From assembly GCA_919902495.1 (NCBI GenBank), contig CAKKRC010000068.1, positions 1 through 62,747 on the forward strand: DNA of 62,747 nt, read 5' to 3'. Below, in pieces: positions 1-62,747 of this stretch. The translations under genes were made by a program, and so were the position numbers. The first letter of the stretch is position 1, and every line of letters begins with the position of its first letter. Source of the DNA: Nitrospiria bacterium (GTDB lineage: Bacteria > Nitrospirota > UBA9217). A model generated the notes under the pieces. It made no database searches and had not been told where the DNA came from. It saw nothing but the letters and a program-made list of their open reading frames with translations.

Positions 1-50
1 ACAAATTAAGCCGACACTACGATACTATTATAAATTAAGTTTACAGCGTA

Positions 51-971
51 CTAGTGGTAGGTGAAGAGCGGTGCATTATCCTCGATGATCTGCTTCTGCT
101 CGGCCAGCGCCTTCCGGATATGCTTGGGCAGATTGAACTGGCCCAGGTTCGTGATGCCGTCATAGAACCGGTTCTCGCCCTTGATCCTCTGCTTGATCAT
201 GTCGTCCACTTCCTGGGGCGTGAACTTCCGCGGGTCGCGGTTCTTGGACGCCAGGGTGAAGCCCCAGGGCAGGGCAAAGGACGGGATCGGCACGCCGTAG
301 GGCGCGACCACGGGGAAGACGGCCTCAAGCGTCTTGTTGACCGCCGTGAAGTTCAGGAGCTGGTGGAGCGCCGTGGTTCCCGCCTGGAGGGAGATGGTCC
401 CGTCCGGGGAGAGGCGCTCCTTCACGATCTCATAGAACTCCCGGGTGAACAGGAGGTAGGCGGGGCCTTCCTCCACGGGCTCGGAGATGTCGATGATGAT
501 CGCGTCGTAGGTGTCGGTGGTCTCTTCGAGGTACTTCCGCGCGTCCATGAAACGGAGGTCGGTACGGGGGTCGTCAAAAGCCCCCTGGTGCCACTCGGGA
601 AGCATTTCTTTGGACTTTTCAACCACTTCCTGGTCGATGTCGACCATCATGCAGTACTCGACGCTCTTGTGGCGGAGCACTTCGCGGAGCGTGGCACCCT
701 CGCCGCCGCCCACAATGAACACGCGCTTTGGGTTGGGGTGGCAAAGAAGAGCGGGATGCACCAGCGCCTCATGATAGATGAACTCGTCGGTGATGGAAGA
801 CTGCATCTTCCCGTCCAGCACGAGGCACCGGCCGTAGCTGCCGCTGTCCATGATCTCCATCCGCTGATACTTGGTCTGGCTGGCATAGTGGATCATGCGG
901 ATGCCATGGAGATGCCCCTCTTCGGGGCTCGTATACTCAATGAACCACTTGTAGCTCTTCGGTTCGATCAT
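51..971 (-). CDS. speE: Spermidine synthase (polyamine aminopropyltransferase)
   Basis: Transfers an aminopropyl group from decarboxylated AdoMet to putrescine in the cytoplasm. The 306-residue protein has the Rossmann AdoMet-binding motif GGGEGATLREVL near residues 90-101, the acidic DIDQEVV ribose contact and a YDAIIIDISEP catalytic loop, all typical of the PAPT family, and a normal length. The frame stays open upstream, but the ATG at 971 gives the usual N-terminus MIEPKSYKWF. This ATG overlaps the speD stop as ATGA, so translation is probably coupled. SpeD supplies its co-substrate. Identification is firm; whether the product is spermidine or a related polyamine cannot be read from sequence. 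Confidence 0.95.
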   Translation of the reverse strand: MIEPKSYKWFIEYTSPEEGHLHGIRMIHYASQTKYQRMEIMDSGSYGRCLVLDGKMQSSITDEFIYHEALVHPALLCHPNPKRVFIVGGGEGATLREVLRHKSVEYCMMVDIDQEVVEKSKEMLPEWHQGAFDDPRTDLRFMDARKYLEETTDTYDAIIIDISEPVEEGPAYLLFTREFYEIVKERLSPDGTISLQAGTTALHQLLNFTAVNKTLEAVFPVVAPYGVPIPSFALPWGFTLASKNRDPRKFTPQEVDDMIKQRIKGENRFYDGITNLGQFNLPKHIRKALAEQKQIIEDNAPLFTYH

Positions 972-1366
972 GCGTAGGCCGGCTCCTGAAGCTCTACCTT
1001 GTGCGGCAGCTTCGCATGGCCCAGTACGCCCCGCTTCATCTCGACGATGGAGGGGTTCTTGCACTCAAACTTTTCGATGAGGAATTTTGCAGCGACTTGC
1101 GGCTTGATGACGTCCCCGCAGGTGAAAACGTCGACTGCGGCGTAGCCGTATTCCGGCCAGGTGTGGATGGCAAGGTGTGATTCTGCAATGACAACCATTC
1201 CGCTGATGCCAAAAGGACTGAATTCGTGGAAAGCGACCTCTACGATCGTCGCCTTTGCCTCAAGCGCGGCATTTTTCATTGCTTCAGTCACAAACTCTAG
1301 ATTACTCAGGGTCTTGGAGTTGCAGTCACGCATCTCCAACAACAGGTGGGTTCCCAACGCTTGCAA
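968..1366 (-). CDS. speD: S-adenosylmethionine decarboxylase proenzyme, prokaryotic class 1B
   Basis: Makes decarboxylated AdoMet, the aminopropyl donor for SpeE. The 132-residue proenzyme contains ESHLAIHTWPE. Ser63 is the predicted self-cleavage site that becomes the pyruvoyl group. His68 and Cys83 fall at the same positions as in the well-studied Thermotoga enzyme. The start is a TTG at 1366 preceded by AGGAGG (1375-1380); no ATG fits the family N-terminus. It heads a two-gene operon with speE, joined by a 4-bp ATGA overlap. A consensus-like promoter lies about 150 nt upstream at 1520-1548. Confidence 0.95.
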   Translation of the reverse strand: MQALGTHLLLEMRDCNSKTLSNLEFVTEAMKNAALEAKATIVEVAFHEFSPFGISGMVVIAESHLAIHTWPEYGYAAVDVFTCGDVIKPQVAAKFLIEKFECKNPSIVEMKRGVLGHAKLPHKVELQEPAYA

Positions 1367-1519
1367 TCTGTTTTCCTCCTACTCCGCCCGCCGGAAGCTC
1401 CCGGGCTTGCCTCCCGGATCAGCGAGCACCGCCTCCCGCTCCCGCGGAAGGGCTGTGACCGTTTACGCCTCATCCGTCCCGACTTCGGACGGCGCCGACT
1501 CATCGATAAAGTTGATTGT

Positions 1520-1548
1520 TATTTATCAAAATCATCGAGCTGTGTCAA
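1520..1548 (-). promoter_or_regulatory. Predicted sigma-70 promoter of speDE
   Basis: On the minus strand TTGACA (1543-1548) is separated by 17 nt from TAAATA (1520-1525). It directs a leader of roughly 150 nt ahead of the speD TTG. The leader contains GC-rich inverted segments, but I cannot assign it to a known riboswitch class. Confidence 0.55.
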
Positions 1549-1765
1549 TAAAAAACGTAATGCGGCCTCATTTTTTTTCCCGAGCGCCTCTCGGGTCGCC
1601 GCGACGGTCGCGAGCACGTCGCCGGAGGAGAAAATTTCGCCCGATGAGCACCCCGACACGGCCCCGGAGCGCCGCAGGAGGTCGGGGGAGCGCTTCTCAG
1701 GAGGAATTTTCCTCTGCGCTGACGCCGAGCGGCGTCTCAGCAGTCCCCGGCACGGGAAAAAATCC
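1549..1765. other. Intergenic stretch between the divergent speD and DUF3109 genes
   Basis: GC-rich DNA with no convincing gene. The open frames here on both strands lack start signals and family resemblance. The two divergent promoters at 1520-1548 and 1766-1794 bracket it. Confidence 0.5.
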
Positions 1766-1794
1766 TTTACAACGTCCCGAGAGTGTTTTATATT
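1766..1794 (+). promoter_or_regulatory. Predicted sigma-70 promoter of the DUF3109 gene
   Basis: TTTACA (1766-1771), a 17-nt spacer and TATATT (1789-1794) give a leader of about 80 nt. Two copies of the decamer CTGTCATCTG lie in the leader just before the ribosome-binding site. Confidence 0.5.
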
Positions 1795-1881
1795 GCGTCT
1801 CGCGTCGCGGAGGTCGGGTTTTGACCCGTCTGTTGTCTGTCATCTGACCTCTGTCATCTGTCTTTTAGGAGGTTTTCGCTC

Positions 1882-2547
1882 ATGTCGCTTGAAAAAGGCT
1901 TCGTCGAGATCGCTTCGGTGCTCGTAAATCCCGAGATCTTCACCCGTCCCTACTCCTGCGACGTGGTAAAGTACGGCTGCAAGTCCATGTGCTGCTACCG
2001 CTCGTGCATCGTACCGCCCCAGGAAGCGGAGCGGATCGAGAAGCACCTCGACGACATCGTTGCCTTCCTTTCCCCGGAGAACCGGGAGGCGGTGAAGAAG
2101 AACGGCGGGATCCTGGCGGACTGCAAGAAACAGTGCCCCGCGGGTTGCGAGATCCACGACGACGAGGCCCGGGCCATTCGCCGGGAGTTCGGCGGGGCCG
2201 ATTTCCGCTGCGTCCTGATCCACAACAAGACCTGCTCCCTGCTCTATACGAACACGGAAGGCCTCAAGTACTGCGCAGTGCACACCTTTGCCATGGAAAA
2301 AGGGCTGGTCTGGGAGGAGTTCAAGTTCGCCGACTGCGTCCAGTACCCCCTCTCCTTCTATACGACCGAGGACGGCAGGAAGGTCCTGTCCATTCAGGAC
2401 ACGCCCTACCTGAACCATATCAAGTGCATGGCCGAACCTTCCGGCCCGCCCATGTACAAGAGCCTCAAGAAGACCATCGAGACCTATCTGGGCAAGGACT
2501 TCTACAAGGAACTGGCCGCCACAGCGGAAAAAAATAACAAAAAGTAA
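1882..2547 (+). CDS. DUF3109-family cysteine-rich protein
   Basis: A 221-residue soluble protein with many cysteines grouped as CDVVKYGCKSMCC near the N-terminus, then CKKQCPAGC, FRCVLIHNKTC, LKYCAVH, FADC and IKCM. This pattern matches the DUF3109/YkgJ-like family, thought to bind metal or an Fe-S cluster; the biochemical role is unknown. The ATG at 1882 has a strong AGGAGG nine bases upstream. It is followed by a separately promoted membrane-protein gene. Function is not inferred beyond probable metal binding. Confidence 0.8.
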   Translation: MSLEKGFVEIASVLVNPEIFTRPYSCDVVKYGCKSMCCYRSCIVPPQEAERIEKHLDDIVAFLSPENREAVKKNGGILADCKKQCPAGCEIHDDEARAIRREFGGADFRCVLIHNKTCSLLYTNTEGLKYCAVHTFAMEKGLVWEEFKFADCVQYPLSFYTTEDGRKVLSIQDTPYLNHIKCMAEPSGPPMYKSLKKTIETYLGKDFYKELAATAEKNNKK

Positions 2548-2580
2548 CGCCGCCGGTCCCTTTCGTCACTCCGGCAAGTG

Positions 2581-2589
2581 TGGTATAAT
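2581..2589 (+). promoter_or_regulatory. Extended -10 promoter close to the start of the membrane-protein gene
   Basis: TG-G-TATAAT (2581-2589) ends 11 nt before the ATG at 2601. The expected -35 region (about 2561-2566) is weak. No good Shine-Dalgarno lies between, so the transcript would be leaderless or nearly so. Confidence 0.45.
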
Positions 2590-2600
2590 TTTCTCCTGCC

Positions 2601-3371
2601 ATGAACACTCTTTTTTTCAGCTTCTTCATCGCCATTGGCGGCGCCATCGGACTGGTGACCCTCAGCAAGTCCTTCGACCTCGAGAACTTCACGACCCGTA
2701 TCTTCCCCATCATCCCCATCCTGTACGCCATCGTGTACGAAACGCTCGAACGGCGCAAACGCGGCAAGGGGGTGAAGACCATCCCGCCGAGCCAGGCAAA
2801 AGAGGAGATGAAGGCGGGCGCGGTGGCGATCTTCCAGAACATCACGGTGGAGCGGATCATCATCATCGTGGGGGTGAGCCTCCTGATCAAGACGGGGCTC
2901 GAGATCATCTCGACCGGCGTCTATCTCTCGGCAGGCAGGATGTCCTTCGAGGAGGTGTACGGCCCGTTCGGGATCGAGACGATCGGCCGGTTCCTCCGGG
3001 GCGACCATCCCTGGCTGGCCGGGAACCAGGGCATCATGCTGCTCGCCCTGATCGCGCTCATCACCGGCCTCGGGACCGGCCTCTGGATCGGCACGACCAC
3101 CAAGGCCCTGCCCGTGCTGGAGGGAGTGATCGCCGGCGCGGCCGTAACGGTGCTTTCCACCATGACGAACATGCTCGTGCTCTACCGCACCATCGAGAAC
3201 CTCGCCAAACAGAGCGCCGAGTCCTTCGGCTACGTGTTCCACGCCGGCTTCGCCGTCGTCATCACCCTCCAGGTCCTGCTGTACGGCCTCTGGAGCGGTA
3301 TGGCCAACCGGGCCATGCTGAAGAGAGAGGCCCTCCGCACCGAGAAGAAGGCCCGGAAGTCGAAGAAGTAG
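2601..3371 (+). CDS. Hypothetical multi-spanning inner-membrane protein
   Basis: The 256-residue product has hydrophobic segments near residues 1-20, 30-47, 88-108, 150-170 and 205-230. These are separated by a basic cytoplasmic stretch (ERRKRGKGVK), and the C-terminus is lysine-rich (EKKARKSKK). I recognise no family. The gene stands alone: the DUF3109 gene ends 53 bp upstream and an opposing lipoprotein gene follows. The start is the first ATG, placed 11 nt after a TATAAT box. It could be a small channel or a structural membrane protein; no function is claimed. Confidence 0.7.
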   Translation: MNTLFFSFFIAIGGAIGLVTLSKSFDLENFTTRIFPIIPILYAIVYETLERRKRGKGVKTIPPSQAKEEMKAGAVAIFQNITVERIIIIVGVSLLIKTGLEIISTGVYLSAGRMSFEEVYGPFGIETIGRFLRGDHPWLAGNQGIMLLALIALITGLGTGLWIGTTTKALPVLEGVIAGAAVTVLSTMTNMLVLYRTIENLAKQSAESFGYVFHAGFAVVITLQVLLYGLWSGMANRAMLKREALRTEKKARKSKK

Positions 3372-3417
3372 CCCCGCCTGATCCGCACCACCCTCAACAA
3401 AAAAATTCACAACCTTT

Positions 3418-3560
3418 TCACCGCAGAGTACGCAGCCAAAAGTAGGCGCTTCTAAGCGAGGTCGCAGAGAACAGCAAGAGCTATTGTATCTGACTCTTGC
3501 CCATCGAATTGTTCCCTCTGCGCTCTCTGCGGTAAAATGCTTTTGAAATTGTGCTTGATT
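3418..3560. repeat. CGCAGAG-family dispersed palindrome carrying the 23-bp mini-hairpin
   Basis: Left arm TTCACCGCAGAG pairs with right arm CTCTCTGCGGTAAAATG to form an imperfect inverted repeat of about 140 bp. Related copies lie at 19776-19905 and 19970-20136. The similarity to the last copy continues into the NlpC/P60 3' end (to about 3597). Confidence 0.8.
3436..3458 (+). repeat. Nested 23-bp mini-hairpin, copy a
   Basis: Begins CCAAAAGTAGG and ends with the stem CGCTT-CT-AAGCG. It interrupts the CGCAGAG repeat between CGCAG and AGGTCGC. The repeat copy near 19990 has these flanks joined directly, so it is an empty site. Confidence 0.75.
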
Positions 3561-3565
3561 TGGAT

Positions 3566-4027
3566 CTAAAGGAACCGGCGGGTATCGAGGTAGTGCTTTT
3601 TCCAGTAGGGATCGGCGATGCTGTCCTTGCGGACGAAGCCGCCGGTGCTGGGGGCGTGGACGAACTGGTCGTTGCCGACATAGATGCCGACATGGGAGTA
3701 CTTCTTTCCTTCCTGGACGAAGAACAGAAGGTCGCCCTTCCGGGCGTTCCGGAGGCCCACGGAACCGGTGCTGTTCTTGAGCGCGCCCGTGCTGTGGGGC
3801 GCGTCCATGCCGGCGGTGAGGTAGCTGTAGCGCACGAGGCCGCTGCAGTCGAACCCGGAAGGCGTCTCGCCCTTGAACTTGTAGGGCCGGCCGATCATGG
3901 CGAGCGCCGTGGCCGCCGCCTTGTCGCCCGTAGACGCGGAGTAGCCGGACACGCGCTTCGTCGGCGCCGTGGCGCAGCCGGAGAAGAGGATCCCGGCAAT
4001 ACCCAATATGAGCAGAACGTTCCGCAT
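3566..4027 (-). CDS. NlpC/P60 family lipoprotein endopeptidase
   Basis: A small peptidoglycan hydrolase of 153 residues. The signal peptide ends in the lipobox LFSGC (Cys18), so the protein should be lipid-anchored in the periplasm. The catalytic cysteine lies in FDCSGLVRYSY, the histidine in YSHVGIYVG and a third polar residue in FVHAPS, as expected for gamma-D-glutamyl-diamino-acid endopeptidases. The ATG at 4027 has AGGAG upstream. A second copy of its last codons (HYLDTR.FL) exists at 20108-20136. Confidence 0.92.
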   Translation of the reverse strand: MRNVLLILGIAGILFSGCATAPTKRVSGYSASTGDKAAATALAMIGRPYKFKGETPSGFDCSGLVRYSYLTAGMDAPHSTGALKNSTGSVGLRNARKGDLLFFVQEGKKYSHVGIYVGNDQFVHAPSTGGFVRKDSIADPYWKKHYLDTRRFL

Positions 4028-4127
4028 GAAATCTCCTGACCCGCGACATACTAACGGGAGCAGCAGCAGAAGTCAATGGATGATGCACGGCCCTTTGCCA
4101 AAGAGGACACAATGAACGTCAACGGAT

Positions 4128-4240
4128 TCATCACGAATGACACGAATTGACGAATTACACGAATAACTTCTTTTCCCTTCTGTTTTCTAACAGCACTAAT
4201 TCGTGATATTCGTTCCATTCGTGAAATTCGTGTTAACGAT
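4128..4240. repeat. CACGAAT-type dispersed palindrome
   Basis: ATCACGAATGACACGAATTG on the left pairs imperfectly with ATTCGTGAAATTCGTG on the right. It fills the gap between the NlpC/P60 and RACo genes. No gene is visible in 4028-4305. Confidence 0.65.
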
Positions 4241-4305
4241 TCGTATTTCTAACGGCTTCGATAAGAGATCGACGGGATCGAGGCCGGTCCGCGCCCAGAA
4301 ATCCC

Positions 4306-4334
4306 TTGACCCTGTCGGTTCACCCTGTTATAGT
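4306..4334 (+). promoter_or_regulatory. Predicted leaderless promoter of the RACo gene
   Basis: TTGACC (4306-4311), a 17-nt spacer and TATAGT (4329-4334) end 7 nt before the ATG at 4342. The expected transcription start falls on or next to the A of the ATG. There is no Shine-Dalgarno. Confidence 0.65.
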
Positions 4335-4341
4335 TTTTCGC

Positions 4342-6267
4342 ATGAAGCACAAGGTCACCTTCCTGCCGGACAACGTCACCATCGAGATGGAGCACGACGG
4401 GAGCCTGTTCAAGGCCTCCAAGGCCGCCGGCGTCTACGTGCTCTCGTCCTGCGGCGGCAAGGGCAACTGCGGCAAGTGCAAGCTCGTCGTGAAGACCGGC
4501 ACGGTCGAACCCGGCCAGTCGCGCTCCTTCCTGACCGCCGAGGAGGCGGGCCGCGGGTACGTCCTCGCCTGCCACTCAAAGATCCAGAGCGATCTCGTCG
4601 TCGAGGTCCCCCAGGAATCGCGCATGCAGGCGAAGCACAAGATCGCGACCGGCGCCAATCCCGACGACATCCTGAAGCTCATGAAGCAGGCCGGCGGATG
4701 CCTGGAATCCCGCATCTTCCGCGTCTATCTCGACCTCGCCCCCCCCACCATCGACGACAACATCGCCGACTTCGAGCGGGTCCGGCGCGCCCTCGACAAC
4801 GCCGGGTTCAGCGCCGAGCACCTGCACATGAACTACCTGATGCTGAGCAAGCTGTCGCGCGTGCTCCGCGAGGGCCAGTGGAAGGTCACGGTCTCGGTCT
4901 TCAGTTACGGAGAAGTGCTTGAAGTGCTCGACATGTTCCCCGGCAACGCAACGAAGACCCGCTACGGAGCGGCCGTGGACATCGGCACCACCACCGTGGT
5001 CGTGTACCTCGTGGACATGAAGCACGGCCACATCGTCGGCACGGCGTCAACGTTCAACAGCCAGGTCAAGTGCGGCGACGACGTGATCACCCGCATCGTA
5101 TACGCCACGGAGAAGAACGGCCTCAAGGAGCTCCAGCAGCTCGCGGCCGGCAACATCAACACCCTGCTCGCGGACCTCGCCGAGAAGAACCAGATCGCGC
5201 CGGGCATGATCGATTACATCGTCGTGGCCGGCAACACCACCATGATGCACCTCTTCTACGGCATCGACCCCCAGCACATCCGGGAGGAGCCCTACATCCC
5301 GGCGGCGACCTTCTTCCCGCCGATCCGCGGCAAGAGCGTCGGCCTTCACCTTACGCCGCAGGCCGTCATCTACTCCATGCCGAACGTTGCCAGCTACGTG
5401 GGCGGCGACATCTCCTCGGGCGTGCTCGTATCGCAGATCCACAAGCAGGACAAGGTCTCGCTCTTCATCGACATCGGGACGAACGGCGAGATCGTACTGG
5501 GGAACAAGGAGTGGCTCGTGACCGCGGCCTGCTCGGCGGGCCCGGCGTTCGAAGGGAGCGGCATCAAGTTCGGCATGCGCGCCATGGAGGGCGCCATCGA
5601 GGAAGTGGAGATCGACCCGAAGACCTACGAGGTGAACTACCGGGTCATCGGCGACGTGAAGCCCATCGGCATCTGCGGGTCCGGCATGATCGACATCCTC
5701 GCCGAGATGTATCTGAACAACGTGATCGACCAGAAGGGGAAGATACGGGAGGAGATCGGCTCCAAGCGGGTCCGGCGGGGGGACTCGGGCCTCGAGTACG
5801 TCATTGCCTGGCGCATCGAGAGCGCCATCAACAAGGAGATCGTGATCACCGAGGTGGACCTGGACAACCTGATCCGCGCCAAGGCGGCCATCTACGCGGG
5901 ATTCGGCACGCTCCTCCACAAGATGAACATGGCCTTCGCCGACCTGGACAAGGTCTTCATCGCCGGCGGGTTCGGCCGGTACATCGACGTGGAGCGCGCC
6001 ATCACCATCGGCATGCTGCCCGACCTGCCCGTGGAAAAGTTCCAGTTCCTCGGCAACACGTCCATCATGGGCGCCTACTACGGCCTGCTGTGCGACCGCA
6101 TGCTGCACGAGGCTGAGGATATCGCCCGCAAGATGACCTACATCGAACTGTCCGTCTCGCGCAGCTTCATGGATGAATACATGTCGGCGCTGTTCCTGCC
6201 GCATACGAATATCAATGCGTTCCCGACGGTGAAGAAGATAATGGCGGCGAAGAACAGGCTGGTTTAA
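4342..6267 (+). CDS. RACo-type reductive activator of corrinoid proteins (2Fe-2S ferredoxin plus DUF4445 ASKHA ATPase)
   Basis: Uses ATP and an Fe-S cluster to re-reduce inactivated Co(II) corrinoid proteins of methyltransferase systems. The 641-residue protein begins with a plant-type 2Fe-2S domain whose ligands are Cys37, Cys43, Cys46 and Cys77 (SSCGGKGNCGKC ... LACH). A linker follows, then from about residue 210 the ASKHA/DUF4445 fold with DIGTTTVVVYLVD, VVAGNTTMMHL, FIDIGTNGEIVLG and AGGFGRYIDVE. No corrinoid protein or methyltransferase lies in the window, so the partner is elsewhere. The frame is open to a TTG at 4306, but that TTG is the -35 box, so ATG 4342 is chosen. Its last 200 bp are repeated exactly at 8528-8730. 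Confidence 0.9.
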   Translation: MKHKVTFLPDNVTIEMEHDGSLFKASKAAGVYVLSSCGGKGNCGKCKLVVKTGTVEPGQSRSFLTAEEAGRGYVLACHSKIQSDLVVEVPQESRMQAKHKIATGANPDDILKLMKQAGGCLESRIFRVYLDLAPPTIDDNIADFERVRRALDNAGFSAEHLHMNYLMLSKLSRVLREGQWKVTVSVFSYGEVLEVLDMFPGNATKTRYGAAVDIGTTTVVVYLVDMKHGHIVGTASTFNSQVKCGDDVITRIVYATEKNGLKELQQLAAGNINTLLADLAEKNQIAPGMIDYIVVAGNTTMMHLFYGIDPQHIREEPYIPAATFFPPIRGKSVGLHLTPQAVIYSMPNVASYVGGDISSGVLVSQIHKQDKVSLFIDIGTNGEIVLGNKEWLVTAACSAGPAFEGSGIKFGMRAMEGAIEEVEIDPKTYEVNYRVIGDVKPIGICGSGMIDILAEMYLNNVIDQKGKIREEIGSKRVRRGDSGLEYVIAWRIESAINKEIVITEVDLDNLIRAKAAIYAGFGTLLHKMNMAFADLDKVFIAGGFGRYIDVERAITIGMLPDLPVEKFQFLGNTSIMGAYYGLLCDRMLHEAEDIARKMTYIELSVSRSFMDEYMSALFLPHTNINAFPTVKKIMAAKNRLV

Positions 6268-6296
6268 GTTCTCCGCTGCCGCGCTCCAAACACGTA

Positions 6297-6335
6297 AGGC
6301 TGCCCGGTGAGATATACCGGACAGCCTTTATTATT
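6297..6335 (+). terminator. Rho-independent terminator of RACo
   Basis: AGGCTGCCCGGT pairs with ACCGGACAGCCT, followed by TTTATTATTT. Related hairpins follow both truncated RACo copies, at 8768 and 10843. Confidence 0.8.
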
Positions 6336-6346
6336 TCCGATTTAAG

Positions 6347-6460
6347 CTCCCTACAGATAACTGCATGGAGCTTCGATCCTCAAGGAAGTCCGTTATTCTA
6401 ATCACTCGCTAACCCCGCAGCAAGCTACGGGGAATGCGCTCGCTCCTGGATTCATTGCGG
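6347..6460. repeat. GAGCTTCGATCCTC dispersed repeat, copy 1 (no nested insert)
   Basis: Contains CATGGAGCTTCGATCCTCA, TTATTCTAATC.CTCGCTAAC and GGGGAATGCGCTCGCTCC. Related copies lie at 8818-9005 and 31672-31786, with a fragment at 20134-20155. GCAAG and CTACGGGG are directly joined here, which marks the empty site for the 63-bp insert seen in copy 2. Confidence 0.75.
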
Positions 6461-6512
6461 TTTCGGTTGACCGCAACGATCACGAATAGGATCTTAAAAG
6501 GGAAACACGGGG

Positions 6513-6872
6513 CTAGCCAGCCGCCTGTTTTTTAGCTGCCCGTGTTGAGCCCTTGGTTAGACGAGCGGTGGGAACAAACTTGATCTCCAGGCGGCAGCCC
6601 ACTGCCCGCGCATACTTCTTGAGCGTGGTCAGAGAGGGGGCATGCTTACCCGCTGCTTCCAGGCGTGATACGGCGCTTTTTGTCGTCCCCATGAGCTCCG
6701 CAACGGCTTCCTGAGTGAGGCCGAATTTAGACCGGGCGGCAAGCATCTCGCGGGTAAGCCGGCATTCCTCCTCCAGATCATCGTATGCTTTCCTGAATCC
6801 TTTCCGTTTCGAGGCTTTTTTGAGGAAAGCCTCATGGTCGTGGGAAACGGGCTTGTATTTTATATCAGCCAT
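6513..6872 (-). CDS. higA: HigA-like antitoxin (XRE helix-turn-helix), module 1
   Basis: Neutralises the upstream HigB toxin and probably represses the shared promoter. The 119-residue protein has a charged N-terminus and then an XRE helix-turn-helix (LTQEAVAELMGTTKSAVSRLEAAG, about residues 52-75). The toxin-binding tail ends in LEIKFVPTARLTKGSTRAAKK. It overlaps the toxin gene by 8 bp, the usual higBA order with the toxin first. Its 5' end together with the toxin 3' end (6833-6907) is copied at 7458-7532. Confidence 0.85.
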   Translation of the reverse strand: MADIKYKPVSHDHEAFLKKASKRKGFRKAYDDLEEECRLTREMLAARSKFGLTQEAVAELMGTTKSAVSRLEAAGKHAPSLTTLKKYARAVGCRLEIKFVPTARLTKGSTRAAKKQAAG

Positions 6873-7191
6873 TTCGTACCTCCTTCATTCTTTTCCGGGC
6901 AAGGCGAAGTTCTTTCTCCGGAGTTTCTTGCGTTTTCTTTACAAAAGCATGAAGCATCACAATGCGATGATCAACAACATAGCAGTATAAAGCGCGTCCG
7001 ATACCTTCACGGCCGCGTGGCCGCAGCTCAAAGAGACCGTCGCCCATGGCGCGGGAATGCGGCATCCTAAGATTCGGACCGAATTCCATCAGGAGTTCCG
7101 CCAATCGGGCGTAATCAGCCAATATACCATCGGGCCAGCTTTCGATATCGTACTTGACACGGGAATGGAAGTACTCGATGGCATATTTCAT
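6865..7191 (-). CDS. higB: HigB-like toxin (Gp49/RelE superfamily), module 1
   Basis: A predicted ribosome-dependent mRNA interferase of 108 residues in the phage Gp49-like branch of the RelE fold. Visible family features are MKYAIEYFHSRVKYDIESWP, the conserved LFELRPRGREGIGRALYCYV strand region and the terminal HAFVKKTQETPEKELRLARKR. I chose ATG 7191 rather than the upstream TTG at 7227, because that TTG belongs to a TTGACA -35 box and the -10 box ends 7 nt before this ATG. The antitoxin gene overlaps downstream by 8 bp. Confidence 0.85.
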   Translation of the reverse strand: MKYAIEYFHSRVKYDIESWPDGILADYARLAELLMEFGPNLRMPHSRAMGDGLFELRPRGREGIGRALYCYVVDHRIVMLHAFVKKTQETPEKELRLARKRMKEVRNG

Positions 7192-7198
7192 TTGAGGT

Positions 7199-7227
7199 AT
7201 GTTAGCAAATTTGATAACCACTGTCAA
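7199..7227 (-). promoter_or_regulatory. Predicted leaderless promoter of higBA module 1
   Basis: TTGACA (7222-7227), a 17-nt spacer and TAACAT (7199-7204) end 7 nt before the toxin ATG at 7191. No Shine-Dalgarno is present. Confidence 0.65.
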
Positions 7228-7284
7228 GCATTCATGAGAGCAAGTGCTTAAATGTCAATTCAGAAGCCTGACCCGATACGGTTC

Positions 7285-7420
7285 TGAGTGGATACGATAC
7301 TATCCATAATGATAAGTCAAGTACCCACTAAGATAATCAACAAGAAGAGAAACGGAGGGGCAGTCTGAGCGCTCACACAGAAAATGCAAGGAGAAAAACC
7401 CTTATGATTCCTTGAAAAGC
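7285..7420. repeat. Copy of the HEPN/MNT promoter-region sequence without the genes
   Basis: GAGTGGATAC.ATACTATCC through GATAAGTCAAGTACCCACTA and on to AAATGCAAGGAGAAA matches 13187-13310, the DNA just upstream of the nucleotidyltransferase gene. Here no ATG follows the promoter core. The rest of 7228-7457 holds no gene that I can see. Confidence 0.7.
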
Positions 7421-7457
7421 AACAAGTCAATAAGTCAAGCCTGACCCCATGCGGTCC

Positions 7458-7532
7458 CATGGTCGTGGGAAACGGGTTTATATTTTATGTCAGCCATTTC
7501 GTATCTCCTTCATTCTTTTCCGGGCAAGGCGA
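7458..7532 (-). pseudogene. 75-bp relic of the higB/higA junction of module 1
   Basis: Matches 6833-6907 with a few substitutions, from CATGGTCGTGGGAAACGG to TTTTCCGGGCAAGGCGA. It contains only the toxin C-terminus and antitoxin N-terminus codons, so it cannot encode a functional protein. Confidence 0.75.
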
Positions 7533-7547
7533 TGTCGAGCCGTCCGG

Positions 7548-7829
7548 TCAGGCCAGTTCTATTTTGAGTTGCTTCCCAAGAGCGAGAGCTGCCCTTTCGA
7601 GCGTTTGCAGTGTGATGGAGGCGTTGGCGGGATCAAGAAGTCTATCCAAGGCGGAGCGGCTGGTGCGCATTTTCTCGGCCATTTCAGATTTTGAGAGCTT
7701 TGCCTTTTTCATTTCTAATTCTATGCGATATGCAAGAACTCTCTTGATCGCCACGGCTTCCGTTTCCGCCCGCAGACCTTCCTCTTCAAGAAAATCATCA
7801 AAATGAGAACCACGTCGTGCTTTTTTCAT
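7548..7829 (-). CDS. higA: HigA-like XRE antitoxin, module 2
   Basis: A 93-residue DNA-binding antitoxin. The N-terminal segment MKKARRGSHFDDFLEEEGL is followed by an XRE helix-turn-helix (LSKSEMAEKMRTSRSALDRLLDP, about residues 46-68) and the conserved tail LQTLERAALALGKQLKIELA. It starts 2 bp after the toxin stop, so the two are cotranscribed and probably translationally coupled. It differs clearly from the module 1 antitoxin, so the modules are not recent duplicates of each other. Confidence 0.85.
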   Translation of the reverse strand: MKKARRGSHFDDFLEEEGLRAETEAVAIKRVLAYRIELEMKKAKLSKSEMAEKMRTSRSALDRLLDPANASITLQTLERAALALGKQLKIELA

Positions 7830-7831
7830 TA

Positions 7832-8182
7832 TTAACCTCTCCTGTAATGTCCAAGACGTACAAGCGCCGTCTTAAGTTCGTGCTGCGGTGTCTTCTGCGA
7901 TTTTTTGATGAACCCGTGCAGCAAAATCATATATTCGCCATCAACCGCGAAGAAGACCCGCGCAATACCGCTGTCAAGTGTTGTGCGGACTTCCCACAGA
8001 TCTTTTTGGATTTTCCTGATGAGCGGCATTCCCAGTGGCCACCCAAGTTGAGCCGTCTTAATGTCCTCTCCTATCTTTCGTTTGTCTTCTCTTGAAAGCT
8101 CTTTGAGCCACTCCCGCACGGGCTCATTCCCGGACTCGGCTCGGTAAAAGACGACCGTAAGGACATAAGGGAGATCGATCAT
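7832..8182 (-). CDS. higB: HigB-like toxin (Gp49 family), module 2
   Basis: A predicted RelE-superfamily mRNA interferase of 116 residues. Conserved Gp49 features include GNEPVREWLKELSREDKRKI, a PLIRKIQKDLWEVRTTL strand-turn region and the terminal LLHGFIKKSQKTP block. The upstream ATG at 8203 would lie upstream of the -10 box, so ATG 8182 is preferred. The promoter and a perfect palindrome lie directly upstream, which suggests autorepression by the antitoxin complex. Module 2 is bounded by the higBA relic and by the truncated RACo copy. Confidence 0.85.
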   Translation of the reverse strand: MIDLPYVLTVVFYRAESGNEPVREWLKELSREDKRKIGEDIKTAQLGWPLGMPLIRKIQKDLWEVRTTLDSGIARVFFAVDGEYMILLHGFIKKSQKTPQHELKTALVRLGHYRRG

Positions 8183-8191
8183 ATGATATAT

Positions 8192-8219
8192 ATTGTACCA
8201 CAATTGGTACGCATGTCAA
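8192..8219 (-). promoter_or_regulatory. higBA module 2 promoter with embedded operator
   Basis: TTGACA (8214-8219), 16 nt, TACAAT (8192-8197), then 9 nt to the ATG. The perfect palindrome GTACCA-CAAT-TGGTAC (8195-8210) covers the -10 box and most of the spacer, so a bound HigA dimer would block RNA polymerase. Confidence 0.7.
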
Positions 8220-8440
8220 CAGTTGATATTTTTCTGGATAATACCTGGTGATTTACATTGACGATCATATTTTACTGCCATCCGTTTGGCCTGCAAATAA
8301 AAGTGATTTAGGTATAGGTATCAACGTTATGTATAGGTAGAGCATGAAGGTATATTTCCCCATTAAAGTCCCTAAAAAATCTTCCTTGGCAACAGAGCGC
8401 CCCAGGCAGGAGCAAATGTCAAGCCGCAGGACCTGACCCT

Positions 8441-8737
8441 ATGGTCCGATACATCGACGTGGAACGCGCCATCACCATCGGCATGCTGCCGGACCTGCCC
8501 GTTGACACGTTCCACTTCCTGGGCAATACGTCCATCATGGGCGCCTACTACGGCCTGCTGTGCGACCGCATGCTGCACGAGGCTGAGGATATCGCCCGCA
8601 AGATGACCTACATCGAACTGTCCGTCTCGCGCAGCTTCATGGATGAATACATGTCGGCGCTGTTCCTGCCGCATACGAATATCAATGCGTTCCCGACGGT
8701 GAAGAAGATAATGGCGGCGAAGAACAGGCTCGTCTGA
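8441..8737 (+). pseudogene. Truncated RACo 3' end, copy 2
   Basis: Encodes the last roughly 98 residues of RACo (RYIDVERAITIGMLPDL ... AAKNRLV) without the ferredoxin or most of the ATPase domain. The first 87 bp differ from RACo at several positions. Bases 8528-8730 are identical to 6058-6260. The copy begins right after GACCTGACCCTATGGTCC and is followed by its own terminator and downstream repeat. It may be a displaced 3' end or a deletion relic; expression as a small protein is unlikely. Confidence 0.85.
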
Positions 8738-8767
8738 CGAAGGTCTCCGCTGGACGCGCTCCAAACA

Positions 8768-8806
8768 AGCAAGGCTGTCCGGTGATATCCGCCGGACAGC
8801 CTTTAT
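8768..8806 (+). terminator. Terminator of the RACo copy 2 relic
   Basis: AAGGCTGTCCGG pairs with CCGGACAGCCTT, followed by TATTATTT. It is homologous to the RACo terminator at 6297. Confidence 0.75.
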
Positions 8807-8817
8807 TATTTCCGATT

Positions 8818-9005
8818 GAAGCTCCCTGCAGCCAGCCGCAGGGAATCTTCGATCCTCAAGGTTGAACTAATTATTCTAATCGCTCGCTAACCCCGCAGCA
8901 AGACTTCGGCGAGCTCAGTGGTTCGACGGTGCTCACCACCGTGAGCCTGTCGAATGGTCGAGCCGCTACGGGGAATGCGCTCGCTCCTGGATTCACTGCG
9001 GTTTC
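8818..9005. repeat. GAGCTTCGATCCTC dispersed repeat, copy 2, interrupted
   Basis: The same element as 6347-6460, but split by a 63-bp palindromic insert at 8903-8965. Confidence 0.75.
8903..8965. repeat. 63-bp palindromic insert within the repeat
   Basis: Core TTCGACGGTGCTCAC ... GTGAGCCTGTCGAA folds into a hairpin. Copy 1 of the host repeat (near 6424) has the flanks GCAAG and CTACGGGG directly joined, so this is an insertion. Confidence 0.7.
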
Positions 9006-9095
9006 GGATTGATGCAAATTAAAAGACTGTCTTTTAATTTGCAAGGTAATTCTAGTGGGCTAAAGATCTACTTTCGTGTCATCTCAATAAAAATC

Positions 9096-10474
9096 GGGTC
9101 TTCCGGGTTTAGTGTGGGTCATTTTTAGCATCAGGAAGAAATGAAGTCAGCACCTTCAGCTGAAGATACTCTTTATCCTTGATGCCATAAGCCCGACGTT
9201 GAATCACCCGAATTTTATTATTTAATCCCTCCATGAACCCGAGGGAGACTTTGTTGTCGGGATGACAGTAACTGATGATGCCATCCCAGTGACGTTCGAT
9301 CATTGCAGCAAACTTTTGAAGTGGTTCCAAACGGCTCCAGCGAAGCTGCTCTTTCCAGTTCTCAAAGAACTTCCGTGCCCAGGTCGGATTGTTGTATGAC
9401 CACAGCTGGCCGAAAGATTCCTTGAGTAGATAAGCCTTGTGAAGGCGGCTATTGGCCTTGAGTAGGAGTTTCAAAGCCCGCTTGCCATTCATATCCAGGT
9501 TGTCCCGGTTTGAAAGCAGCGTATAGCGCTGGCCCTTGATGAACCTTCGTTCTTTGTCATTGACACGTTTATATTCGCTCCGCCTGACCTCATCCAAGGC
9601 GAACGACAGATGCCGGAGTACATGGAACTTGTCGAAGACGATCTGAACGTCTGGTGCATGGTGTTTAGTAGAGTTCCTGAAAGGCTTCCACATATCCATG
9701 ACTGCCAGCTTGATGCCCTTCGATGTATCCGGCCCGATTTCATTGAAGAAGAGGTCTAAATCTTCTTCCTTGCGGCCGTTACCGCCAATCCAGATCGGGC
9801 GGCGCTGATCCAGATCGGCAACAACGATTGCATAGGTATGGCCCTTCCGAATCGAGACTTCGTCGATGCCGATCACGCGAAGGCCCTTGGACGGCGGGTG
9901 CTTCGCCAGCAAATCGCGCATGTAGTTTTTCTCGATGCGCTGGACCTGGTCCCAGCTTAAGCGGTTCATTTCAGCTACTCGGGATATGGACATCTCACGG
10001 CACTGACGCCCGATGGCCTGTTCAAACCGTCCGGTGAATCTCTTGGATGATGCCAGCCAGGCAAGGGTCTCTCGCTTCACGGCTTGGCACCTCCGGCAGA
10101 ACATGCGGCGGTACTCAAACTCGAGATGGATGCGAATGCCGCCGGAGTCGAGGTCTCTGACCCGATGCGTGATGCGATCGTAGAAGCCTCGCTGGCTACG
10201 GCCGCAGGAACAGGTAGTTTTTTTTGCCGTCGTCGAAGGACGATAATGCGAGCACCGGGATCATCCGGATCGTCCTTCAACCGAGACAGGGCTCGAAAGC
10301 CGGGAAAACTATAGAGCGAACTAAGGGTGGTCTTCTTCATAAGGCAAGACGATACCCTTTGCACCGAAACGTGTCAAGTTATCAAAGAGCAATAAAGCAA
10401 GAAAAGCAGCTTCAAATGGGCCTAGAATTCATGTTTATGCTTCTTAACGACCCATAGGAAAGTCAGAAGATCCT
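9096..10474 (-). mobile_element. Complete ISL3-family insertion sequence, 1379 bp
   Basis: The left end begins GGGTCTTCCGGGTTTAG and the right end, read inward, GGATCTTCTGACTTTCC; both share TGGGTC further in, giving imperfect inverted repeats of about 25 bp (9096-9120 and 10450-10474). The element is flanked by the perfect 8-bp duplication TAAAAATC at 9088-9095 and 10475-10482, the size known for ISL3. The intact duplication suggests fairly recent insertion. The target was a dispersed repeat also seen at 12072-12160. Confidence 0.9.
9109..10340 (-). CDS. ISL3-family transposase, read across a -1 frameshift
   Basis: The DDE transposase of the IS. The N-terminal frame starts at ATG 10340 (MKKTTLSSLYSFPGF) and runs to an A8 tract (T8 on the plus strand, 10218-10225). 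A -1 shift there joins CSCGRSQRGFYDR and the second zinc-knuckle part MFCRRCQAVKRET to the catalytic frame. That frame has GIDEVSIRKGHTY (first Asp), MDMWKPFRNS ... IVFDKFHVLRHL (second Asp region) and EGLNNKIRVIQRRAYG (Glu). The joined product is about 410 residues, the normal ISL3 size. The A8 run may allow slippage or frameshifting; otherwise the gene is a pseudogene. The ATG at 10104 would give a protein without the zinc finger. Confidence 0.8.
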
Positions 10475-10552
10475 AAAAATCTAAGTTGCAACAAAATAGA
10501 CCTGATCCTAAAAATCCCGGCAATGGTAAGGATGATGATAACGGAAAGGCTC

Positions 10553-10577
10553 GACGAGAAACGTACCGTTTCTCGTC
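10553..10577 (+). terminator. Terminator-like hairpin upstream of RACo copy 3
   Basis: Perfect 11-bp arms GACGAGAAACG and CGTTTCTCGTC around TAC, followed a few bases later by a T6 run. Confidence 0.55.
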
Positions 10578-10596
10578 ACAAGATAGCTTTTTTCCC

Positions 10597-10813
10597 TTGA
10601 CCGTACCCTTTATATGGGTGACCCTGTCGGTTCTCATGCTCCATGAAGCGGAGGAGATCGCGCGGCCAATGACCTATATCGCGCTTTCCGTGTCGCATAA
10701 CTTCATGGACGAGTGCATACAGGCGCTGTTCCTGCCCGCACACGGACCTGAACGCATTCCCGACGGTGAAGCATCAAATGAAGAAGGCGAAGGCATGGTA
10801 CCCGCCCGAATAG
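10597..10813 (+). pseudogene. RACo copy 3: promoter-region sequence fused to the 3' end
   Basis: The 15-mer TGACCCTGTCGGTTC at 10619-10633 also occurs at the RACo promoter (4307-4321). It is followed almost at once by a diverged RACo C-terminus (MLHEAEEIARPMTYIALSVS). A one-base insertion after LFLP shifts the frame; the corrected reading continues to a TAG at 10811. This looks like a RACo paralogue that lost its whole interior by deletion and then decayed. Confidence 0.75.
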
Positions 10814-10842
10814 AACGATTTCACTATCGCGCGAAGCAAAAC

Positions 10843-10880
10843 GGCTGTCCGGTGAGATCCACCGAACAGCCTTTATTTTT
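10843..10880 (+). terminator. Terminator following the RACo copy 3 relic
   Basis: GGCTGTCCGGTG pairs imperfectly with CACCGAACAGCC, followed by TTTATTTTTTCC. It could also stop the opposing gene at 10900-11235. Confidence 0.7.
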
Positions 10881-10899
10881 TCCGAACATGTGGCATCGA

Positions 10900-11235
10900 T
10901 CACTTCCGATTTTTCTGCATCATGCCGACACCGAACAGGCCGAGACCCGCAAGGAAAGCGTAGCCGTAGCCTTTCTGCTCATAGGTTATGTTCACAAATT
11001 GCCTGCCCTTGCTTTGAGACGTTTTGATCCAGGTGGCGTTTGTGAAAATGAGAGAGAGGCTGACGATGACCGTGATGACGCCGGCCAGCGCCATCACCCT
11101 GCCGATCTGGGAAGCTTCCGCTATCTTCCTGCCGAGGGGTCCTAGTACGCGGATCAAATAGCGCTCGACGATATTGCCCGCGGCACCCACGCCTTTCGTG
11201 ATCTCCCGCATCTGCACTACTGTTTGGTCGCCCAT
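10900..11235 (-). CDS. Hypothetical membrane protein with two transmembrane segments
   Basis: A 111-residue protein of unknown family. Hydrophobic segments lie near residues 47-64 (VMALAGVITVIVSLSLIF) and 90-105 (YAFLAGLGLFGVGMM). The soluble N-terminus carries VVQMREITKGVGAAGN, and the loop between the segments is polar with KTSQSKGRQF. The ATG at 11235 has a strong AAAGGAGG upstream. Gene neighbours are relics and an RDD protein, so context gives no function. Confidence 0.7.
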   Translation of the reverse strand: MGDQTVVQMREITKGVGAAGNIVERYLIRVLGPLGRKIAEASQIGRVMALAGVITVIVSLSLIFTNATWIKTSQSKGRQFVNITYEQKGYGYAFLAGLGLFGVGMMQKNRK

Positions 11236-11330
11236 GGCATATCCTCCTTTAAATTTCGTCTTTCTCTACGTCCATATGCTTTGATCAGTAGTTTGCAGGT
11301 GTTGTGCCAAAGCAAGGGGGGGAGACCGAG

Positions 11331-11420
11331 ATGGGGCTCAAGGGAAGGAAATGCGTTATGTTCCGTAGGGTTGTGTTTTTGATGAACCATCGGCATAAGG
11401 GCGCCGGGAGAGCCAGGTAG
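11331..11420 (+). CDS. Possible 29-codon small ORF
   Basis: ATG 11331 follows AAGGGGGGAGACCGAG and opens a 29-codon, very basic frame (MGLKGRKCVMFRRVVFLMNH ...) ending in TAG. There is no homology that I recognise and no terminator. It is listed only because of the good ribosome-binding site in an otherwise empty 267-bp gap. Confidence 0.2.
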   Translation: MGLKGRKCVMFRRVVFLMNHRHKGAGRAR

Positions 11421-11502
11421 AGCGATGTATATGATTTTCGGTGGAGGATATTCGATTTTCGAACAAGAGATATTAGTAATGCTCGATGTCTGCGCCTGAT
11501 CT

Positions 11503-12051
11503 CTATTTGTCCGCGAATATCACTATTGATTTTGCAGCCATGTCATGAATTGCCCGGCGGTTTTGACTAAAAGGCAGGGTAAAGAACGACAGAATGCCGA
11601 GCAATCCCTTAACGATGATCCGGGCGTAGGCCATGAGAAGTGATATTCGCTCCATTGAGGGATATCGTCTAACCCGCACTCCCATGATCTTCTGTCCCAG
11701 AGTGCAGAGTTGACTAGTGCACAACGGCTCATACATGAAAAACAGGAACAGGATGAGGCCTACCCGGATCCTGACACCAATCGAGCCGGCATCATCGAAA
11801 AGATATGATATCAGAATAATTGCGGCAAGAATGAAAGCGACGTCTATCGCAGTCGCGACGTATCTACGAGTCAGGGTTGGATATTTGTGGTCCTCAATTG
11901 CAACCAGCACTTCCCAAGATTCCTCGGAGCCATGTTGTTCACTGGCGTTACTAAACGATTGAACTCGCTTCTGATATTTGTCGAATACAATTCCGCAGAA
12001 ATTGCATTCAATGTCCGATGACGATTCTTTTTGACATTTTGGGCATTTCAT
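11503..12051 (-). CDS. RDD-family membrane protein with N-terminal zinc ribbon
   Basis: 182 residues. The N-terminus is a CPKCQ ... CNFC zinc ribbon (MKCPKCQKESSSDIECNFCG) followed by FDKYQKR. Then comes an RDD domain: TRRYVATAIDVAFILAAIIL with the Arg and Asp signature, a second helix (RVGLILFLFFMYEPL) and the third segment LGQKIMGVRVRR with LLMAYARIIVKGLLGILSFF. RDD proteins are poorly defined; some act as Na+/H+ antiporters. No clear Shine-Dalgarno precedes the ATG. It lies alone between repeats. Confidence 0.8.
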   Translation of the reverse strand: MKCPKCQKESSSDIECNFCGIVFDKYQKRVQSFSNASEQHGSEESWEVLVAIEDHKYPTLTRRYVATAIDVAFILAAIILISYLFDDAGSIGVRIRVGLILFLFFMYEPLCTSQLCTLGQKIMGVRVRRYPSMERISLLMAYARIIVKGLLGILSFFTLPFSQNRRAIHDMAAKSIVIFADK

Positions 12052-12071
12052 TAGTTTTAACCTGAGACGGG

Positions 12072-12160
12072 GCTAAGTGGTCTAAGGGTAAATTTCATGT
12101 CATCTCTATAAAATGATAAAGCACATAAATTAAATGGCAACAAAGTAGACCTGCCCCTAT
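12072..12160. repeat. Dispersed repeat related to the ISL3 target site
   Basis: CTAAGTGGTCTA, TTTCATGTCATCTCTATAAAA and GGCAACAAAGTAGACCTGCCC parallel the DNA at 9055-9095 continued at 10475-10510, the interrupted copy holding the IS. It ends in the recurring CCTGACCC-like motif. Confidence 0.55.
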
Positions 12161-12173
12161 GATGTTCAAATGC

Positions 12174-12581
12174 TTACTCTCTCGGCAGCATTCCGGTTAC
12201 CCACTCAAGAAACCGCTTGGCGTGTTCCACCATCTCTCGCGCATCCGTCTGTGTGATGGATCGGCGTTCATACTCAATAAGGTTCTTTTTTGCAATAACC
12301 CGGGAGACATGCCTTCCCGCTGTTGCCGCCGCCTCTCCGATGATATCGTGAAGCAGCCCGACAACCTCCCGATGATCGAGTTCGATGCTCCTCACGCCGC
12401 CGTAATACACGATCACCGCATCACTGGCCGAGATCACTGCATGGACCGCCTGAAGTCCGGCTGAGTTCCATTTGCCCTCCTCAAGAGAGAGGTCCATCAT
12501 GGAGGCGAAATCCTTTGCCTTCGCGAGGAAGTCACGAAACTCGTTCTTATTAACGGCCCTTGTCTTCCGCTTCTTCGTCAT
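12174..12581 (-). CDS. HEPN-domain protein, candidate RNase toxin of a HEPN/MNT module
   Basis: A 135-residue, all-helical HEPN protein. The catalytic RX4H motif is visible as REMVEH near residue 115, within DAREMVEHAKRFLEWV. Family features ADAVIVYYGG-like (SASDAVIVYYGGVRS) and NLIEYERRS are present. HEPN proteins of this kind cleave RNA and are silenced by a partner nucleotidyltransferase. The gene overlaps the upstream MNT gene by 4 bp (ATGA), so expression is coupled. Activity as a toxin is inferred from family and pairing. Confidence 0.85.
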   Translation of the reverse strand: MTKKRKTRAVNKNEFRDFLAKAKDFASMMDLSLEEGKWNSAGLQAVHAVISASDAVIVYYGGVRSIELDHREVVGLLHDIIGEAAATAGRHVSRVIAKKNLIEYERRSITQTDAREMVEHAKRFLEWVTGMLPRE

Positions 12582-13186
12582 GCGATCAGCTCGCGCAATG
12601 GCTTGCCGGAAAGAGCCGCGCCCTCCTGAATAACGGACTTGAGCAACGGCAGGTTTTTCTTGCTTCTCAGCTCAATTAGCGTATAGCAGTGCAGGGACAG
12701 GACGGCATTGTATCGCTCCCGAAAGAATGTGGTGCCGGCGGCGGCTTTGTCTTCCAGCTCCTTTTTCCTCCGCTCATCCCTCGCGACCGCCAAAACGTCT
12801 ATATCGCTCCCTCGTTTACCTGTCCCCCTGGCAAGACTGCCGTAGAGCGTAAGGCTGACGGCCTTTCCTCTGAATTGGGCGGTGATGTTCCTTTTCAGGT
12901 CGTCGAGCATCGATGCCTCGGCTTTGAGGGAGGGAGCTATGATCGTTTCAACCGCCATATTGCCGCGGGAGAGAGAATACTGATAGGCAGCGCCGACCCG
13001 GCGCTGCCGCACAGCGCCGAGTTCGACCAGGGACTCCAAAGCCTGGATCGCGCCCCGGTGGCTGAGCCGGGAAAGCTCCCCGACCTGCCTACCGCTCAGC
13101 GGTTGCGGGGAGGCGGAGAGGACCCGCAGGATACGGATCTTAGCGGGACTGCCGAAGATCGACTCAAGGACGTTCTGCGATATCAT
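12578..13186 (-). CDS. Winged-helix nucleotidyltransferase (MNT), candidate antitoxin
   Basis: 202 residues in two parts. Residues 1-75 form a winged helix-turn-helix (SPAKIRILRVLSASPQPLSGRQVGELSRLSHRGAIQALESL). Residues from about 95 form a minimal nucleotidyltransferase with LYGSLARGTGKRGSDIDVL, the GS-x10-DxD catalytic signature. MNT partners of HEPN toxins modify the toxin by AMP transfer. The fused DNA-binding domain suggests it may also regulate its own promoter, which lies 6 nt upstream of the ATG and leaves no leader. The same promoter-region DNA recurs at 7285-7420. Confidence 0.85.
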   Translation of the reverse strand: MISQNVLESIFGSPAKIRILRVLSASPQPLSGRQVGELSRLSHRGAIQALESLVELGAVRQRRVGAAYQYSLSRGNMAVETIIAPSLKAEASMLDDLKRNITAQFRGKAVSLTLYGSLARGTGKRGSDIDVLAVARDERRKKELEDKAAAGTTFFRERYNAVLSLHCYTLIELRSKKNLPLLKSVIQEGAALSGKPLRELIA

Positions 13187-13315
13187 GAGTGGATACTATA
13201 CTATCCATAATGATAAGTCAAGTACCCACTAAGATTATCAAGAAGAGGAGAAACGGAGAGGCGGGCCGGGCGCCCAAACAGGAAATGCAAGGAGAAAGAC
13301 TTGAACCTTCTGATT
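13187..13315. repeat. Upstream sequence shared with 7285-7420
   Basis: GTGGATACTATACTATCC through CAAGTACCCACTAAGATTA and AAATGCAAGGAGAAA matches the earlier copy closely. This copy still carries its genes. Confidence 0.7.
13193..13221 (-). promoter_or_regulatory. Predicted leaderless promoter of the MNT/HEPN operon
   Basis: TTGACT (13216-13221), a 17-nt spacer and TAGTAT (13193-13198) end 6 nt before ATG 13186. The surrounding GGATACTATACTATCC is partly palindromic, a possible operator for the winged-helix domain. Confidence 0.6.
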
Positions 13316-13319
13316 TCTC

Positions 13320-14335
13320 TTATTCAAGCAACTTAAGCAGATCTTCGCCTGATAGTTTACCATCTAGGTATTTAGTGAAACTCAACAATATCTTTTTCGC
13401 AACATCGTCTTTTCTACTTCGGGCGAATAGCCTGACGTCTCTAAAATCCCAGGCTAATAAACATGTTGTATCAGTTAGACTATACTTGTTTACACATGCT
13501 TTTATTACTGTTTTTAAACCCTCCGTGTCGTTTTTCACATAATGCTTGAGCGCTTCCAGATACTCAATGAGTGGCTCTTCTTCTACGTTAAATACATCTT
13601 TTTTGTTTTTCACTAAATCATTGTAATTATCAATACTTTCGGTAAAAAGGTAGAGCTCAGCAAGGGTCTCGACGTGATATTGGTTATTGGAGTCTATTAT
13701 TAGTATTCGATTGATTGCATCAATTGCATCACGATGATTACCTAGCCTAAGTAAACAGGCAACTTTTGACGATAGCAACTCTACGTCGTTTTTTTGTACA
13801 TCAAGCCCAATTGCAATATATTCTAATGCTCGCTGATATTCATTTTTTGATATTAAGACGTTTATTTTTTCTTTCATCTCAAGGTTTTTAATTTTTATGT
13901 TTTGCTCTTCATTAATTGTGGCAATTGAAGAAAGCTTGTTTTTTACTTCAGACTGTGTTGCTATTAGCTCCTTCAATTTCAGTTCAAAGTCGTTCTTCAG
14001 TTCACGCAATTTATCGAGTTCACCCATATATTGTTTTTTATTCTCTGTGATACTTCTGAGGCCGAAATAAGCCATAATACTAAAAAAAGCAGGGCCAAAG
14101 AAATCATAAAATTGATGGTTTGATAATTTGTTGAATACGTTTCCTTTAACAAATCCTTTTCAATCTTGTAATTTAATTGATCCCTTCTAATTTCCTGTAT
14201 GTCATCTTTAATTTTATAAAAATCACTCTCTGCAATTGTAGTTTTTTTACCACCGATCTTATTTTCACCATACACACCGGTTGATAAAAATATACAAAAT
14301 AAAATTATTGCCAATATTCCGGATAACGTCTTCAT
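13320..14335 (-). pseudogene. Secreted or membrane-anchored TPR/coiled-coil protein split by a frameshift
   Basis: Two frames together make one protein of about 338 residues. The first frame (from ATG 14335, with GGAAGGAG upstream) has a signal peptide, a charged coil and the start of a transmembrane helix (INFMISLALLFL). The second frame continues the helix and then has FGLRSITENKKQYMGELDKL, a long coiled coil and TPR-like helices (YQRALEYIAIGLDVQ, NHRDAIDAINRILIID). They join at a T7 run near 14080-14087 if one T is added. The gene is much richer in AT than its surroundings, consistent with horizontal transfer. Phase variation, decay or a sequencing error are all possible. Confidence 0.65.
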
Positions 14336-14798
14336 TTTTATCTCCTTCCATACATCGGACCAGAAGTTGCTATAGAAACAGAAAAATTAACAGGCCTATC
14401 AGAATGATCAATTCAGAATGACATAACCATTGTTAGCAAAACCATATCTAATTCAATGAATCTTTAAGGACCTTGTTTCTCTATATGCTTTAGAGGGTCT
14501 TCAGGAACGTTGTTTCTATTTATGCTTTCGCCCGCTTAAAAAATGATCCAGAGAAGAATGTTCTGCCGGAAAGGAATGCAACGGTTCGTGTTGGAGTGTT
14601 ACGATTATAGAAGCATCACGGAAATTGTCAAGAAGTGCGGCGGGGTATTTTTCGGGGATGGCGTGGCAACATAAAGACGAGATTGCTTCGCTTTCGCTCG
14701 CAATGACAAACAGAGGGATCTACGATCCCCCTCTTCCCCCCCTTGGCAAGGGGGGACTTAAAATAGGTTTATTCAGTGACCTATTGGATAGTTGACCT
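14336..14798. other. Gene-free intergenic region with repeat fragments
   Basis: Contains an imperfect tandem of two roughly 33-bp units (near 14462-14530, sharing TTGTTTCT.TATATGCTTT-like text), a GAGATTGCTTCGC-family fragment (14664-14706) and the palindrome CCCCCCTTGGCAAGGGGGG (14736-14755). No gene is apparent. Confidence 0.6.
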
Positions 14799-15338
14799 CT
14801 ACAGCACCTTTCCCATCAGCACTTCATTGATCAATTCCCTTCCCACCTGGATCCGGTTCTTCCGCACGCCCTCTTCGGCAAAGCCGGCCTTCGTGAACAT
14901 GCCCAGGGAGTGCTTGTTGGTCGTGAAGATGTTCGCCTCCAGTTTCTTGAACCCTTTTTCAGCGGCCCAGGCGACCGCGTAGTCGAGCAGGTGCGTCCCG
15001 ATCCCGTGCCCCCGGTACTCCTCACGAAGGTGCAGCCCCAGGTGGAGGAGGTGGGTGGTCTCCGGCCGCTTCCCGCCGTCGGCCTGCAAAGCCGCGAGGC
15101 AGCCGACGACCGCGCTGCCGGCAGTCGCGACGATGAGCAGGTTCTTGGTGCCGTCCAGATCGCTGATATACTCCCGCTCGGTTTCGACATCCTTGCCGTA
15201 GTGTTCCATGAGGACGTAGCTGCGCTCGTTCGCGTTCGATCTGACGGTATCGATGATCGCGCAGGAATCATCGGCTTGCGCAGGCCTGATGGTTATTTCC
15301 ACGCCGTTCTTCGAAGTGAATTTTGTTATCGTCTCCAT
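14799..15338 (-). CDS. GNAT-family N-acetyltransferase
   Basis: A 179-residue acetyl-CoA-dependent acetyltransferase. The N-terminal strand VEITIRPAQADDSCAIIDTV opens the fold. Motif A, LHLREEYRGHGIGTHLLDYAV (residues about 105-125), holds the pyrophosphate-binding R/Q-x-x-G-x-G/A loop. Motif B follows as GFKKLEANIFTTNKHSLGMFTKAGF. It resembles the RimI/PhnO-like small-molecule or ribosomal protein acetyltransferases; the substrate cannot be told. The ATG at 15338 has GAGGAGGGGG upstream. It stands as a single gene between repeat elements. Confidence 0.85.
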   Translation of the reverse strand: METITKFTSKNGVEITIRPAQADDSCAIIDTVRSNANERSYVLMEHYGKDVETEREYISDLDGTKNLLIVATAGSAVVGCLAALQADGGKRPETTHLLHLGLHLREEYRGHGIGTHLLDYAVAWAAEKGFKKLEANIFTTNKHSLGMFTKAGFAEEGVRKNRIQVGRELINEVLMGKVL

Positions 15339-15429
15339 GGCCCCCTCCTCGTAACGGATGTACTAATTATACGCCATGCCCTGAACAGGCGCAAGGAGAC
15401 TCCCGCCAGGAGTCAGCGTTGAAAACCTG

Positions 15430-15603
15430 CCGCAAACGGCGTCTCGCGCAAAGCCGCAAAGGCGCAAAGTAAGGACAGGTGTAAAAAATGCGAACATCTG
15501 TAATTTGTTTTAAATTCTTTCCGTCCAGACATGAAGCTATTTCAAACTTCTGCCGTTGTCTTCCTTATGCGTCTTTGCGGCTTTGCGCGAGATGCCGTTC
15601 GCT
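15430..15603. repeat. CGCAAAG-family dispersed palindrome
   Basis: CTCGCGCAAAGCCGCAAAGG on the left pairs with TGCGGCTTTGCGCGAG on the right around a variable centre. Relatives lie at 25641-25858, 26535-26730, 37215-37355 and 45799-46008. Confidence 0.85.
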
Positions 15604-15614
15604 CTGCTCCTACG

Positions 15615-16508
15615 TCAGGATGTCTTCCCCAGGAACTTCACCAGCCCCTCCCGGAACTCCACCGGTTCGATCCCGAAGACCTCCCGGATATCCTTCATGT
15701 CGCAGACGTTGTCCTCCTGCAGCATGATGAGCTGGTCCATCGTGACCGGCGCTTTGGACAGGACGGTCTCGGCGACCAGCGCTATGCCCCGCATGAAGGA
15801 CAGCGGCATATGCACCACGCGCCGGTCCACTCCCAACGCCTTGGCTATGGCCTTCGTCACCTCTTCATACGTGAGCTCTTCCGGCCCGCCGACCTCGTAG
15901 GTCTTGCCAAGATGCTGGCCCCCCGCCGCGATCTTCACGAGGCACGAGACGGCATCTTCTATATATATAGGCTGGATCTTCGACCTGCCCGAGCCGATCA
16001 CCGGCAGAACCGGAGAAAGCTTGATCATCTCTGCAAGGCGGATGGTGAACAGGTCACCCGGCCCATAGATGAGCGACGGACGGAGGATGGTAAAGGGAAT
16101 GCCGCTGGCCCTGACCAGTTTCTCAGCCTCCCACTTGGTCTTGTGGTATTCGCTCTTCGCGTTCTCCCTCGTGCCCAGCGCGCTCTGGTAAATGAAGTGA
16201 CGGACACCTGCCTTCTTCGCCGCGTCCAGGACATTTCGCGTACCCTCGACATGAACGCTCCGAAAGGTGAAGCCCCTGCCCTCCTGGATGATGCCGACAA
16301 GATGGATGATCGTATCGCAGCCTTTCGCCGCCGCTTCGAGCGACGCCGGATCAGCGATGTCACCGGGAACGACCTCGACGCCCAGGTCCTTGAGCGCCTG
16401 GGCCTTTGCCGGTGTTCTGACGACAGCACGGACCTTCAGCCCCTCCTGCTGCATACGCTTCACCAGATGACCACCGACAAAACCCGTTGCACCCGTTACC
16501 AGTATCAT
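15615..16508 (-). CDS. NDUFA9-like NAD(P)-binding epimerase/reductase
   Basis: A 297-residue atypical short-chain dehydrogenase of the complex I NDUFA9/NmrA type. The glycine motif VTGATGFVGGHLV lies at residues 4-16. It is followed by GDIADPASLEAA, IIHLVGIIQE, and the YxxxK pair in SEYHKTKWEAEKLV with ILRPSLIYGPGD. The active-site Tyr and Lys are kept, so catalysis is possible. The accessory-subunit role of mitochondrial relatives need not apply. The RBS GAGGTGAG precedes ATG 16508. The nuo genes are 18 kb away, so no operon link is seen. Confidence 0.85.
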   Translation of the reverse strand: MILVTGATGFVGGHLVKRMQQEGLKVRAVVRTPAKAQALKDLGVEVVPGDIADPASLEAAAKGCDTIIHLVGIIQEGRGFTFRSVHVEGTRNVLDAAKKAGVRHFIYQSALGTRENAKSEYHKTKWEAEKLVRASGIPFTILRPSLIYGPGDLFTIRLAEMIKLSPVLPVIGSGRSKIQPIYIEDAVSCLVKIAAGGQHLGKTYEVGGPEELTYEEVTKAIAKALGVDRRVVHMPLSFMRGIALVAETVLSKAPVTMDQLIMLQEDNVCDMKDIREVFGIEPVEFREGLVKFLGKTS

Positions 16509-16635
16509 GATCTCACCTCTTTAAGATCGATTAGTATCGCTTTGTCCGTCTTTCCCGCCCCTGCTTACCTCTTGCTGGGGCAGGCTCCAGCGGGAATCCA
16601 GTGATAGTAGATTATATCTGATCTCCGTCGATGAC

Positions 16636-16748
16636 CCCTCCTTTTTCCTCCCCTTAATAAGGGGAGGGATAGGGTGGGGTGAATTGCCTCCTGCCTCCCG
16701 TTCTTACCGGTTCTCCAATCCGCAATCCGCAATCCGAAATCCGCAATT
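16636..16748. repeat. Repeat fragments downstream of the barrel-fusion gene
   Basis: The hairpin CCTCCCCTTAATAAGGGGAGG-like segment (16645-16668, arms CTCCCCTT and AAGGGGAG) is followed by a run of CCGCAATCCGCAAT units (16715-16748). The same unit recurs at 42525-42560. Confidence 0.6.
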
Positions 16749-16752
16749 CTTC

Positions 16753-19701
16753 TCACAGTTCCAGCGCCACCCACAACCCGAAATAGGCCTGCGATTCGCC
16801 GTCGCTTTCAAGACCTTTGGCGACCACGAACCGGATCGTGAGAGGCAGATAGTATGCGAGCGTCATATCAAGCCGCGCTTCCGCTCCGATGCTCCGCCGG
16901 AGGTCGGGCTCGTGATACGTGCCATCCCAGGCATTGCCGGCCTCGAAGAAGAACGCCCCGTGGAAGCGGCGGTAATAGAACGGCTTGGTGTCCCACCCCT
17001 TTTCCAGGTTCGTGATGGGAAAGCGGTACTCCATGCTCCCGAGGACGGCCTTCCGGCCGCGGAGCACATTGGACGGGTAGCCGCGCAGGGTAACGGTCCG
17101 GTCGCTGAGGCCGAGCGTGATGTCCCCCGGATTGTCGCCGCCGAGCTGGTAGGCCCCCTGGGTCGGGGCCACGCCCGTCGAGGTCCCCGCAAAGGCCCGG
17201 CCCAGGAGCACGTGGTGCTTCCACGGCAGGTTCACGTACTCGTGCCAGTCGGCGGTATATTTCGTGAACTCGAAGTCGCTGCCAAGCGAGTAGTCGAAGC
17301 GCTCCGCGCCCAGCTCGAAGGTCCTTCCCTGTTCCGGGCTGATCGAGTAGGCATACTGCCGGCTGCTGCTGTACAGGTAGCGCAAGCGGCCTGATACCAG
17401 ATCTCCCTCGGCAGGCAGCGGGCCGGCGTATCCGGTCCAGGGCGGAAGTTCCGTCAGACGCGACAGTTCCTTTCGCCGGTAGCCGATCGTCAGGGCCTGC
17501 TGGTGGGCATTTTTAATGATTGGCACAATAAGCGCCAGCCCGAGGGTCTTATTGCGTTCAACATAGTCCTTGCTCCCCCTGGCATCGTGCAGGAATTCTC
17601 CATAGGTGATGTCGTTGTCGGAAGCATGAAGGTGAAGCGTCGGATAGAGGCCGTCGTAAAAATAGTCGATCCCGTACCAGGTCCGGCTGTTCCTGGGGCC
17701 ATACAACGCGCTGGCGGTGTACCGGTGGCGCTGGACCGCGTCCTGGCCGAACGTGAGGCCGCCGTACAGGGTCCCGCTCTCGCCGCTGGAACCGAACCAG
17801 GGGATCCAGAACCGGGGATAGATCGTCGAGAGGGCGCTGTAAGGACGGGAGGACGCGTCTACGGGCTTCTCCGCATACGACGGCGAAGGATACCGGTCGG
17901 TATAGGGTTCCGCGGGCTTCCACGCCTCGCGATCGAGTGACATCGTATGAACGTCGTAGCCGGTCGAACTGTAGGACGCGAAGGCGAGCGTCTTCCCATC
18001 CGGTGACGGCGCAGGCGAGAACGCGCCGCCCAGGACGTTCGTCACCTGGAAAAGATTCTTCGTCTCCGGTTCATACGCGTAGATGTTGAAGATGCCCGAC
18101 CGGTCAGAGGAAAAGTAAAGGTATTTCCCGTCGCGGCTCCAGGCAGGCCCGACATCGATGGCCTTGTCGTGCGTGATGTCCTCGAGAACGCTCCCGGACG
18201 GATCGATCAGCCTGATGTCCCGGTATCCTCCAGGCTGCCAGATGCCGACGGCGATGCGGCTCCCGTCGGGGCTGAAACAGGGCGTCTCATACTGTTCCGG
18301 CCCCCAGGGCGTTAGAAACGTGATGTCCTTCTCCGTTGCGGGCCCGCTGCCTGCCTTCGCGAGGTCCAGCATCGCCAGCCGCGTCATGCCCATCCGGTTC
18401 ATGACGAACAGGAGCCTTGTGCCGTCCGGAGAGGGATGGGGGTCGCGTGCCCTGAGCCCCTTCGTGAGCCGGACCTCCCTCGCTGACGCAACATCATGGA
18501 AGTAGAGGTCGTTGTAATAGCCCGTGTTCCTTGTGATCTCGATCTTGGTGTAGTAAAGCTTTGCTCCCTCCCGGTCCCAGGCCAGTGAGGAGCCCGACGC
18601 CGATCCGGGAAAGACATTCTCCGTGAGCTTTGTCTCACCGCTTCCGTCAGGACGGGCGAGGTAGATGCCCGGATACTCATCCCCCCGGCCCACCGCGTAG
18701 GCGATCCGGGTCCCGTCGGGCGAATACGCGGGGTTCGTGTTCATGAATCCCCTGGCAGTCAGCGGTGTCGACCGGGTCAGTCCCTTTGCCGTAAGCTCGT
18801 CCCGCTGCTTTCCGTAGTTGGCCTCGAGCCCCTTCTGCCACTCGTTCCAGAGGTCCTGGTAGTCGGCGCTCAGCACCTTCCTGCCCGTTGAGGTGACGAG
18901 GAACGGGAACCATCTGCCGCTGTAAACGGTGCTGATCTCGGCGAGCTTCTCCCTGCCGTATCTCTCCTCAAAATACCGCGTAAAGGCCTGGCCGAAAAGA
19001 TAGGGCACCTGGCCCGAAGGCCAGGAGTCCGGAAAGACCGACACCTGCCCCAGCGACGGAAAGGCGTTCTCGAGCGCGGCCGTGCGGATCACCATCTCCG
19101 CTTCCGGAGACCTGCCCCGTCCTCCGGCGGTCTGCTCCGTCTCCTCATAGGTCGCGAGCCCCTCGATCATCCATGCCGGCTGGAACAGGTTGGGGAAGTA
19201 GATCCTGCCGAGAATTTTTTGCAGCGCTTCCGGGCCGCCGGTCACCATGTCGAGCTGCAGGACATGGGTGTATTCGTGGGTGATCAGGAGCCTGAGCCAG
19301 TCGTCGTACGCGGTGAGGCCGTACCCGGGTCCTCCCGACGGCTGGGTGAGGAACAGAACGACCTGGTTGTAGGGGATGGGAGAGGTATAGCCGTTCGCTT
19401 CGTCCATGGCATCGACGAGCACGAGCCGGGTCTTCTCCTTCGGCTCCCACTTGATGGCTGGGACAAGACGGCTGTGGACGTCCTCGGCGATGACCGCGGC
19501 CCGTTTCGCGGTCTCTTCGGCGCCCTGGTGATAGTGGATCAGGAAGTGCGGCGTTTCGAGCGTCGTCCAGACAAAGGAGGGATCGAACTTGGCGTGGGCG
19601 GATGATGCGCAGAGGAACAGGATGGCGGCAAGAGCAAGCGCCCGGACGGCGGCAGGGGGCGGCAGGATCGGTTTTTTCGCATAGCCTTGGTCCAGGTTCA
19701 T
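16753..19701 (-). CDS. Secreted peptidase-MA-like / TolB beta-propeller / outer-membrane barrel fusion
   Basis: A 982-residue envelope protein. A signal peptide (LALAAILFLCASSAHA) is followed by a gluzincin-type domain with ITHEYTHVLQLD (HExxH) and the downstream ligand WMIEGLATYEE. About five TolB/WD40-like blades come next, each marked by S-P-D-G turns (YSPDGTRIAY, PSPDGTRLLF, FSPDGSRIAV, WSRDGKYLYF, PSPDGKTLAF). The C-terminal third is rich in alternating aromatic strands ending GLWVALEL and looks like a surface-antigen/Omp85-type barrel. I chose ATG 19701 rather than the longer open frame because a TTGACA-N17-TATCCT promoter ends 6 nt before it. The substrate is unknown. Confidence 0.8.
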   Translation of the reverse strand: MNLDQGYAKKPILPPPAAVRALALAAILFLCASSAHAKFDPSFVWTTLETPHFLIHYHQGAEETAKRAAVIAEDVHSRLVPAIKWEPKEKTRLVLVDAMDEANGYTSPIPYNQVVLFLTQPSGGPGYGLTAYDDWLRLLITHEYTHVLQLDMVTGGPEALQKILGRIYFPNLFQPAWMIEGLATYEETEQTAGGRGRSPEAEMVIRTAALENAFPSLGQVSVFPDSWPSGQVPYLFGQAFTRYFEERYGREKLAEISTVYSGRWFPFLVTSTGRKVLSADYQDLWNEWQKGLEANYGKQRDELTAKGLTRSTPLTARGFMNTNPAYSPDGTRIAYAVGRGDEYPGIYLARPDGSGETKLTENVFPGSASGSSLAWDREGAKLYYTKIEITRNTGYYNDLYFHDVASAREVRLTKGLRARDPHPSPDGTRLLFVMNRMGMTRLAMLDLAKAGSGPATEKDITFLTPWGPEQYETPCFSPDGSRIAVGIWQPGGYRDIRLIDPSGSVLEDITHDKAIDVGPAWSRDGKYLYFSSDRSGIFNIYAYEPETKNLFQVTNVLGGAFSPAPSPDGKTLAFASYSSTGYDVHTMSLDREAWKPAEPYTDRYPSPSYAEKPVDASSRPYSALSTIYPRFWIPWFGSSGESGTLYGGLTFGQDAVQRHRYTASALYGPRNSRTWYGIDYFYDGLYPTLHLHASDNDITYGEFLHDARGSKDYVERNKTLGLALIVPIIKNAHQQALTIGYRRKELSRLTELPPWTGYAGPLPAEGDLVSGRLRYLYSSSRQYAYSISPEQGRTFELGAERFDYSLGSDFEFTKYTADWHEYVNLPWKHHVLLGRAFAGTSTGVAPTQGAYQLGGDNPGDITLGLSDRTVTLRGYPSNVLRGRKAVLGSMEYRFPITNLEKGWDTKPFYYRRFHGAFFFEAGNAWDGTYHEPDLRRSIGAEARLDMTLAYYLPLTIRFVVAKGLESDGESQAYFGLWVALEL

Positions 19702-19707
19702 GGAGCA

Positions 19708-19736
19708 AGGATACCGGATTGCGGGGGGCCTGTCAA
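19708..19736 (-). promoter_or_regulatory. Predicted leaderless promoter of the barrel-fusion gene
   Basis: TTGACA (19731-19736), exactly 17 nt, TATCCT (19708-19713), then TGCTCC and the ATG. No Shine-Dalgarno can fit. Confidence 0.7.
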
Positions 19737-19775
19737 TTGATGCCCGCCGCACATCCCAGCCGGAAAAATCCACGG

Positions 19776-19905
19776 CATTTTCACCGCGGAGAACGCAGAG
19801 CTCGCGGAGAATGACAAGGGCGGTTGCATCTGGCTTCTGCTTTTTGCATTGTTCCCTCTGCGCTCTCAGCGCTCTCTGCGGTAGAATGCTTTTCATTTGT
19901 TTTTA
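19776..19905. repeat. CGCAGAG-family dispersed palindrome, copy 2
   Basis: TTTTCACCGCGGAGAACGCA pairs with CTCTCTGCGGTAGAATGC. It sits upstream of the barrel-fusion promoter. Confidence 0.75.
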
Positions 19906-19969
19906 AGAAGAAAATGGGGAAGAAGAGAAAGAAGTAGCCCCCCGCCCAGGCCAGAAGATCCCACACCTT

Positions 19970-20136
19970 ATCTCACCGCAGAGAACGCAGAGGTCGCGGA
20001 GAACAGCGAGAAAGCAGGATAACCGACTCAGCCTTGGCATTGTCTCCCTCTGCGTTCTCAGCGCTCTCTGCGGTAAAATGCTTTTCAGTTGTTCTTGATC
20101 GTGAATTACAGGAACCAGCGGGTATCGAGGTAGTGC
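19970..20136. repeat. CGCAGAG-family palindrome, copy 3, with an NlpC/P60 3'-end relic
   Basis: TCTCACCGCAGAGAACGCAG ... CTCTCTGCGGTAAAATGC, followed by GGAACCAGCGGGTATCGAGG, which on the minus strand encodes HYLDTRWFL and a stop context like that of the NlpC/P60 gene. It is the empty-site counterpart of the mini-hairpin insertion at 3436. Directly after it comes a fragment (TCTAATCGCTCGCT) of the GAGCTTCGATCCTC repeat. Confidence 0.75.
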
Positions 20137-20160
20137 TCTAATCGCTCGCTCCTTGATGCA

Positions 20161-22887
20161 TCACCGCGGCGCTCGCGGCGCCTTCGTGACCGGCCACCGT
20201 CTCAGCACGGCCTTCAACGCTTCCATGGACAGCAGCACGACGCCGCTGATGGCGGTCACGATCCCCAGGTCCGTGAACGTGGGAAGCCGTATCCCGAAGG
20301 TCTCGCGCAGCGCGGGGATCTGGAGCAGCCCGAAGACCAGCACCAGCTCCCAGAAAATGGCCAGGAGCAGCCAGCCGTGGGGCGGCGCCTTGATGATGCT
20401 GTACTTGAGCGAGCGGAAGCTCATGGCGATGACCAGCTCGACGATGATGAAGAGGAAAAACATTTCGGTCCGCATATGCTCCATGTCCCCCAGCTCACGG
20501 AAGAACAGCCAGAAGAAGAACGGGACCTCGACCAGGAGCGCCAGCAGGATGAAGATCATCACTTCCCGTGTGAAAACGCTCTCCTTCGGGTCCCGGGGCG
20601 GCCGCTGCATGATGTCGGGGTCCGGCGGCGCGACGCCGAGGGCAAGGGCAGGCAGGCCGTCGGTCGCCAGGTTGATGTACAGGATCGCCGCGGGCAGGAG
20701 CGGCAGATACTCCGGCCCCATCATCAGCACGACCCCGCCGATCACGACCACCTCGGTGATGTTCGCCCGGAGGAGATAGGTGAGGTACTTCTTGATGTTG
20801 TCGTAGATCCATCGTCCGCGCTCGATGGCGTGCACGATGGTGGCGAAGTTGTCGTCCGTCAGGACCATGTCGGCAGCCTCCTTCGTCACCTCGGTGCCGG
20901 TGATGCCCATGGCGATCCCGATGTCGGCGTGCTTCAGCGCCGGCGCGTCGTTCACGCCGTCGCCGGTCATGGCGACCACTTCCCCGCGGTCCTTCCAGGC
21001 CTTGACGATCTTGAGCTTGTCCATGGGCGACACGCGGGCGTACACCGTCACGGTGTCGACGATCTTGACGAACTCTTCGTCGGGCATCCGCTCCAGCTCC
21101 TCGCCGGTAAGGACCCGGTCGCCGTCATGGTAAATACCCATCTCCCGGGCAATGGCCACGGCCGTCAGCTTGTGGTCGCCGGTGATCATGACCAGTTTGA
21201 TATGGACGCGCTTGCACACGGCGATCGCTTCGATCGCCTCCTGCCGCGGTGGGTCCATCATGCCGGCGAGCCCCAGGAAGACCATGCCGCTCTCCACGGC
21301 GTCCTCGTCGTACGCGGTGCCGGCGGGCAGAACGCGGGAAGCGACGGCCAGCACCCGCAGGGCCGCCTTCGCCATCTCTTCGTTCGCCTGGAGCACCGCG
21401 GCCCGGTCCCCTTCGCCGAGCGGCCGCACCCCGCCGTCGTCCAGGATGTGCGTGCACCGCCCCAGGACAAGTTCAGGTGCGCCTTTCATGTACGCCGTGG
21501 GGGCCCCGCCTGTCCGGTGGATGGTCGTCATGCGTTTCCGCTCGGAGCTGAACGGGATCTCCTCGACCCGCTGGTTCTCGAGGCGCGTCTCGCGGACACG
21601 CATGCCCGCCTTCGCCGCGGCCACCACCAGGGCGCCCTCCGTCGGATCGCCCTTGATGGACCACTTCCCCTCGCGTTCATGGAGGTCCGAATCGTTGCAG
21701 AGGATCCCGCCCCGCAGGAACTCCTCGAAGGGCCGGTTGCCGACGGCCTTCAGCGGTCGATCTCCGTCCTTGAACTCTCCCTCGGGATCGTACCCCGCCC
21801 CGCTCACCTGGACCGTCCTGCCCGCGACGAACAGAGAACGCACCGTCATCTCGCCCTTGGTGAGCGTGCCGGTCTTGTCGGAGCAGATCACCGTCGTGCA
21901 GCCCAGCGTCTCGACGGCGGGCATCTTCCGCACAAGGGCATGCTGCTTCGCCATCTGGCGCATGCCGATGGCGAGCGCCCCCGTCACGATCGCGGCCAGC
22001 GCCTCGGGGACCGCCGCAACCGCCAGGGCGATCGCGAACATCGTGATCGTGACGAGGAAGGGAAGGTCCACGTACCCGCGGGTCAGGTACTCGCGTATGA
22101 CGCTGATCCCCGCGACCAGGACGCAGATGCCCAGGGCGATGATGCCCAGCCACTTTCCGATCTCCTCGGTGCGCTTTTCGAGCGGCGTCTTCTCGGTCTT
22201 TACCGTCGCGACCTCTTCGGCGATCTTCCCGAACTCGGTCCGCATGCCCGTGGACGTTACCACGGCCTTCCCCCGGCCGTAGGTGACGATCGTTCCCGTG
22301 TAGATCATGTTCTTCCGGTCGTTCACGGCCGCGTCGGCGGCCAGGGTCCGGTTGTTCTTGCCCACCGGCGCGGACTCCCCGGTCAGCGACGCCTCGTCGC
22401 ACCGCAGGGAGTGCCCCTCCACGACGCGCCCGTCCGCGGGGATCTTGTCCCCCGCCTCGAGCAGCATGACATCGCCGGGGACGAGCTCTTTCGACGGGAC
22501 CTCTTCCTCCCGGCCGCCCCGCAGCACCGTGATCGTCGGCGACAGCATCTTCTTGAGCGCCTCGATCGCCCGCTCGGCCCGGTACTCCTGGATGAATCCC
22601 AGGACCGCAACGAAGATGACGATCACGGCGATGATGGCGGCATCCACCACCTCGCCGACCAGTGCGGAGAGCGCGATCGCGACGAGAAGGATGATCACCA
22701 GGACGTTCTTGAACTGGTTCAGGAAGAGCACCAAAGGAGAGATCCCCTCCTCCTTCCGCAGCTCGTTCGGGCCGTACCGTTCAAGCCGGGCAGCGACCTC
22801 CTGCTGAGCCAGTCCCTGGTGCCCGCTTGTCCCCAGGTCCTTGATCACCTGTTCCACTTCACGTGCGTGCCATTGCATGCGCTCCAT
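20161..22887 (-). CDS. P2-type cation-transporting ATPase (Ca2+-ATPase-like)
   Basis: A 908-residue ion pump. The N-terminal cation-ATPase domain has QEVAARLERYGPNEL. The actuator domain has CDEASLTGESAPV, with the TGES loop. The M4 region reads AVPEALAAIVTGALAIGMRQMA. Phosphorylation is at DKTGTLTKGE, the nucleotide site has KGAPE, and the hinge is GDGVNDAPALKHADIGIAMG. M6 has RANITEVVVIGG and the C-terminal domain ends in several helices. PEAL in M4 and the overall order fit bacterial SERCA-type pumps; the exact ion is uncertain. GGAGGATCTG precedes ATG 22887. The upstream YeiH gene ends at a strong terminator, so the two are probably separate units. Confidence 0.9.
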   Translation of the reverse strand: MERMQWHAREVEQVIKDLGTSGHQGLAQQEVAARLERYGPNELRKEEGISPLVLFLNQFKNVLVIILLVAIALSALVGEVVDAAIIAVIVIFVAVLGFIQEYRAERAIEALKKMLSPTITVLRGGREEEVPSKELVPGDVMLLEAGDKIPADGRVVEGHSLRCDEASLTGESAPVGKNNRTLAADAAVNDRKNMIYTGTIVTYGRGKAVVTSTGMRTEFGKIAEEVATVKTEKTPLEKRTEEIGKWLGIIALGICVLVAGISVIREYLTRGYVDLPFLVTITMFAIALAVAAVPEALAAIVTGALAIGMRQMAKQHALVRKMPAVETLGCTTVICSDKTGTLTKGEMTVRSLFVAGRTVQVSGAGYDPEGEFKDGDRPLKAVGNRPFEEFLRGGILCNDSDLHEREGKWSIKGDPTEGALVVAAAKAGMRVRETRLENQRVEEIPFSSERKRMTTIHRTGGAPTAYMKGAPELVLGRCTHILDDGGVRPLGEGDRAAVLQANEEMAKAALRVLAVASRVLPAGTAYDEDAVESGMVFLGLAGMMDPPRQEAIEAIAVCKRVHIKLVMITGDHKLTAVAIAREMGIYHDGDRVLTGEELERMPDEEFVKIVDTVTVYARVSPMDKLKIVKAWKDRGEVVAMTGDGVNDAPALKHADIGIAMGITGTEVTKEAADMVLTDDNFATIVHAIERGRWIYDNIKKYLTYLLRANITEVVVIGGVVLMMGPEYLPLLPAAILYINLATDGLPALALGVAPPDPDIMQRPPRDPKESVFTREVMIFILLALLVEVPFFFWLFFRELGDMEHMRTEMFFLFIIVELVIAMSFRSLKYSIIKAPPHGWLLLAIFWELVLVFGLLQIPALRETFGIRLPTFTDLGIVTAISGVVLLSMEALKAVLRRWPVTKAPRAPR

Positions 22888-22927
22888 CAGATCCTCCGTC
22901 GTTTATTCTCACTTTGGGTTCGGGATG

Positions 22928-22971
22928 GCAAAAAAACGCCGATGGGAAGGACAATCCCTCCCCATCGGCGA
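22928..22971 (-). terminator. Rho-independent terminator of the first YeiH gene
   Basis: On the minus strand CGCCGATGGGGAGGG pairs with CCTTCCCATCGGCG around TTGT, followed by TTTTTTT. Confidence 0.85.
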
Positions 22972-22992
22972 ACAGCATACTTTTTATGAAGG

Positions 22993-24540
22993 CTACTTGA
23001 TATCCGGCACCGGGAACATCACTCCGCCGAAGATCAACCAGGCGAGGAGGAGCGTCCAGAAGACATTGAACGCCTGGCCGATCAGGAACGCCCCCGCGGG
23101 CCTGCCGCCCTCCATCTTGGCCAGATCGCCGAAATGGGTCTCCAGGCCGATGCAGGTGAAGGCCAGCGCGAACCACCAGGTGCGAAGTCCGCCCAGTGTT
23201 CCCTTGACCGCAGAGACCGTCGCCGGGCTCACGACAAAGGAGAACAGGAGCGAAGCGATAATGAAACCGAGCACGAACTTCGGGAACCGGTCCCAGATCT
23301 CCATGGCGCTCGGCGTTTCCTGGTTGCCGCCGATCTTGCAGGCCTTGAGCGTCCACACAATGGACAGGATGAAGGCCGCCACGCCGATCAGCACGTTCTG
23401 CGACATCTTGACGATCACGCCGGTCTTCATCGCGACCGGGCTGATCAGCTCGCCCGCGGCAACGACCGAACCGCTCGTATCGAGGGTCCCGCCGAGCCAT
23501 GCACCGGCAACGATGTCGCTCAGGCCCAGCCACTTGGCGATCATGGGCTGGAAGATCATCATGGGAATGGCGCAGATGAGCACGATGGAGGTCACATAGC
23601 TGATCTTCTTGCCGTCGGCCTTGATGGCCCCGCCCGTGGCGATCGCCGCTGACACGCCGCAGATGGAGACGGAGCTCGAGATAACGGCGGCGAAGTCGTC
23701 GTCGACGTTCATCTTCTTGGCGACCCACCAGGTGAAATACCAGACCGCGGCCACCACGAGTACCGCCTGGACGATGCCGTAGAATCCCGCCTGCACGATC
23801 TCGGTAAAGAGGATCCCCGAGCCCAGGACCACGAGGCCCGACTTGATATAGAACTCGGTCCTGACAGCAGGCTTCAGCCATGCCGGGAGGCCGATGACAT
23901 TGCTCACGAACAGTCCGATGACGAGGCACCAGATCACGTATTCGATGCCCAACGTACTGTTGATCGTGTAATTGCCCGCGATGAGCTGTCCGAACCAGGC
24001 GATGACGAACACGGCGGGGAAACCGACCGCGATCTTCGCGGCATTTTCACCCATGAAGGAGAGCGCGATGAGGGTGAGGATAAGATAGGCGATGCCGATG
24101 ATGACGGCTGCCCCGAGGTTATCGCCCGCAAAGACTTTTGTCAGCAGACCGCCGGCATTCCCGCTGATCTCCTTGCCGAGCTTGTCCGCTTTCTTTTTGA
24201 GGCCTTCATCCTTTGCTGCCTTCGCGGTCTCCTGGAACTTCTTCGCAGCGCTGCCGACTGCCGTGCGGTCTCCCGCATCCATCGCGGCCTTGAGCGCGGC
24301 CGCATCGGCCTGGAGCGCCGATTCCTTCTTCTCCGCCGCCGCCGCCGCCAGTTTCCCGACAGCCGGAGCGGTCTCCTTGCTGTAGGAAGCGAACTCCCCG
24401 TCCGTGATCCATTTGAACTTCGGCATCTTGAATGAGAGGCCGGCAAGGATCATGATAATAATGAGGAATCCCACCCAGACCGCCAGCCAGTCTTCCGTTT
24501 TCCAGAGCAATGCCAAACCTTTGGGTTCTTGTCCCGCCAT
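22993..24540 (-). CDS. YeiH/UPF0324-family putative sulfate/sulfite exporter with an N-terminal insert
   Basis: 515 residues against about 340 for typical YeiH. The membrane core has the family pattern of ten or so helices (IGIAYLILTLIALSFMG, LVVLGSGILFTEIVQAGFYG, ISSSVSICGVSAAIATGGAI, GTLDTSGSVVAAGELISP). Between the first helix and the core lies a soluble Ala/Lys-rich helical segment (about residues 45-135, with AAAAEKKESALQADAAALKA). The family is linked to export of sulfur oxyanions but is weakly characterised. The RBS is AAAGGAGG. A promoter about 190 nt upstream and a 15-codon leader ORF precede it. A paralogue with its insert elsewhere lies at 27443. Confidence 0.82.
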   Translation of the reverse strand: MAGQEPKGLALLWKTEDWLAVWVGFLIIIMILAGLSFKMPKFKWITDGEFASYSKETAPAVGKLAAAAAEKKESALQADAAALKAAMDAGDRTAVGSAAKKFQETAKAAKDEGLKKKADKLGKEISGNAGGLLTKVFAGDNLGAAVIIGIAYLILTLIALSFMGENAAKIAVGFPAVFVIAWFGQLIAGNYTINSTLGIEYVIWCLVIGLFVSNVIGLPAWLKPAVRTEFYIKSGLVVLGSGILFTEIVQAGFYGIVQAVLVVAAVWYFTWWVAKKMNVDDDFAAVISSSVSICGVSAAIATGGAIKADGKKISYVTSIVLICAIPMMIFQPMIAKWLGLSDIVAGAWLGGTLDTSGSVVAAGELISPVAMKTGVIVKMSQNVLIGVAAFILSIVWTLKACKIGGNQETPSAMEIWDRFPKFVLGFIIASLLFSFVVSPATVSAVKGTLGGLRTWWFALAFTCIGLETHFGDLAKMEGGRPAGAFLIGQAFNVFWTLLLAWLIFGGVMFPVPDIK

Positions 24541-24618
24541 ACGAAGTCCTCCTTTGTTTGATCGTGCTATTTCTCGAGAAATGCAGATAAAACAGCTTCG
24601 TTCCTGCGGCAGCTCACG

Positions 24619-24666
24619 TCACACGACATCACCTCCCCCGGCCATGATCATGCGATACTCGAGCAT
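24619..24666 (-). other. Possible 15-codon leader ORF upstream of the YeiH gene
   Basis: ATG 24666 opens the frame MLEYRMIMAGGGDVV and stops at TGA. It lies inside the predicted 190-nt leader between the promoter at 24730 and the YeiH start. Regulatory function is only a suggestion. Confidence 0.3.
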
Positions 24667-24729
24667 CTGTGAACCTATGGAAAAGAACGGCCTCCGCCCG
24701 CGCGCCCCTGCTGGAGCTCAAGCGTCATG

Positions 24730-24759
24730 ATTATGGAGTCTAAGGGGACGACTTGTCAA
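24730..24759 (-). promoter_or_regulatory. Predicted sigma-70 promoter of the first YeiH gene
   Basis: TTGACA (24754-24759), 18 nt, CATAAT (24730-24735) on the minus strand. It leaves a long leader before ATG 24540. Confidence 0.5.
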
Positions 24760-24856
24760 GAGCATTGTTGCATTTATGCGTCTTCTTCGGTATTACCTTT
24801 TTACACATCATCTTCCTTCCAGGACGATCTCCTGTTCTGCCGTCGGAAGATCATGA

Positions 24857-24884
24857 AATAAAAGGCCGGCAGAATATGCCGGCC
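24857..24884 (-). terminator. Terminator of the SRPBCC gene, inherited from a rhodanese relic
   Basis: GGCCGGC-ATATTCT-GCCGGCC followed by TTTTATTTC on the minus strand. Confidence 0.75.
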
Positions 24885-24961
24885 CGTCGATCCCTCGCCG
24901 CTTCTGCTCTTCTTCCTTCTTCAACAGCTCGTTCAGCTGCTTCACTCCGTCCTCGAGCCTC
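24885..24961 (-). pseudogene. Rhodanese 3'-end relic
   Basis: On the minus strand it reads RLEDGVKQLNELLKKEEEQKRR and then ATCGACGGGCCGG. This parallels the SLEDDVKKLKEQLKKEDEKK terminus and following DNA of the rhodanese gene at 29730. The stop codon and four flanking bases are missing. It joins directly to the end of the SRPBCC gene and supplies the terminator. Confidence 0.65.
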
Positions 24962-25552
24962 TTAACGCATTGCGAGGTTCCATAGGACAACGACGATAAG
25001 CAGGAGGGCGATCTCGAGTATCGATATCTTTGTTATGATGATCGCGATATTCCGTTCAGAAAGTGTCAACTTCAGCCAGATCCGGTCCATGAAGCGCAGC
25101 AGGAGCCTTTTGAGAAGAGATCGACCTTCGGCAAGCTTCAGATACTCTCCAACGCTTCTCATCCAGAGATGCAGTTCATTCTGAGAGCCGGCCATGACGG
25201 TCCCGTCCGCCGCATCGAGCATGAGCGTCTGTGTGAGCGTGATCCCTCCCCCGGAACGTTCGATATCGCAACTAATGCTCTTTAATGCCCCGTCCCCGAT
25301 CGCGAAGGAAATAGCCTTATTCGGTTCGAACGCGTCCACTCTAATGTTGTGTGTTTCGATGCGGCGGGTGGCATAGTAGTCGAGCGTGACGGTGTAGCTG
25401 GTCCCCTGCTTCGGCGGTCCCTGCTCAGTTGATGCGAATTGCGTAAGCGTAAAAAAGGGGGAAAGCCTGAGCAGCGTGTTCAGGTCGGAGATGACGCGGA
25501 ATGCGGTTTCCGGGGAGACGGGAAGCTGGATGGATGCTGTAAGTGCCTGCAT
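24962..25552 (-). CDS. SRPBCC-fold (polyketide cyclase-like) protein with a C-terminal membrane anchor
   Basis: 196 residues. The START/SRPBCC helix-grip fold is suggested by TASIQLPVSPETAFRVISDLNTLLRLSPFF, TVTLDYYATRRIETHNI and RSGGGITLTQTLMLDA, ending with a long amphipathic helix. A C-terminal hydrophobic segment (IAIIITKISILEIALLLIVVVLW) should anchor it in the inner membrane. These folds bind hydrophobic ligands; no ligand can be named. A TATAAT box ends 5 nt before the ATG and there is no Shine-Dalgarno. The gene ends where the rhodanese relic begins. Confidence 0.75.
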   Translation of the reverse strand: MQALTASIQLPVSPETAFRVISDLNTLLRLSPFFTLTQFASTEQGPPKQGTSYTVTLDYYATRRIETHNIRVDAFEPNKAISFAIGDGALKSISCDIERSGGGITLTQTLMLDAADGTVMAGSQNELHLWMRSVGEYLKLAEGRSLLKRLLLRFMDRIWLKLTLSERNIAIIITKISILEIALLLIVVVLWNLAMR

Positions 25553-25557
25553 GGACC

Positions 25558-25563
25558 ATTATA
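25558..25563 (-). promoter_or_regulatory. -10 box giving a leaderless SRPBCC transcript
   Basis: A perfect TATAAT ends 5 nt before ATG 25552. The -35 region is only a T-rich hexamer. Confidence 0.45.
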
Positions 25564-25640
25564 GCCTTACGGACAGAATAAAAAAAGGGCTCTTTCGTAT
25601 ATCAGTTAAAATTGCTTTATTGAAACCATGAGCAAAGAAA

Positions 25641-25858
25641 TGAAAAACTTTTTTCGCGCAAAGACGCAAAGGCGCAAAGGCGCAAAGAAAGGATGGCCCT
25701 CACAAGAACAGTACGCCGTAAAACGGAGTGAATAACAGAACCTTAATCCATGTGTTTCTTATCAAAACTCAGAAGCCTTGCTCACGCTTCTGCTGTTGTT
25801 TTTCTTTGCGTGCTTGGCGGCTTTGCGCGAGACAGCCGTTCGCAGTAGTTTTTCAACT
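25641..25858. repeat. CGCAAAG-family dispersed palindrome, full-length copy
   Basis: Runs from TGAAAAACTTTTTTCGCGCA to GTTCGCAGTAGTTTTTCAAC. On the minus strand it is closely similar to 45799-46008, including GCAAAGCCGCCAAGCACGCA. Confidence 0.85.
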
Positions 25859-25872
25859 TTATTGCGAGGAAT

Positions 25873-25912
25873 AAAAAAGGGATTAGAGCAATGTCACCAT
25901 TGCTCTAATCCC
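25873..25912 (-). terminator. Terminator of the small rhodanese gene
   Basis: GGGGATTAGAGCAATG pairs with CATTGCTCTAATCCC, followed by TTTTTT on the minus strand. Confidence 0.85.
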
Positions 25913-25936
25913 CGGTGTGATCCTTCTATATAGTAC

Positions 25937-26434
25937 TTACTTGCCGCCTTCAACCGTCGCGTAATCGAGCTTGATCCATTCCGGCAGGCCGTTCCTGAAC
26001 CAGTAGATCTCCTTGAAGCCGAGGCTCTGGTACAGCAGGGCCGCTGCGGGAGAGCGCCAGCACTTCACGCCGTTGCAATAGAGCACAAGGGGGACGTTCT
26101 TGTCCAGCTTGTCGGAAAGCTTCGGGTCCCCGATCAGCTCGTCCACCGTAATGAGCACGGCGCCGGTGATATGCTCCTTGGTGAACTGCTCCTTGTTCCT
26201 GTTGTCGATCAATACGTACTTCTTTTTGGCATCCATCCACTTCTTCAATTCCTTGCCGTCGATCAGCTTGATCCCCGGAAGCGATTCCGGCATGTCCTTC
26301 TTGGCATCCGCATCGGCCTTCAACTGCTCCGCCTGCTTGATGACGGCATCGGGATAGGGCCCGGCGGACGCTGTGGCATATAATCCTCCGACAAGAACGA
26401 ACACACATACCAAGGCGATTACGATCTTTCTCAT
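25937..26434 (-). CDS. Periplasmic single-domain rhodanese
   Basis: A 165-residue sulfurtransferase. A signal peptide (IVIALVCVFVLVGGLYATASA) exports it. The rhodanese fold shows YVLIDNRNKEQFTKEHITGAVLI and the active-site loop LYCNGVKCWRSPAAA, where one of the two cysteines forms the persulfide. It then ends SLGFKEIYWFRNGLPEWI. It would move sulfane sulfur, or thiosulfate sulfur, in the periplasm. AAGGAGG precedes ATG 26434, and a strong terminator follows. It lies between the two YeiH genes in the sulfur island. Confidence 0.9.
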   Translation of the reverse strand: MRKIVIALVCVFVLVGGLYATASAGPYPDAVIKQAEQLKADADAKKDMPESLPGIKLIDGKELKKWMDAKKKYVLIDNRNKEQFTKEHITGAVLITVDELIGDPKLSDKLDKNVPLVLYCNGVKCWRSPAAALLYQSLGFKEIYWFRNGLPEWIKLDYATVEGGK

Positions 26435-26534
26435 CTTACTTCCTCCTTTTTTGCCGGTGTGACCCCGGCGCAGATCAATGAATGGATTTTCGGATTCATT
26501 TGTAATTAGCGGAGAAGCAACTACGAATTTCTAT

Positions 26535-26730
26535 CTCTCGCAAAGCCGCCAAGCACGCAAAGAAAGGCAACGACTGAAGCTTGAAAAAGACCGTTGCATC
26601 TGAACGTGATGACCTTAAATCAGGTTTTTGCTTTTCATCGTGTCTTTAACTGCTTACAGTTTTTATGAATGCTTATCTTTTCTTCGCGCCTTTGCGCCTC
26701 GCTTAGAAGCGCCTACTGTTGGTTGCGAGA
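26535..26730. repeat. CGCAAAG-family palindrome carrying the 23-bp mini-hairpin
   Basis: The left arm is CTCGCAAAGCCGCCAAGCAC. The right arm GCGCCTTTGCG is interrupted by the mini-hairpin before TTGCGAGA. It fills the upstream region of the small rhodanese gene. Confidence 0.8.
26700..26722 (-). repeat. Nested 23-bp mini-hairpin, copy b
   Basis: On the minus strand it begins CCAACAGTAGG and ends CGCTTCTAAGCG. It is identical to copy c at 37233-37255 and differs from copy a by one base. Confidence 0.75.
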
Positions 26731-26746
26731 AAATAGTTTTTAGTTT

Positions 26747-27274
26747 TTATCCCTGCGCGATCCCCTGCAAGCGGGACGCGCATGCCTCGCCGGTGAGCGC
26801 AGTATCTTTTCCCCGGGCGAGGACTTTTGCCTGCAGCACGGAGCAAGGCGCGGACCTCAGCAGTTTGCCAACGTTGATCTTTGCCTTGTACTCCTCGGAA
26901 CGTCCTTTGCAGGCGTCGCCGATGACGATGAGGTCCGATCCCCGCTCCCGCGCCTCGCTGAGGATGACCTCTCCCGGATCGCCGACCCGGACCGAGGTCG
27001 TCACCTTCACTCCGCAGGCTGCCGCGCGCTGCACAAACTTGCCCAGCGCCGCATCGGCCATCTTGTACAGTTCCGCTTCGGCATAGCGATAGAAATCCAT
27101 CCTTTTTTCCGAGGAATGGAGCCATTCTATGCCGACCAGCGAACCCCATCCCTTATGAATGACATAGAGTGCATGGAGTTCCGCGTCATGCGTCGCCGCC
27201 AGGTCCAGGGCGCAGCGTTCCGCCTCGACGGCGCCCTTCGAGCCATGGGTGGCGACAAGGATTGTTCTGATCAT
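26747..27274 (-). CDS. Universal stress protein (UspA family)
   Basis: A 175-residue UspA-fold protein. The opening strand is IRTILVATHGSKGAVEAERCAL with the N-terminal Asp replaced by His-Gly. The usual ATP-loop region reads SDLIVIGDACKGRSEEYKAKINVGKLLRSAPCSVL instead of the canonical GxxGxxxxxxxGS, so ATP binding is doubtful. A C-terminal extension (VLARGKDTALTGEACASRLQ) is unusual. The gene starts 8 bp after the 48-residue membrane protein in the same operon as the second YeiH transporter, which suggests a shared stress or sulfur role. Confidence 0.8.
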   Translation of the reverse strand: MIRTILVATHGSKGAVEAERCALDLAATHDAELHALYVIHKGWGSLVGIEWLHSSEKRMDFYRYAEAELYKMADAALGKFVQRAAACGVKVTTSVRVGDPGEVILSEARERGSDLIVIGDACKGRSEEYKAKINVGKLLRSAPCSVLQAKVLARGKDTALTGEACASRLQGIAQG

Positions 27275-27281
27275 AGTGCCC

Positions 27282-27428
27282 TCATTTCAGTGCGATGAGC
27301 ACCAGAACGGCAAGCGCAAATGCGATGACCAGCGAGGTAATATCTTCTTTTTTCTCAGAGGCAAAAACGCTGAGCGAACGCTCTTCCATCTGCTTCTGTT
27401 CTGATGCTACCGCTTTTTCTTCAGCCAT
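27282..27428 (-). CDS. 48-residue single-span membrane protein
   Basis: A tiny protein with a polar N-terminus (MAEEKAVASEQKQMEERSLS) and one transmembrane segment at the C-terminus (TSLVIAFALAVLVLIALK). The open frame extends far upstream, but ATG 27428 has an excellent AAAGGAGG 10 nt before it and lies 14 bp after the YeiH stop. It is predicted to sit in the inner membrane beside the YeiH transporter as a small accessory subunit; this is inference from position only. I know no family for it. Confidence 0.65.
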   Translation of the reverse strand: MAEEKAVASEQKQMEERSLSVFASEKKEDITSLVIAFALAVLVLIALK

Positions 27429-27442
27429 GTTCAGAACCTCCT

Positions 27443-29035
27443 TTAGATGCTTCCCTTGATCAACAGCCAGCATACGAAGAACGAAAGGGTGGCTTTCGTG
27501 ATGCCCGCGACGACGCCGATCATCGCCGCCTTGCCTCCCGCCTGGCGGAGGGTCTGCCAGGTGATCTGCATGCCGAGGCCGATGAGCCCGAAGGCGAAGA
27601 ACCACATCATGTATTCCCGCATCATCTCCATCGTCGCGGGCTTCGCCTGGACCAGCTTGTCCGCTTCCTTGAATGCCGCCTTCAGGTCCTTCTCTTTCGT
27701 GAAATCCTGCGCTTTCAGGACAAGGTCCGTTTGCTCGGCGCTGGTGATCTGACGGTCAGCGACCAGTTTCCCGAGCGCGGCCTTCACCTTGGGATCGGTC
27801 ACGGCGCCGGTCTCAAGGAACGCCGAGATCTTCTTGAGGTCCCTGGTCCGCACTTCCTTCTTTTCATCGATCTTGAATTTATAAAAATGCTTGCCGTGAA
27901 GCTCCATCCCCTTGGGGGTGAATATCCCGGTGGAGCTGAAAGCGAACATGATCAGAAAGCCGAGGACGAAGAGGGGAAACTTGTCGATGAGGACCTTCCC
28001 GATGCTGACCTTGCCCTTCTCCGCCTCTTCCTCTCCCTTGGCGAACCAGACAGCGAGCACAATAACGATGAAGGGGAGGAAGAGGATCCGTGTGATATTG
28101 AAGATCTCCGCCACCTTCAGGGTCTCGATGGTGTTCGGATCAAAGATCAGGGCGGCGGCGGCGACCTGTGCGGAATTGAGAATGCCCGTACCCGCCCATG
28201 CGCCGAACTGAAGTTCGTTCATCCCGACCATTTTTGCGACCGGCGGAAAGACGAAGAGCCCGACGACGCCGACGAGCAGCAGCATGCCGATCGAGTAGGC
28301 CATATCAACGCCCCTGGCCTTTACAACAGGAGCTGCGGCCACTGCCGCTGATACGCCGCAGACCCCCAGGCCGGCCGACAGCACTCCGATGAGCGGCCTT
28401 TCGGCTTGAGCAAGCTTGCCGAGCCACAGGACAAACAGGGACGTGCCCATGACAAAGGTCGCGACCATGACGATGCTCAGGCCTCCGAGATACTTCAGCT
28501 CCGTGATGCTGTACATGGCGCCCAGGGTGATGACCCCGACCTTCATGGCCAGCCGGGCGGTCTTGACCCCCGCCTGCATCCAGCCGGGGATGCCGATGGT
28601 ATTGACCCAGACGATGCCGAGAAGGATCCCCAGGAGGATGTAATTGAGCCCGAAAACGCTTGCCATATCAAAACCCAGCATGGGTTGGGCCTGTTTGCCC
28701 CATATCTTGAATATGGGCTCCATGTAATACCGCGTCACGTACGCCAGGATCATGATCATGCCGATGCCGGCCATGGGGGCCCGCACCAGCTTGTCGAACT
28801 TCGACGTCATGGCCGGGACTGCCAGATTCCAGATGCCGACCAAACTGATGATGATCCCTGACCACAATCCGACGGAAATCTGCGTGCCTATTGTCTTGCC
28901 TGTTTTAAGATACTCAGCAACAGCGACCAGCCCCGTCGGCGTTAACGACTCGTTCTGGCTCCTCAGGATCAGCGCGTAGGCAAGAAGAATCAGCCCTATA
29001 ATGAGTGTTACGGGCGATTTTCGTTCCTCGTTCAT
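27443..29035 (-). CDS. YeiH/UPF0324-family putative sulfate/sulfite exporter with a C-terminal-half insert
   Basis: 530 residues. The membrane core resembles the paralogue at 22993 (GILLGIVWVNTIGIPGW, SAGLGVCGVSAAVAAAPVV, GAWAGTGILNSAQVAAAALI). Here the extra soluble domain lies between the last helices (about residues 375-480, with KKISAFLETGAVTDPKVKAA and ADRQITSAEQTDL). The last helix pair is then FFAFGLIGLGMQITWQTL and ATLSFFVCWLLI. The ATG has GGGAGG upstream. It forms a unit with the downstream 48-residue protein and UspA, and probably with the UspA gene upstream. Confidence 0.82.
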   Translation of the reverse strand: MNEERKSPVTLIIGLILLAYALILRSQNESLTPTGLVAVAEYLKTGKTIGTQISVGLWSGIIISLVGIWNLAVPAMTSKFDKLVRAPMAGIGMIMILAYVTRYYMEPIFKIWGKQAQPMLGFDMASVFGLNYILLGILLGIVWVNTIGIPGWMQAGVKTARLAMKVGVITLGAMYSITELKYLGGLSIVMVATFVMGTSLFVLWLGKLAQAERPLIGVLSAGLGVCGVSAAVAAAPVVKARGVDMAYSIGMLLLVGVVGLFVFPPVAKMVGMNELQFGAWAGTGILNSAQVAAAALIFDPNTIETLKVAEIFNITRILFLPFIVIVLAVWFAKGEEEAEKGKVSIGKVLIDKFPLFVLGFLIMFAFSSTGIFTPKGMELHGKHFYKFKIDEKKEVRTRDLKKISAFLETGAVTDPKVKAALGKLVADRQITSAEQTDLVLKAQDFTKEKDLKAAFKEADKLVQAKPATMEMMREYMMWFFAFGLIGLGMQITWQTLRQAGGKAAMIGVVAGITKATLSFFVCWLLIKGSI

Positions 29036-29083
29036 GTGTACCTCCCCAATTCGGCGTTTATTGTAGGTCCGTCTCTTTGCAGG

Positions 29084-29500
29084 CTACTTGACGACAAGGA
29101 CATCACAGGGCGCGTGCTCCACGACCTTGGAGGACACGCTGCCGAGCAGGAACTTCTTGGCTCCATGCCTGCCATGGGAACCGACGACGAGCAGGTCGGC
29201 CTTTGTTTCAGCGCAGGTCTTGACGATCGTATCGGCTGCCCTGCCGAAGTGCACCACGGTCTCCATCTGCACGCCCTTTTTTGAAAGCTCTTCCTTCAGG
29301 CGGGACAGCCTTTTCTCCGAGTCCTCGGTCATGATCTTGTACATATTCTTGCAATCATCATCGCTCAGTTCCATCATGCAAAGGTCCGGCACGACCGTGA
29401 GCACGACGAGCGATGCTTTCAATGCCGTGGCCATTTCAACGGCCCTCGTCAAGGCCTTCCCCGCATGTTCCGACCCATCATGGCCTACCAGTATCTTCAC
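29084..29500 (-). CDS. Universal stress protein (UspA family), GTG start
   Basis: A 138-residue canonical UspA protein. The first strand is MKILVGHDGSEHAGKALTRAV. The nucleotide-binding loop GSHGRHGAKKFLLGSVSSKVVEHAPCDVLVV matches the ATP-binding consensus G-x2-G-x9-G-S. The start is GTG 29500 with GAAAGGAAC upstream; the family N-terminus begins exactly here. It lies 48 bp upstream of the second YeiH gene in the same direction, so an operon is likely. It probably responds to energy or redox stress. Confidence 0.9.
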   Translation of the reverse strand: MKILVGHDGSEHAGKALTRAVEMATALKASLVVLTVVPDLCMMELSDDDCKNMYKIMTEDSEKRLSRLKEELSKKGVQMETVVHFGRAADTIVKTCAETKADLLVVGSHGRHGAKKFLLGSVSSKVVEHAPCDVLVVK

Positions 29501-29682
29501 GTTTTGTTCCTTTCTTCCGTGTGGGATTGTTGAACGGCCGAAGCTTATCTATGCTGCAAGTCCCTGTTGCCAAAAATACCTGTAGCGGTCAGGAATGCAA
29601 GATGAAAGAGGAGTGCGCCGCGTTCAGGATCACCCATGCTTGGATTTTCCCGATCTGCTTCTGAACATCATCAGAACGGGCG

Positions 29683-29713
29683 AAAAAAAGGCCGGGGAGC
29701 TCTCTCCCCGGCC
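29683..29713 (-). terminator. Terminator of the tandem rhodanese gene
   Basis: GGCCGGGGAGA pairs with TCTCCCCGGCC-type arms, followed by TTTTTTT on the minus strand. Confidence 0.85.
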
Positions 29714-29729
29714 TGTCGATCACGCCGCA

Positions 29730-30746
29730 TCACTTCTTCTCGTCTTCCTTCTTGAGCTGTTCCTTCAGCTTCTTCACGTCATCCTCGAGCGACTTGATCC
29801 GCGAGAGGTCTATCCGCTGCTCTTCCTCAGCCGGGAACTTCTCGTTCGCGCCGTAGATGATCCACGAATCATCATAGTTGGAGGGGTCCTTGAATCCGAG
29901 CATCCGCAGTTCCAGATAGGTCAGCGTCGAGCGGGAGCCGGTCTGGCAGTAGGCGATGGTGCGCTTGCCCTTGTCCAGGGTCGCATAGGCCTTTGCGACC
30001 TTCTCGTGGGACAGAACGCCCGTGGACTTGTCCTTGCCGGTCGCCGGGTCCTTCTCCTGGTCGTAGGTCTCCTCGTGCGGCACGCTCAACGTGCAGTTCG
30101 GTATGCGGCCGCCGCGGATCGAACGGATGTCCTCGCCCGCGTATTCCTTCTTGCTCCGGCTGTCGATGAGCTGCACGCCCTTCACCTGGCCCTTGGCGAT
30201 CTTGAGGACCTCCTCGGTCGTCGCGATCCGGTTCTTCGCGAAGTTCACCTTGAAGGTTGCCGCCGGCTTGATGGCGGGCTCGGTCGCGAGCTTCCGGTTG
30301 CCTTTCTTCCACGCCTCGAGGCCGCCGTTCAGCACGTGGGTCTTGTCCGTGTGGCCAAGGTACTCGAAGAGCCAGAAGGCCACCGACGCGTCGTCCAGGG
30401 ACTTTGATTTGATCTCCCCGTAGAACACCACGTGCGTGTTGTTCCCGATGCCGGCCTTTCCGACCAGGCTCTCGTACTTCGCGGCCGAGGGGAAGACCCG
30501 CGACGTGGCGTCCCGAAGCGCTGCCTTGCAGTTCTTGCCGAAGCTGATGGCGCCGGGGATATGCCCCTTGGCGTACTCCTCCAGTTTTCTGCAGTCCACG
30601 ACGACCCAGTCGGGCTTCGCGAGGTTCTGCTCCAATTGCTCCGCGGTGACGAGCAGACCAGGGTTCGCCCACTGCGCCTGAACGGTACCCGTCAACGCAA
30701 ACAGGGCAAAACTTACACCAAGTACAAAAATCGAGTGTTTCCTCAT
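29730..30746 (-). CDS. Exported tandem-domain rhodanese (thiosulfate sulfurtransferase-like)
   Basis: 338 residues after choosing ATG 30746, which has GAGGAGG upstream and opens a signal peptide (SIFVLGVSFALFALTGTVQA). The first rhodanese domain (VVVDCRKLEEYAKGHIPGAI) has VVFYGEIKSKSLDDAS where the active Cys would be and is probably structural. The second domain has VQLIDSRSKKEYAG, GRIPNC and the active loop IAYCQTGSRSTLTYLELRMLG with the catalytic Cys. A Lys/Glu coiled coil ends the protein. It should transfer sulfur from thiosulfate in the periplasm. The last codons and terminator are echoed by a relic at 24857-24961. Confidence 0.9.
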   Translation of the reverse strand: MRKHSIFVLGVSFALFALTGTVQAQWANPGLLVTAEQLEQNLAKPDWVVVDCRKLEEYAKGHIPGAISFGKNCKAALRDATSRVFPSAAKYESLVGKAGIGNNTHVVFYGEIKSKSLDDASVAFWLFEYLGHTDKTHVLNGGLEAWKKGNRKLATEPAIKPAATFKVNFAKNRIATTEEVLKIAKGQVKGVQLIDSRSKKEYAGEDIRSIRGGRIPNCTLSVPHEETYDQEKDPATGKDKSTGVLSHEKVAKAYATLDKGKRTIAYCQTGSRSTLTYLELRMLGFKDPSNYDDSWIIYGANEKFPAEEEQRIDLSRIKSLEDDVKKLKEQLKKEDEKK

Positions 30747-30932
30747 TGTTCCGTACCTCCTCTGTTTTCGAATATATGCTCTCTCAGCCCTTTTCTTACT
30801 CACAAGGCTCTACCGTGTCCTCAGTGTCTCAGAACGCATCCGCCTTTATCGCCTTACCAATCCGCCTCTTCTGTGTCAAAGGTCCTCGTTCCTTCAAGGT
30901 TTCTCAAGCAAACGGCCAAATGCCGGCTGTCG

Positions 30933-31394
30933 CTACCGCGCGATCAGCACCGGGATGTCGGCCCGGTTCGCGATCTCGCGGCTCACGCTCCCCATGAGCA
31001 TGGTATGGAGCCGTTTTCCCCGCGAGCCGATAATGATCATGTCCGCGTTAAGCTCCTTCGCCGCGTTCAGGATCTCGTCGGACGGGTGGCCTTCCCGCAC
31101 CATCGTCTGGACCGCGCCCGCACCCGCCGCGGCAAGCTTCTGCGAATAATGATCAAGGATGGCCTTCGCCTTCCGGTCCAGCGCCGCCTGGACCTCCGTG
31201 CCCCGCAGCTGCTCCTTCAGCGTGGAAAGTTCGGGCTCGCCCAGCATATCGTCCATGAGCGACTTCCCTTCCATCTTCTCCACGTACAGGAGCGCCACGC
31301 GCTCGGGACGGGCGCGCGAGAACAGGTCCAGAAAGGTCTTCACCGCCGCCTGAGAACCGGCGCTGTCGTCAACGGCGATCACAATGGTTTGCAT
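30933..31394 (-). CDS. Universal stress protein (UspA family)
   Basis: A 153-residue UspA protein with TIVIAVDDSAGSQAAVKTFL at the start, a VREGHPSDEILNAAKELNADMIIIGSRG segment, and the loop GSRGKRLHTMLMGSVSREIANRADIPVLI that fits ATP binding. AGGGAG precedes ATG 31394. It follows the small YYKNLYK-type protein gene by 37 bp in the same direction and so belongs to the sulfur-island transcript. It is the third UspA in 5 kb. Confidence 0.9.
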   Translation of the reverse strand: MQTIVIAVDDSAGSQAAVKTFLDLFSRARPERVALLYVEKMEGKSLMDDMLGEPELSTLKEQLRGTEVQAALDRKAKAILDHYSQKLAAAGAGAVQTMVREGHPSDEILNAAKELNADMIIIGSRGKRLHTMLMGSVSREIANRADIPVLIAR

Positions 31395-31431
31395 GGGCGT
31401 TCTCCCTGCACGAACGGTTCCCGTTCGTGAC

Positions 31432-31638
31432 TCATTCTTCCTTGTACAGGTTCTTGTAGTAATCCTGCTGTTCCGTGCTGATCCCCTCGATGGTCGTTTC
31501 TTCGCCGCCGTACCCTCCGGCCTCGACGGCCTCGAAGTAGCCGGGCTGAACGCCTGTGCGGGCCGAGATGCGGTACCCCGCGGTAAAGCTCAGGACCAGC
31601 GCGGCGACGGTGATCGCGATCCAGTGACCTGTTTTCAT
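31432..31638 (-). CDS. 68-residue membrane protein with a YYKNLYK C-terminal motif
   Basis: A small single-span protein. The N-terminal helix WIAITVAALVLSFTAGYRIS should sit in the inner membrane, and the rest is an acidic, Gly-rich tail (VEAGGYGGEETTIEGIS). It ends in QQDYYKNLYKEE. A neighbour at 31787 has a different body but the ending EDYYKNLYKDE. AGGAGG precedes the ATG. No known family is recognised. The shared ending suggests that both dock to the same partner, perhaps the YeeE transporter or the TusA encoded next to them. Confidence 0.75.
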   Translation of the reverse strand: MKTGHWIAITVAALVLSFTAGYRISARTGVQPGYFEAVEAGGYGGEETTIEGISTEQQDYYKNLYKEE

Positions 31639-31671
31639 GGTGCAGCCATCCTCCTGTGCGGGAAAATACTA

Positions 31672-31786
31672 TTGAAGCTCCCTGCAGATAACTTCATGGA
31701 GCTTCGATCCTCAGGGAAATTAGTTATTCTAATCGCTCGCTAACCCCGCGGCAGCTGCGGGGCAGCGCTCGCTCCTGGATTCATCC
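31672..31786. repeat. GAGCTTCGATCCTC dispersed repeat, copy 3
   Basis: GAAGCTCCCTGCAGATAACT to CGCTCGCTCCTGGATTCAT is homologous to 6347-6460. It separates the two small YYKNLYK genes. Confidence 0.75.
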
Positions 31787-31969
31787 TTATTCATCCTTGT
31801 AGAGGTTCTTGTAGTAGTCTTCCATCTTCTTGTCGATCTTCGTCGGCGGGGCCGTCTTTCCCTTTCCGACGGCAAAGCCGATCTCCAGGAACGGCGGAAC
31901 ACTGTACCCCATCAGGAAGCCGAGAAATACGGCGGTGACGACCACCACGACCCAAAGCGTGTTCTTCAT
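31787..31969 (-). CDS. 60-residue membrane protein with a YYKNLYK C-terminal motif
   Basis: One N-terminal transmembrane helix (LWVVVVVTAVFLGFLMGY) is followed by a short basic linker (GFAVGKGKTAPPTKIDKK) and the ending MEDYYKNLYKDE. This paralogue or analogue of the 31432 protein shares the last dozen positions almost exactly, though the middle parts cannot be aligned. AAGGAGAG precedes ATG 31969. It lies 13 bp after the TusA stop, so it is cotranscribed with TusA and YeeE. Function is unknown; a tethering role is a guess. Confidence 0.75.
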   Translation of the reverse strand: MKNTLWVVVVVTAVFLGFLMGYSVPPFLEIGFAVGKGKTAPPTKIDKKMEDYYKNLYKDE

Positions 31970-31982
31970 GCGGATGCTCTCC

Positions 31983-32237
31983 TTACGCGGCCTTCTTGAT
32001 CTTCCAGAGGAATTTTCCGCCCTCCTGCTTCCGTTCGACGATCTCGTTGCCGGCGGCGTCCATCATCGCCGAGATCGTCTCGGACGAAGAGGCGTTGTCG
32101 AACATGAGTTCCAGGACATCGCCGGGCTGCAGCTTCTCGAGCGCCTTTTTCGTATAGATCTGCGGATGGGGGCACACATAACCCTGGCAGTCCAGGAAGT
32201 ACACCCCATCACTCTTCTTCTCGAATTTCATCGCCAT
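31983..32237 (-). CDS. TusA-family sulfur carrier
   Basis: 84 residues with the family core LDCQGYVCPHPQIYTKKALE, in which the CPxP cysteine carries a persulfide, then LQPGDVLELMFDN and a final strand GGKFLWKIKK. It is encoded 27 bp after the YeeE-type transporter. YeeE/TsuA transporters are known to work with a TusA-like partner (TsuB/YeeD) that takes up the imported thiosulfate sulfur, so this is its likely job. AAGGAGG precedes ATG 32237. Confidence 0.92.
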   Translation of the reverse strand: MAMKFEKKSDGVYFLDCQGYVCPHPQIYTKKALEKLQPGDVLELMFDNASSSETISAMMDAAGNEIVERKQEGGKFLWKIKKAA

Positions 32238-32264
32238 GACACGCTTCCTCCTTGTTGCTTTGCG

Positions 32265-33701
32265 TTAGAACTGCACCGACGCCATCTCCTTCGCCAGCTT
32301 CCGCTCGGTCCACCAGTTGAAGAACTTGACGCCGATGAAGGCGCCGCCGATCATCCCGATGCCGAAAAGCCAGCCCGACGTGTCGCCCATGGCCACGCGG
32401 ACGAAGAACGCCCCCACGTTGCAGCCGAGCCCGAGGCGCGAACCGATGCCCATCAACGCCCCGCCGATCATCGCCCACGTCGCCAGTTCCCAGGTCGGCT
32501 TGGACCACTTGAACTCGTTCTGCAGCAGCGCCATGACCGCGGCCCCGCCGATGAGCGCCAGGGACATCCAGTCAGCCGGGTTGATTGCCGGGTTCGGGAT
32601 CCCGTTGTTCAGGCCGAAGAAGATATTGTCCATGTTGTCCCACCCGAGCTTCTGCAGTATCCAGCCGACCCACTGGGCCTCCTGGGTCGTGACGTACCAG
32701 TAGCCGGGATCGAACACCGTGCCCTTCACGGAAAGCCCGAAGTCGAAGCCCATCTTCGAGAGAAGGGGCCCCGCGTTCTTCACCCCGTACTTGATCCGCA
32801 GGCCCTCGATCACGAACATCTGGAGTCCGCAGGCGATGCCGAGCACCAGGCCGGCAACGGCCGTACGCTTGGACGACATCATCATGCTCCAGTAGCCCGT
32901 CGCTTCCTGCCGCAGGGAGGTCGCGCCCGCTGCGCCTGCGGCAAGAAGCTTTTTCCGGTAGTTCTTGCGGTACCAGAAGATGTACACAACGAGCAGGAGG
33001 AGCGAGGCGGGGATCACTACGCCGACGAGAAAATCTCCGATGAACGCGCCCTGCAGGCTCGCGTCCGACATGCCGAGCAGTTTGGAGAATTTTTTGATCG
33101 GCTGGTCCCAGATGTAGCCGGCCAGGTACTGGTCCACCCATCCGTCGGTGACCGTGATGGAAGGCGGCAGTTTCTTTGCGATGGCCGAGACGCGCCAGGC
33201 ATCGGGAACCAGCTTGTTGAACCAGCCACCCACGTCCACGAAGATCGCCTGGGTCACGCTTATGGAAAGGATCACGATCATGGCGACCCCCTTCCCCTCG
33301 CCGGCCTTGTACAGGGAGCCCGACGCGCAGCCGCCCGCGAACACCATGCCGACGCCGAAGATGAGCCCGGCGATCGTGGCATGCACGCCGGTCGGTGCCG
33401 CGTGGAAGGTGCTCATGCCGGTCGCGGTGACAAAGGCGGAGACGAAGCTGAAGAGGACCGTGGCGATCATGATCCCCACGACCATGCGGGGCACGCCGAC
33501 GGCGAAGAGGTCGCGGAACGCGGAGGCGAAGCAGAACCTGCCGTACTGCAGGCACATTCCGTAGATCAGGCCGAACCAGAGGTAGGCGGAAAGATAAAGA
33601 TAGTATTCACTGTAGGCGTAGGTTGCTGCGCTGATCAGGGCGAAAAATCCGATGATGCCCAGGGCCCAGCGCCGGTTATTTACATTCACTGCATCTTCCA
33701 C
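32265..33701 (-). CDS. YeeE/YedE (TsuA-like) thiosulfate transporter
   Basis: A 478-residue inner-membrane protein. Three conserved cysteines that pass thiosulfate through the TsuA pore are visible in YGRFCFASAFRD, AGGCASGSLYKAGEG and GLGCNVGAFFVRVAMG. Many helices and two related halves are present. The open frame runs back to 33944, but that part overlaps a glycosyltransferase relic. The GTG at 33701 with AAGGAGGG upstream gives the sensible N-terminus VEDAVNVNNRRWALG. It heads the operon with TusA and the YYKNLYK protein. Confidence 0.85.
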   Translation of the reverse strand: MEDAVNVNNRRWALGIIGFFALISAATYAYSEYYLYLSAYLWFGLIYGMCLQYGRFCFASAFRDLFAVGVPRMVVGIMIATVLFSFVSAFVTATGMSTFHAAPTGVHATIAGLIFGVGMVFAGGCASGSLYKAGEGKGVAMIVILSISVTQAIFVDVGGWFNKLVPDAWRVSAIAKKLPPSITVTDGWVDQYLAGYIWDQPIKKFSKLLGMSDASLQGAFIGDFLVGVVIPASLLLLVVYIFWYRKNYRKKLLAAGAAGATSLRQEATGYWSMMMSSKRTAVAGLVLGIACGLQMFVIEGLRIKYGVKNAGPLLSKMGFDFGLSVKGTVFDPGYWYVTTQEAQWVGWILQKLGWDNMDNIFFGLNNGIPNPAINPADWMSLALIGGAAVMALLQNEFKWSKPTWELATWAMIGGALMGIGSRLGLGCNVGAFFVRVAMGDTSGWLFGIGMIGGAFIGVKFFNWWTERKLAKEMASVQF

Positions 33702-33847
33702 GAAGCATTCCCTCCTTATTCCAACGGTCCTGATGTCTATGTTCGATGATATAGCAAGGTCCATGCCATTCGCCGGCATCTTGAAAAACAGGCAGTTGGC
33801 CCTGCGTACGGTCATCTGCTGTCCGGAAAAGAACAGCTGCCGGCCCA

Positions 33848-33938
33848 TCATTGCGCCGTTTGGGCCAACACGTTCCGCCCAAAAAAGGTCAGCATGGTTC
33901 GATATTGGAACGTGCCGGTATCCGCGGCGAACGCCGCC
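33848..33938 (-). pseudogene. Glycosyltransferase 3'-end relic
   Basis: On the minus strand it reads AADTGTFQYRTMLTFF and then GRNVLAQTAQ with a TGA stop. This corresponds to AADTSTFRYKTVLTVL and NRSALAQTAQ at the end of the glycosyltransferase gene at 53671. The nucleotide similarity continues downstream of the stop (33788-33847 with 53612-53670). It is only about 30 codons long and lacks the enzyme. Confidence 0.75.
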
Positions 33939-34009
33939 AGTCATCGCGTGATGTTGCTCGCCTGGTTCCGATCGCTCACTGCGTCCCGCAGTTGATGCGT
34001 CAGCGATCT

Positions 34010-34155
34010 AACAGGCTGTTGAAAAACGTCTGTTCTGTCATTGCGAGGAGCGATTTCTGCGACGAAGCAATCTTTAACTCTTTGTTTTTTATGAAAGGCG
34101 AGATTGCTTCGCTTCGCTCGCAAAGACACGTAAAATACTTTTTCAACAGCCTGCT
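34010..34155. repeat. Composite repeat bounded by AACAGGCTGTTGAAAAA inverted ends
   Basis: The terminal inverted repeats AACAGGCTGTTGAAAAAC and CTTTTTCAACAGCCTG enclose a GAGATTGCTTCGC-family palindrome (TTGCGAGGAGCGATTTC ... GAGATTGCTTCGCTTCGCTC). Relatives lie at 14664-14706 and 40017-40124. End-like pieces occur near 44090 and 53587. Confidence 0.75.
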
Positions 34156-34158
34156 AAA

Positions 34159-34202
34159 GAGAACAAGGCTGTCAGGATGAAATTCCCGGCAGCCTTGTTC
34201 GT
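34159..34202. terminator. Bidirectional hairpin upstream of the nuo operon
   Basis: AACAAGGCTGTC.GG pairs with CC.GGCAGCCTTGTT. There is no gene immediately upstream on the plus strand. The rest of 34203-34454 holds no gene that I can see and presumably the nuo promoter. Confidence 0.5.
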
Positions 34203-34454
34203 CTCAACAGAATGGCTACGAATGGTTACATGGTCGTTGCGGAAATCCTGGCCCTCGTGTCAGCCTGTTACAATTGGTAGTGGTGAGATCATAGCCTGAG
34301 GGACCGCGAGAAACGCGAAATCGCGCCTCTTATCGTCATATAAATAAAATTGAATTGGCAACACAGACAGCTCCGGATATTATTTCTTTAACTACGGGAA
34401 CGCCTCTATGCATTCCGGCTTCCGTATCGAAGCCGCCCGGAGCGGAAGGAGCTC

Positions 34455-34991
34455 ATGCTGAATATCTACGGCAATATCTTCGTGTTCTTCATTGCGGGCC
34501 TCCTGTTCGTGTTCATGACCATGGCCCTTGTCCGCATTGTTGCGCCCCACAGGCCCAACAAGGAGAAGAACAAGACCTATGAGTGCGGAGAGGATCCGGT
34601 CGGCTCGGGGTGGTTGAACTTCAACGCCCGGTTCTACCTGATCGCCATTCTCTTCATCATCTTCGACATCGAGATCGTGCTGGTCTTTCCGGTGGTCGCG
34701 CGCTTCCGGGACAACCTTGTCGCCGGAAGCGGCATCGTGGTGTTTCTCGAGATCTTCGTCTTTGCGGCGGTCCTGTTCCTGGGGCTGGTCTATGCCTGGA
34801 AGAACGGGTACCTCGAATGGCTCCGGGGCGTGCGCAAGCAGCTCCGTGTCGAGGGACGCATAACGAAGCTCAAGGACTGGATGGCCGAGCAGTCGTACGA
34901 GCAGGGGAGGAAGCGGCTCGACGAAGCCCAGGCCCGCGTCCGGGAGCGGCTGGAGAAGCTGTGGCGGGAGGAGGGGAAGGACCATGCTTGA
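34455..34991 (+). CDS. nuoA: NADH-quinone oxidoreductase subunit A, C-terminally extended
   Basis: A membrane subunit at the junction of complex I arms. Three helices and the conserved loop [17 protein letters not shown] with its Cys are present, followed by [19 protein letters not shown]. The protein has 178 residues, roughly 50 more than usual. The additional tail (residues about 125-178, with [20 protein letters not shown] and [11 protein letters not shown]) is a charged coiled coil. GGAAGGAG precedes ATG 34455. The gene overlaps nuoB by 8 bp and starts the nuoABCD block. Confidence 0.95.
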
Positions 34992-35487
34992 GCGGTTCAA
35001 CATCGTCGGCCGGCTGTCCGCCGACCCGGACCTGATCCTGACGACCGTGGACAGGGCCGTGAACCTCGCGAGGGCCAACTCCCTCTGGTATCTTCTCATG
35101 GGCCTGGCCTGCTGCTCCATCGAGCTCATGCAGACCGGCGGGCCGAGGGCGGACATCGACCGCTTCGGCTCCCTGTTCCGGGCCACGCCGCGCCAATCCG
35201 ACCTCATGATCGTGGCCGGCACCGTGACCCTCAAGATGGCGCCGCGGCTGCGCCGTCTCTACGACCAGATGGCGGAGCCCAAGTACGTCATCGCCATGGG
35301 AAGCTGCGCGAACTGCGGCGGGCCGTTCGACCTGAGCTATTCAGTGCTCCGGGGCGTGGACAAGATCATTCCCGTGGACGTGTATCTGCCGGGCTGCCCG
35401 CCGCGGCCCGAGGCCCTGACCGAGGCGCTGATGAAGGTGCAGGAGAAGATCAGGAACGAGAAGTACTTTCTGAAGAAGGAAGCGTGA
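34984..35487 (+). CDS. nuoB: NADH-quinone oxidoreductase subunit B
   Basis: Holds the terminal 4Fe-4S cluster N2 next to the quinone site. The 167-residue protein has the adjacent ligands in [12 protein letters not shown], the third in [11 protein letters not shown] and the fourth in [12 protein letters not shown]. All four cysteines are present, so it should be redox-active. It overlaps nuoA by 8 bp and is followed by nuoC after 3 bp. Family length and motifs are normal. Confidence 0.97.
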
Positions 35488-35490
35488 GGC

Positions 35491-36012
35491 ATGGACCAGG
35501 CAAAGCTCAGTGAAATGCTCCGGCAGAGGCTGTCCGATGCGGTCGTGTCCGTCGAGGACATGAAGAACGACGACACGCTGGTCGTTGTTGACAAGGACAG
35601 CCTCGTTTCCGTGGCGGAATTCCTGAAGAACGACCGGGACCTCGGGTTCACGACGCTCATGAACCATCTCGGCGTCGATTACCGGGACCGCATGGCGGTG
35701 ATCTACAATCTGTATTCCGCGCGCCTCCGGAAGAAGGTGACCATCAAAGCATACCTCGATCGTGAAAAGCCCGAGGCCCCGACCCTCGAACCGCTCTTTC
35801 CCGGCGTCAGCTGGTACGAACGCGAGACCTACGACCTGTTCGGCATCCGGTTCATCGGCCATGGGAATCTGAAACGGCTGCTCCTTCCCGAGGACTGGGA
35901 GGGGTTTCCGCTCCGGAAGGACTACGTCTATCCCGAATCGTACAACGGCATCGAGACAAAACGCTCCGATCTTCTCGATGCAGCGGGCGCTGCGGGGGAT
36001 GCCCATGTCTAA
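35491..36012 (+). CDS. nuoC: NADH-quinone oxidoreductase subunit C
   Basis: A 173-residue peripheral-arm subunit. The 30-kDa signature is visible as WYERETYDLFGIRFIGHGNLKRLLLPEDWEGFPLRKDY (quoted in part: YERETYDLFGI, EDWEGFPLRKDY). The protein is separate and not fused to NuoD. Its end overlaps the nuoD start by 8 bp, so translation is coupled. Confidence 0.96.
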   Translation: MDQAKLSEMLRQRLSDAVVSVEDMKNDDTLVVVDKDSLVSVAEFLKNDRDLGFTTLMNHLGVDYRDRMAVIYNLYSARLRKKVTIKAYLDREKPEAPTLEPLFPGVSWYERETYDLFGIRFIGHGNLKRLLLPEDWEGFPLRKDYVYPESYNGIETKRSDLLDAAGAAGDAHV

Positions 36013-37129
36013 GTATTCGTCCCAGGAAATGGTCCTGAACATGGGGCCCCAGCACCCCAGCACCCATGGCGTGCTGCGTTTCGTGCTCCAGACCGACGGC
36101 GAGATGATGGTGAAGGCCGTGCCGGACGTCGGGTTCCTGCACCGGGGCATCGAGAAGATCGCCGAACGCGTGCCCTGGCAGGCGTTCATGCCGTACACGG
36201 ACCGCATCGACTATGTGGCGTCCGTGAACTGCAACCTGGGCTACGCCGCGGCCGTCGAGCGGCTGGCCGGGATCGCCGTGCCGGAGAAGGCCGAGTACCT
36301 GCGGGTCATCGCCGCCGAGCTTTCACGCATCGGGAGCCACTTCATCGGCTTCGGCGCCCTGCTCCTGGACCTGGGCGCGGTGACGCCCTTCGTGCACGCC
36401 CTGCGGGAGCGGGAAACCTTCAACGATCTTATGGAGATGCTCTGCGGCGCGCGGCTCACGCACAACTACGTCAGGATCGGCGGCGTGTCCCACGACCTCC
36501 CCCCGGGGTTCCGGGAGAAGTGTCTCGGGTTCGTGGACCATCTGGAGCACGAATTCCTGGAGGAGTTCAACGACCTGATCTCCTTCAACACGATCCTGAT
36601 CAACCGGCTGGCGAACGTGGGCGTGATCGATCCGGAGACGGCGAACAAGTATACCCTCACCGGTCCGAACCTCCGGGGCTCGGGCGTTCCGTTCGACCTC
36701 CGCAGGGACGAGCCCTATTCCGTCTACGACCGGTTCCGGTTCGACATCCCCGTGGGCACGGGCAAGTTCGGCGTCCCGGGAGACTGTTACGACCGGTACT
36801 GGGTCAGGATCCTGGAAGTGACCGAGTCCTGCCGGATCATCCGCCAGGCCCTGGAGCAGATGCCGGGGGACGGCGGGATCAGGACCAGCCTGCCCAGACC
36901 CTTTACGGTCCCGGCGGGCGAGATCTATGTCAGGACCGAGAGCCCCCGGGGAGAGCTGGGCTACTATCTTATCAGCGACGGCGGGAAAAACCCCTTCCGG
37001 GTGAAGGTCCGGACAGGCTCGTTCTCCGCCATGACCATCGTTGAAACGATCAGCCAGGGCGTCATGGTGGCGGACCTCGTGGCCATCATCGGGAGCCTGG
37101 ACGTGGTGGCGCCGGAGATCGACCGGTAG
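36005..37129 (+). CDS. nuoD: NADH-quinone oxidoreductase subunit D
   Basis: The 49-kDa-type subunit lining the quinone pocket, 374 residues. Diagnostic parts are NMGPQHPSTHGVLR, FLHRGIEKIAE, DRIDYVASVNCN and the C-terminal block around GELGYYLISDG and DLVAIIGSLDVVAPEIDR with the terminal Asp-Arg. The start is ATG 36005, inside the end of nuoC. It is the last gene of the first nuo block; a 314-bp gap with a dispersed palindrome separates it from nuoH. Confidence 0.97.
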   Translation: MSKYSSQEMVLNMGPQHPSTHGVLRFVLQTDGEMMVKAVPDVGFLHRGIEKIAERVPWQAFMPYTDRIDYVASVNCNLGYAAAVERLAGIAVPEKAEYLRVIAAELSRIGSHFIGFGALLLDLGAVTPFVHALRERETFNDLMEMLCGARLTHNYVRIGGVSHDLPPGFREKCLGFVDHLEHEFLEEFNDLISFNTILINRLANVGVIDPETANKYTLTGPNLRGSGVPFDLRRDEPYSVYDRFRFDIPVGTGKFGVPGDCYDRYWVRILEVTESCRIIRQALEQMPGDGGIRTSLPRPFTVPAGEIYVRTESPRGELGYYLISDGGKNPFRVKVRTGSFSAMTIVETISQGVMVADLVAIIGSLDVVAPEIDR

Positions 37130-37214
37130 TCGAGAACGAAGAAATGCCAAACAAGACCATGCATAGTAACTTGACAGGCTTAGTTAGTTGCAAATCAAAT
37201 TCTACGCAAAACGG

Positions 37215-37355
37215 CAAGAAATTTTCTCGCAACCAACAGTAGGCGCTTCTAAGCGAGGCGCTAAGCTCGCAAAGAAAAACAAAGCACTCGGATTAAAAGC
37301 CAGGACTTAAAGATTCCCTTTGCGGCCTTTGCGGCTTTGCGAGAGACGCCTTTTT
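37215..37355. repeat. CGCAAAG-family palindrome with mini-hairpin, between nuoD and nuoH
   Basis: TTTTCTCGCAA is followed by the 23-bp insert, then AGGCGCTAAGCTCGCAAAG. The right arm is TTTGCGGCTTTGCGAGAG. No gene lies in 37130-37443. Confidence 0.8.
37233..37255 (+). repeat. Nested 23-bp mini-hairpin, copy c
   Basis: It begins CCAACAGTAGG and ends CGCTTCTAAGCG. It is identical to copy b on the other strand at 26700-26722. Confidence 0.75.
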
Positions 37356-37443
37356 TGTTCTAATTGTGGTTCCGGCTTGTCAGGGTTAAGTAATTGGTCA
37401 TTGTGATTTGAATTTACTTGTCATTTGGAGCTTATCTCAAATC

Positions 37444-38550
37444 ATGTACAGCGCGGCGAACACAGTCTACGGCATCCTGCATGCTTCTCTTGCCGCCGTC
37501 GGCATTCCCGAGGCCGTGATCACCCTTGTCGCGTACGCCATCCCCTGCGGCGTGGTGATCGCGATCATCGGTCCGATCGCGGGCATGCTCACGTACGCGG
37601 AGAGGAAGATCTCGGCGGACATCCAGAACCGCGTGGGACCGAACCGCGTGGGGCCCTTCGGACTGCTCCAGTTCCCGGCCGACGGGATCAAGCTCCTCCT
37701 GAAGGAGGACATCATCCCCGACGCCGCGGACAAAAAGCTCTTCAAGCTTGCACCCTATCTGGTGTTCACCTCCACGGTGCTGGCGTCCCTGGTGATCCCC
37801 TTCGGCGGGTCCTTCATCGTGGCGGACCTGAACATCGGGCTCATTTTCATCATCGTGGTGAGCTCTCTGCTGGTCGTGGGGTTTCTCATGTCCGGGTGGG
37901 CGTCGAACAACAAGTGGGCGCTCCTGGGCGGCATCCGGTCGGCGGCCCAGATCATCAGCTACGAGATCCCCACGGCCCTGTCGCTCCTGACGGTGGTCCT
38001 GATCGCCGGCACGTTCTCGATGCAGGAGATCGTCATGGCCCAGGGCCCCTGGCCGTGGCAATGGTTCCTGTTTCACAACCCCTTCACGTTCGTGGCCTTC
38101 TTTATATTCTTTGTCTCGAGCCTGGCCGAGATGAACCGGACGCCCTTCGACTTCCCCGAGGCGGAGTCCGAACTGGTCTCGGGCTATAACGTGGAGTACT
38201 CGGGCATGCGCTTCGCCCTGTTCTTTGCCGCGGAGTTCGCGAACATCTTCATCACCGCTTCGCTCGCGACAGCCGTCTTCCTCGGCGGCGGCAACATCGG
38301 CATGGACCCCTACGCCAGCGGGCTGGGGTACCAGCTTCTGATGGTCCTCATCTTCTTTACCAAGGCGATTCTCCTCTGCCTGGTCACCATCTGGGTGCGC
38401 TGGACCCTTCCCCGCCTGCGGATCGACCAGATGCTGTCCCTCTGCTGGAAGTATTTCATCCCCATCGCCTTCGTCTGCCTCGTGATGACGGCGGTCTGGA
38501 TGCTCGCCTTCGGCGGCAACGGGTTCTTCTGGAGGATGCCGACGATATGA
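37444..38550 (+). CDS. nuoH: NADH-quinone oxidoreductase subunit H
   Basis: A membrane subunit forming part of the quinone chamber, 368 residues from ATG 37444; the frame extends to a TTG at 37408, which is less likely. Conserved motifs are TYAERKISADIQNRVGPNRVGP, LAEMNRTPFDFPEAESELVSG and the Glu-rich loop that follows. It starts the HIJK block directly after nuoD, where nuoEFG would often lie. It overlaps nuoI by 4 bp. Confidence 0.96.
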   Translation: MYSAANTVYGILHASLAAVGIPEAVITLVAYAIPCGVVIAIIGPIAGMLTYAERKISADIQNRVGPNRVGPFGLLQFPADGIKLLLKEDIIPDAADKKLFKLAPYLVFTSTVLASLVIPFGGSFIVADLNIGLIFIIVVSSLLVVGFLMSGWASNNKWALLGGIRSAAQIISYEIPTALSLLTVVLIAGTFSMQEIVMAQGPWPWQWFLFHNPFTFVAFFIFFVSSLAEMNRTPFDFPEAESELVSGYNVEYSGMRFALFFAAEFANIFITASLATAVFLGGGNIGMDPYASGLGYQLLMVLIFFTKAILLCLVTIWVRWTLPRLRIDQMLSLCWKYFIPIAFVCLVMTAVWMLAFGGNGFFWRMPTI

Positions 38551-39020
38551 ACGCCGTGACGCGGTATTTCACGAATATCCGGGACGCCGTCGCAACCACG
38601 CTCACGGGCATGAAGATCACCCTCCGGTACTGGGTGAAGGAGCCCGCCATCACCGTGGAATATCCCGACCGGCTGGGCGCGGGGAAGACCGCCGACGATA
38701 TCGTTTCGGACCGGTACCGGGGCTTCCTGAAGATGGAGGCCGGAAAATGCATCGGGTGCATGCAGTGCATGCGGGCCTGTCCCATCAACTGCATCAGGGT
38801 CACCGTCGAAAAAGCGCGCGAGGCGCGGATGCTGACGCGCTTCGGCGTGAACCAGGCAAAGTGCATGCACTGCGGCCTCTGCGTGGAAGCGTGCCCGTCG
38901 GAGGCCCTGGTGTTCACCAGGCGGTTCGAAGGCGCGAGCCGCGACCTCCGGGACCTCTGCTTCGAACACATTGCCGCGCCCGTGCCCGTTGCCCGGCTCC
39001 GGGCAGGAAAGGGACCATGA
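38547..39020 (+). CDS. nuoI: NADH-quinone oxidoreductase subunit I
   Basis: Carries clusters N6a and N6b. The 157-residue protein has two complete 4Fe-4S motifs, CIGCMQCMRACP and CMHCGLCVEACP. The N-terminus contacts the membrane arm (TLTGMKITLRYW). It overlaps both neighbours by 4 bp, with ATGA at each junction. Family length is normal. Confidence 0.97.
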   Translation: MNAVTRYFTNIRDAVATTLTGMKITLRYWVKEPAITVEYPDRLGAGKTADDIVSDRYRGFLKMEAGKCIGCMQCMRACPINCIRVTVEKAREARMLTRFGVNQAKCMHCGLCVEACPSEALVFTRRFEGASRDLRDLCFEHIAAPVPVARLRAGKGP

Positions 39021-39529
39021 CCATCGGCCTGAAAGAGATCGTCTTTGTGAGCGTGGCGCTGCTGACAACGCTGCCCTGCCTGATCGTGGTGTTCTCGCGG
39101 AACGTTCTGTACTCGGCCTTTGCCCTGTTCTTCACGTTCCTGGGCACGTCGGGGCTCTATTTCTTCCTGGACGCCGAGTTCCTTGCCATCGCCCAGGTGG
39201 TGGTGTACATCGGCGGCGTGTCGGTGCTGCTGCTCTTCGCGATCCTGCTCACGAAGAACATCGACGAGATCCGGAAGACCAACATGATGTCCGGCCGGAG
39301 GATGGCGCTCGCGGGGGCCGCCGTTCTCGCGCTGGCCGGTTCCTTCGGATATGCCCTCCGGGGGACCGTCTGGGCGCAAGGAGGGAACAGCGTGTATCCC
39401 GCCACGACCCTCAAGGGACTGGGCGATCTCCTGCTGAGCAAGTACCTGCTGCCCTTCGAGGCGGTGTCCATCCTCCTCCTGGCGGTGCTGGTGGGGAGCC
39501 TGGTCATTGCCCGGCGGTCGGTGAAGTAG
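39017..39529 (+). CDS. nuoJ: NADH-quinone oxidoreductase subunit J
   Basis: A membrane subunit of 170 residues with about five helices. Family text includes FSRNVLYSAFALFFTFLGTS, the pi-bulge region AQVVVYIGGVSVLLLFAILL and LLPFEAVSILLLAVLVGSLVIARR. ATG 39017 overlaps the nuoI stop as ATGA; the longer frame opening at 38747 is an artefact within nuoI. Confidence 0.95.
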   Translation: MTIGLKEIVFVSVALLTTLPCLIVVFSRNVLYSAFALFFTFLGTSGLYFFLDAEFLAIAQVVVYIGGVSVLLLFAILLTKNIDEIRKTNMMSGRRMALAGAAVLALAGSFGYALRGTVWAQGGNSVYPATTLKGLGDLLLSKYLLPFEAVSILLLAVLVGSLVIARRSVK

Positions 39530-39566
39530 GACAGGCAGCGGAAAAAAGGTCGTGAAAGGCGGCGCC

Positions 39567-39878
39567 ATGGAAATAACCGGGATCACCAGCTATCTGTTAA
39601 TCAGCTTCTTCCTGTTCCTGGCGGGGCTGCTCACCGTGGTCTCGAAGCGGAACATCATCGGCATTTTCATGGGCATCGAGCTGGTCCTGAACTCGGCGGC
39701 CCTGAACTTCGCGGCGTTCAGCAGGCTGACCGCGCGGAACCTCGAAGGCCAGATGGTCTCGCTCTTCGTGATCGTGCTCGCCGCCGCCGAGGCGGCCATC
39801 GCGTTGGCGCTGCTCCTTGCCATCTATAAACGGTACCGGGACATCAATGCGGACAATCTGACGACGTTGAAATGGTAG
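39567..39878 (+). CDS. nuoK: NADH-quinone oxidoreductase subunit K
   Basis: A 103-residue antiporter-like small subunit with three helices. GIFMGIELVLNSAALNF contains the conserved Glu, and VIVLAAAEAAIALALLLAIYKR contains the second. A GTG at 39552 would add five residues; ATG 39567 gives the usual N-terminus and length. It ends the HIJK block; a 444-bp repeat-rich gap follows. Confidence 0.95.
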   Translation: MEITGITSYLLISFFLFLAGLLTVVSKRNIIGIFMGIELVLNSAALNFAAFSRLTARNLEGQMVSLFVIVLAAAEAAIALALLLAIYKRYRDINADNLTTLKW

Positions 39879-40016
39879 GCCTGGATATATCACCCGGCGA
39901 TGCAAAGGCTCGGGGGCAAGACAGCAAGGAGACCGGGAATTGAGGCCTGTTGATGTCAGCTCGTGTTCTTGTATTTTGTACCGTGTTCATCCGTGGTTCG
40001 ACTTTGATGCATTTGT

Positions 40017-40124
40017 AAAAAGTTAAAAACGCCGTCTTTGCGAGCGTAGCGAAGCAATCTCGCAATTCATCCCTGTCCGAAAAAACGATATCGCCGCGTC
40101 GCTCCGCTCCTCGCAATGACGACA
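40017..40124. repeat. GAGATTGCTTCGC-family palindrome between nuoK and nuoL
   Basis: TTTGCGAGCGTAGCGAAGCA on the left and GTCGCTCCGCTCCTCGCAA on the right. The rest of 39879-40225 has no gene. Confidence 0.7.
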
Positions 40125-40225
40125 CAGAGGATTTGTTGCGGGATTATCAGCTTTTTAATCATTATGAACCGTCCATGAACTGTGTTCACAAAGGGGAATG
40201 AAAATTGAAGTTTATTCGGTTGCCT

Positions 40226-40318
40226 GACCATCACCCTCCCCAACCCCTCCCATCGAGGGAGGGGCTACGACGTACTCCCTCTCCCCTCCGAGGGAGAGGG
40301 TTGGGGTGAGGGGGATTT
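40226..40318. repeat. CCCTC/GAGGG hairpin repeat just upstream of nuoL
   Basis: CACCCTCCCCAACCCCTCCC, GGGAGGGGCTAC, CTCCCTCTCCCCT and GAGGGAGAGGGTTGGGG form strong pairings ending 5 nt before the nuoL start. The element includes its ribosome-binding region. Confidence 0.7.
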
Positions 40319-40322
40319 TCAG

Positions 40323-42416
40323 GTGAAACATTTTTTCGAAACATACGGCTTCCTGATCGTCCTGTTCCCGCTCCTGGGGGCGGCGGTGAACGGCCTCCTC
40401 GGGCGGCGCATCCAGGCGAGGTACGGAGAAAAGGCCGTCGGCCGGCTTGCCTGCGGGTCCGTGCTGCTCTCGTTCCTGCTCTCCCTGGCCGCCTTCCTGA
40501 CGGTCGCGAACAACAGCGGCCGGGCCGTGGTGAACCGGGTCTATACCTGGCTGGAAGCGGGCAGCCTCAAGGCCGACGCGGCCTTCCTCTTCGACCCCTT
40601 GAGCACGGTGATGCTCCTGATCATCACCGGCATCGGCTTTCTGATCCACGTCTATTCCACGGCCTACATGAAAGGCGATCCCGGCTTTTCCCGGTACTTC
40701 GCGTACCTGAACCTCTTCATCTTCTCCATGCTCGTGCTGGTGCTGGCCGAGAACGCGCTCCTCATGTTCATCGGCTGGGAGGGGGTGGGCCTCTGCTCCT
40801 ACCTGCTGATCGGGTTCTGGTTCCAGGAACGGGAGAACGCCTCCGCGGCGAACAAGGCCTTCATCGTCAATCGCGTGGGCGACTTCGGGTTCATCGTCGG
40901 CCTCTTCCTCCTCTACTGGTCCCTGTCCGGGGCGGCCGGTCCCCTCGCGGAGGGAGCGTCGGTCCTGAGCTTTCCCTTCCTCGCCGAACACGTTCATCTG
41001 ATCAGGGACGCGCCGCTCTTCGGCGCGGGCGCGGCGACCGTCATCTGCCTCTGCCTGTTCGTCGGGGCCGCGGGCAAGTCCGCCCAGATCCCGCTCTATG
41101 TCTGGCTTCCGGACGCCATGGCCGGCCCCACGCCGGTGAGCGCCCTGATCCACGCGGCCACCATGGTGACCGCCGGCGTGTATATGATCGGCAGGCTCCA
41201 TTTCCTGTTCTCCCTGAGCAGCACGGCCATGGCGGTGATCGCCGTGACGGGCGCGGCCACGGCCTTCTTCGCCGCGACCATGGGCTGCGTCCAGACCGAC
41301 ATCAAAAAGGTCCTGGCCTACTCCACGGTGAGCCAGCTCGGGTACATGTTCCTGGCCATGGGTGTCGGCGCGTTCTCGGCAGGCATCTTCCACGTTGTGA
41401 CCCACGCATTTTTCAAAGCATGCCTGTTCCTGGGCGCGGGCAGCGTGATCCTCGGCATGCACCACGAGCAGGACATCAGGAAGATGGGCGGCCTCCGCAA
41501 CTCCATGCCCAGGACCTTCGCGACCTTTGCCCTCGCCACGATCGCGATCATGGGCATCCCGCCCTTTTCGGGATTCTTCAGCAAGGACGAGATCTTGTGG
41601 CAGGCCTGGAAGAGCGGGCACGGCCACCCGGCCCTCTGGCTCACGGGGTTCCTGACCGCGGGCATCACGGCCTTCTACATGACGCGGCTCCTCCTCCTGA
41701 CGTTTTTCGGCGAGAACCGGAGGCGGCAGGCCGTGCATGAGGGACATCATGCTGTTGAACACGAAACGCACGGACATCATGATGCCCACGCGATCAGGGA
41801 ATCGCCAGGGACCATCACCGTGCCGCTCGTGATCCTGGCCTTCTTTTCTGTTATCGCCGGATTTGTGGGCATACCCGAGTCCCTTGGCGGTTCGGACCGC
41901 TTTGCCGGATACCTCGGCGCTGTTTTCGGAAATCATGTCCGCCAGGCTTCGCATGATCCCGTGGAGTACGTGCTCATGCTGGCGTCCATCGGCATGGTGA
42001 CGGCGGGAAGCGGCCTGGCCTACCTTTTCTATGTGAAGAATCCCGGGCTCCCCGGATTTTTTGCGGAGAAACTGAGGCGGCCCTACAGGCTCGTGTACAA
42101 CAAGTATTACGTTGACGAGATCTACGACGTTGTGTTTGTCTCAGGGACCAAGGCGATCTCGAAGGCGCTTGCCCTCTTCGACAAATACGCCATCGACCTC
42201 GTCGTGAACCTGAGCGGCTTTGCGTTACGGACCCAGTCGCGCATTGCAGGCTGGTTTGATAACACCTTCGTGGACGGGGCCGTGAACTTCGTGGCCGACT
42301 CAACGCTTGCCATCGGGGACAATCTCAGGAAGGTCCAGACCGGCAGGGTGCAGGTGTATATCCTCGTTCTGGTCTTGATGGTGGCGCTGGGGATCGTGGT
42401 GAAGATAGTGCTGTGA
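40323..42416 (+). CDS. nuoL: NADH-quinone oxidoreductase subunit L, GTG start
   Basis: The largest proton-pumping antiporter-like subunit, 697 residues. Conserved parts include IGWEGVGLCSYLLIGFW, GAAGKSAQIPLYVWLPDAMAGPTPVSALIHAATMVTAGVY (in pieces), the Lys of DIKKVLAYSTVSQLGYM, the interface helix near the C-terminus and the final amphipathic end. A His-rich loop (HEGHHAVEHETHGHHDAHA) is notable. The start is GTG 40323 after a GAGGGGG sequence. It stands alone between repeat-rich gaps. Confidence 0.96.
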   Translation: MKHFFETYGFLIVLFPLLGAAVNGLLGRRIQARYGEKAVGRLACGSVLLSFLLSLAAFLTVANNSGRAVVNRVYTWLEAGSLKADAAFLFDPLSTVMLLIITGIGFLIHVYSTAYMKGDPGFSRYFAYLNLFIFSMLVLVLAENALLMFIGWEGVGLCSYLLIGFWFQERENASAANKAFIVNRVGDFGFIVGLFLLYWSLSGAAGPLAEGASVLSFPFLAEHVHLIRDAPLFGAGAATVICLCLFVGAAGKSAQIPLYVWLPDAMAGPTPVSALIHAATMVTAGVYMIGRLHFLFSLSSTAMAVIAVTGAATAFFAATMGCVQTDIKKVLAYSTVSQLGYMFLAMGVGAFSAGIFHVVTHAFFKACLFLGAGSVILGMHHEQDIRKMGGLRNSMPRTFATFALATIAIMGIPPFSGFFSKDEILWQAWKSGHGHPALWLTGFLTAGITAFYMTRLLLLTFFGENRRRQAVHEGHHAVEHETHGHHDAHAIRESPGTITVPLVILAFFSVIAGFVGIPESLGGSDRFAGYLGAVFGNHVRQASHDPVEYVLMLASIGMVTAGSGLAYLFYVKNPGLPGFFAEKLRRPYRLVYNKYYVDEIYDVVFVSGTKAISKALALFDKYAIDLVVNLSGFALRTQSRIAGWFDNTFVDGAVNFVADSTLAIGDNLRKVQTGRVQVYILVLVLMVALGIVVKIVL

Positions 42417-42427
42417 CAGAAAAAGGT

Positions 42428-42560
42428 TTTTTCCACGGATGACCGGATGAACACGGATGATATGGTAGGGGCGGCCCTGCGTGGCCGCCCGAAACAGGGC
42501 AACCACACAGGGTTGCCCCTACATTAATTCCGCAATCCGCAATCCGCATTCCGCAATGAT
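42428..42560. repeat. Mosaic of three repeat types between nuoL and nuoM
   Basis: In order: CCACGGATGACCGGATGAAC-type, then a double hairpin GGGGCGGCCCTGCGTGGCCG with GGGCAACCACACAGGGTTGC, then CCGCAATCCGCAATCCGC units. The nuoM ribosome-binding site follows immediately. Confidence 0.7.
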
Positions 42561-42577
42561 TTACTGGAGGACGTCTC

Positions 42578-44077
42578 ATGACGGAACTCATCAGCAGCCA
42601 TCTCTTATCGCTCATCACATTCATACCGCTCCTGGGGGGAGTGATCATCCTCGCGATGCCGCGGGACAGGCAGGACGCGATCCGCTGGACCGCGCTCGTC
42701 TTCACCGCGCTGCCGCTCATTCTTGCGGGAATGCTGTATTCAGGCTTTAACAACGCCGCGGCCGGGTTCAGCGCATCGACCGGCCTCCAGTTCGTCGAGC
42801 GATACCCGTGGATCCCGGACTTCAACATCAACTACTTCCTCGGCGTGGACGGCCTCAGCATGCCCATGGTGCTTTTGTGCGCGCTCATCTGCCCGCTCTG
42901 CATCCTCGCGTCGTGGGGGATCGACAAGGGCGTCAAGGGCTATCATTTTCTCTTTCTGCTGCTCGAGACCGGCATGATGGGCGTGTTCGTATCCCTGGAT
43001 TTTTTCCTGTTCTTCGTCTTCTGGGAGGTCATGCTCCTGCCCATGTACTTCCTCATCGGCATCTGGGGCGGGCCGCGGAAGGAGTACGCGGCCATCAAGT
43101 TCTTCATCTATACTTTGGTCGGCTCCGTGCTGATGCTGCTCGTGATCATCTATGGTTACCTGGCCTCGACGCCGCACACCTTCGACCTCACGGAGCTGGC
43201 AGCGAACAACAGTATCCTCGGCCATCGTGCCGTCCTGTGGTGGCTGCTCTTTATCGCTTTCGCCATCAAGGTCCCGCTCTTCCCGTTCCATACCTGGCTG
43301 CCTGACGCCCATGTGGAAGCGCCCACGGCCGTCAGCGTGGTGCTTGCCGCCATCCTTCTCAAGATGGGGACCTACGGCATCCTCCGGATCAACTACAGCC
43401 TGCTGCCGGAGGTGACCTTGTCCATGTCCCTGGTCATGGCCGTCATCGGCGCGGTGAACATCATCTACGGGGCGCTCTGCGCCATGGCGCAGAAGGACCT
43501 GAAAAAGCTCGTGGCCTACTCCAGCATAAGCCACATGGGCTATGTCATGCTCGGCATGGCGAGCATGACGAACGAGGGCTTGAACGGCGCGGTGCTCCAG
43601 ATGTTCAACCACGGGGTGGTCACGGCAATGCTGTTCCTGCTCGTCGGCGTGATCTACGACCGCGCGCACCACCGGGAGATCGAGGGCTTCGGCGGCATCG
43701 CGGCGGTGGTCCCGAACTACGCCTTCGTCGCGTTCCTGGCCTTCTTCGCGGCCCTGGGCCTGCCGGGCCTGAACAGCTTCATCAGCGAGGCCCTGGTGCT
43801 CCTGGGCGCCTTCAAGAAGTTCCCGGTCATCACCGCCGTCGCGGCGTCGGGCGTGATCATCACCGCGGCCTACTGCCTCTGGACCCTGCAGCGTATCTTC
43901 CTGGGCAAACTGAACGAGAAGTACTCGTTGCTGCCCGACCTCGACCGCCGGGAGGCCCTGAGCCTCATTCCGCTCGGCGTCCTGGTCGTGGTCCTGGGCG
44001 TCTATCCGCATCCCGTGCTGAACCTCATGAAGGCCACGCTCGGTTCCATCAATGCCCTGGTGCTGGCGGCGCTGTAG
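42578..44077 (+). CDS. nuoM: NADH-quinone oxidoreductase subunit M
   Basis: A 499-residue antiporter-like subunit. It has FFVFWEVMLLPMYFLIGIWG with the conserved Glu, KVPLFPFHTWLPDAHVEAPT with the Lys, and DLKKLVAYSSISHMGYVMLG. GGAGG lies 7-8 nt before ATG 42578. Helices and length are normal. It is separated from nuoL by 161 bp and from nuoN by 190 bp of repeat DNA. Confidence 0.96.
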   Translation: MTELISSHLLSLITFIPLLGGVIILAMPRDRQDAIRWTALVFTALPLILAGMLYSGFNNAAAGFSASTGLQFVERYPWIPDFNINYFLGVDGLSMPMVLLCALICPLCILASWGIDKGVKGYHFLFLLLETGMMGVFVSLDFFLFFVFWEVMLLPMYFLIGIWGGPRKEYAAIKFFIYTLVGSVLMLLVIIYGYLASTPHTFDLTELAANNSILGHRAVLWWLLFIAFAIKVPLFPFHTWLPDAHVEAPTAVSVVLAAILLKMGTYGILRINYSLLPEVTLSMSLVMAVIGAVNIIYGALCAMAQKDLKKLVAYSSISHMGYVMLGMASMTNEGLNGAVLQMFNHGVVTAMLFLLVGVIYDRAHHREIEGFGGIAAVVPNYAFVAFLAFFAALGLPGLNSFISEALVLLGAFKKFPVITAVAASGVIITAAYCLWTLQRIFLGKLNEKYSLLPDLDRREALSLIPLGVLVVVLGVYPHPVLNLMKATLGSINALVLAAL

Positions 44078-44084
44078 TAGAAAG

Positions 44085-44230
44085 ATTTAACAGGCTGTTG
44101 GAAAACTAATTTCACCCCGCAAAGCGGGACGGCTACCAAATCGCAATGTATCGTTTTCTCTCAAGGTAGCCGCACCCTTCAGGGTGCGTTTTCAGCCTTT
44201 CCTGACTTAACGACTTCGTGTTGGTGCGGT
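44085..44230. repeat. Repeat-derived spacer between nuoM and nuoN
   Basis: It begins AACAGGCTGTTGGAAAACT, an end like that at 34010, and contains the hairpins CCCCGCAAAGCGGG and CGCACCCTTCAGGGTGCG. Confidence 0.6.
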
Positions 44231-44267
44231 ACATTCAGGTTTTGCAGGCCAGGTACAGGGAGTGGTA

Positions 44268-45779
44268 ATGAATAATTTCGAAAGCCTCGCCTATTTCGCT
44301 CCTGAAGGATTCCTGTCGGTCTACATCATCGCACTCCTGCTGGGCAGCTTCTTCGTGCGCCGGGACAGGAACAGGCCGACGCTCTTCTATCCCCTGGGGA
44401 TCGCCGGTCTCGCCGTCACGCTGGTCCTGGAAGCGTTCAACCTGTCCGCGACCCCGGGAAGCAGGGAGCTGTTCTTCGGCCTGCTCAGGACCGACGACCT
44501 GGCCCATCTCTTCAAGCTGCTCTGCCTCGTCTCGGCCGTCCTGTTCCTGGTCTTTTCCCTCACCGCGCGGGAGACCGCCAGGCGGTTCCCCGACGCGATG
44601 GAGTACGTGGTCCTGGCCCTCTCCCTGACCCTGGGCATGATGCTCCTCGCGGCTTCGAACAACATCCTGATGCTGTACCTGGCCATGGAGCTTCTAAGCT
44701 TCACGTCGTACCTCCTCACGGGGTTCGTGGAGCGCGATGAGAAGACCACCGAGGCGGCGATCAAGTACCTCCTCTACGGCGCCGTGGCCTCGGGCATCAT
44801 GATCTACGGGTTCTCGCTCCTCTATGGCCTGACCGGGTCCCTGGATTTTACGGTCATCCGGGAGCGCCTGGCCGGGGAAGGGGTTTCCGGGCCCATGCTC
44901 GTTATCGCGATCGCCTTCATCATGACGGGGCTGGGGTTCAAGATCGCGGCGTTCCCGTTCCACCTCTGGAGCCCGGACGTGTACGAGGGCGCGCCCACGG
45001 CCTTCAGCGCGTTCCTGTCCGTCGGCCCCAAAGCGGCGGGGTTTGCCGTTCTGGTGCGCGTCCTGTATAACGTCTTCGGCCTGGGAACGGCTTCCGTGGC
45101 GCCGCCTCCGGCGAATTTCGACTGGACCTTCACCATCGCGGTGGTCTCGGCCCTCACCATGACTATTGGGAATTTGGCGGCCCTGCCGCAGCGGAACATC
45201 AAGCGCCTGCTTGCATACTCCAGCATCGCCCACGCGGGCTACGCGCTCATGGCCGTGGCGACCCAGAGCAGGTTCGGACTCAGGGCGCTGTTCTTCTACC
45301 TGGCTGTGTATCTCCTCATGAACCTGGGCGCCTTCCTCGTGGCCATCATGGTGGCGAACGAGCACTATACGGAGCGGCTCGACGGCTACGAAGGGCTGGG
45401 CTGGAAAGGGGCCCAGGGCGCGTTCCTGGCGTCCGTGATGACCGTGGCCCTCTTCTCCCTGGCCGGCATCCCGCCCTTTGCGGGCTTCGTGGGCAAGGTC
45501 TATCTCCTGCTCGCGGTGCTCAAGAAGGGAAGCGGGCTGTACTGGCTCGCCGTGGTGGCCGTGATCAACACGGTGATCTCGCTGTACTACTACACGCGGG
45601 TCGTGAAGCTGATGTTCCTGTCCCGGAAGGTCCGGGGGACGCCGTTCTCACCCATGACCGCGTTCCGGTACGTGCCGTACGCGGTCCTGGCGGCACTGGC
45701 ATTCCTCACGGTCCTCTTCGGCGTGTACTGGACGCCGCTGGACGCGCTCAGCAGGCTGGCGGAGAACTTTTTGCAGTAA
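44268..45779 (+). CDS. nuoN: NADH-quinone oxidoreductase subunit N
   Basis: The third antiporter-like subunit, 503 residues. Conserved text includes LYLAMELLSFTSYLLTGF with the Glu, KIAAFPFHLWSPDVYEGAPT with the Lys, and NIKRLLAYSSIAHAGYALMA. GGGAG lies shortly before ATG 44268; a GTG two codons upstream is possible. It is the last nuo gene; no nuoE, nuoF or nuoG follows. Confidence 0.96.
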   Translation: MNNFESLAYFAPEGFLSVYIIALLLGSFFVRRDRNRPTLFYPLGIAGLAVTLVLEAFNLSATPGSRELFFGLLRTDDLAHLFKLLCLVSAVLFLVFSLTARETARRFPDAMEYVVLALSLTLGMMLLAASNNILMLYLAMELLSFTSYLLTGFVERDEKTTEAAIKYLLYGAVASGIMIYGFSLLYGLTGSLDFTVIRERLAGEGVSGPMLVIAIAFIMTGLGFKIAAFPFHLWSPDVYEGAPTAFSAFLSVGPKAAGFAVLVRVLYNVFGLGTASVAPPPANFDWTFTIAVVSALTMTIGNLAALPQRNIKRLLAYSSIAHAGYALMAVATQSRFGLRALFFYLAVYLLMNLGAFLVAIMVANEHYTERLDGYEGLGWKGAQGAFLASVMTVALFSLAGIPPFAGFVGKVYLLLAVLKKGSGLYWLAVVAVINTVISLYYYTRVVKLMFLSRKVRGTPFSPMTAFRYVPYAVLAALAFLTVLFGVYWTPLDALSRLAENFLQ

Positions 45780-45798
45780 ATTTGGTTCATTCGAAAAA

Positions 45799-46008
45799 AG
45801 TTGAAAAGCTACTGCGAACGGCTGTCTCGCGCAAAGCCGCCAAGCACGCAAAGAAAGACAACGACAGCAGCTTGAGAACAATCGATAGATTTTGCTGCGA
45901 AGACATAAATCGAATTCTTGTTTCTTGAGCTGTTTTTACGGCTTACTGCATTTATGAGGGTTATCCTTTCTTTGCGCCTTTGCGTCTTTGCGCGAAAATG
46001 GTTTCTCA
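45799..46008. repeat. CGCAAAG-family palindrome, full-length copy downstream of nuoN
   Basis: Closely similar to the minus strand of 25641-25858, from CTACTGCGAACGGCTGTCTC to TTTGCGTCTTTGCGCGAAAA. No gene lies in 45780-46121. Confidence 0.85.
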
Positions 46009-46121
46009 TTATTGAGGAATTGCTGTTCTTTGTCCATGCATGGCAATAAAGTCATTTCAACTACAAGACGAAAGAGCCATATATTCCAACGCACACGGAT
46101 CATCGTCAGGAGGGATATGCT

Positions 46122-46550
46122 ATGAGCATTCGGGACATATTAAAGGAGAAGGGCAGTGAGGTGCTGACCGTGGACATGGACACGAGCATCCCGGATACGG
46201 CCCGCGTCATGATGGAAAAGAACATCGGCGCCCTGCTCGTCGAGGACGACGGCAAGCTCTGCGGCATCGTGACCGAGCGGGACGTGGTCCGGATCCTGGG
46301 CAAGACCGGCTGCGACCTCGAGGGCCTGCGCGTGGCGGACATCATGGTCAAGAGCGAGAACCTGTTCGTGGCCGAGGCGGACGATCAGAACGACACCGTC
46401 ATGGCGATCATGGTCCAGAAGAACTTCCGCCACATGCCCATCGTGGACGAAGGCGAGATCGTGGGCCTCATCTCCATTCGCGACGTGGTCCGGGCGCACG
46501 TGAAGAAGCTCCAGGCCCAGGTCCATTTTCTTTCGGAGTACGACCGGTAG
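46122..46550 (+). CDS. CBS-domain pair protein
   Basis: A 142-residue protein made of two CBS repeats, a Bateman module that usually binds adenosyl nucleotides such as AMP, ATP or AdoMet. The first repeat has DTARVMMEKNIGALLVEDDGKLCGIVTERDVVR. The second has NDTVMAIMVQKNFRHMPIVDEGEIVGLISIRDVV. There is no attached catalytic domain, so it is probably an energy sensor acting on a partner. AGGAGGG precedes the ATG. It follows the nuo cluster but is separated by a palindrome. Confidence 0.92.
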   Translation: MSIRDILKEKGSEVLTVDMDTSIPDTARVMMEKNIGALLVEDDGKLCGIVTERDVVRILGKTGCDLEGLRVADIMVKSENLFVAEADDQNDTVMAIMVQKNFRHMPIVDEGEIVGLISIRDVVRAHVKKLQAQVHFLSEYDR

Positions 46551-46595
46551 GCGATGCGGACGAACACGGAACAGCTATCATCTTAAAAACGGCTG

Positions 46596-46765
46596 TTGGA
46601 CGCTGATTTGCGCGGATAGCCAAAAGCAGGCGCCTCCAGGCGGCGCGGATAAAATCAGAACTTCTTATCGAAAGACGACCATCATGGTGAAGATTTTACC
46701 GATAGAAATTTGGATTTTTTACCGGCCTTTATCCGATGTTATCAGATATTATCCGCGGCCGAATG
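46596..46765. repeat. GCGGATA-family palindrome carrying the mini-hairpin
   Basis: CGCTGATTTGCGCGGATAG on the left pairs with ATCAGATATTATCCGCGG on the right. The 23-bp mini-hairpin interrupts the left arm. No gene lies in 46551-46863. Confidence 0.7.
46620..46642 (+). repeat. Nested 23-bp mini-hairpin, copy d with compensatory changes
   Basis: It begins CCAAAAGCAGG and ends with the stem CGCCT-CC-AGGCG. Compared with CGCTT-CT-AAGCG in the other copies, both arms have changed together and pairing is kept. Confidence 0.7.
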
Positions 46766-46863
46766 CTTTTTTCATGGTTATCGCAGAACATAGTTGCGTG
46801 ACCAGCGATTGTCGTTATAAAAAGCTGCATTATCCGGTACAGGTTATCAGGCCGTTCTTTATC

Positions 46864-47715
46864 TTACGCCTTGACGATCAAAACCGGGCAATGGGAGAGA
46901 CCGACCACCCTCTCGGAAACGCTGCCCATCAAAAGCTTATCAATCCTGGTCCTGCCATAGGTCCCCATGATGATGATATCCGCATTCTTCTCCTCTGCCG
47001 TCTTTAAGATCATCTCGTAGCGTCTCCCTACCGTCGCAATCGGTTCTATTTCAACGCCGTGCTCTTTGGCCTTTTCCTTCACCCGCTCCACGTTTGCCTG
47101 TGCACGCGGCAGATCACTGTCGGCAGGGGCAACGGAAAGGGCAAAGGTTCTTTTGACCTTGGGGTGGCATCTCTTGCTCATATGTATGGCCTCTCGCTCC
47201 GCCGCTTCACAGGAGGTTGAGCCGTCCGTGGCGACCATAATGGTGTCCACCTTTATTTCCGCATCCTTTGGCACCACGAGGACCTTGGCGGAAGCGTACC
47301 CTATCACCTTTGCGGTCACGCTTCCCATGAGGATCTTTTTGAGACCCGTTCTCCCGCGCCTGCCCATGACAATGACATCGGCAGTTCTCTTCCCCGCCTC
47401 TTCAATGATCGCCTTATACGGCTGGTCCGTCCTGCTTACGATGACCTCGCATTCGACATTGTCCTGAGCGGCCGTCTTCCTTATCCGGTCCAGATGCTCC
47501 CGCGCGGTATTTTCCATTTTTTCCACGATCTTTGGACCTTCTGTCTCAAGCTCGGCATTGACCTCCAATACATATATCACCGAGAGCTTTGCAACGCATG
47601 ATTTTGCCAGGTAGATTGCCTCTTGTATCGCACCTTCGCTGTATTCCGACCCATCGGTGGCAAGCAGGATGTTTTTCAGCGGCCCCAGGTAATCCGTTCT
47701 GCTGCTCATTGTCAT
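46864..47715 (-). CDS. Tandem universal stress protein (two UspA domains)
   Basis: 283 residues with two UspA domains. The first has NILLATDGSEYSEGAIQEAI and GRRGRTGLKKILMGSVTAKVIGYA. The second has TIMVATDGSTSCEAAEREAI and GTYGRTRIDKLLMGSVSERVVGLS. Both nucleotide loops match the ATP-binding consensus, so both halves may bind ATP. GGGAGGTC precedes ATG 47715. It stands alone next to the Cache-HAMP gene, with the two separated by about 150 bp. Confidence 0.92.
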   Translation of the reverse strand: MTMSSRTDYLGPLKNILLATDGSEYSEGAIQEAIYLAKSCVAKLSVIYVLEVNAELETEGPKIVEKMENTAREHLDRIRKTAAQDNVECEVIVSRTDQPYKAIIEEAGKRTADVIVMGRRGRTGLKKILMGSVTAKVIGYASAKVLVVPKDAEIKVDTIMVATDGSTSCEAAEREAIHMSKRCHPKVKRTFALSVAPADSDLPRAQANVERVKEKAKEHGVEIEPIATVGRRYEMILKTAEEKNADIIIMGTYGRTRIDKLLMGSVSERVVGLSHCPVLIVKA

Positions 47716-47871
47716 GACCTCCCGTTTTCAGTATGTCCGCAATAGTTCCTGTCGTTCGCTCAGCGGATCATCCATTGCCTCGGTCAGGATGGGTTGTCTC
47801 TCCTGTCTGTGCATACGGCCGGCAACGGCGACACATGGTCCTGCCTTGGGGATTTCCCCGCGGACGGCGAT

Positions 47872-48999
47872 CTATTCCAATAACTTCTTCATACTGACCC
47901 GCATCCGGTCCAGGGACTTGGCGAGGGTCTCCAGTTCATCGTTCGACTTGATCTCTATCTTGTCGGCCAGCTTGCCCATGGACACGGCATCGGCCGCGTT
48001 CGTCAACGCGATCACGGGACTGATAACGGTTTTCCTCAGGCTGATGTTGATCACCACGGAGACCAGCGCCAGGATCGACGCATATACCGCAAGGTTGATC
48101 GCAAGCGTTCTCCTGATCTTGGCCACGACCGCCGTCCGGTCCATAAGAATACCGAGAAACCCGACTTCCTTGCCGGAGAAGTCGGTGAGCGGCGAAACGG
48201 CGATATAATACTCTCTGCCGCCGGCTGCCGCATGTTCGATATACGCTGCGCGTCCCGCGGCCTTCGCTGCCGCCAGCGTTCCATGCCGTATGATCCCTTG
48301 TGTCAATGCGGGGTTGGTGGAATAGAAAGGGGCGTAATTCCCGACGGGCTTCAGGCTCTTCTGCCACTCCTGCCATACCTGCGTCGCGGCTTCCTGCGAG
48401 ATCAGCACCGTCACATCCGTGTTGAACACCTTCTTTGCGTCCTCAAGGGCCGGTCCCAGTTCACCGCCGAACTCCACCGACCCCACATGGTTTCCCTTCG
48501 AGAAGACCGGCTCCACCCCCCGGAGCCCGATACCGGCGCGTCCGATCTCGATCCCCCGCACCCCTGCCCGCTTCTCGTTCACGGAGAGGACCGTGAACCG
48601 GAATGACGACAGGTCGTCTCCATACTTTTCCGGCTGGTGCACCCGGAGAAACGACATGGCGGGCGGCGTGTGGAATTGGAACTGGGCAAGCCCGAATTTT
48701 TTCTTCAGGATTTCGAATCCAGGAGAAAACTCGGTAAGGAGCTTTTTCCGCTCGCCTTTGCCGAAGCTGTCGGCCGCGGAAGGCATCCCGGCAACGAGGG
48801 TCGCCATCTGCTGATAGAGGTCCATGCGGGCGTTCAGGATGCCGTGGGCGGTGTTAAGAACGCCTTTGAGCGTTTCCTCCGCCTCATCAGTGAGAAGCGA
48901 GACCTGCGAGACGTAATTGAACGCCGCCAGTCCGCTCATGACAAGCACCAGAATGACCATCACCGGAAGAATTGTTTTGGACTTCAGACCTTGCTTCAT
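47872..48999 (-). CDS. Membrane Cache-HAMP protein without an output domain
   Basis: 375 residues. The first helix (TILPVMVILVLVMSGLAAF) and a second near residues 300-320 (INLAVYASILALVSVVINIS) enclose a periplasmic Cache-type sensor with FQFHTPPAMSFLRVHQPEKY and FGGELGPALEDAK. The rest is a HAMP segment (VISPVIALTNAADAVSMGKL ... DELETLAKSLDRMRVSMKKL), and the protein ends there. It resembles chemoreceptors that lack the methyl-accepting domain. The MCP gene follows upstream in the same direction; they may form one sensory unit. Confidence 0.8.
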   Translation of the reverse strand: MKQGLKSKTILPVMVILVLVMSGLAAFNYVSQVSLLTDEAEETLKGVLNTAHGILNARMDLYQQMATLVAGMPSAADSFGKGERKKLLTEFSPGFEILKKKFGLAQFQFHTPPAMSFLRVHQPEKYGDDLSSFRFTVLSVNEKRAGVRGIEIGRAGIGLRGVEPVFSKGNHVGSVEFGGELGPALEDAKKVFNTDVTVLISQEAATQVWQEWQKSLKPVGNYAPFYSTNPALTQGIIRHGTLAAAKAAGRAAYIEHAAAGGREYYIAVSPLTDFSGKEVGFLGILMDRTAVVAKIRRTLAINLAVYASILALVSVVINISLRKTVISPVIALTNAADAVSMGKLADKIEIKSNDELETLAKSLDRMRVSMKKLLE

Positions 49000-49100
49000 A
49001 CTTCCCTCCTTCGTTAGATCGTTCTATCGCGTTCTCGTGCTATGGGTACATTCGACAGGGGGACGCCGATCGCCTTCATCGCTCTTTCCGCCTTGTACAC

Positions 49101-50804
49101 TTAGAAGCGATCGAATTCGTCGTCCCGTCTGTCACCGTTTTTGCCGCTGGAACCGGCACGATTGCCCAGGTCCAGCTTCACCCCCGCCGGCCTGCTGGCC
49201 GCGTGTGCGTGGGCCAGTTCAGGCCGCGGCTGCCAGGGGCGGGCCGCCTGCGCGTGTTCCGGCAACCTCGTCCGCCGCGGTGCGGCCGGAAGCGCCGCAC
49301 GTGTCTCACCGCCATTCCCGTTGATCTTGAAGAAGGACACTGTCTCCTGCAGCTGTTCCGCCTGGGATGAAAGCTCCTCGGCCGTCGACGCCATCTCCTC
49401 TGTCGCGCCCGCGTTCTGCTGGATAACGTGGTTCAGCTGCTGAATCGCACTGTTGATCTGGTCCGCGCCCGAGGTCTGCTCCTTGGAGGCCGCGCTGATC
49501 TCCTGCACCAGTTCCGCCGTCTTCTGGATGTCCGGCACAAGCTTCGCCAGCATTGTTCCCGCCTTCTCCGCCACTGCGACGCTCGAGGATGACAGGTTGC
49601 TGATCTCGCTGGCCGCGGTCTGGCTCCGCTCGGCAAGCTTGCGCACTTCCGCAGCCACCACGGCAAAGCCCCTGCCGTGCTCCCCGGCGCGGGCCGCCTC
49701 GATGGCTGCGTTCAGGGCCAGCAGGTTCGTCTGCCGCGCGATCTCCTCGATGATCGAGATCTTCCCGGCTATCTCCTTCATCGCCGTCACCGCCTCGCTC
49801 ACGGCCTTGCCGCTCTCCTGGGCGTCCTTGGCCGACTTGAGGGCGATCTTCTCGGTCTGCAAGGCATTGTCGGCGTTCTGCCTGATCGTGGCGTTCATCT
49901 CCTCCACCGACGATGACGCCTCCTCGGCCGACGCCGCCTGTTCCGTGGTGCCCTGGGACATCTGCTCTGATCCCGTGGAAATTTGCCGGCTTCCCGATGC
50001 AACGTTATCCGAGGCGGCTTTCACATCGGCCACAATACCGCTCAGTTTCTCCAGCATGTTCTTCATGGCGAAAAGCAGCTGGCCGCTCTCGTCGTTGCTC
50101 GTCACCTCGACGTCCACGGTCAAATCGCCCTGCGCAAGACGGTTCGCGACCACAATGCCTTCTTTCAAAGGCAGCGTGATGCTGCGGGCAATGAGCAGGG
50201 AAAGAACGGTAAAAACAATCCCGGCCGTGAAAAGCATGATCAGCAGGAAAATCCGGTTCTTTTCCATATTTCCGATTTCCCGCTCTTTATTCTTCGCAAA
50301 AGACTTCTCCTGTTCCGCAAGGAGTTCGAGCACGATGCCCTTCAGCTCCCGCCACTTGGCCGTTTCCTTGTCCACCAACAATGCGGACGCTTCCTCTTTT
50401 TTCCCCGACAAGGCAAGCTCCTGCACCTCGGCCTTCAGTCTGTGATCTTCATCCCAGAGGGCCTTCAGCTTTTTCAAGCGGTCCTGCATCCCGGCAGGTG
50501 CGCGGCGCAATGCATTCTCCATCTGTTCAAGAAAATCCTGGTGCGCATCGAGATAGTTTTTCCGCGCTCTTTGATCGTTGGGGTTGATCAGCACGTTTCG
50601 CGTTGCCTGTCCGGTCTGCAAACCCGTGGCGTACAAGCTGTTGAAATTAACCAGCAGTTCAAGGTCAGTATCGACCATGGTCACGATCATTTTTTCCGCG
50701 CCGCGGCTTTGGAGAAACGATACCGTCCCGAGGATGGCCAGGCCCGTGATGATGACCCCGGTCAATACGAAGAGTTTTCTGCCGATTTTCATGTTTTTGA
50801 ACAT
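49101..50804 (-). CDS. Methyl-accepting chemotaxis protein with 4HB sensor
   Basis: 567 residues. The N-terminal helix is followed by a four-helix-bundle periplasmic domain, a second helix ([20 protein letters not shown]) and a HAMP domain. The signalling domain has the hairpin tip [42 protein letters not shown] (read in pieces). The tail ends [11 protein letters not shown]. The CheW gene just upstream overlaps its start by 16 bp. No CheA, CheR or CheB is near, so it must connect to a distant pathway or to the receiver proteins encoded upstream. Confidence 0.93.
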
Positions 50805-51343
50805 TCTTGCTCTCCCTGTAAACGATTAAAGCGCTTCTTTTCATGATCTTCAGGACCGTCATGTTGCCCTGCCTGCACCAGCGCAAGCGCTTCGGTTGAG
50901 AATACCTTGTCGATGTCCAGGATAATGATGAACCGTTCGTTCTGGCGGCCCATCCCCCTGATGAACCCGGTGTCCAGCTTCGTTCCGATGCGCGGCGCGG
51001 GCTTGATGCTCTCCCGGTCCAGGTCGAGCACCTCTTGAACAGAATCTGCCAGGAGTCCCAGGATGATCAGGTCGCCGTCCACCCTCGCCTCAACGATGAT
51101 GACGCACGTATTCACCGACACATCGATAGCAGGCATCCCGAACTTCAAACGTAGATCTACCACGGGAACCACGCCCCCCCGGAGATTGATCACACCCGGC
51201 ATGTAGCCGGGCGTGCGCGGCACCCTGGTGATGATCGTATAATCCAATACTTCCCGCACCCGTGCGATCTCCAGGGAATATATCTCCTCCCCCAGAATGA
51301 ACGTCAGGCACTGCGTGGTCTCACTCACCGCTCCACCGCTCAT
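50789..51343 (-). CDS. cheW: CheW-like scaffold protein with a C-terminal tail
   Basis: 184 residues. The CheW fold is clear: [73 protein letters not shown] and [14 protein letters not shown]. It couples receptors to a CheA kinase. A charged tail of about 30 residues ([20 protein letters not shown]) follows the domain. ATG 51343 with GGAAGGAGG upstream is chosen over the longer open frame. It is cotranscribed with the MCP (16-bp overlap). Confidence 0.92.
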
Positions 51344-51378
51344 CGCTGATGCCTCCTTCCCCGACAAAGGAATGTCCG

Positions 51379-52164
51379 CTATGCCGCGCTGCCGGGACAA
51401 CGCACCGCCCCGGCGAGCTGCCATTGTTTCGCCGGCTGGGGCCGCCCGAGGAAATATCCCTGCGACAGGGGGACGCCGAGCGCTTTCATCACGTCGAATT
51501 CCTTCTCTGTTTCGATCCCCTCGGCGATAAGGCGGGCGCCCATCGTCTTCGCCATGTTCGTCATGCAGTGCACCAGGTCCTGCTTCCTGCTGTCCCGGTC
51601 GATGCCCTTGACGAAGATCCGGTCAAGTTTGATGAACTCGGGCTCAAGGTAGAGCAGGTGATACAGATAGGGCGACCGTACGCCGATGTCGTCAAGGGCC
51701 ACCCGGATCCCCGCGCGCTGAAGAAGGTGCAGGACCGCCGAGATATGCTCCGTCAGCTCACGGTTCGTTGTCTCCGAGACCTCGAACACGATGCGGGACG
51801 GATCGATCTCGAGCTCGCCGAGCAGGGATAGAAATTCATTCAGCATGGATGTCATCCGGACCATCGTCGCGCCCATGATGTTGATAAAGATCAGGGTCTT
51901 GTCCGGCAGGTTCTTCCCGGTCCTGACCGCCGAATCGATGCAGGCCCGGTCCAGGGTAAGCCGGGTGTCTTCCGGCAGGTACCCGACCTCGTTGAACAGC
52001 CTCCCCGGGTCCGCGAGCAGCGTGCCCTCCGGCCCACGCAGGAGGGACTCGTAACCGACGGATACCTTCGTCCCGGTATCCACGATGGGCTGGAATGCCG
52101 TGGAGTAGAACCCCCGGCACAGCAGGCTCATGATCGTGCTGACGGCCTCAGACTGCGTGTTCAT
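51379..52164 (-). CDS. EAL-domain cyclic-di-GMP phosphodiesterase
   Basis: 261 residues consisting of an EAL domain alone. Signature positions are mostly kept: YESLLRGPEG (E.LLR), IFINIMG, FEVSETT, LDDIGV (DD motif), PEFIKLDR with Lys, AEGIETEKE and LSQGYFLGRPQP. These are the metal and catalytic residues, so the enzyme is probably active and lowers c-di-GMP. It lacks its own sensor. Its start overlaps the upstream receiver gene by 17 bp, so the receiver is a likely partner. ATG 52164 is preferred to a TTG five codons earlier. Confidence 0.9.
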   Translation of the reverse strand: MNTQSEAVSTIMSLLCRGFYSTAFQPIVDTGTKVSVGYESLLRGPEGTLLADPGRLFNEVGYLPEDTRLTLDRACIDSAVRTGKNLPDKTLIFINIMGATMVRMTSMLNEFLSLLGELEIDPSRIVFEVSETTNRELTEHISAVLHLLQRAGIRVALDDIGVRSPYLYHLLYLEPEFIKLDRIFVKGIDRDSRKQDLVHCMTNMAKTMGARLIAEGIETEKEFDVMKALGVPLSQGYFLGRPQPAKQWQLAGAVRCPGSAA

Positions 52165-52537
52165 GGCCCAGGATCCCAAGCTCGTTCAATGCCTCGGAAA
52201 GCGTCCGGAAGGAGACCGGCTTCTCAAAATAATAGTCAGCCCGGAGATGATAGGCGTCCTTCATCACATCGGGCCCGCCATAGCCCGTCATGATGATGAC
52301 CTTGGTATCGTTGTCACGGGCCTTGATGAAATCGAGGATCGCCAGCCCCTCCCGGGACAGCGCCCCTCCGAGACGGACATCGGCGATCACCGCGTCATAC
52401 CGGACGGTCTTTACCAGCAGCATCGCCTGCTCGTAGGTGTCGGCGGTGTCCACATGGAGCCGCGGTCCGTTCAGCATCTTTTTCATGGGATGCAGAAAAG
52501 CGACCTCATCATCGACGATCAGGATGTTCCGGTGCAT
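52148..52537 (-). CDS. Stand-alone response regulator receiver
   Basis: 129 residues with a receiver domain only. ILIVDDEVAFL gives the acidic pair and AVIADVRLGG the phospho-acceptor Asp (about residue 52). The signal Thr is in IIMTGYGG and the Lys in YYFEKPVS. The ATG at 52537 is followed closely by the EAL gene, which it overlaps. It probably relays phosphoryl signals to the EAL protein; no kinase is adjacent. Confidence 0.92.
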   Translation of the reverse strand: MHRNILIVDDEVAFLHPMKKMLNGPRLHVDTADTYEQAMLLVKTVRYDAVIADVRLGGALSREGLAILDFIKARDNDTKVIIMTGYGGPDVMKDAYHLRADYYFEKPVSFRTLSEALNELGILGHEHAV

Positions 52538-52554
52538 GGATGCTCCTCTCTTAG

Positions 52555-53127
52555 CTATGAAATAATGTTAGCTGTCTCTTTGAGGAACTCGTTCCGGTCC
52601 GCGGGATTCTCTATTTCGTCTTTCAGGATATCGACGAGGCGGAGGAGGTCTTCCCGTGTGGGCTGCGGCGAAGCATGCCACTTCTGTTCGATCGTCCGCG
52701 AGAACACCTTGGCGCCCACCGGGCCGATCTGCCTGATCAGCGCCAATGTTAGATGTTCCAACGCCGCCGCAGGGCCGCCGGGTTGGACGCGGGAAGCCTG
52801 GTTGTCGCCCGTGGCCGGGCGGGCAGGCATTTCCACGGCCTTGTCGGCCGCCCTGAAGAGCTGGATGATGTCCGCGAGCGAGGGCAGGTTCCCGTCCCGG
52901 GCATTCAACGACACATCGGGCATGAAAAAGTACTGCGAAAATTCATGACCGATCGCTTGAGCCAGGCACTCCTTTCCTTTCATGTTGCCGCACGTGGCGT
53001 GATATATCTGTCCCTCTCGGAAGAACAGCTTCAATTGCGTATTAGCGCCTTTCACGGCAATGGAAAGAAGACCGCTTTTTCTGCCCTGATAGATTTCCGC
53101 TATAAACTCTGACAATCCGGTTTTCAT
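52555..53127 (-). CDS. PATAN (DUF4388) domain protein
   Basis: 190 residues. The N-terminal part (LSEFIAEIYQGRKSGLLSI, LKLFFREGQIYHATCGNMKG) matches the DUF4388/PATAN fold found with receiver proteins and gliding or chemotaxis regulators. After a Pro/Ala-rich linker the C-terminus (ALIRQIGPVGAKVFSRTIEQ) is a helical module often linked to it. It lies between two receiver genes and is probably part of the same relay. The biochemical role is unknown. Confidence 0.8.
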   Translation of the reverse strand: MKTGLSEFIAEIYQGRKSGLLSIAVKGANTQLKLFFREGQIYHATCGNMKGKECLAQAIGHEFSQYFFMPDVSLNARDGNLPSLADIIQLFRAADKAVEMPARPATGDNQASRVQPGGPAAALEHLTLALIRQIGPVGAKVFSRTIEQKWHASPQPTREDLLRLVDILKDEIENPADRNEFLKETANIIS

Positions 53128-53196
53128 GGTTTTTCCCCTTGCAGACCGGTATTCAAACGAACGATGGGGTTCTTCGCCCTCAGGCGTTCCTTCACG

Positions 53197-53565
53197 TTAT
53201 TTTTGTTTCAGATGCTTTTTGACGGCAACCAGCAGATTAAAGGGTGTGAAGGGTTTCGTGATGTATTCCGTGGCGCCCTGTTTGAGCCCCCATGCCTTAT
53301 CGCTTTCCTGGTTCTTTGAGCTGATCATGATGATGGGGAGGCCCTTGAGCTTTTCATCCGCCCTCAGCTCCCGGCATACCTGAAACCCGTTTTTTTTCGG
53401 CATGACGACATCCAGGATCAGCAGGTTCACCGACTCCTTCCTCGCCTTGCGCTCGGCTTCTTCGCCATCCACGGCGGTGATGACCTCATGGCCGGTCTCT
53501 TTCAGGATGTCTTTTATCATGTGAAGTTCGGTAGCGCTGTCTTCTGCCACGAGTATTTTTGCCAT
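53197..53565 (-). CDS. CheY-like response regulator
   Basis: 122 residues of receiver domain. KILVAEDSATELHMI supplies the acidic pocket, LLILDVVMPKKNG the phospho-acceptor Asp (about residue 52), IMISSKNQ the Ser, and EYITKPFTP the Lys. The ATG has GAGG upstream. It opens the transcript running into the PATAN, receiver, EAL, CheW and MCP genes. This type resembles PilG/PilH-like regulators; the partner is not known. Confidence 0.93.
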   Translation of the reverse strand: MAKILVAEDSATELHMIKDILKETGHEVITAVDGEEAERKARKESVNLLILDVVMPKKNGFQVCRELRADEKLKGLPIIMISSKNQESDKAWGLKQGATEYITKPFTPFNLLVAVKKHLKQK

Positions 53566-53670
53566 TACGGTTACCTCGCAAAATTTGATTTTTTCAACAG
53601 CCTGTTATAAACAGGTCGTTGGCCCTCCGTACGATCATCAGCTGTCCGGAACAGAACAGCTTCCGGCCTA

Positions 53671-55341
53671 TCACTGTGCCGTTTGGGCCAGAGCGCTCCG
53701 GTTGAGAACCGTCAGGACGGTCTTGTAGCGGAACGTGCTGGTGTCCGCCGCGAACCGTTTTCCGGCAGCGTTCGGCGGGAAGGGCTCGTCGCCGGACGAT
53801 AGAACGACCAGGGGCAGCCCGGAGTCGTCATCCTGCATCGCATACCACCCGGGCCGCTTGAGCTCCCAGGTGAACCGCAGCGATGAGGTCAGCAACTTAC
53901 CGGCTGACGGACGCGGCTGCGGTTCCTGCCGAAGGATGAGCCGCTTGCGCGTGAAGAGATCGAGAAGGGGTACCGCTGCTTCCGTGTTCCCGATAGAACT
54001 GTGCTGCGGCAGCACAAGCACCTCGACCGCTTCACCCGGCAGGCTGTCGAGATAGTGGCCGGCATCGCGCAGGTTCGCCATGGTCGAATTGTTCAAAAAG
54101 GGAAGGTACGCGAAGAGGACCAGTACCAGGGACGCCCCTGCGACGCTGAGCGCGGTGAACCGGCGGACCCGCGCATCGCCGGATAATGCCCGGAGACCAT
54201 GAGAGGCCATCAGTGCGAACAGCGGAAAGAGCGGCAGCATGTACCGGATCCGCTCCACCCGGAGCAGGAGGACGAACAGGACGAAGCAGGCCGGGACCAG
54301 GAAGACGATCTCCTTCTTCCGGACCGCAGTGACCACGCCGTACGCAGCCAGCAGGGTGACGAACGGATGGATCTGGAAGAAGAAGGTCGAGAGCGTGCTC
54401 TCCCGCCACCGGCCGAGGCCCGGAAGCTGGTATTCCCGGAGCAGGTCCAGCTGGGCGGCGATGACCTGATACTGCGCGGCCAGGAGCGCTGCGCCGACGA
54501 CTGCGGACGCCCCAAGAACGAGGAGCGACCGTCGGACCGCGGCCTTGTCGCCGCGCCGTGCGATGACGAAGGCCGCGACGGGAAGCACCGGCAGCATCAG
54601 CCAGGTGGAGAATTTGGCGAAGATCGCGAGCACGATCAGCGCGACCGCGAGCAGGGCGCGCAGCCGGCCGCCGATGAGCACCGCGCACAGGAACGCGTCG
54701 AGCGAGAAGGTGATAAGCGCCATCGTCGGCACATCCACGAGCATGAGCGGCACCTGCGTCAGGAGATAAGGGAACCCCAAGAGCAGCAGTCCGGCGAGCA
54801 GGCCCGTTTCCGCGTTCACGAGCGTCCTGCCGATGCGGTACGTTGAGACCACGGTGAGGCTGAACAGCAGCGTGGTCATGCCCTGAATAACGGTCCGTGA
54901 CTCACCGAGGTACCGGAAGGCGACACCGAACACGAAGGGGATCGCCGGAAGGTCGGTCCAGACATCGATCTCCCCGCCCCACTCCCGCAGGAAGGACCAC
55001 GGGCCGTGCAACGCCAGATACTTCGCCTGGGAAAAGTAGCGGGACGCGTCGAGAATGACCTCCGGTTCGTTCCAGAGCGGCATGACCGCGAGAAGGGCGG
55101 CGAGGAAAAGGATGGCGGGGTGCAGCCTCGGGTCAGGTGCGACGCCGGACAGGGGGAACATCACGATGGTGACCGCTGCGACGAGCAGGAAGAGCTCGAG
55201 CACGCCGCCCTGCCGGAACACCCACTGCCAGCTCGTCAGGGTGTTGTTGTCGAGAACCCGGACCGCGTACAGGAGGGGGAACGCAAGCACCGCCAGAAAG
55301 GCGATGAGCAGAAGCTGGTCTGTCCGTTCAAGTCTGTTCAA
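53671..55341 (-). CDS. GT39/ArnT-like membrane glycosyltransferase, TTG start
   Basis: About 556 residues with roughly a dozen helices. Its first periplasmic loop carries acidic residues (EVILDASRYFSQAKYLALHG and EWGGEIDVWTDLPA) as in dolichyl- or undecaprenyl-phosphate-sugar-dependent transferases. The PMT-2-like core includes VQLIRYML-type text (VERIRYMLPLFPLFALM). The frame extends to 55404, but that part is the upstream terminator hairpin; TTG 55341 with AAGGACGG before it is the likely start. Its 3' end and downstream DNA are echoed by the relic at 33848-33938. Donor and acceptor are unknown. Confidence 0.8.
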   Translation of the reverse strand: MNRLERTDQLLLIAFLAVLAFPLLYAVRVLDNNTLTSWQWVFRQGGVLELFLLVAAVTIVMFPLSGVAPDPRLHPAILFLAALLAVMPLWNEPEVILDASRYFSQAKYLALHGPWSFLREWGGEIDVWTDLPAIPFVFGVAFRYLGESRTVIQGMTTLLFSLTVVSTYRIGRTLVNAETGLLAGLLLLGFPYLLTQVPLMLVDVPTMALITFSLDAFLCAVLIGGRLRALLAVALIVLAIFAKFSTWLMLPVLPVAAFVIARRGDKAAVRRSLLVLGASAVVGAALLAAQYQVIAAQLDLLREYQLPGLGRWRESTLSTFFFQIHPFVTLLAAYGVVTAVRKKEIVFLVPACFVLFVLLLRVERIRYMLPLFPLFALMASHGLRALSGDARVRRFTALSVAGASLVLVLFAYLPFLNNSTMANLRDAGHYLDSLPGEAVEVLVLPQHSSIGNTEAAVPLLDLFTRKRLILRQEPQPRPSAGKLLTSSLRFTWELKRPGWYAMQDDDSGLPLVVLSSGDEPFPPNAAGKRFAADTSTFRYKTVLTVLNRSALAQTAQ

Positions 55342-55366
55342 TGACCGACCGTCCTTCCTGTCCAGG

Positions 55367-55402
55367 AAAAAAAATGTCCGGCGCCGGGGGAGGCGCCGGA
55401 CC
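55367..55402 (-). terminator. Terminator of the TusA-like gene
   Basis: GTCCGGCGCC pairs with GGCGCCGGAC, followed by ATTTTTTTT on the minus strand. Confidence 0.85.
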
Positions 55403-55440
55403 AAGGAAAGGGGAAACTACCACAGTGGAGCAAGCGCCCA

Positions 55441-55668
55441 CTAGCGCTGGATAAGGAACAAATGCTGGGAGCCGTCCAGGACCTCCTCCAGAAAGAGAAA
55501 TCCCTCTTCGCGACAGAGCGAGGCGATCTGCTTCCGGGCGTCCTTTTGGGTCGTGATCACTTTCAGCACCTGGCCGCGATCCATCAATTCGAGCGTTTCA
55601 AGCGCGAGGGTCCTGACCCGAAGGCCGGCGACCCCCTGCACATCCAATGTCTTGTCAGGTGCTCTCAT
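55441..55668 (-). CDS. TusA-like protein lacking the catalytic cysteine
   Basis: 75 residues with the TusA fold pattern: KTLDVQGVAGLRVRTLALETLELMDRGQVLKV, then KQIASLCREEGFLFLEEVLDG and a last strand QHLFLIQR. The canonical CPxP sits where this protein has RVRT, so no persulfide can form there; the only Cys (LCREEG) is elsewhere. CAGGAG precedes ATG 55668. A strong terminator follows. It may act as a regulator or scaffold. The gene is divergent from the PhnD-like sensor operon. Confidence 0.75.
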   Translation of the reverse strand: MRAPDKTLDVQGVAGLRVRTLALETLELMDRGQVLKVITTQKDARKQIASLCREEGFLFLEEVLDGSQHLFLIQR

Positions 55669-55799
55669 GGGTCTCCTGGCCGCTGCTTCCCGGAAAACCG
55701 TCAGTATACAGCTGCTGCCCCTCCAAGCATTAAAGCAAAAGCAGTGCCAAACCATAAGTAGCGGATTATCCGGACAATTACCATTATTAAGCGCCATTC

Positions 55800-55819
55800 C
55801 CTGTCCCGACAGGGACAGG
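55800..55819. promoter_or_regulatory. Perfect palindrome, candidate operator in the divergent region
   Basis: CCTGTCCC-GACA-GGGACAGG has 8-bp perfect arms. It lies about 35 bp upstream of the -35 box at 55854. Both divergent genes could be controlled from it. Confidence 0.5.
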
Positions 55820-55853
55820 ACCCCGTCCTTCTCCGCATCGGCCGTCGTCACTC

Positions 55854-55883
55854 TTGCATATTTCCGGTGATCCCGCTTATAAT
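55854..55883 (+). promoter_or_regulatory. Predicted leaderless promoter of the PhnD-like sensor operon
   Basis: TTGCAT (55854-55859), 18 nt and a perfect TATAAT (55878-55883) end 5 nt before ATG 55889. No Shine-Dalgarno is present. Confidence 0.65.
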
Positions 55884-55888
55884 AACGC

Positions 55889-57538
55889 ATGAAGCACACA
55901 CCCTGGCTTGTCCTTTTCGGAGTCCTGCTCCTTGCCGCGGCGGCGGGAGCGGAACGCGCCGCACGCACGGGAGGTCCGCCCGCGCCTCACGCCGACGATC
56001 CCGCCGCCCTGGTCTTCATCATCCCGCCCGTTGAGAATGTCGGCGTCATGTACGAGCGGTTCCTTCCGGTCAAGGACCATATCGAACGGGCCACGGGCCG
56101 CCCGGTCCTCCTGAAGGTGGCCCGGTCCCACCAGGAAGCGATCGAGAGCATCGACTCCGGCCAGGCCCAGCTCGCATATCTCGATCCCGCCGCCTACTGC
56201 GAGGCCAGGCGCCTTTCCGGCGTGGAGCCGCTCGTGAAAACCGTGGTCGGCGGCGCGGCAACCTCGCGGAGCGTCATCGTGACCCGATCCGACTCGCCCA
56301 TCACGAAGATCGTCGATGGCAGGAAGAAGCGTCTGGCGCTCGGGGCAACGCACTCATCCCTGTCGTCGCTCATCCCCTCCGTCATGTTCAAGGAAGTGGG
56401 CATCTCGTTGAAGGACTTTCAGGCGGTCGACTACCTCGAACAGGAGGACCGGATCGCCTTGTCTGTCCTGGCGAAACGGCACGACCTCGGCGGCTTGAGC
56501 GAGAAGGTCGCCCGCAAATATCTCGGCGACGGCCTCCGGATCATCAAGACATCGGAAGCGGTCCCCCCGTATGTGGTCTGCGCGTGCACCTGCCTGCCCG
56601 GACCGGTCCGCGAAACGCTCAGAAAGGCGTTCCTGTCCTTTCGGGCGCCGCAGCCGAACGGGTCCGCCCCTCCGAAGGGCCTCGACGGGTTCTCGCCTGC
56701 CGAGGACCGCGACTTCGACGTGGTGCGGGTCATGATCAGGAACCTCACCGGCAAGAATTACCTTCACTACGGCCCGAACACCGTCAAGGTCGCCATCCTG
56801 CCCCTGTACTCGGCCATCACGCTGTACGAACGGTTCGATCCGCTCATGCGGTATCTGTCGCGGGAGACCGGCCGCGAGTTCAAGCTCGTCATCCCGAGGG
56901 ACTTCGAGGATTTCTTCTCCATCATCGAGCGGGGAGATGCGGACTACTCCTATTCGAATCCCTATATTTACATCCAGCTCGCGAACCGCGGCTACCTGAA
57001 CGCGATCGCCACGGCCGCGACGGAGGAGTCCGGCGACATCTTCCGGGGGATCATCATCACGCATAAGGACAGCGCCATTCGGACGCTCGCGGACCTGAAG
57101 GGCAGGGACGTCATGGTCGTCTCCTTCCGCTCCGCCGGGGGCTTTCTCGTCCAGAAGCATCTGCTCTCCGAGAACGGGATCGACGTGTTCCGGGACCTCC
57201 GACTGCGGGAGGGAAAGCGGCAGGAGGAGGTCATCCTGAACGTGTATCGGAAGACGGCGGAAGCGGGATTCGTGCGGGAAGCCGCGCTCGACGTGCTGAA
57301 GGAGGAGATCGATCTGAGCACGATCCGGGTCCTCGCCACGACGCCGTACATCCCGAACTGGCCTTTCGCCGCGAGCGCGAAGGCGAAGCCGGACCTCACG
57401 GCGCTGGTGCAGCGTCATCTCGTGGACCTGAAGGACGCGAAGGTATTGTCCTCCGCGCAGGTCCGGGGGTTCAAGCCCTCGCGGAACGAGGACTTCGACG
57501 ACCTCAGAAAATGGATCGGACGATATGAAACCCGTTAG
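55889..57538 (+). CDS. Tandem PhnD-like periplasmic binding protein
   Basis: 549 residues. A signal peptide (WLVLFGVLLLAAAAGAERAA) precedes two PhnD/phosphonate-binding-like domains: one from VFIIPPVENVGVMYERFLPVKDHIERATGR, the second from VKVAILPLYSAITLYERFDPLMRYLSRETGREF (both in pieces). Each has the type-2 binding-protein pattern with DYSYSNPYIYIQLAN in the second. There is no ABC transporter nearby; the stop overlaps a histidine kinase gene by 14 bp. It is therefore more likely a ligand sensor feeding the kinase than a transporter subunit. The ligand is unknown. Confidence 0.85.
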   Translation: MKHTPWLVLFGVLLLAAAAGAERAARTGGPPAPHADDPAALVFIIPPVENVGVMYERFLPVKDHIERATGRPVLLKVARSHQEAIESIDSGQAQLAYLDPAAYCEARRLSGVEPLVKTVVGGAATSRSVIVTRSDSPITKIVDGRKKRLALGATHSSLSSLIPSVMFKEVGISLKDFQAVDYLEQEDRIALSVLAKRHDLGGLSEKVARKYLGDGLRIIKTSEAVPPYVVCACTCLPGPVRETLRKAFLSFRAPQPNGSAPPKGLDGFSPAEDRDFDVVRVMIRNLTGKNYLHYGPNTVKVAILPLYSAITLYERFDPLMRYLSRETGREFKLVIPRDFEDFFSIIERGDADYSYSNPYIYIQLANRGYLNAIATAATEESGDIFRGIIITHKDSAIRTLADLKGRDVMVVSFRSAGGFLVQKHLLSENGIDVFRDLRLREGKRQEEVILNVYRKTAEAGFVREAALDVLKEEIDLSTIRVLATTPYIPNWPFAASAKAKPDLTALVQRHLVDLKDAKVLSSAQVRGFKPSRNEDFDDLRKWIGRYETR

Positions 57539-59133
57539 TCTCGGCCTGGGGCTGAAATTCTCGCTGGCGGTCACGGTCCTGATCGTGCTGGCCATGACCG
57601 GTGTGGCCGTACTGGTCATCTCGAACCAGAAGGACGCTCTGCGGGAGCACACTGCCCGGAGCAGCCTCACCATGGTGAAGAACCTGGCCCATGACGCCGC
57701 GGGGCCCATGCTGGTGTTCGATCCGCTGCGGCTCGACGAGCTGGTCAGGACGGTCCAGGAGGCGACCTCCTGCGCCTATGCCGCGGTCATGGACCGTGAG
57801 GAGTTGATCGTGGCGCACACTACCCGGGCCAGGCTCAGCAGCCGGCGGGACCTCGTGGACCCTCCGGCGCTCGCGACGCCGGCCTCCCCGGACGGGGAGA
57901 CCGTTCGCCGGATCATTCTCGAGGGGGAACCGGTGACGGAATATACCGTGCCCATTCATATCGGCAGCGAGTTCCTCGGCAGCGCGACCATCGCCTACTC
58001 CGTCCGCACCATGGACGCCCTCATCGAGCGGGAGCTCGCAGGACTCCGGCGCTCCATCTTCGTGATCACGGGCATCGTTCTCCTGCTGGGGATCGCCGGC
58101 GCCTTTGGCGTCTCCACGCTCCTGACCAGGCCCCTCACGCGGCTGAAGCAGAAGATGCAGGATGTGCAGGCCGGCAACCTTCACGCGGAGGTCGAGAACC
58201 CCCGGCTCGTCCGATGCTGGGAGCGCCTCGGCTGCGACCGGAAGGACTGCCCCTCCTATGGCAAAACGCGGTGCTGGGCGGTGGCCGGCACGTTCTGTCA
58301 CGGCGCCGTGCAGGGTCAGTTCGCCCAGAAGATCGGCGATTGCCGGAACTGCGTTGTCTACCAGGAATCGAGCGGCGACGAGATCGGCGAACTGGTGGAG
58401 GTCTTCAATCAGATGGTGAAAGACCTCAGATACAACCTGACGGAGCTGGAGAAGGTGAACACCGAGAAGGCCCGGATGGAACGGCTCTCCGCCCTGGGCG
58501 AGATGGCGACGACGGTCGCCCATGAGACAAAGAACCCGCTCAACTCCATCCGCCTGGCGGCGTCCTACCTGAAAAAGAACTTCCAGGGCGAGATCCTGAG
58601 CGAGTTTCTCTCGATCATTGAAGAAGAGGTCATGCGGCTGAACGAGATCACGTCCGACTTTCTCGGGTTCTCGAAGCCCGCTCCGCTCAAGCTGAAGACG
58701 ACCGATATCAACGCCATCGTGAAATCCACGGTGGAGCTTGTCCGGCAGGAAGCGACGGACAGGAACATCGAGGTCGTCATCCTGACGGACGAACACGTGC
58801 CTCCGGTCCTGTGCGATTTTTCACGGATGAAACAGGCGGTCCTGAACCTCCTGCTGAACGCCATCGACGCCTCGACCGCGGGCAGCGCCATTATCATCAC
58901 CACCGAGGCCGCGGGCGCCTCGATGACCCTTTCCGTCCAGGATTCGGGGCGGGGGATCCCTCCGGAAGAGATTGAAAATATCTTCAAACCCTTCTATACT
59001 ACCAAAACACGCGGATCGGGCCTCGGCCTCGCCATCGTCGACCGCATCGTGAAGGAACACAAGGGAGAGATCGCCGTGGAGAGCGCTGTGGGCAAAGGAA
59101 CCAAATTTACCATAGTACTTCCGGTATACGAGC

Positions 59134-59147
<14 letters not shown>
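57525..59147 (+). CDS. Sensor histidine kinase with HAMP and a two-CW domain
   Basis: 540 residues. A transmembrane helix (LGLGLKFSLAVTVLIVLAMTG), a periplasmic sensor, a second helix (SIFVITGIVLLLGIAGAFG) and HAMP are followed by a two-CW cysteine module (CWERLGCDRKDCPSYGKTRCW ... CRNC, partly quoted) near residues 225-285, probably metal-binding. Then HisKA with TTVAHETKNPLNSIRLAASY (His phosphosite) and HATPase with LLNAIDAS, DSGRGIPPEEIENIF and GSGLGLAIV. It overlaps the PhnD-like gene upstream and the regulator gene downstream by 14 bp each. Confidence 0.92.
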
Positions 59148-60486
<1,339 letters not shown>

Positions 60487-60518
60487 ACCCCGCGAGAACA
60501 GCTTCTCCAACAATATAA

Positions 60519-60548
60519 GATCGTGGCTTGTAACCACGATCTGCGGTT
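60519..60548 (+). terminator. Terminator-like hairpin after the NtrC-type regulator
   Basis: AGATCGTGG-CTTGTAA-CCACGATCT is followed by GCGGTTTTC. The T-run is short, so efficiency is uncertain. Confidence 0.55.
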
Positions 60549-60599
60549 TTCTCTAACGGAGAGAACCCGGCATCCCTTCCCCTGCTGCAACATTCCTCC

Positions 60600-60628
60600 T
60601 TGTTATGATGCATGATCTGTTATACAAT
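60600..60628 (+). promoter_or_regulatory. Predicted promoter of the RNase G gene
   Basis: TTGTTA (60600-60605), 17 nt, TACAAT (60623-60628). The leader is about 78 nt and ends in a good AAGGAG site. Confidence 0.5.
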
Positions 60629-60711
60629 GAGCGTCATCGTAGCGAACGATCACTCCCCGCGTCAATTGATGCCGGGGTCTATCACCAATTTCAGAAGCAA
60701 AAGGAGTTTCC

Positions 60712-62217
60712 ATGGCATCAGAGATCATCGTGAACGCAGGCAGGGAGGAGACGAGGGTCGCCCTGCTCGAGAACGGTCTCGTAACGGAGATCTACATCGA
60801 CCGGCGCAAGGACAGGGGCGTCGCGGGGAACATCTACAAGGGACGCGTCATGAAGGTGCTTCCCGGCATGCAGGCCGCGTTCGTCGACGTCGGTCTGGAC
60901 AAGTCTGCCTTCCTCTACGTGGGGGATGTGTTCGACAGCGCCTCGGAGTACGCGCCCATGATGGAGGACGAGGGGCTTGAGCTTGAGGTGGAGACCAAAC
61001 GGAAGCGCTCCCATGCCACGCAGATCGAGGACCTCCTGCAGGAAGGCCAGGACATCGTCGTCCAGGTCTCCAAGGAGCCCATCAGCACGAAGGGCGCCCG
61101 CTGCACCACCTATATCAGCATCCCGGGCCGGTATCTCGTCGTCATGCCCGGCGTGAACCACATCGGCGTCTCCCGCCGCATCGAACACGGCGATGAGCGT
61201 AAACGGCTTCGCGAGATCGTCCAGTCCCTGCGGAAGCCGAACATGGGCTATATCATCCGGACCGCGAGCGAAGGACGGAGCGAGGACGAACTCCGGTCGG
61301 ACATCGAGTTCCTGGGCAAGTTGTGGGAGAACATCCAGCGGAAGCGCGAACGCGCCGCGGCCCCGGCCCTCCTGCACAACGAGCTGGATCTCGTGTTCCG
61401 CGTCTTCCGCGACGCGTTCACCTCGGATGTGGACCGCATGGTGATCGATTCCGCGGACGAGTACCAGCGCACGCGGGAGTACGTGGAATCCTACACAACG
61501 TCCCTTGCCCGGCGCGTAAAACATTACGACGGCGACGATCCCATCTTCGAGCACTACGGCGTCGAGATCGAGATCTCCCGCGCGCTCGGCCGGAAGGTAT
61601 GGCTCAAGTCCGGCGGGTACATCATCATCGACCAGACCGAGGCCCTCACCACCATCGACGTGAACACCGGACGGTACGTGGGCAAGAGGTCCCTCGAGGA
61701 CACCATCCTGAAGACGAACCTGGAGGCCGTCCGCGAGATCGGCTACCAGCTCCGGCTCCGGAACATCGGCGGCATCGTCATCCTGGACTTCATCGACATG
61801 GAGCGTGAGGACAACCGCCGGAAGGTCTACAACGCACTGCAGGAGGCCCTGTCCCACGACCGGGCAAAGACCACCATCTCCCACATCTCTCCCCTGGGCC
61901 TCATCGAGATGACGCGGAAGCGCATCCGCGAGAGCCTGGGGCGGACGCTCTGCGACACCTGTCCCTACTGCGACGGCCGCGGCTACATCAAGTCATGCCG
62001 CACGGTGTGCTACGAGGTGTTCCGTGAGCTGCAGAAATCCTTCGCCGGCTCCGAGGAGAAAAAGGCCCTGGTCAGCGTGCACCCGGCGGTGGCGGACATG
62101 CTCTATGATGAGGAGCGGTCAGGCGTGGAGGAGATCGAAAAGGAATTTGGAAAGAAGATCGTGATCAAGGCGGACCCGAACCTGCATCAGGAGCAATTCG
62201 AGGTCGTTATGGTGTAG
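60712..62217 (+). CDS. rng: Ribonuclease G/E
   Basis: A 501-residue endoribonuclease for rRNA and mRNA processing. An S1-like RNA-binding domain lies near residues 35-125 (GNIYKGRVMKVLPGMQAAFVDVG). The RNase H-like and DNase I-like catalytic parts include SGGYIIIDQTEALTTIDVNTG and IGGIVILDFIDM, with the Mg-binding aspartates. The zinc-link is CDTCPYCDGRGY. The length suits RNase G without the RNase E C-terminal scaffold. AAAAGGAG precedes ATG 60712. It ends in an 11-bp overlap with the convergent GGDEF gene. Confidence 0.95.
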   Translation: MASEIIVNAGREETRVALLENGLVTEIYIDRRKDRGVAGNIYKGRVMKVLPGMQAAFVDVGLDKSAFLYVGDVFDSASEYAPMMEDEGLELEVETKRKRSHATQIEDLLQEGQDIVVQVSKEPISTKGARCTTYISIPGRYLVVMPGVNHIGVSRRIEHGDERKRLREIVQSLRKPNMGYIIRTASEGRSEDELRSDIEFLGKLWENIQRKRERAAAPALLHNELDLVFRVFRDAFTSDVDRMVIDSADEYQRTREYVESYTTSLARRVKHYDGDDPIFEHYGVEIEISRALGRKVWLKSGGYIIIDQTEALTTIDVNTGRYVGKRSLEDTILKTNLEAVREIGYQLRLRNIGGIVILDFIDMEREDNRRKVYNALQEALSHDRAKTTISHISPLGLIEMTRKRIRESLGRTLCDTCPYCDGRGYIKSCRTVCYEVFRELQKSFAGSEEKKALVSVHPAVADMLYDEERSGVEEIEKEFGKKIVIKADPNLHQEQFEVVMV

Positions 62218-62747
62218 CGACGGCCGGCAGGGAACGCAGGGGTCGTGAGCAGCCGATCATGTGGGTGTCCTTATGTTTTTTGGCGTCCAGGAGCGCCCGG
62301 TCAGCGGCAAGGACCAGGTCGTGGGCGTCCTTCCCGTCCTGGGGATAGGACGCGATCCCGATGGTGACCGTGAGGCAGTACCGGTCGCCGGACAACTGCC
62401 GGAACCTCGATTCTATCTCCCGCTTGATCCGGGTGATGAAAAGATCATAGGCCTTTTCCAGCCTCGTTTCCGGAAGGATGATGACGATCTCGTCTCCGCC
62501 ATACCGGGCAGCAAGGTCCGTGACCCGGATGGCCTTCCGGATCGACTCCCCGAGCATTGCCAGCGCTTCATCCCCCGCCTGATGACCATACCGGTCGTTG
62601 AACTTTTTGAAATCATCGACATCGACAAGCGCCAGCGAGAACTCCCGGCCGTGACGCTCGGCCCGCTGGAACTCCCTGTTCAGCAGGTCCTCGAAACACC
62701 GGCGGTTGAACAGGCCGGTGAGACTGTCGGTGATCGCCTGCTGCTTG
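62207..62747 (-). CDS. GGDEF-domain diguanylate cyclase, 5' part beyond the window
   Basis: The visible 180 codons cover a GGDEF domain: KQQAITDSLTGLFNRRCFED, ALVDVDDFKKFNDRYGHQAGD and the active loop ARYGGDEIVIILPE, then TVTIGIASYPQDG and the ending ADRALLDAKKHKD. The loop is GGDEI instead of GGDEF; the metal and GTP-binding residues are kept, so cyclase activity is plausible. The N-terminal sensor region lies outside. It converges with the RNase G gene, with stops overlapping by 11 bp. Confidence 0.9.
   Translation of the reverse strand, partial: KQQAITDSLTGLFNRRCFEDLLNREFQRAERHGREFSLALVDVDDFKKFNDRYGHQAGDEALAMLGESIRKAIRVTDLAARYGGDEIVIILPETRLEKAYDLFITRIKREIESRFRQLSGDRYCLTVTIGIASYPQDGKDAHDLVLAADRALLDAKKHKDTHMIGCSRPLRSLPAVATP

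Follow-up and report, generated by a model that had tools for sequence, protein, structure and literature searches.

The window, a stretch of 62,747 nt which is contig 68 of a Nitrospirota genome (G000, 3.67-Mb assembly), carried four copies of a 23-nt unit, CCARMAGYAGGCGCYTCYARGCG, each of which sat within a palindromic repeat (Table 1). The copies were exactly at the coordinates and on the strands given for them in an earlier note on this DNA, and their hosts were those named there, a CGCAGAG palindrome once, a CGCAAAG palindrome twice and a GCGGATA palindrome once. The stem CGCTT-CT-AAGCG of copies a to c and the stem variant of copy d were likewise confirmed in the sequence. Copy d was atypical, with GCAG for GTAG and with G as the base after the unit, a place that A took behind 87 of the 89 copies read closely in this genome.

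Table 1. Copies of the 23-nt unit, arms of their host palindromes and an empty site in the window (a slash marks the insertion point)
Feature	Position	Strand	Remark
Copy a, CCAAAAGTAGGCGCTTCTAAGCG	3436..3458	+	stem 3447-3451 with 3454-3458
Copy b, CCAACAGTAGGCGCTTCTAAGCG	26700..26722	-	CGCAAAG host (TCTCGCAA/AGGCGC)
Copy c, CCAACAGTAGGCGCTTCTAAGCG	37233..37255	+	CGCAAAG host (TCTCGCAA/AGGCGC)
Copy d, CCAAAAGCAGGCGCCTCCAGGCG	46620..46642	+	GCGGATA host; stem variant CGCCT-CC-AGGCG
5' arm of CGCAGAG host palindrome, ACCGCAGAGTACGCAG	3420..3435	+	split by copy a; inverted repeat back after removal
Un-inserted 3' arm, host palindrome of copy a, CCCTCTGCGCTCTCTGCGGT	3514..3533	+	empty site in cis
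Un-inserted 3' arm, host palindrome of copy c	37318..37346	+	
Approximate un-inserted 3' arm, host palindrome of copy d, TATCCG...TTATCCGCGG	46728..46758	+	read by eye
Paralogous empty site ACGCAG/AGGTCGC, junction 19990/19991	19985..19997	+	joined-flank search

Structure and copy number of the element

The element began with six nucleotides (CCARMA), followed by the unpaired GTAG tag, a single G and a hairpin of 5 bp whose loop was 2 nt long (CGCYT-CY-ARGCG), and with this one hairpin it was too short to code for a protein. About 85-90 copies existed in the genome. The 21-mer AGTAGGCGCTTCTAAGCGAGG gave 77 matches at up to 3 mismatches in the 3.67 Mb, with 0 for the reversed pattern, and 3 matches in the window, with 0 in 100 shuffles, so chance was excluded. 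Close reading of 57 stretches and the window, 1.17 Mb in total, revealed 89 copies with at most 4 mismatches, 61 of them exactly CCARMAGYAGGCGCYTCYARGCG. The mismatch distribution was bimodal, the copies lying at 4 or fewer and a noise shoulder at 5-6. GTAG or GCAG stood directly 5' of the G and stem in nearly all of the 89 copies, and only 2 doublets within 200 bp were observed among 87 copies. Inverted copies about 100 bp apart were present in L325 (9946/10053), L333 (9950/10048) and L398 (1416/1501), which appear to occupy opposite arms of one palindrome, so that a host can take up a copy in each arm.

The hairpin is under selection, as had been proposed from the four copies, since stem changes covaried in further copies as well. 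Among 63 distinct sequences 95.9% of the cells paired, and 0-2 of 500 shuffles reached the observed measures; changes on both sides were found at three of the five stem pairs in 21 cells, a number that none of 500 shuffles equalled. Pair 4 was T-A in 143, C-G in 103, T-G in 8 and C-A in 0 of 257 copies. The stem was CACCT-CT-AGGTG in one copy of G000 and TGCCT-CT-AGGCA in a variant from Geobacteraceae. A sub-lineage in which the outer pair had changed in a compensated way from C-G to T-A, CCARAAGTAGGTGCCTCTAGGCA, had multiplied in Geobacteraceae, being seen on several contigs of G073 and on C67 and C91 of G078. By itself the 24-mer had a DNA fold of only mild stability (-2.6 to -3.6 kcal/mol, z about -1), so it is covariation and not energy on which the hairpin is based.

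Precise insertion into host palindromes

The 23-nt unit was constant while its surroundings differed, so the ends of the element are fixed. Flank columns varied except for the first 3' base, the A mentioned above, and a loose CRCRR was found on the 5' side. The insertion point was purine/A, with the consensus CRCRR/A, in the 5' arm or the loop of the host palindromes. Three host families had been claimed, but more than eight host classes were counted in G000 (among them CGCAGAG, CGCAAAG, CACGAAG, CACAGAG, CACAAAG, CACCGAG, CACTGAG, CACAGAT/CGGAT, CRCGGGGAC arrays and CTCTCCC palindromes). In other lineages the hosts were GTGCCCA/AAGAAAAGTAACC and GTTCGCCCTG/AGTTTGTCGAAGGGCGAAC (Solimonas and relatives), CCCCTCCTA/AATAGGAGGGG (Geobacteraceae), CACGGATG/ACACGGATT (Methylobacter) and CGCA/ACGACGCAACG (Geotalea). 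One copy in a Sulfuricellaceae MAG (L144) seemed to split a coding-looking region and not a palindrome.

The host repeats constituted a superfamily of palindromes made from CRCRRAR heptamers (CGCAGAG, CGCAAAG, CACGAAG, CACAGAT and others), with several hundred units per Mb in G000, and they also existed in relatives free of the element; examples in the window were at 15447-15475, 25657-25693 and 45830-45858. The window contained in addition a block of up to 288 nt that recurred with 2.47-kb spacing (5976-6422, 8446-8900 and 10624-10885); after it came GGCTGTCCGGTGAGATATACCGGACAGCC, a hairpin resembling a terminator, and a shared tail, which was found again at 31671 (31671-31753).

Empty sites, which had been sought as a test of mobility, were present as paralogous flanks, as un-inserted 3' arms and as orthologous sites. 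Joined 16-nt flanks occurred elsewhere without the element for 39 of the 89 copies in the sampled part of G000, against 0.2% of random 23-nt deletions, and joined flanks of at least 14 nt for 51 of the 89, against 1.9%. The direct junction near 19990 was as the earlier note had described it. When the unit was removed, an inverted repeat spanning the junction (score of at least 11) was restored in 34% of cases in G000, 19% in the congeneric genome G001, 68% in Geobacterales and 49% in the others, compared with at most 1% at random control sites; since removal rebuilt the palindrome, the intact 3' arm is an empty site in cis.

Comparison of G001 with G000 gave filled and empty states of orthologous sites. 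At the first site, CCCCGTGT[CGCTTAGAAGCGCCTACTTTTGG]CACCGCGTC in G001 corresponded to CCCCGTGTCACCGCGTC in G000, the gap being exactly 23 nt; a second (L348 and L323) also had an exact 23-nt gap, and a third (L367 and L291) a near-exact one. No target duplication was found at these orthologous sites. Rather than belonging permanently to the host repeats, the element is a precise insertion into its target, and it is mobile. The earlier reading of a mobile unit in palindromic repeats thus largely holds, neither a unit lacking empty sites within longer repeats nor stem changes without covariation having been found. With some 85-90 clean insertions into palindromic repeats, it ranks among the smallest mobile DNA elements and among the most widely spread.

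Strand preference, distribution and search for the transposase

Orientation was compared with local GC skew, taken over up to 20 kb of the stretch around each copy. The GTAG strand lay on the G-rich strand at a ratio of 65:24 in G000 (65/89, p 1.6e-5), 22:10 in G001 (22/32) and 18:9 in Geobacterales (18/27), the bias being strongly significant by itself only in G000, while empty target motifs within the same DNA were divided 714:712, 221:182 and 80:81, respectively. A cruder 8-kb test on mixed genomes gave a weak 64:50. The G-rich strand is usually the leading strand in bacteria, and if this applies here, the ratios point to entry of the element into the lagging-strand template. A strand bias together with unbiased empty motifs points to single-strand insertion into that template, in the manner of IS200/IS605 and REPs; the bias could also stem from copies in the opposite orientation being lost selectively.

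A scan of 84,980 genomes gave at least 108 stretches with the element. Carriers among the matches listed were Geobacteraceae and other Desulfuromonadales, Methylobacter, Sulfuricellaceae, Hydrogenophilales, Solimonas, Stenotrophobium, Nitrospirae and one MAG labelled Bacillales, so at least three phyla were spanned, Nitrospirota, Desulfobacterota and Pseudomonadota. Presence was patchy, with 12 of 296 Nitrospirota and 19 of 201 genomes in the order of M. tundripaludum. About 15 chance matches were estimated for the 19-base degenerate pattern in the 84,980 genomes; unlike this expectation, the listed matches clustered many per genome and carried the full 23 nt. Genome G522, from the Geotalea group and possibly that of G. 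uraniireducens, had 16 copies, and a single contig of some 5.1 Mb held all the matches. As to viral spread, no exact match to the element occurred in 2.9 million viral contigs. No known RNA of Rfam was matched within the window, and neither the element nor the tested host repeats was found in the published texts searched.

Y1 genes (PF01797) were searched in G000, the host family, 22 carriers and G522, and their flanks were then scanned for the element. None of about 100 Y1/RAYT loci of the carriers was flanked by it, nor was any of the 14 Y1 genes of G522, all of which were more than 22 kb from any copy. The scan had a positive control, because other RAYTs in carrier genomes showed their own paired GTAG hairpins, such as GTAGG[GTGGGCT]TT[AGCCCAC]. 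One copy was 0.6 kb beyond the end of a Y1 gene (L251), where it sat in an ordinary host repeat. With no flanked Y1 gene among the carrier loci or in G522, the element is an orphan. The Y1/RAYT link expected in the earlier note therefore stands in part, in that the anatomy and the strand bias fit a single-strand mechanism of Y1 type, but no RAYT was flanked by the element.

Two other leads were rejected. Presence or absence of Y1 genes did not track the element, as all 14 members of the host family had such genes whether they carried it or not. The Y1 genes of G000 were dismissed as cognate since their terminal inverted repeats (GGGGACGTTG..., AGGGTCAGGTC...) were unrelated to it. L074, L213 and L247 (G000 and G001) encoded Y1 proteins of about 330 aa with a DnaA-like helix-turn-helix C-terminus and had inverted repeats with GGGGACGTTG on their flanks; they resembled the TIRYT genes of Di Nocera 2013 (PMC3733652).

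Known systems and the mode of movement

In the available sections of Di Nocera 2013 (PMC3733652), the GTAG-tagged REP superfamily is characterized by an unpaired GTAG at one end of a stem-loop, a stem of 5-13 bp, a loop of 2-20 nt and complementary stem variants, with dispersed copies in several phyla and with RAYT flanking and doublets that are typical, not universal. Some of these families lie inside palindromes (GTAG-23 of T. roseum and GTAG-15 of A. variabilis), and GTAG-11 is a family listed for Geobacter uraniireducens. The element shared with GTAG-tagged REPs the unpaired GTAG, a 5-bp stem, a 2-nt loop, stem covariation and dispersed copies. It differed in the six extra nucleotides 5' of GTAG in the mobile unit and in one sequence being common to at least three phyla, and, from typical members, in occurring almost always singly (2 doublets/87 copies) and in having no RAYT neighbour (0 of about 100 Y1 loci; 0/14 in G522). 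Orthologous empty sites and strand bias are not reported in those sections. The element may be the GTAG-11 family, the two being compared by description, which qualifies the earlier statement that it was unnamed.

TnpA-REP acts on a tag with a hairpin, and the template of the lagging strand is where IS200/IS605 insert (PMC6006769). The element was similar to both in its hairpin with a tetranucleotide 5' of the foot, the absence of target duplication and the lagging-strand template bias. It was different from IS200/IS605 in having a single hairpin instead of one per end and neither its own nor a linked tnpA, and from IS200/IS605 and RAYT systems together in a loose CRCRR/A target in palindromes where those systems have a fixed tetranucleotide. 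What RAYT systems usually move is a REP doublet, whereas the element was mostly single. REPINs (Bertels and Rainey 2011, PMC3116915) consist of inverted doublets, their singlets being regarded as dead remnants. Like REPINs the element is a non-autonomous hairpin which spreads within a genome, yet its singles bear clean insertion signatures.

The small dispersed repeats (SDRs) of heterocystous cyanobacteria are reportedly about 21-27 nt long, with a hairpin showing compensatory changes, and reportedly insert precisely in other repeats including tandem heptamers; they are said to be confined to one cyanobacterial group. By description, the element was like them in its 23 nt, its covarying hairpin and its precise insertion into repeats, and unlike them in spanning three phyla instead of one cyanobacterial group. 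Precise insertion of SDR5 in HIP1 is mentioned in PMC4390886, which cites Elhai 2008 for it. The element fits a minimal GTAG-tagged REP by structure, and by behaviour it is closest to a cyanobacterial SDR.

The unit is a non-autonomous 23-nt mobile element, probably moved by single-strand transposition. Structure, precision and strand bias argue for a mechanism of Y1 type, with an HUH/Y1-type enzyme and a single-stranded DNA intermediate. The lagging-strand template would be exposed at the fork and the element would fold at its hairpin; an enzyme acting in trans would read tag and hairpin, cut and join the element, which would then enter another exposed palindrome on the same strand. We propose more tentatively that the 23 nt could be a complete single-hairpin transposition substrate, which crossed phyla and enters palindromic repeats by precise single-strand insertion, driven in trans by an unrecognised enzyme and not by a linked RAYT.

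Spread without an enzyme, in which polymerase template switching or gene conversion at stalled forks copied the hairpin into palindromes, seems unlikely. Palindromic hosts may stall forks, the strand bias suits a replication process, no cognate transposase was found in the Y1 flank scans, and the CRCRR/A common to many hosts could help as short homology within a host family; but the ends were base-precise across more than eight unrelated hosts and several phyla with flanks sharing only R/A, template switching usually brings flanking sequence along, and the fixed six-nucleotide leader would be left unexplained. GC skew predicted orientation better than coding direction did (1.16±0.33 against 0.49±0.29 in a two-factor logit for G000), and the bias was also seen at convergent and divergent sites (24:7), which leaves only a slight chance for movement through a small RNA, inserted first and reverse-transcribed afterwards. 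Elhai reportedly suggested such an intermediate for cyanobacterial SDRs, and it would suit the lean of orientation with neighbouring genes (60:29 net coding) and the G-U wobble intermediates at pair 4, though single-stranded DNA forms T-G pairs too. Another class of recombinase on folded sites, integron-integrase-like or IS110-like, is improbable to a similar degree: no attC-like core motif was visible by eye and the unit is single and fixed, not a cassette, despite duplication-free site-specific insertion into hairpins that resembles the use of attC and the failure of the Y1 scans to find the moving enzyme. Although each window copy sits within a repeat, it is hardly conceivable that the unit is an immobile, constant internal part of longer dispersed repeats, which the orthologous empty sites already refute and against which also stand the unrelated hosts in other phyla and the approximately 88 (44+44) TCTCGCAAAG host motifs, without the element, of G003 from the same family.

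Mobility of REPs and SDRs is a suspicion of long standing, and clean filled and empty sites for a single unit are, to our knowledge, rare. What is new is that palindromes are targeted, that the sequence is identical across phyla and that its transposase is missing. Finding one unit in phyla so far apart suggests that it moved horizontally or that the enzyme is widely shared, and from its nesting in other palindromes it seems that one repeat can be the landing site of another. Now that the unit of 23 nt is defined together with its exact ends, target and strand preference, which enzyme moves a lone hairpin can be tested directly.
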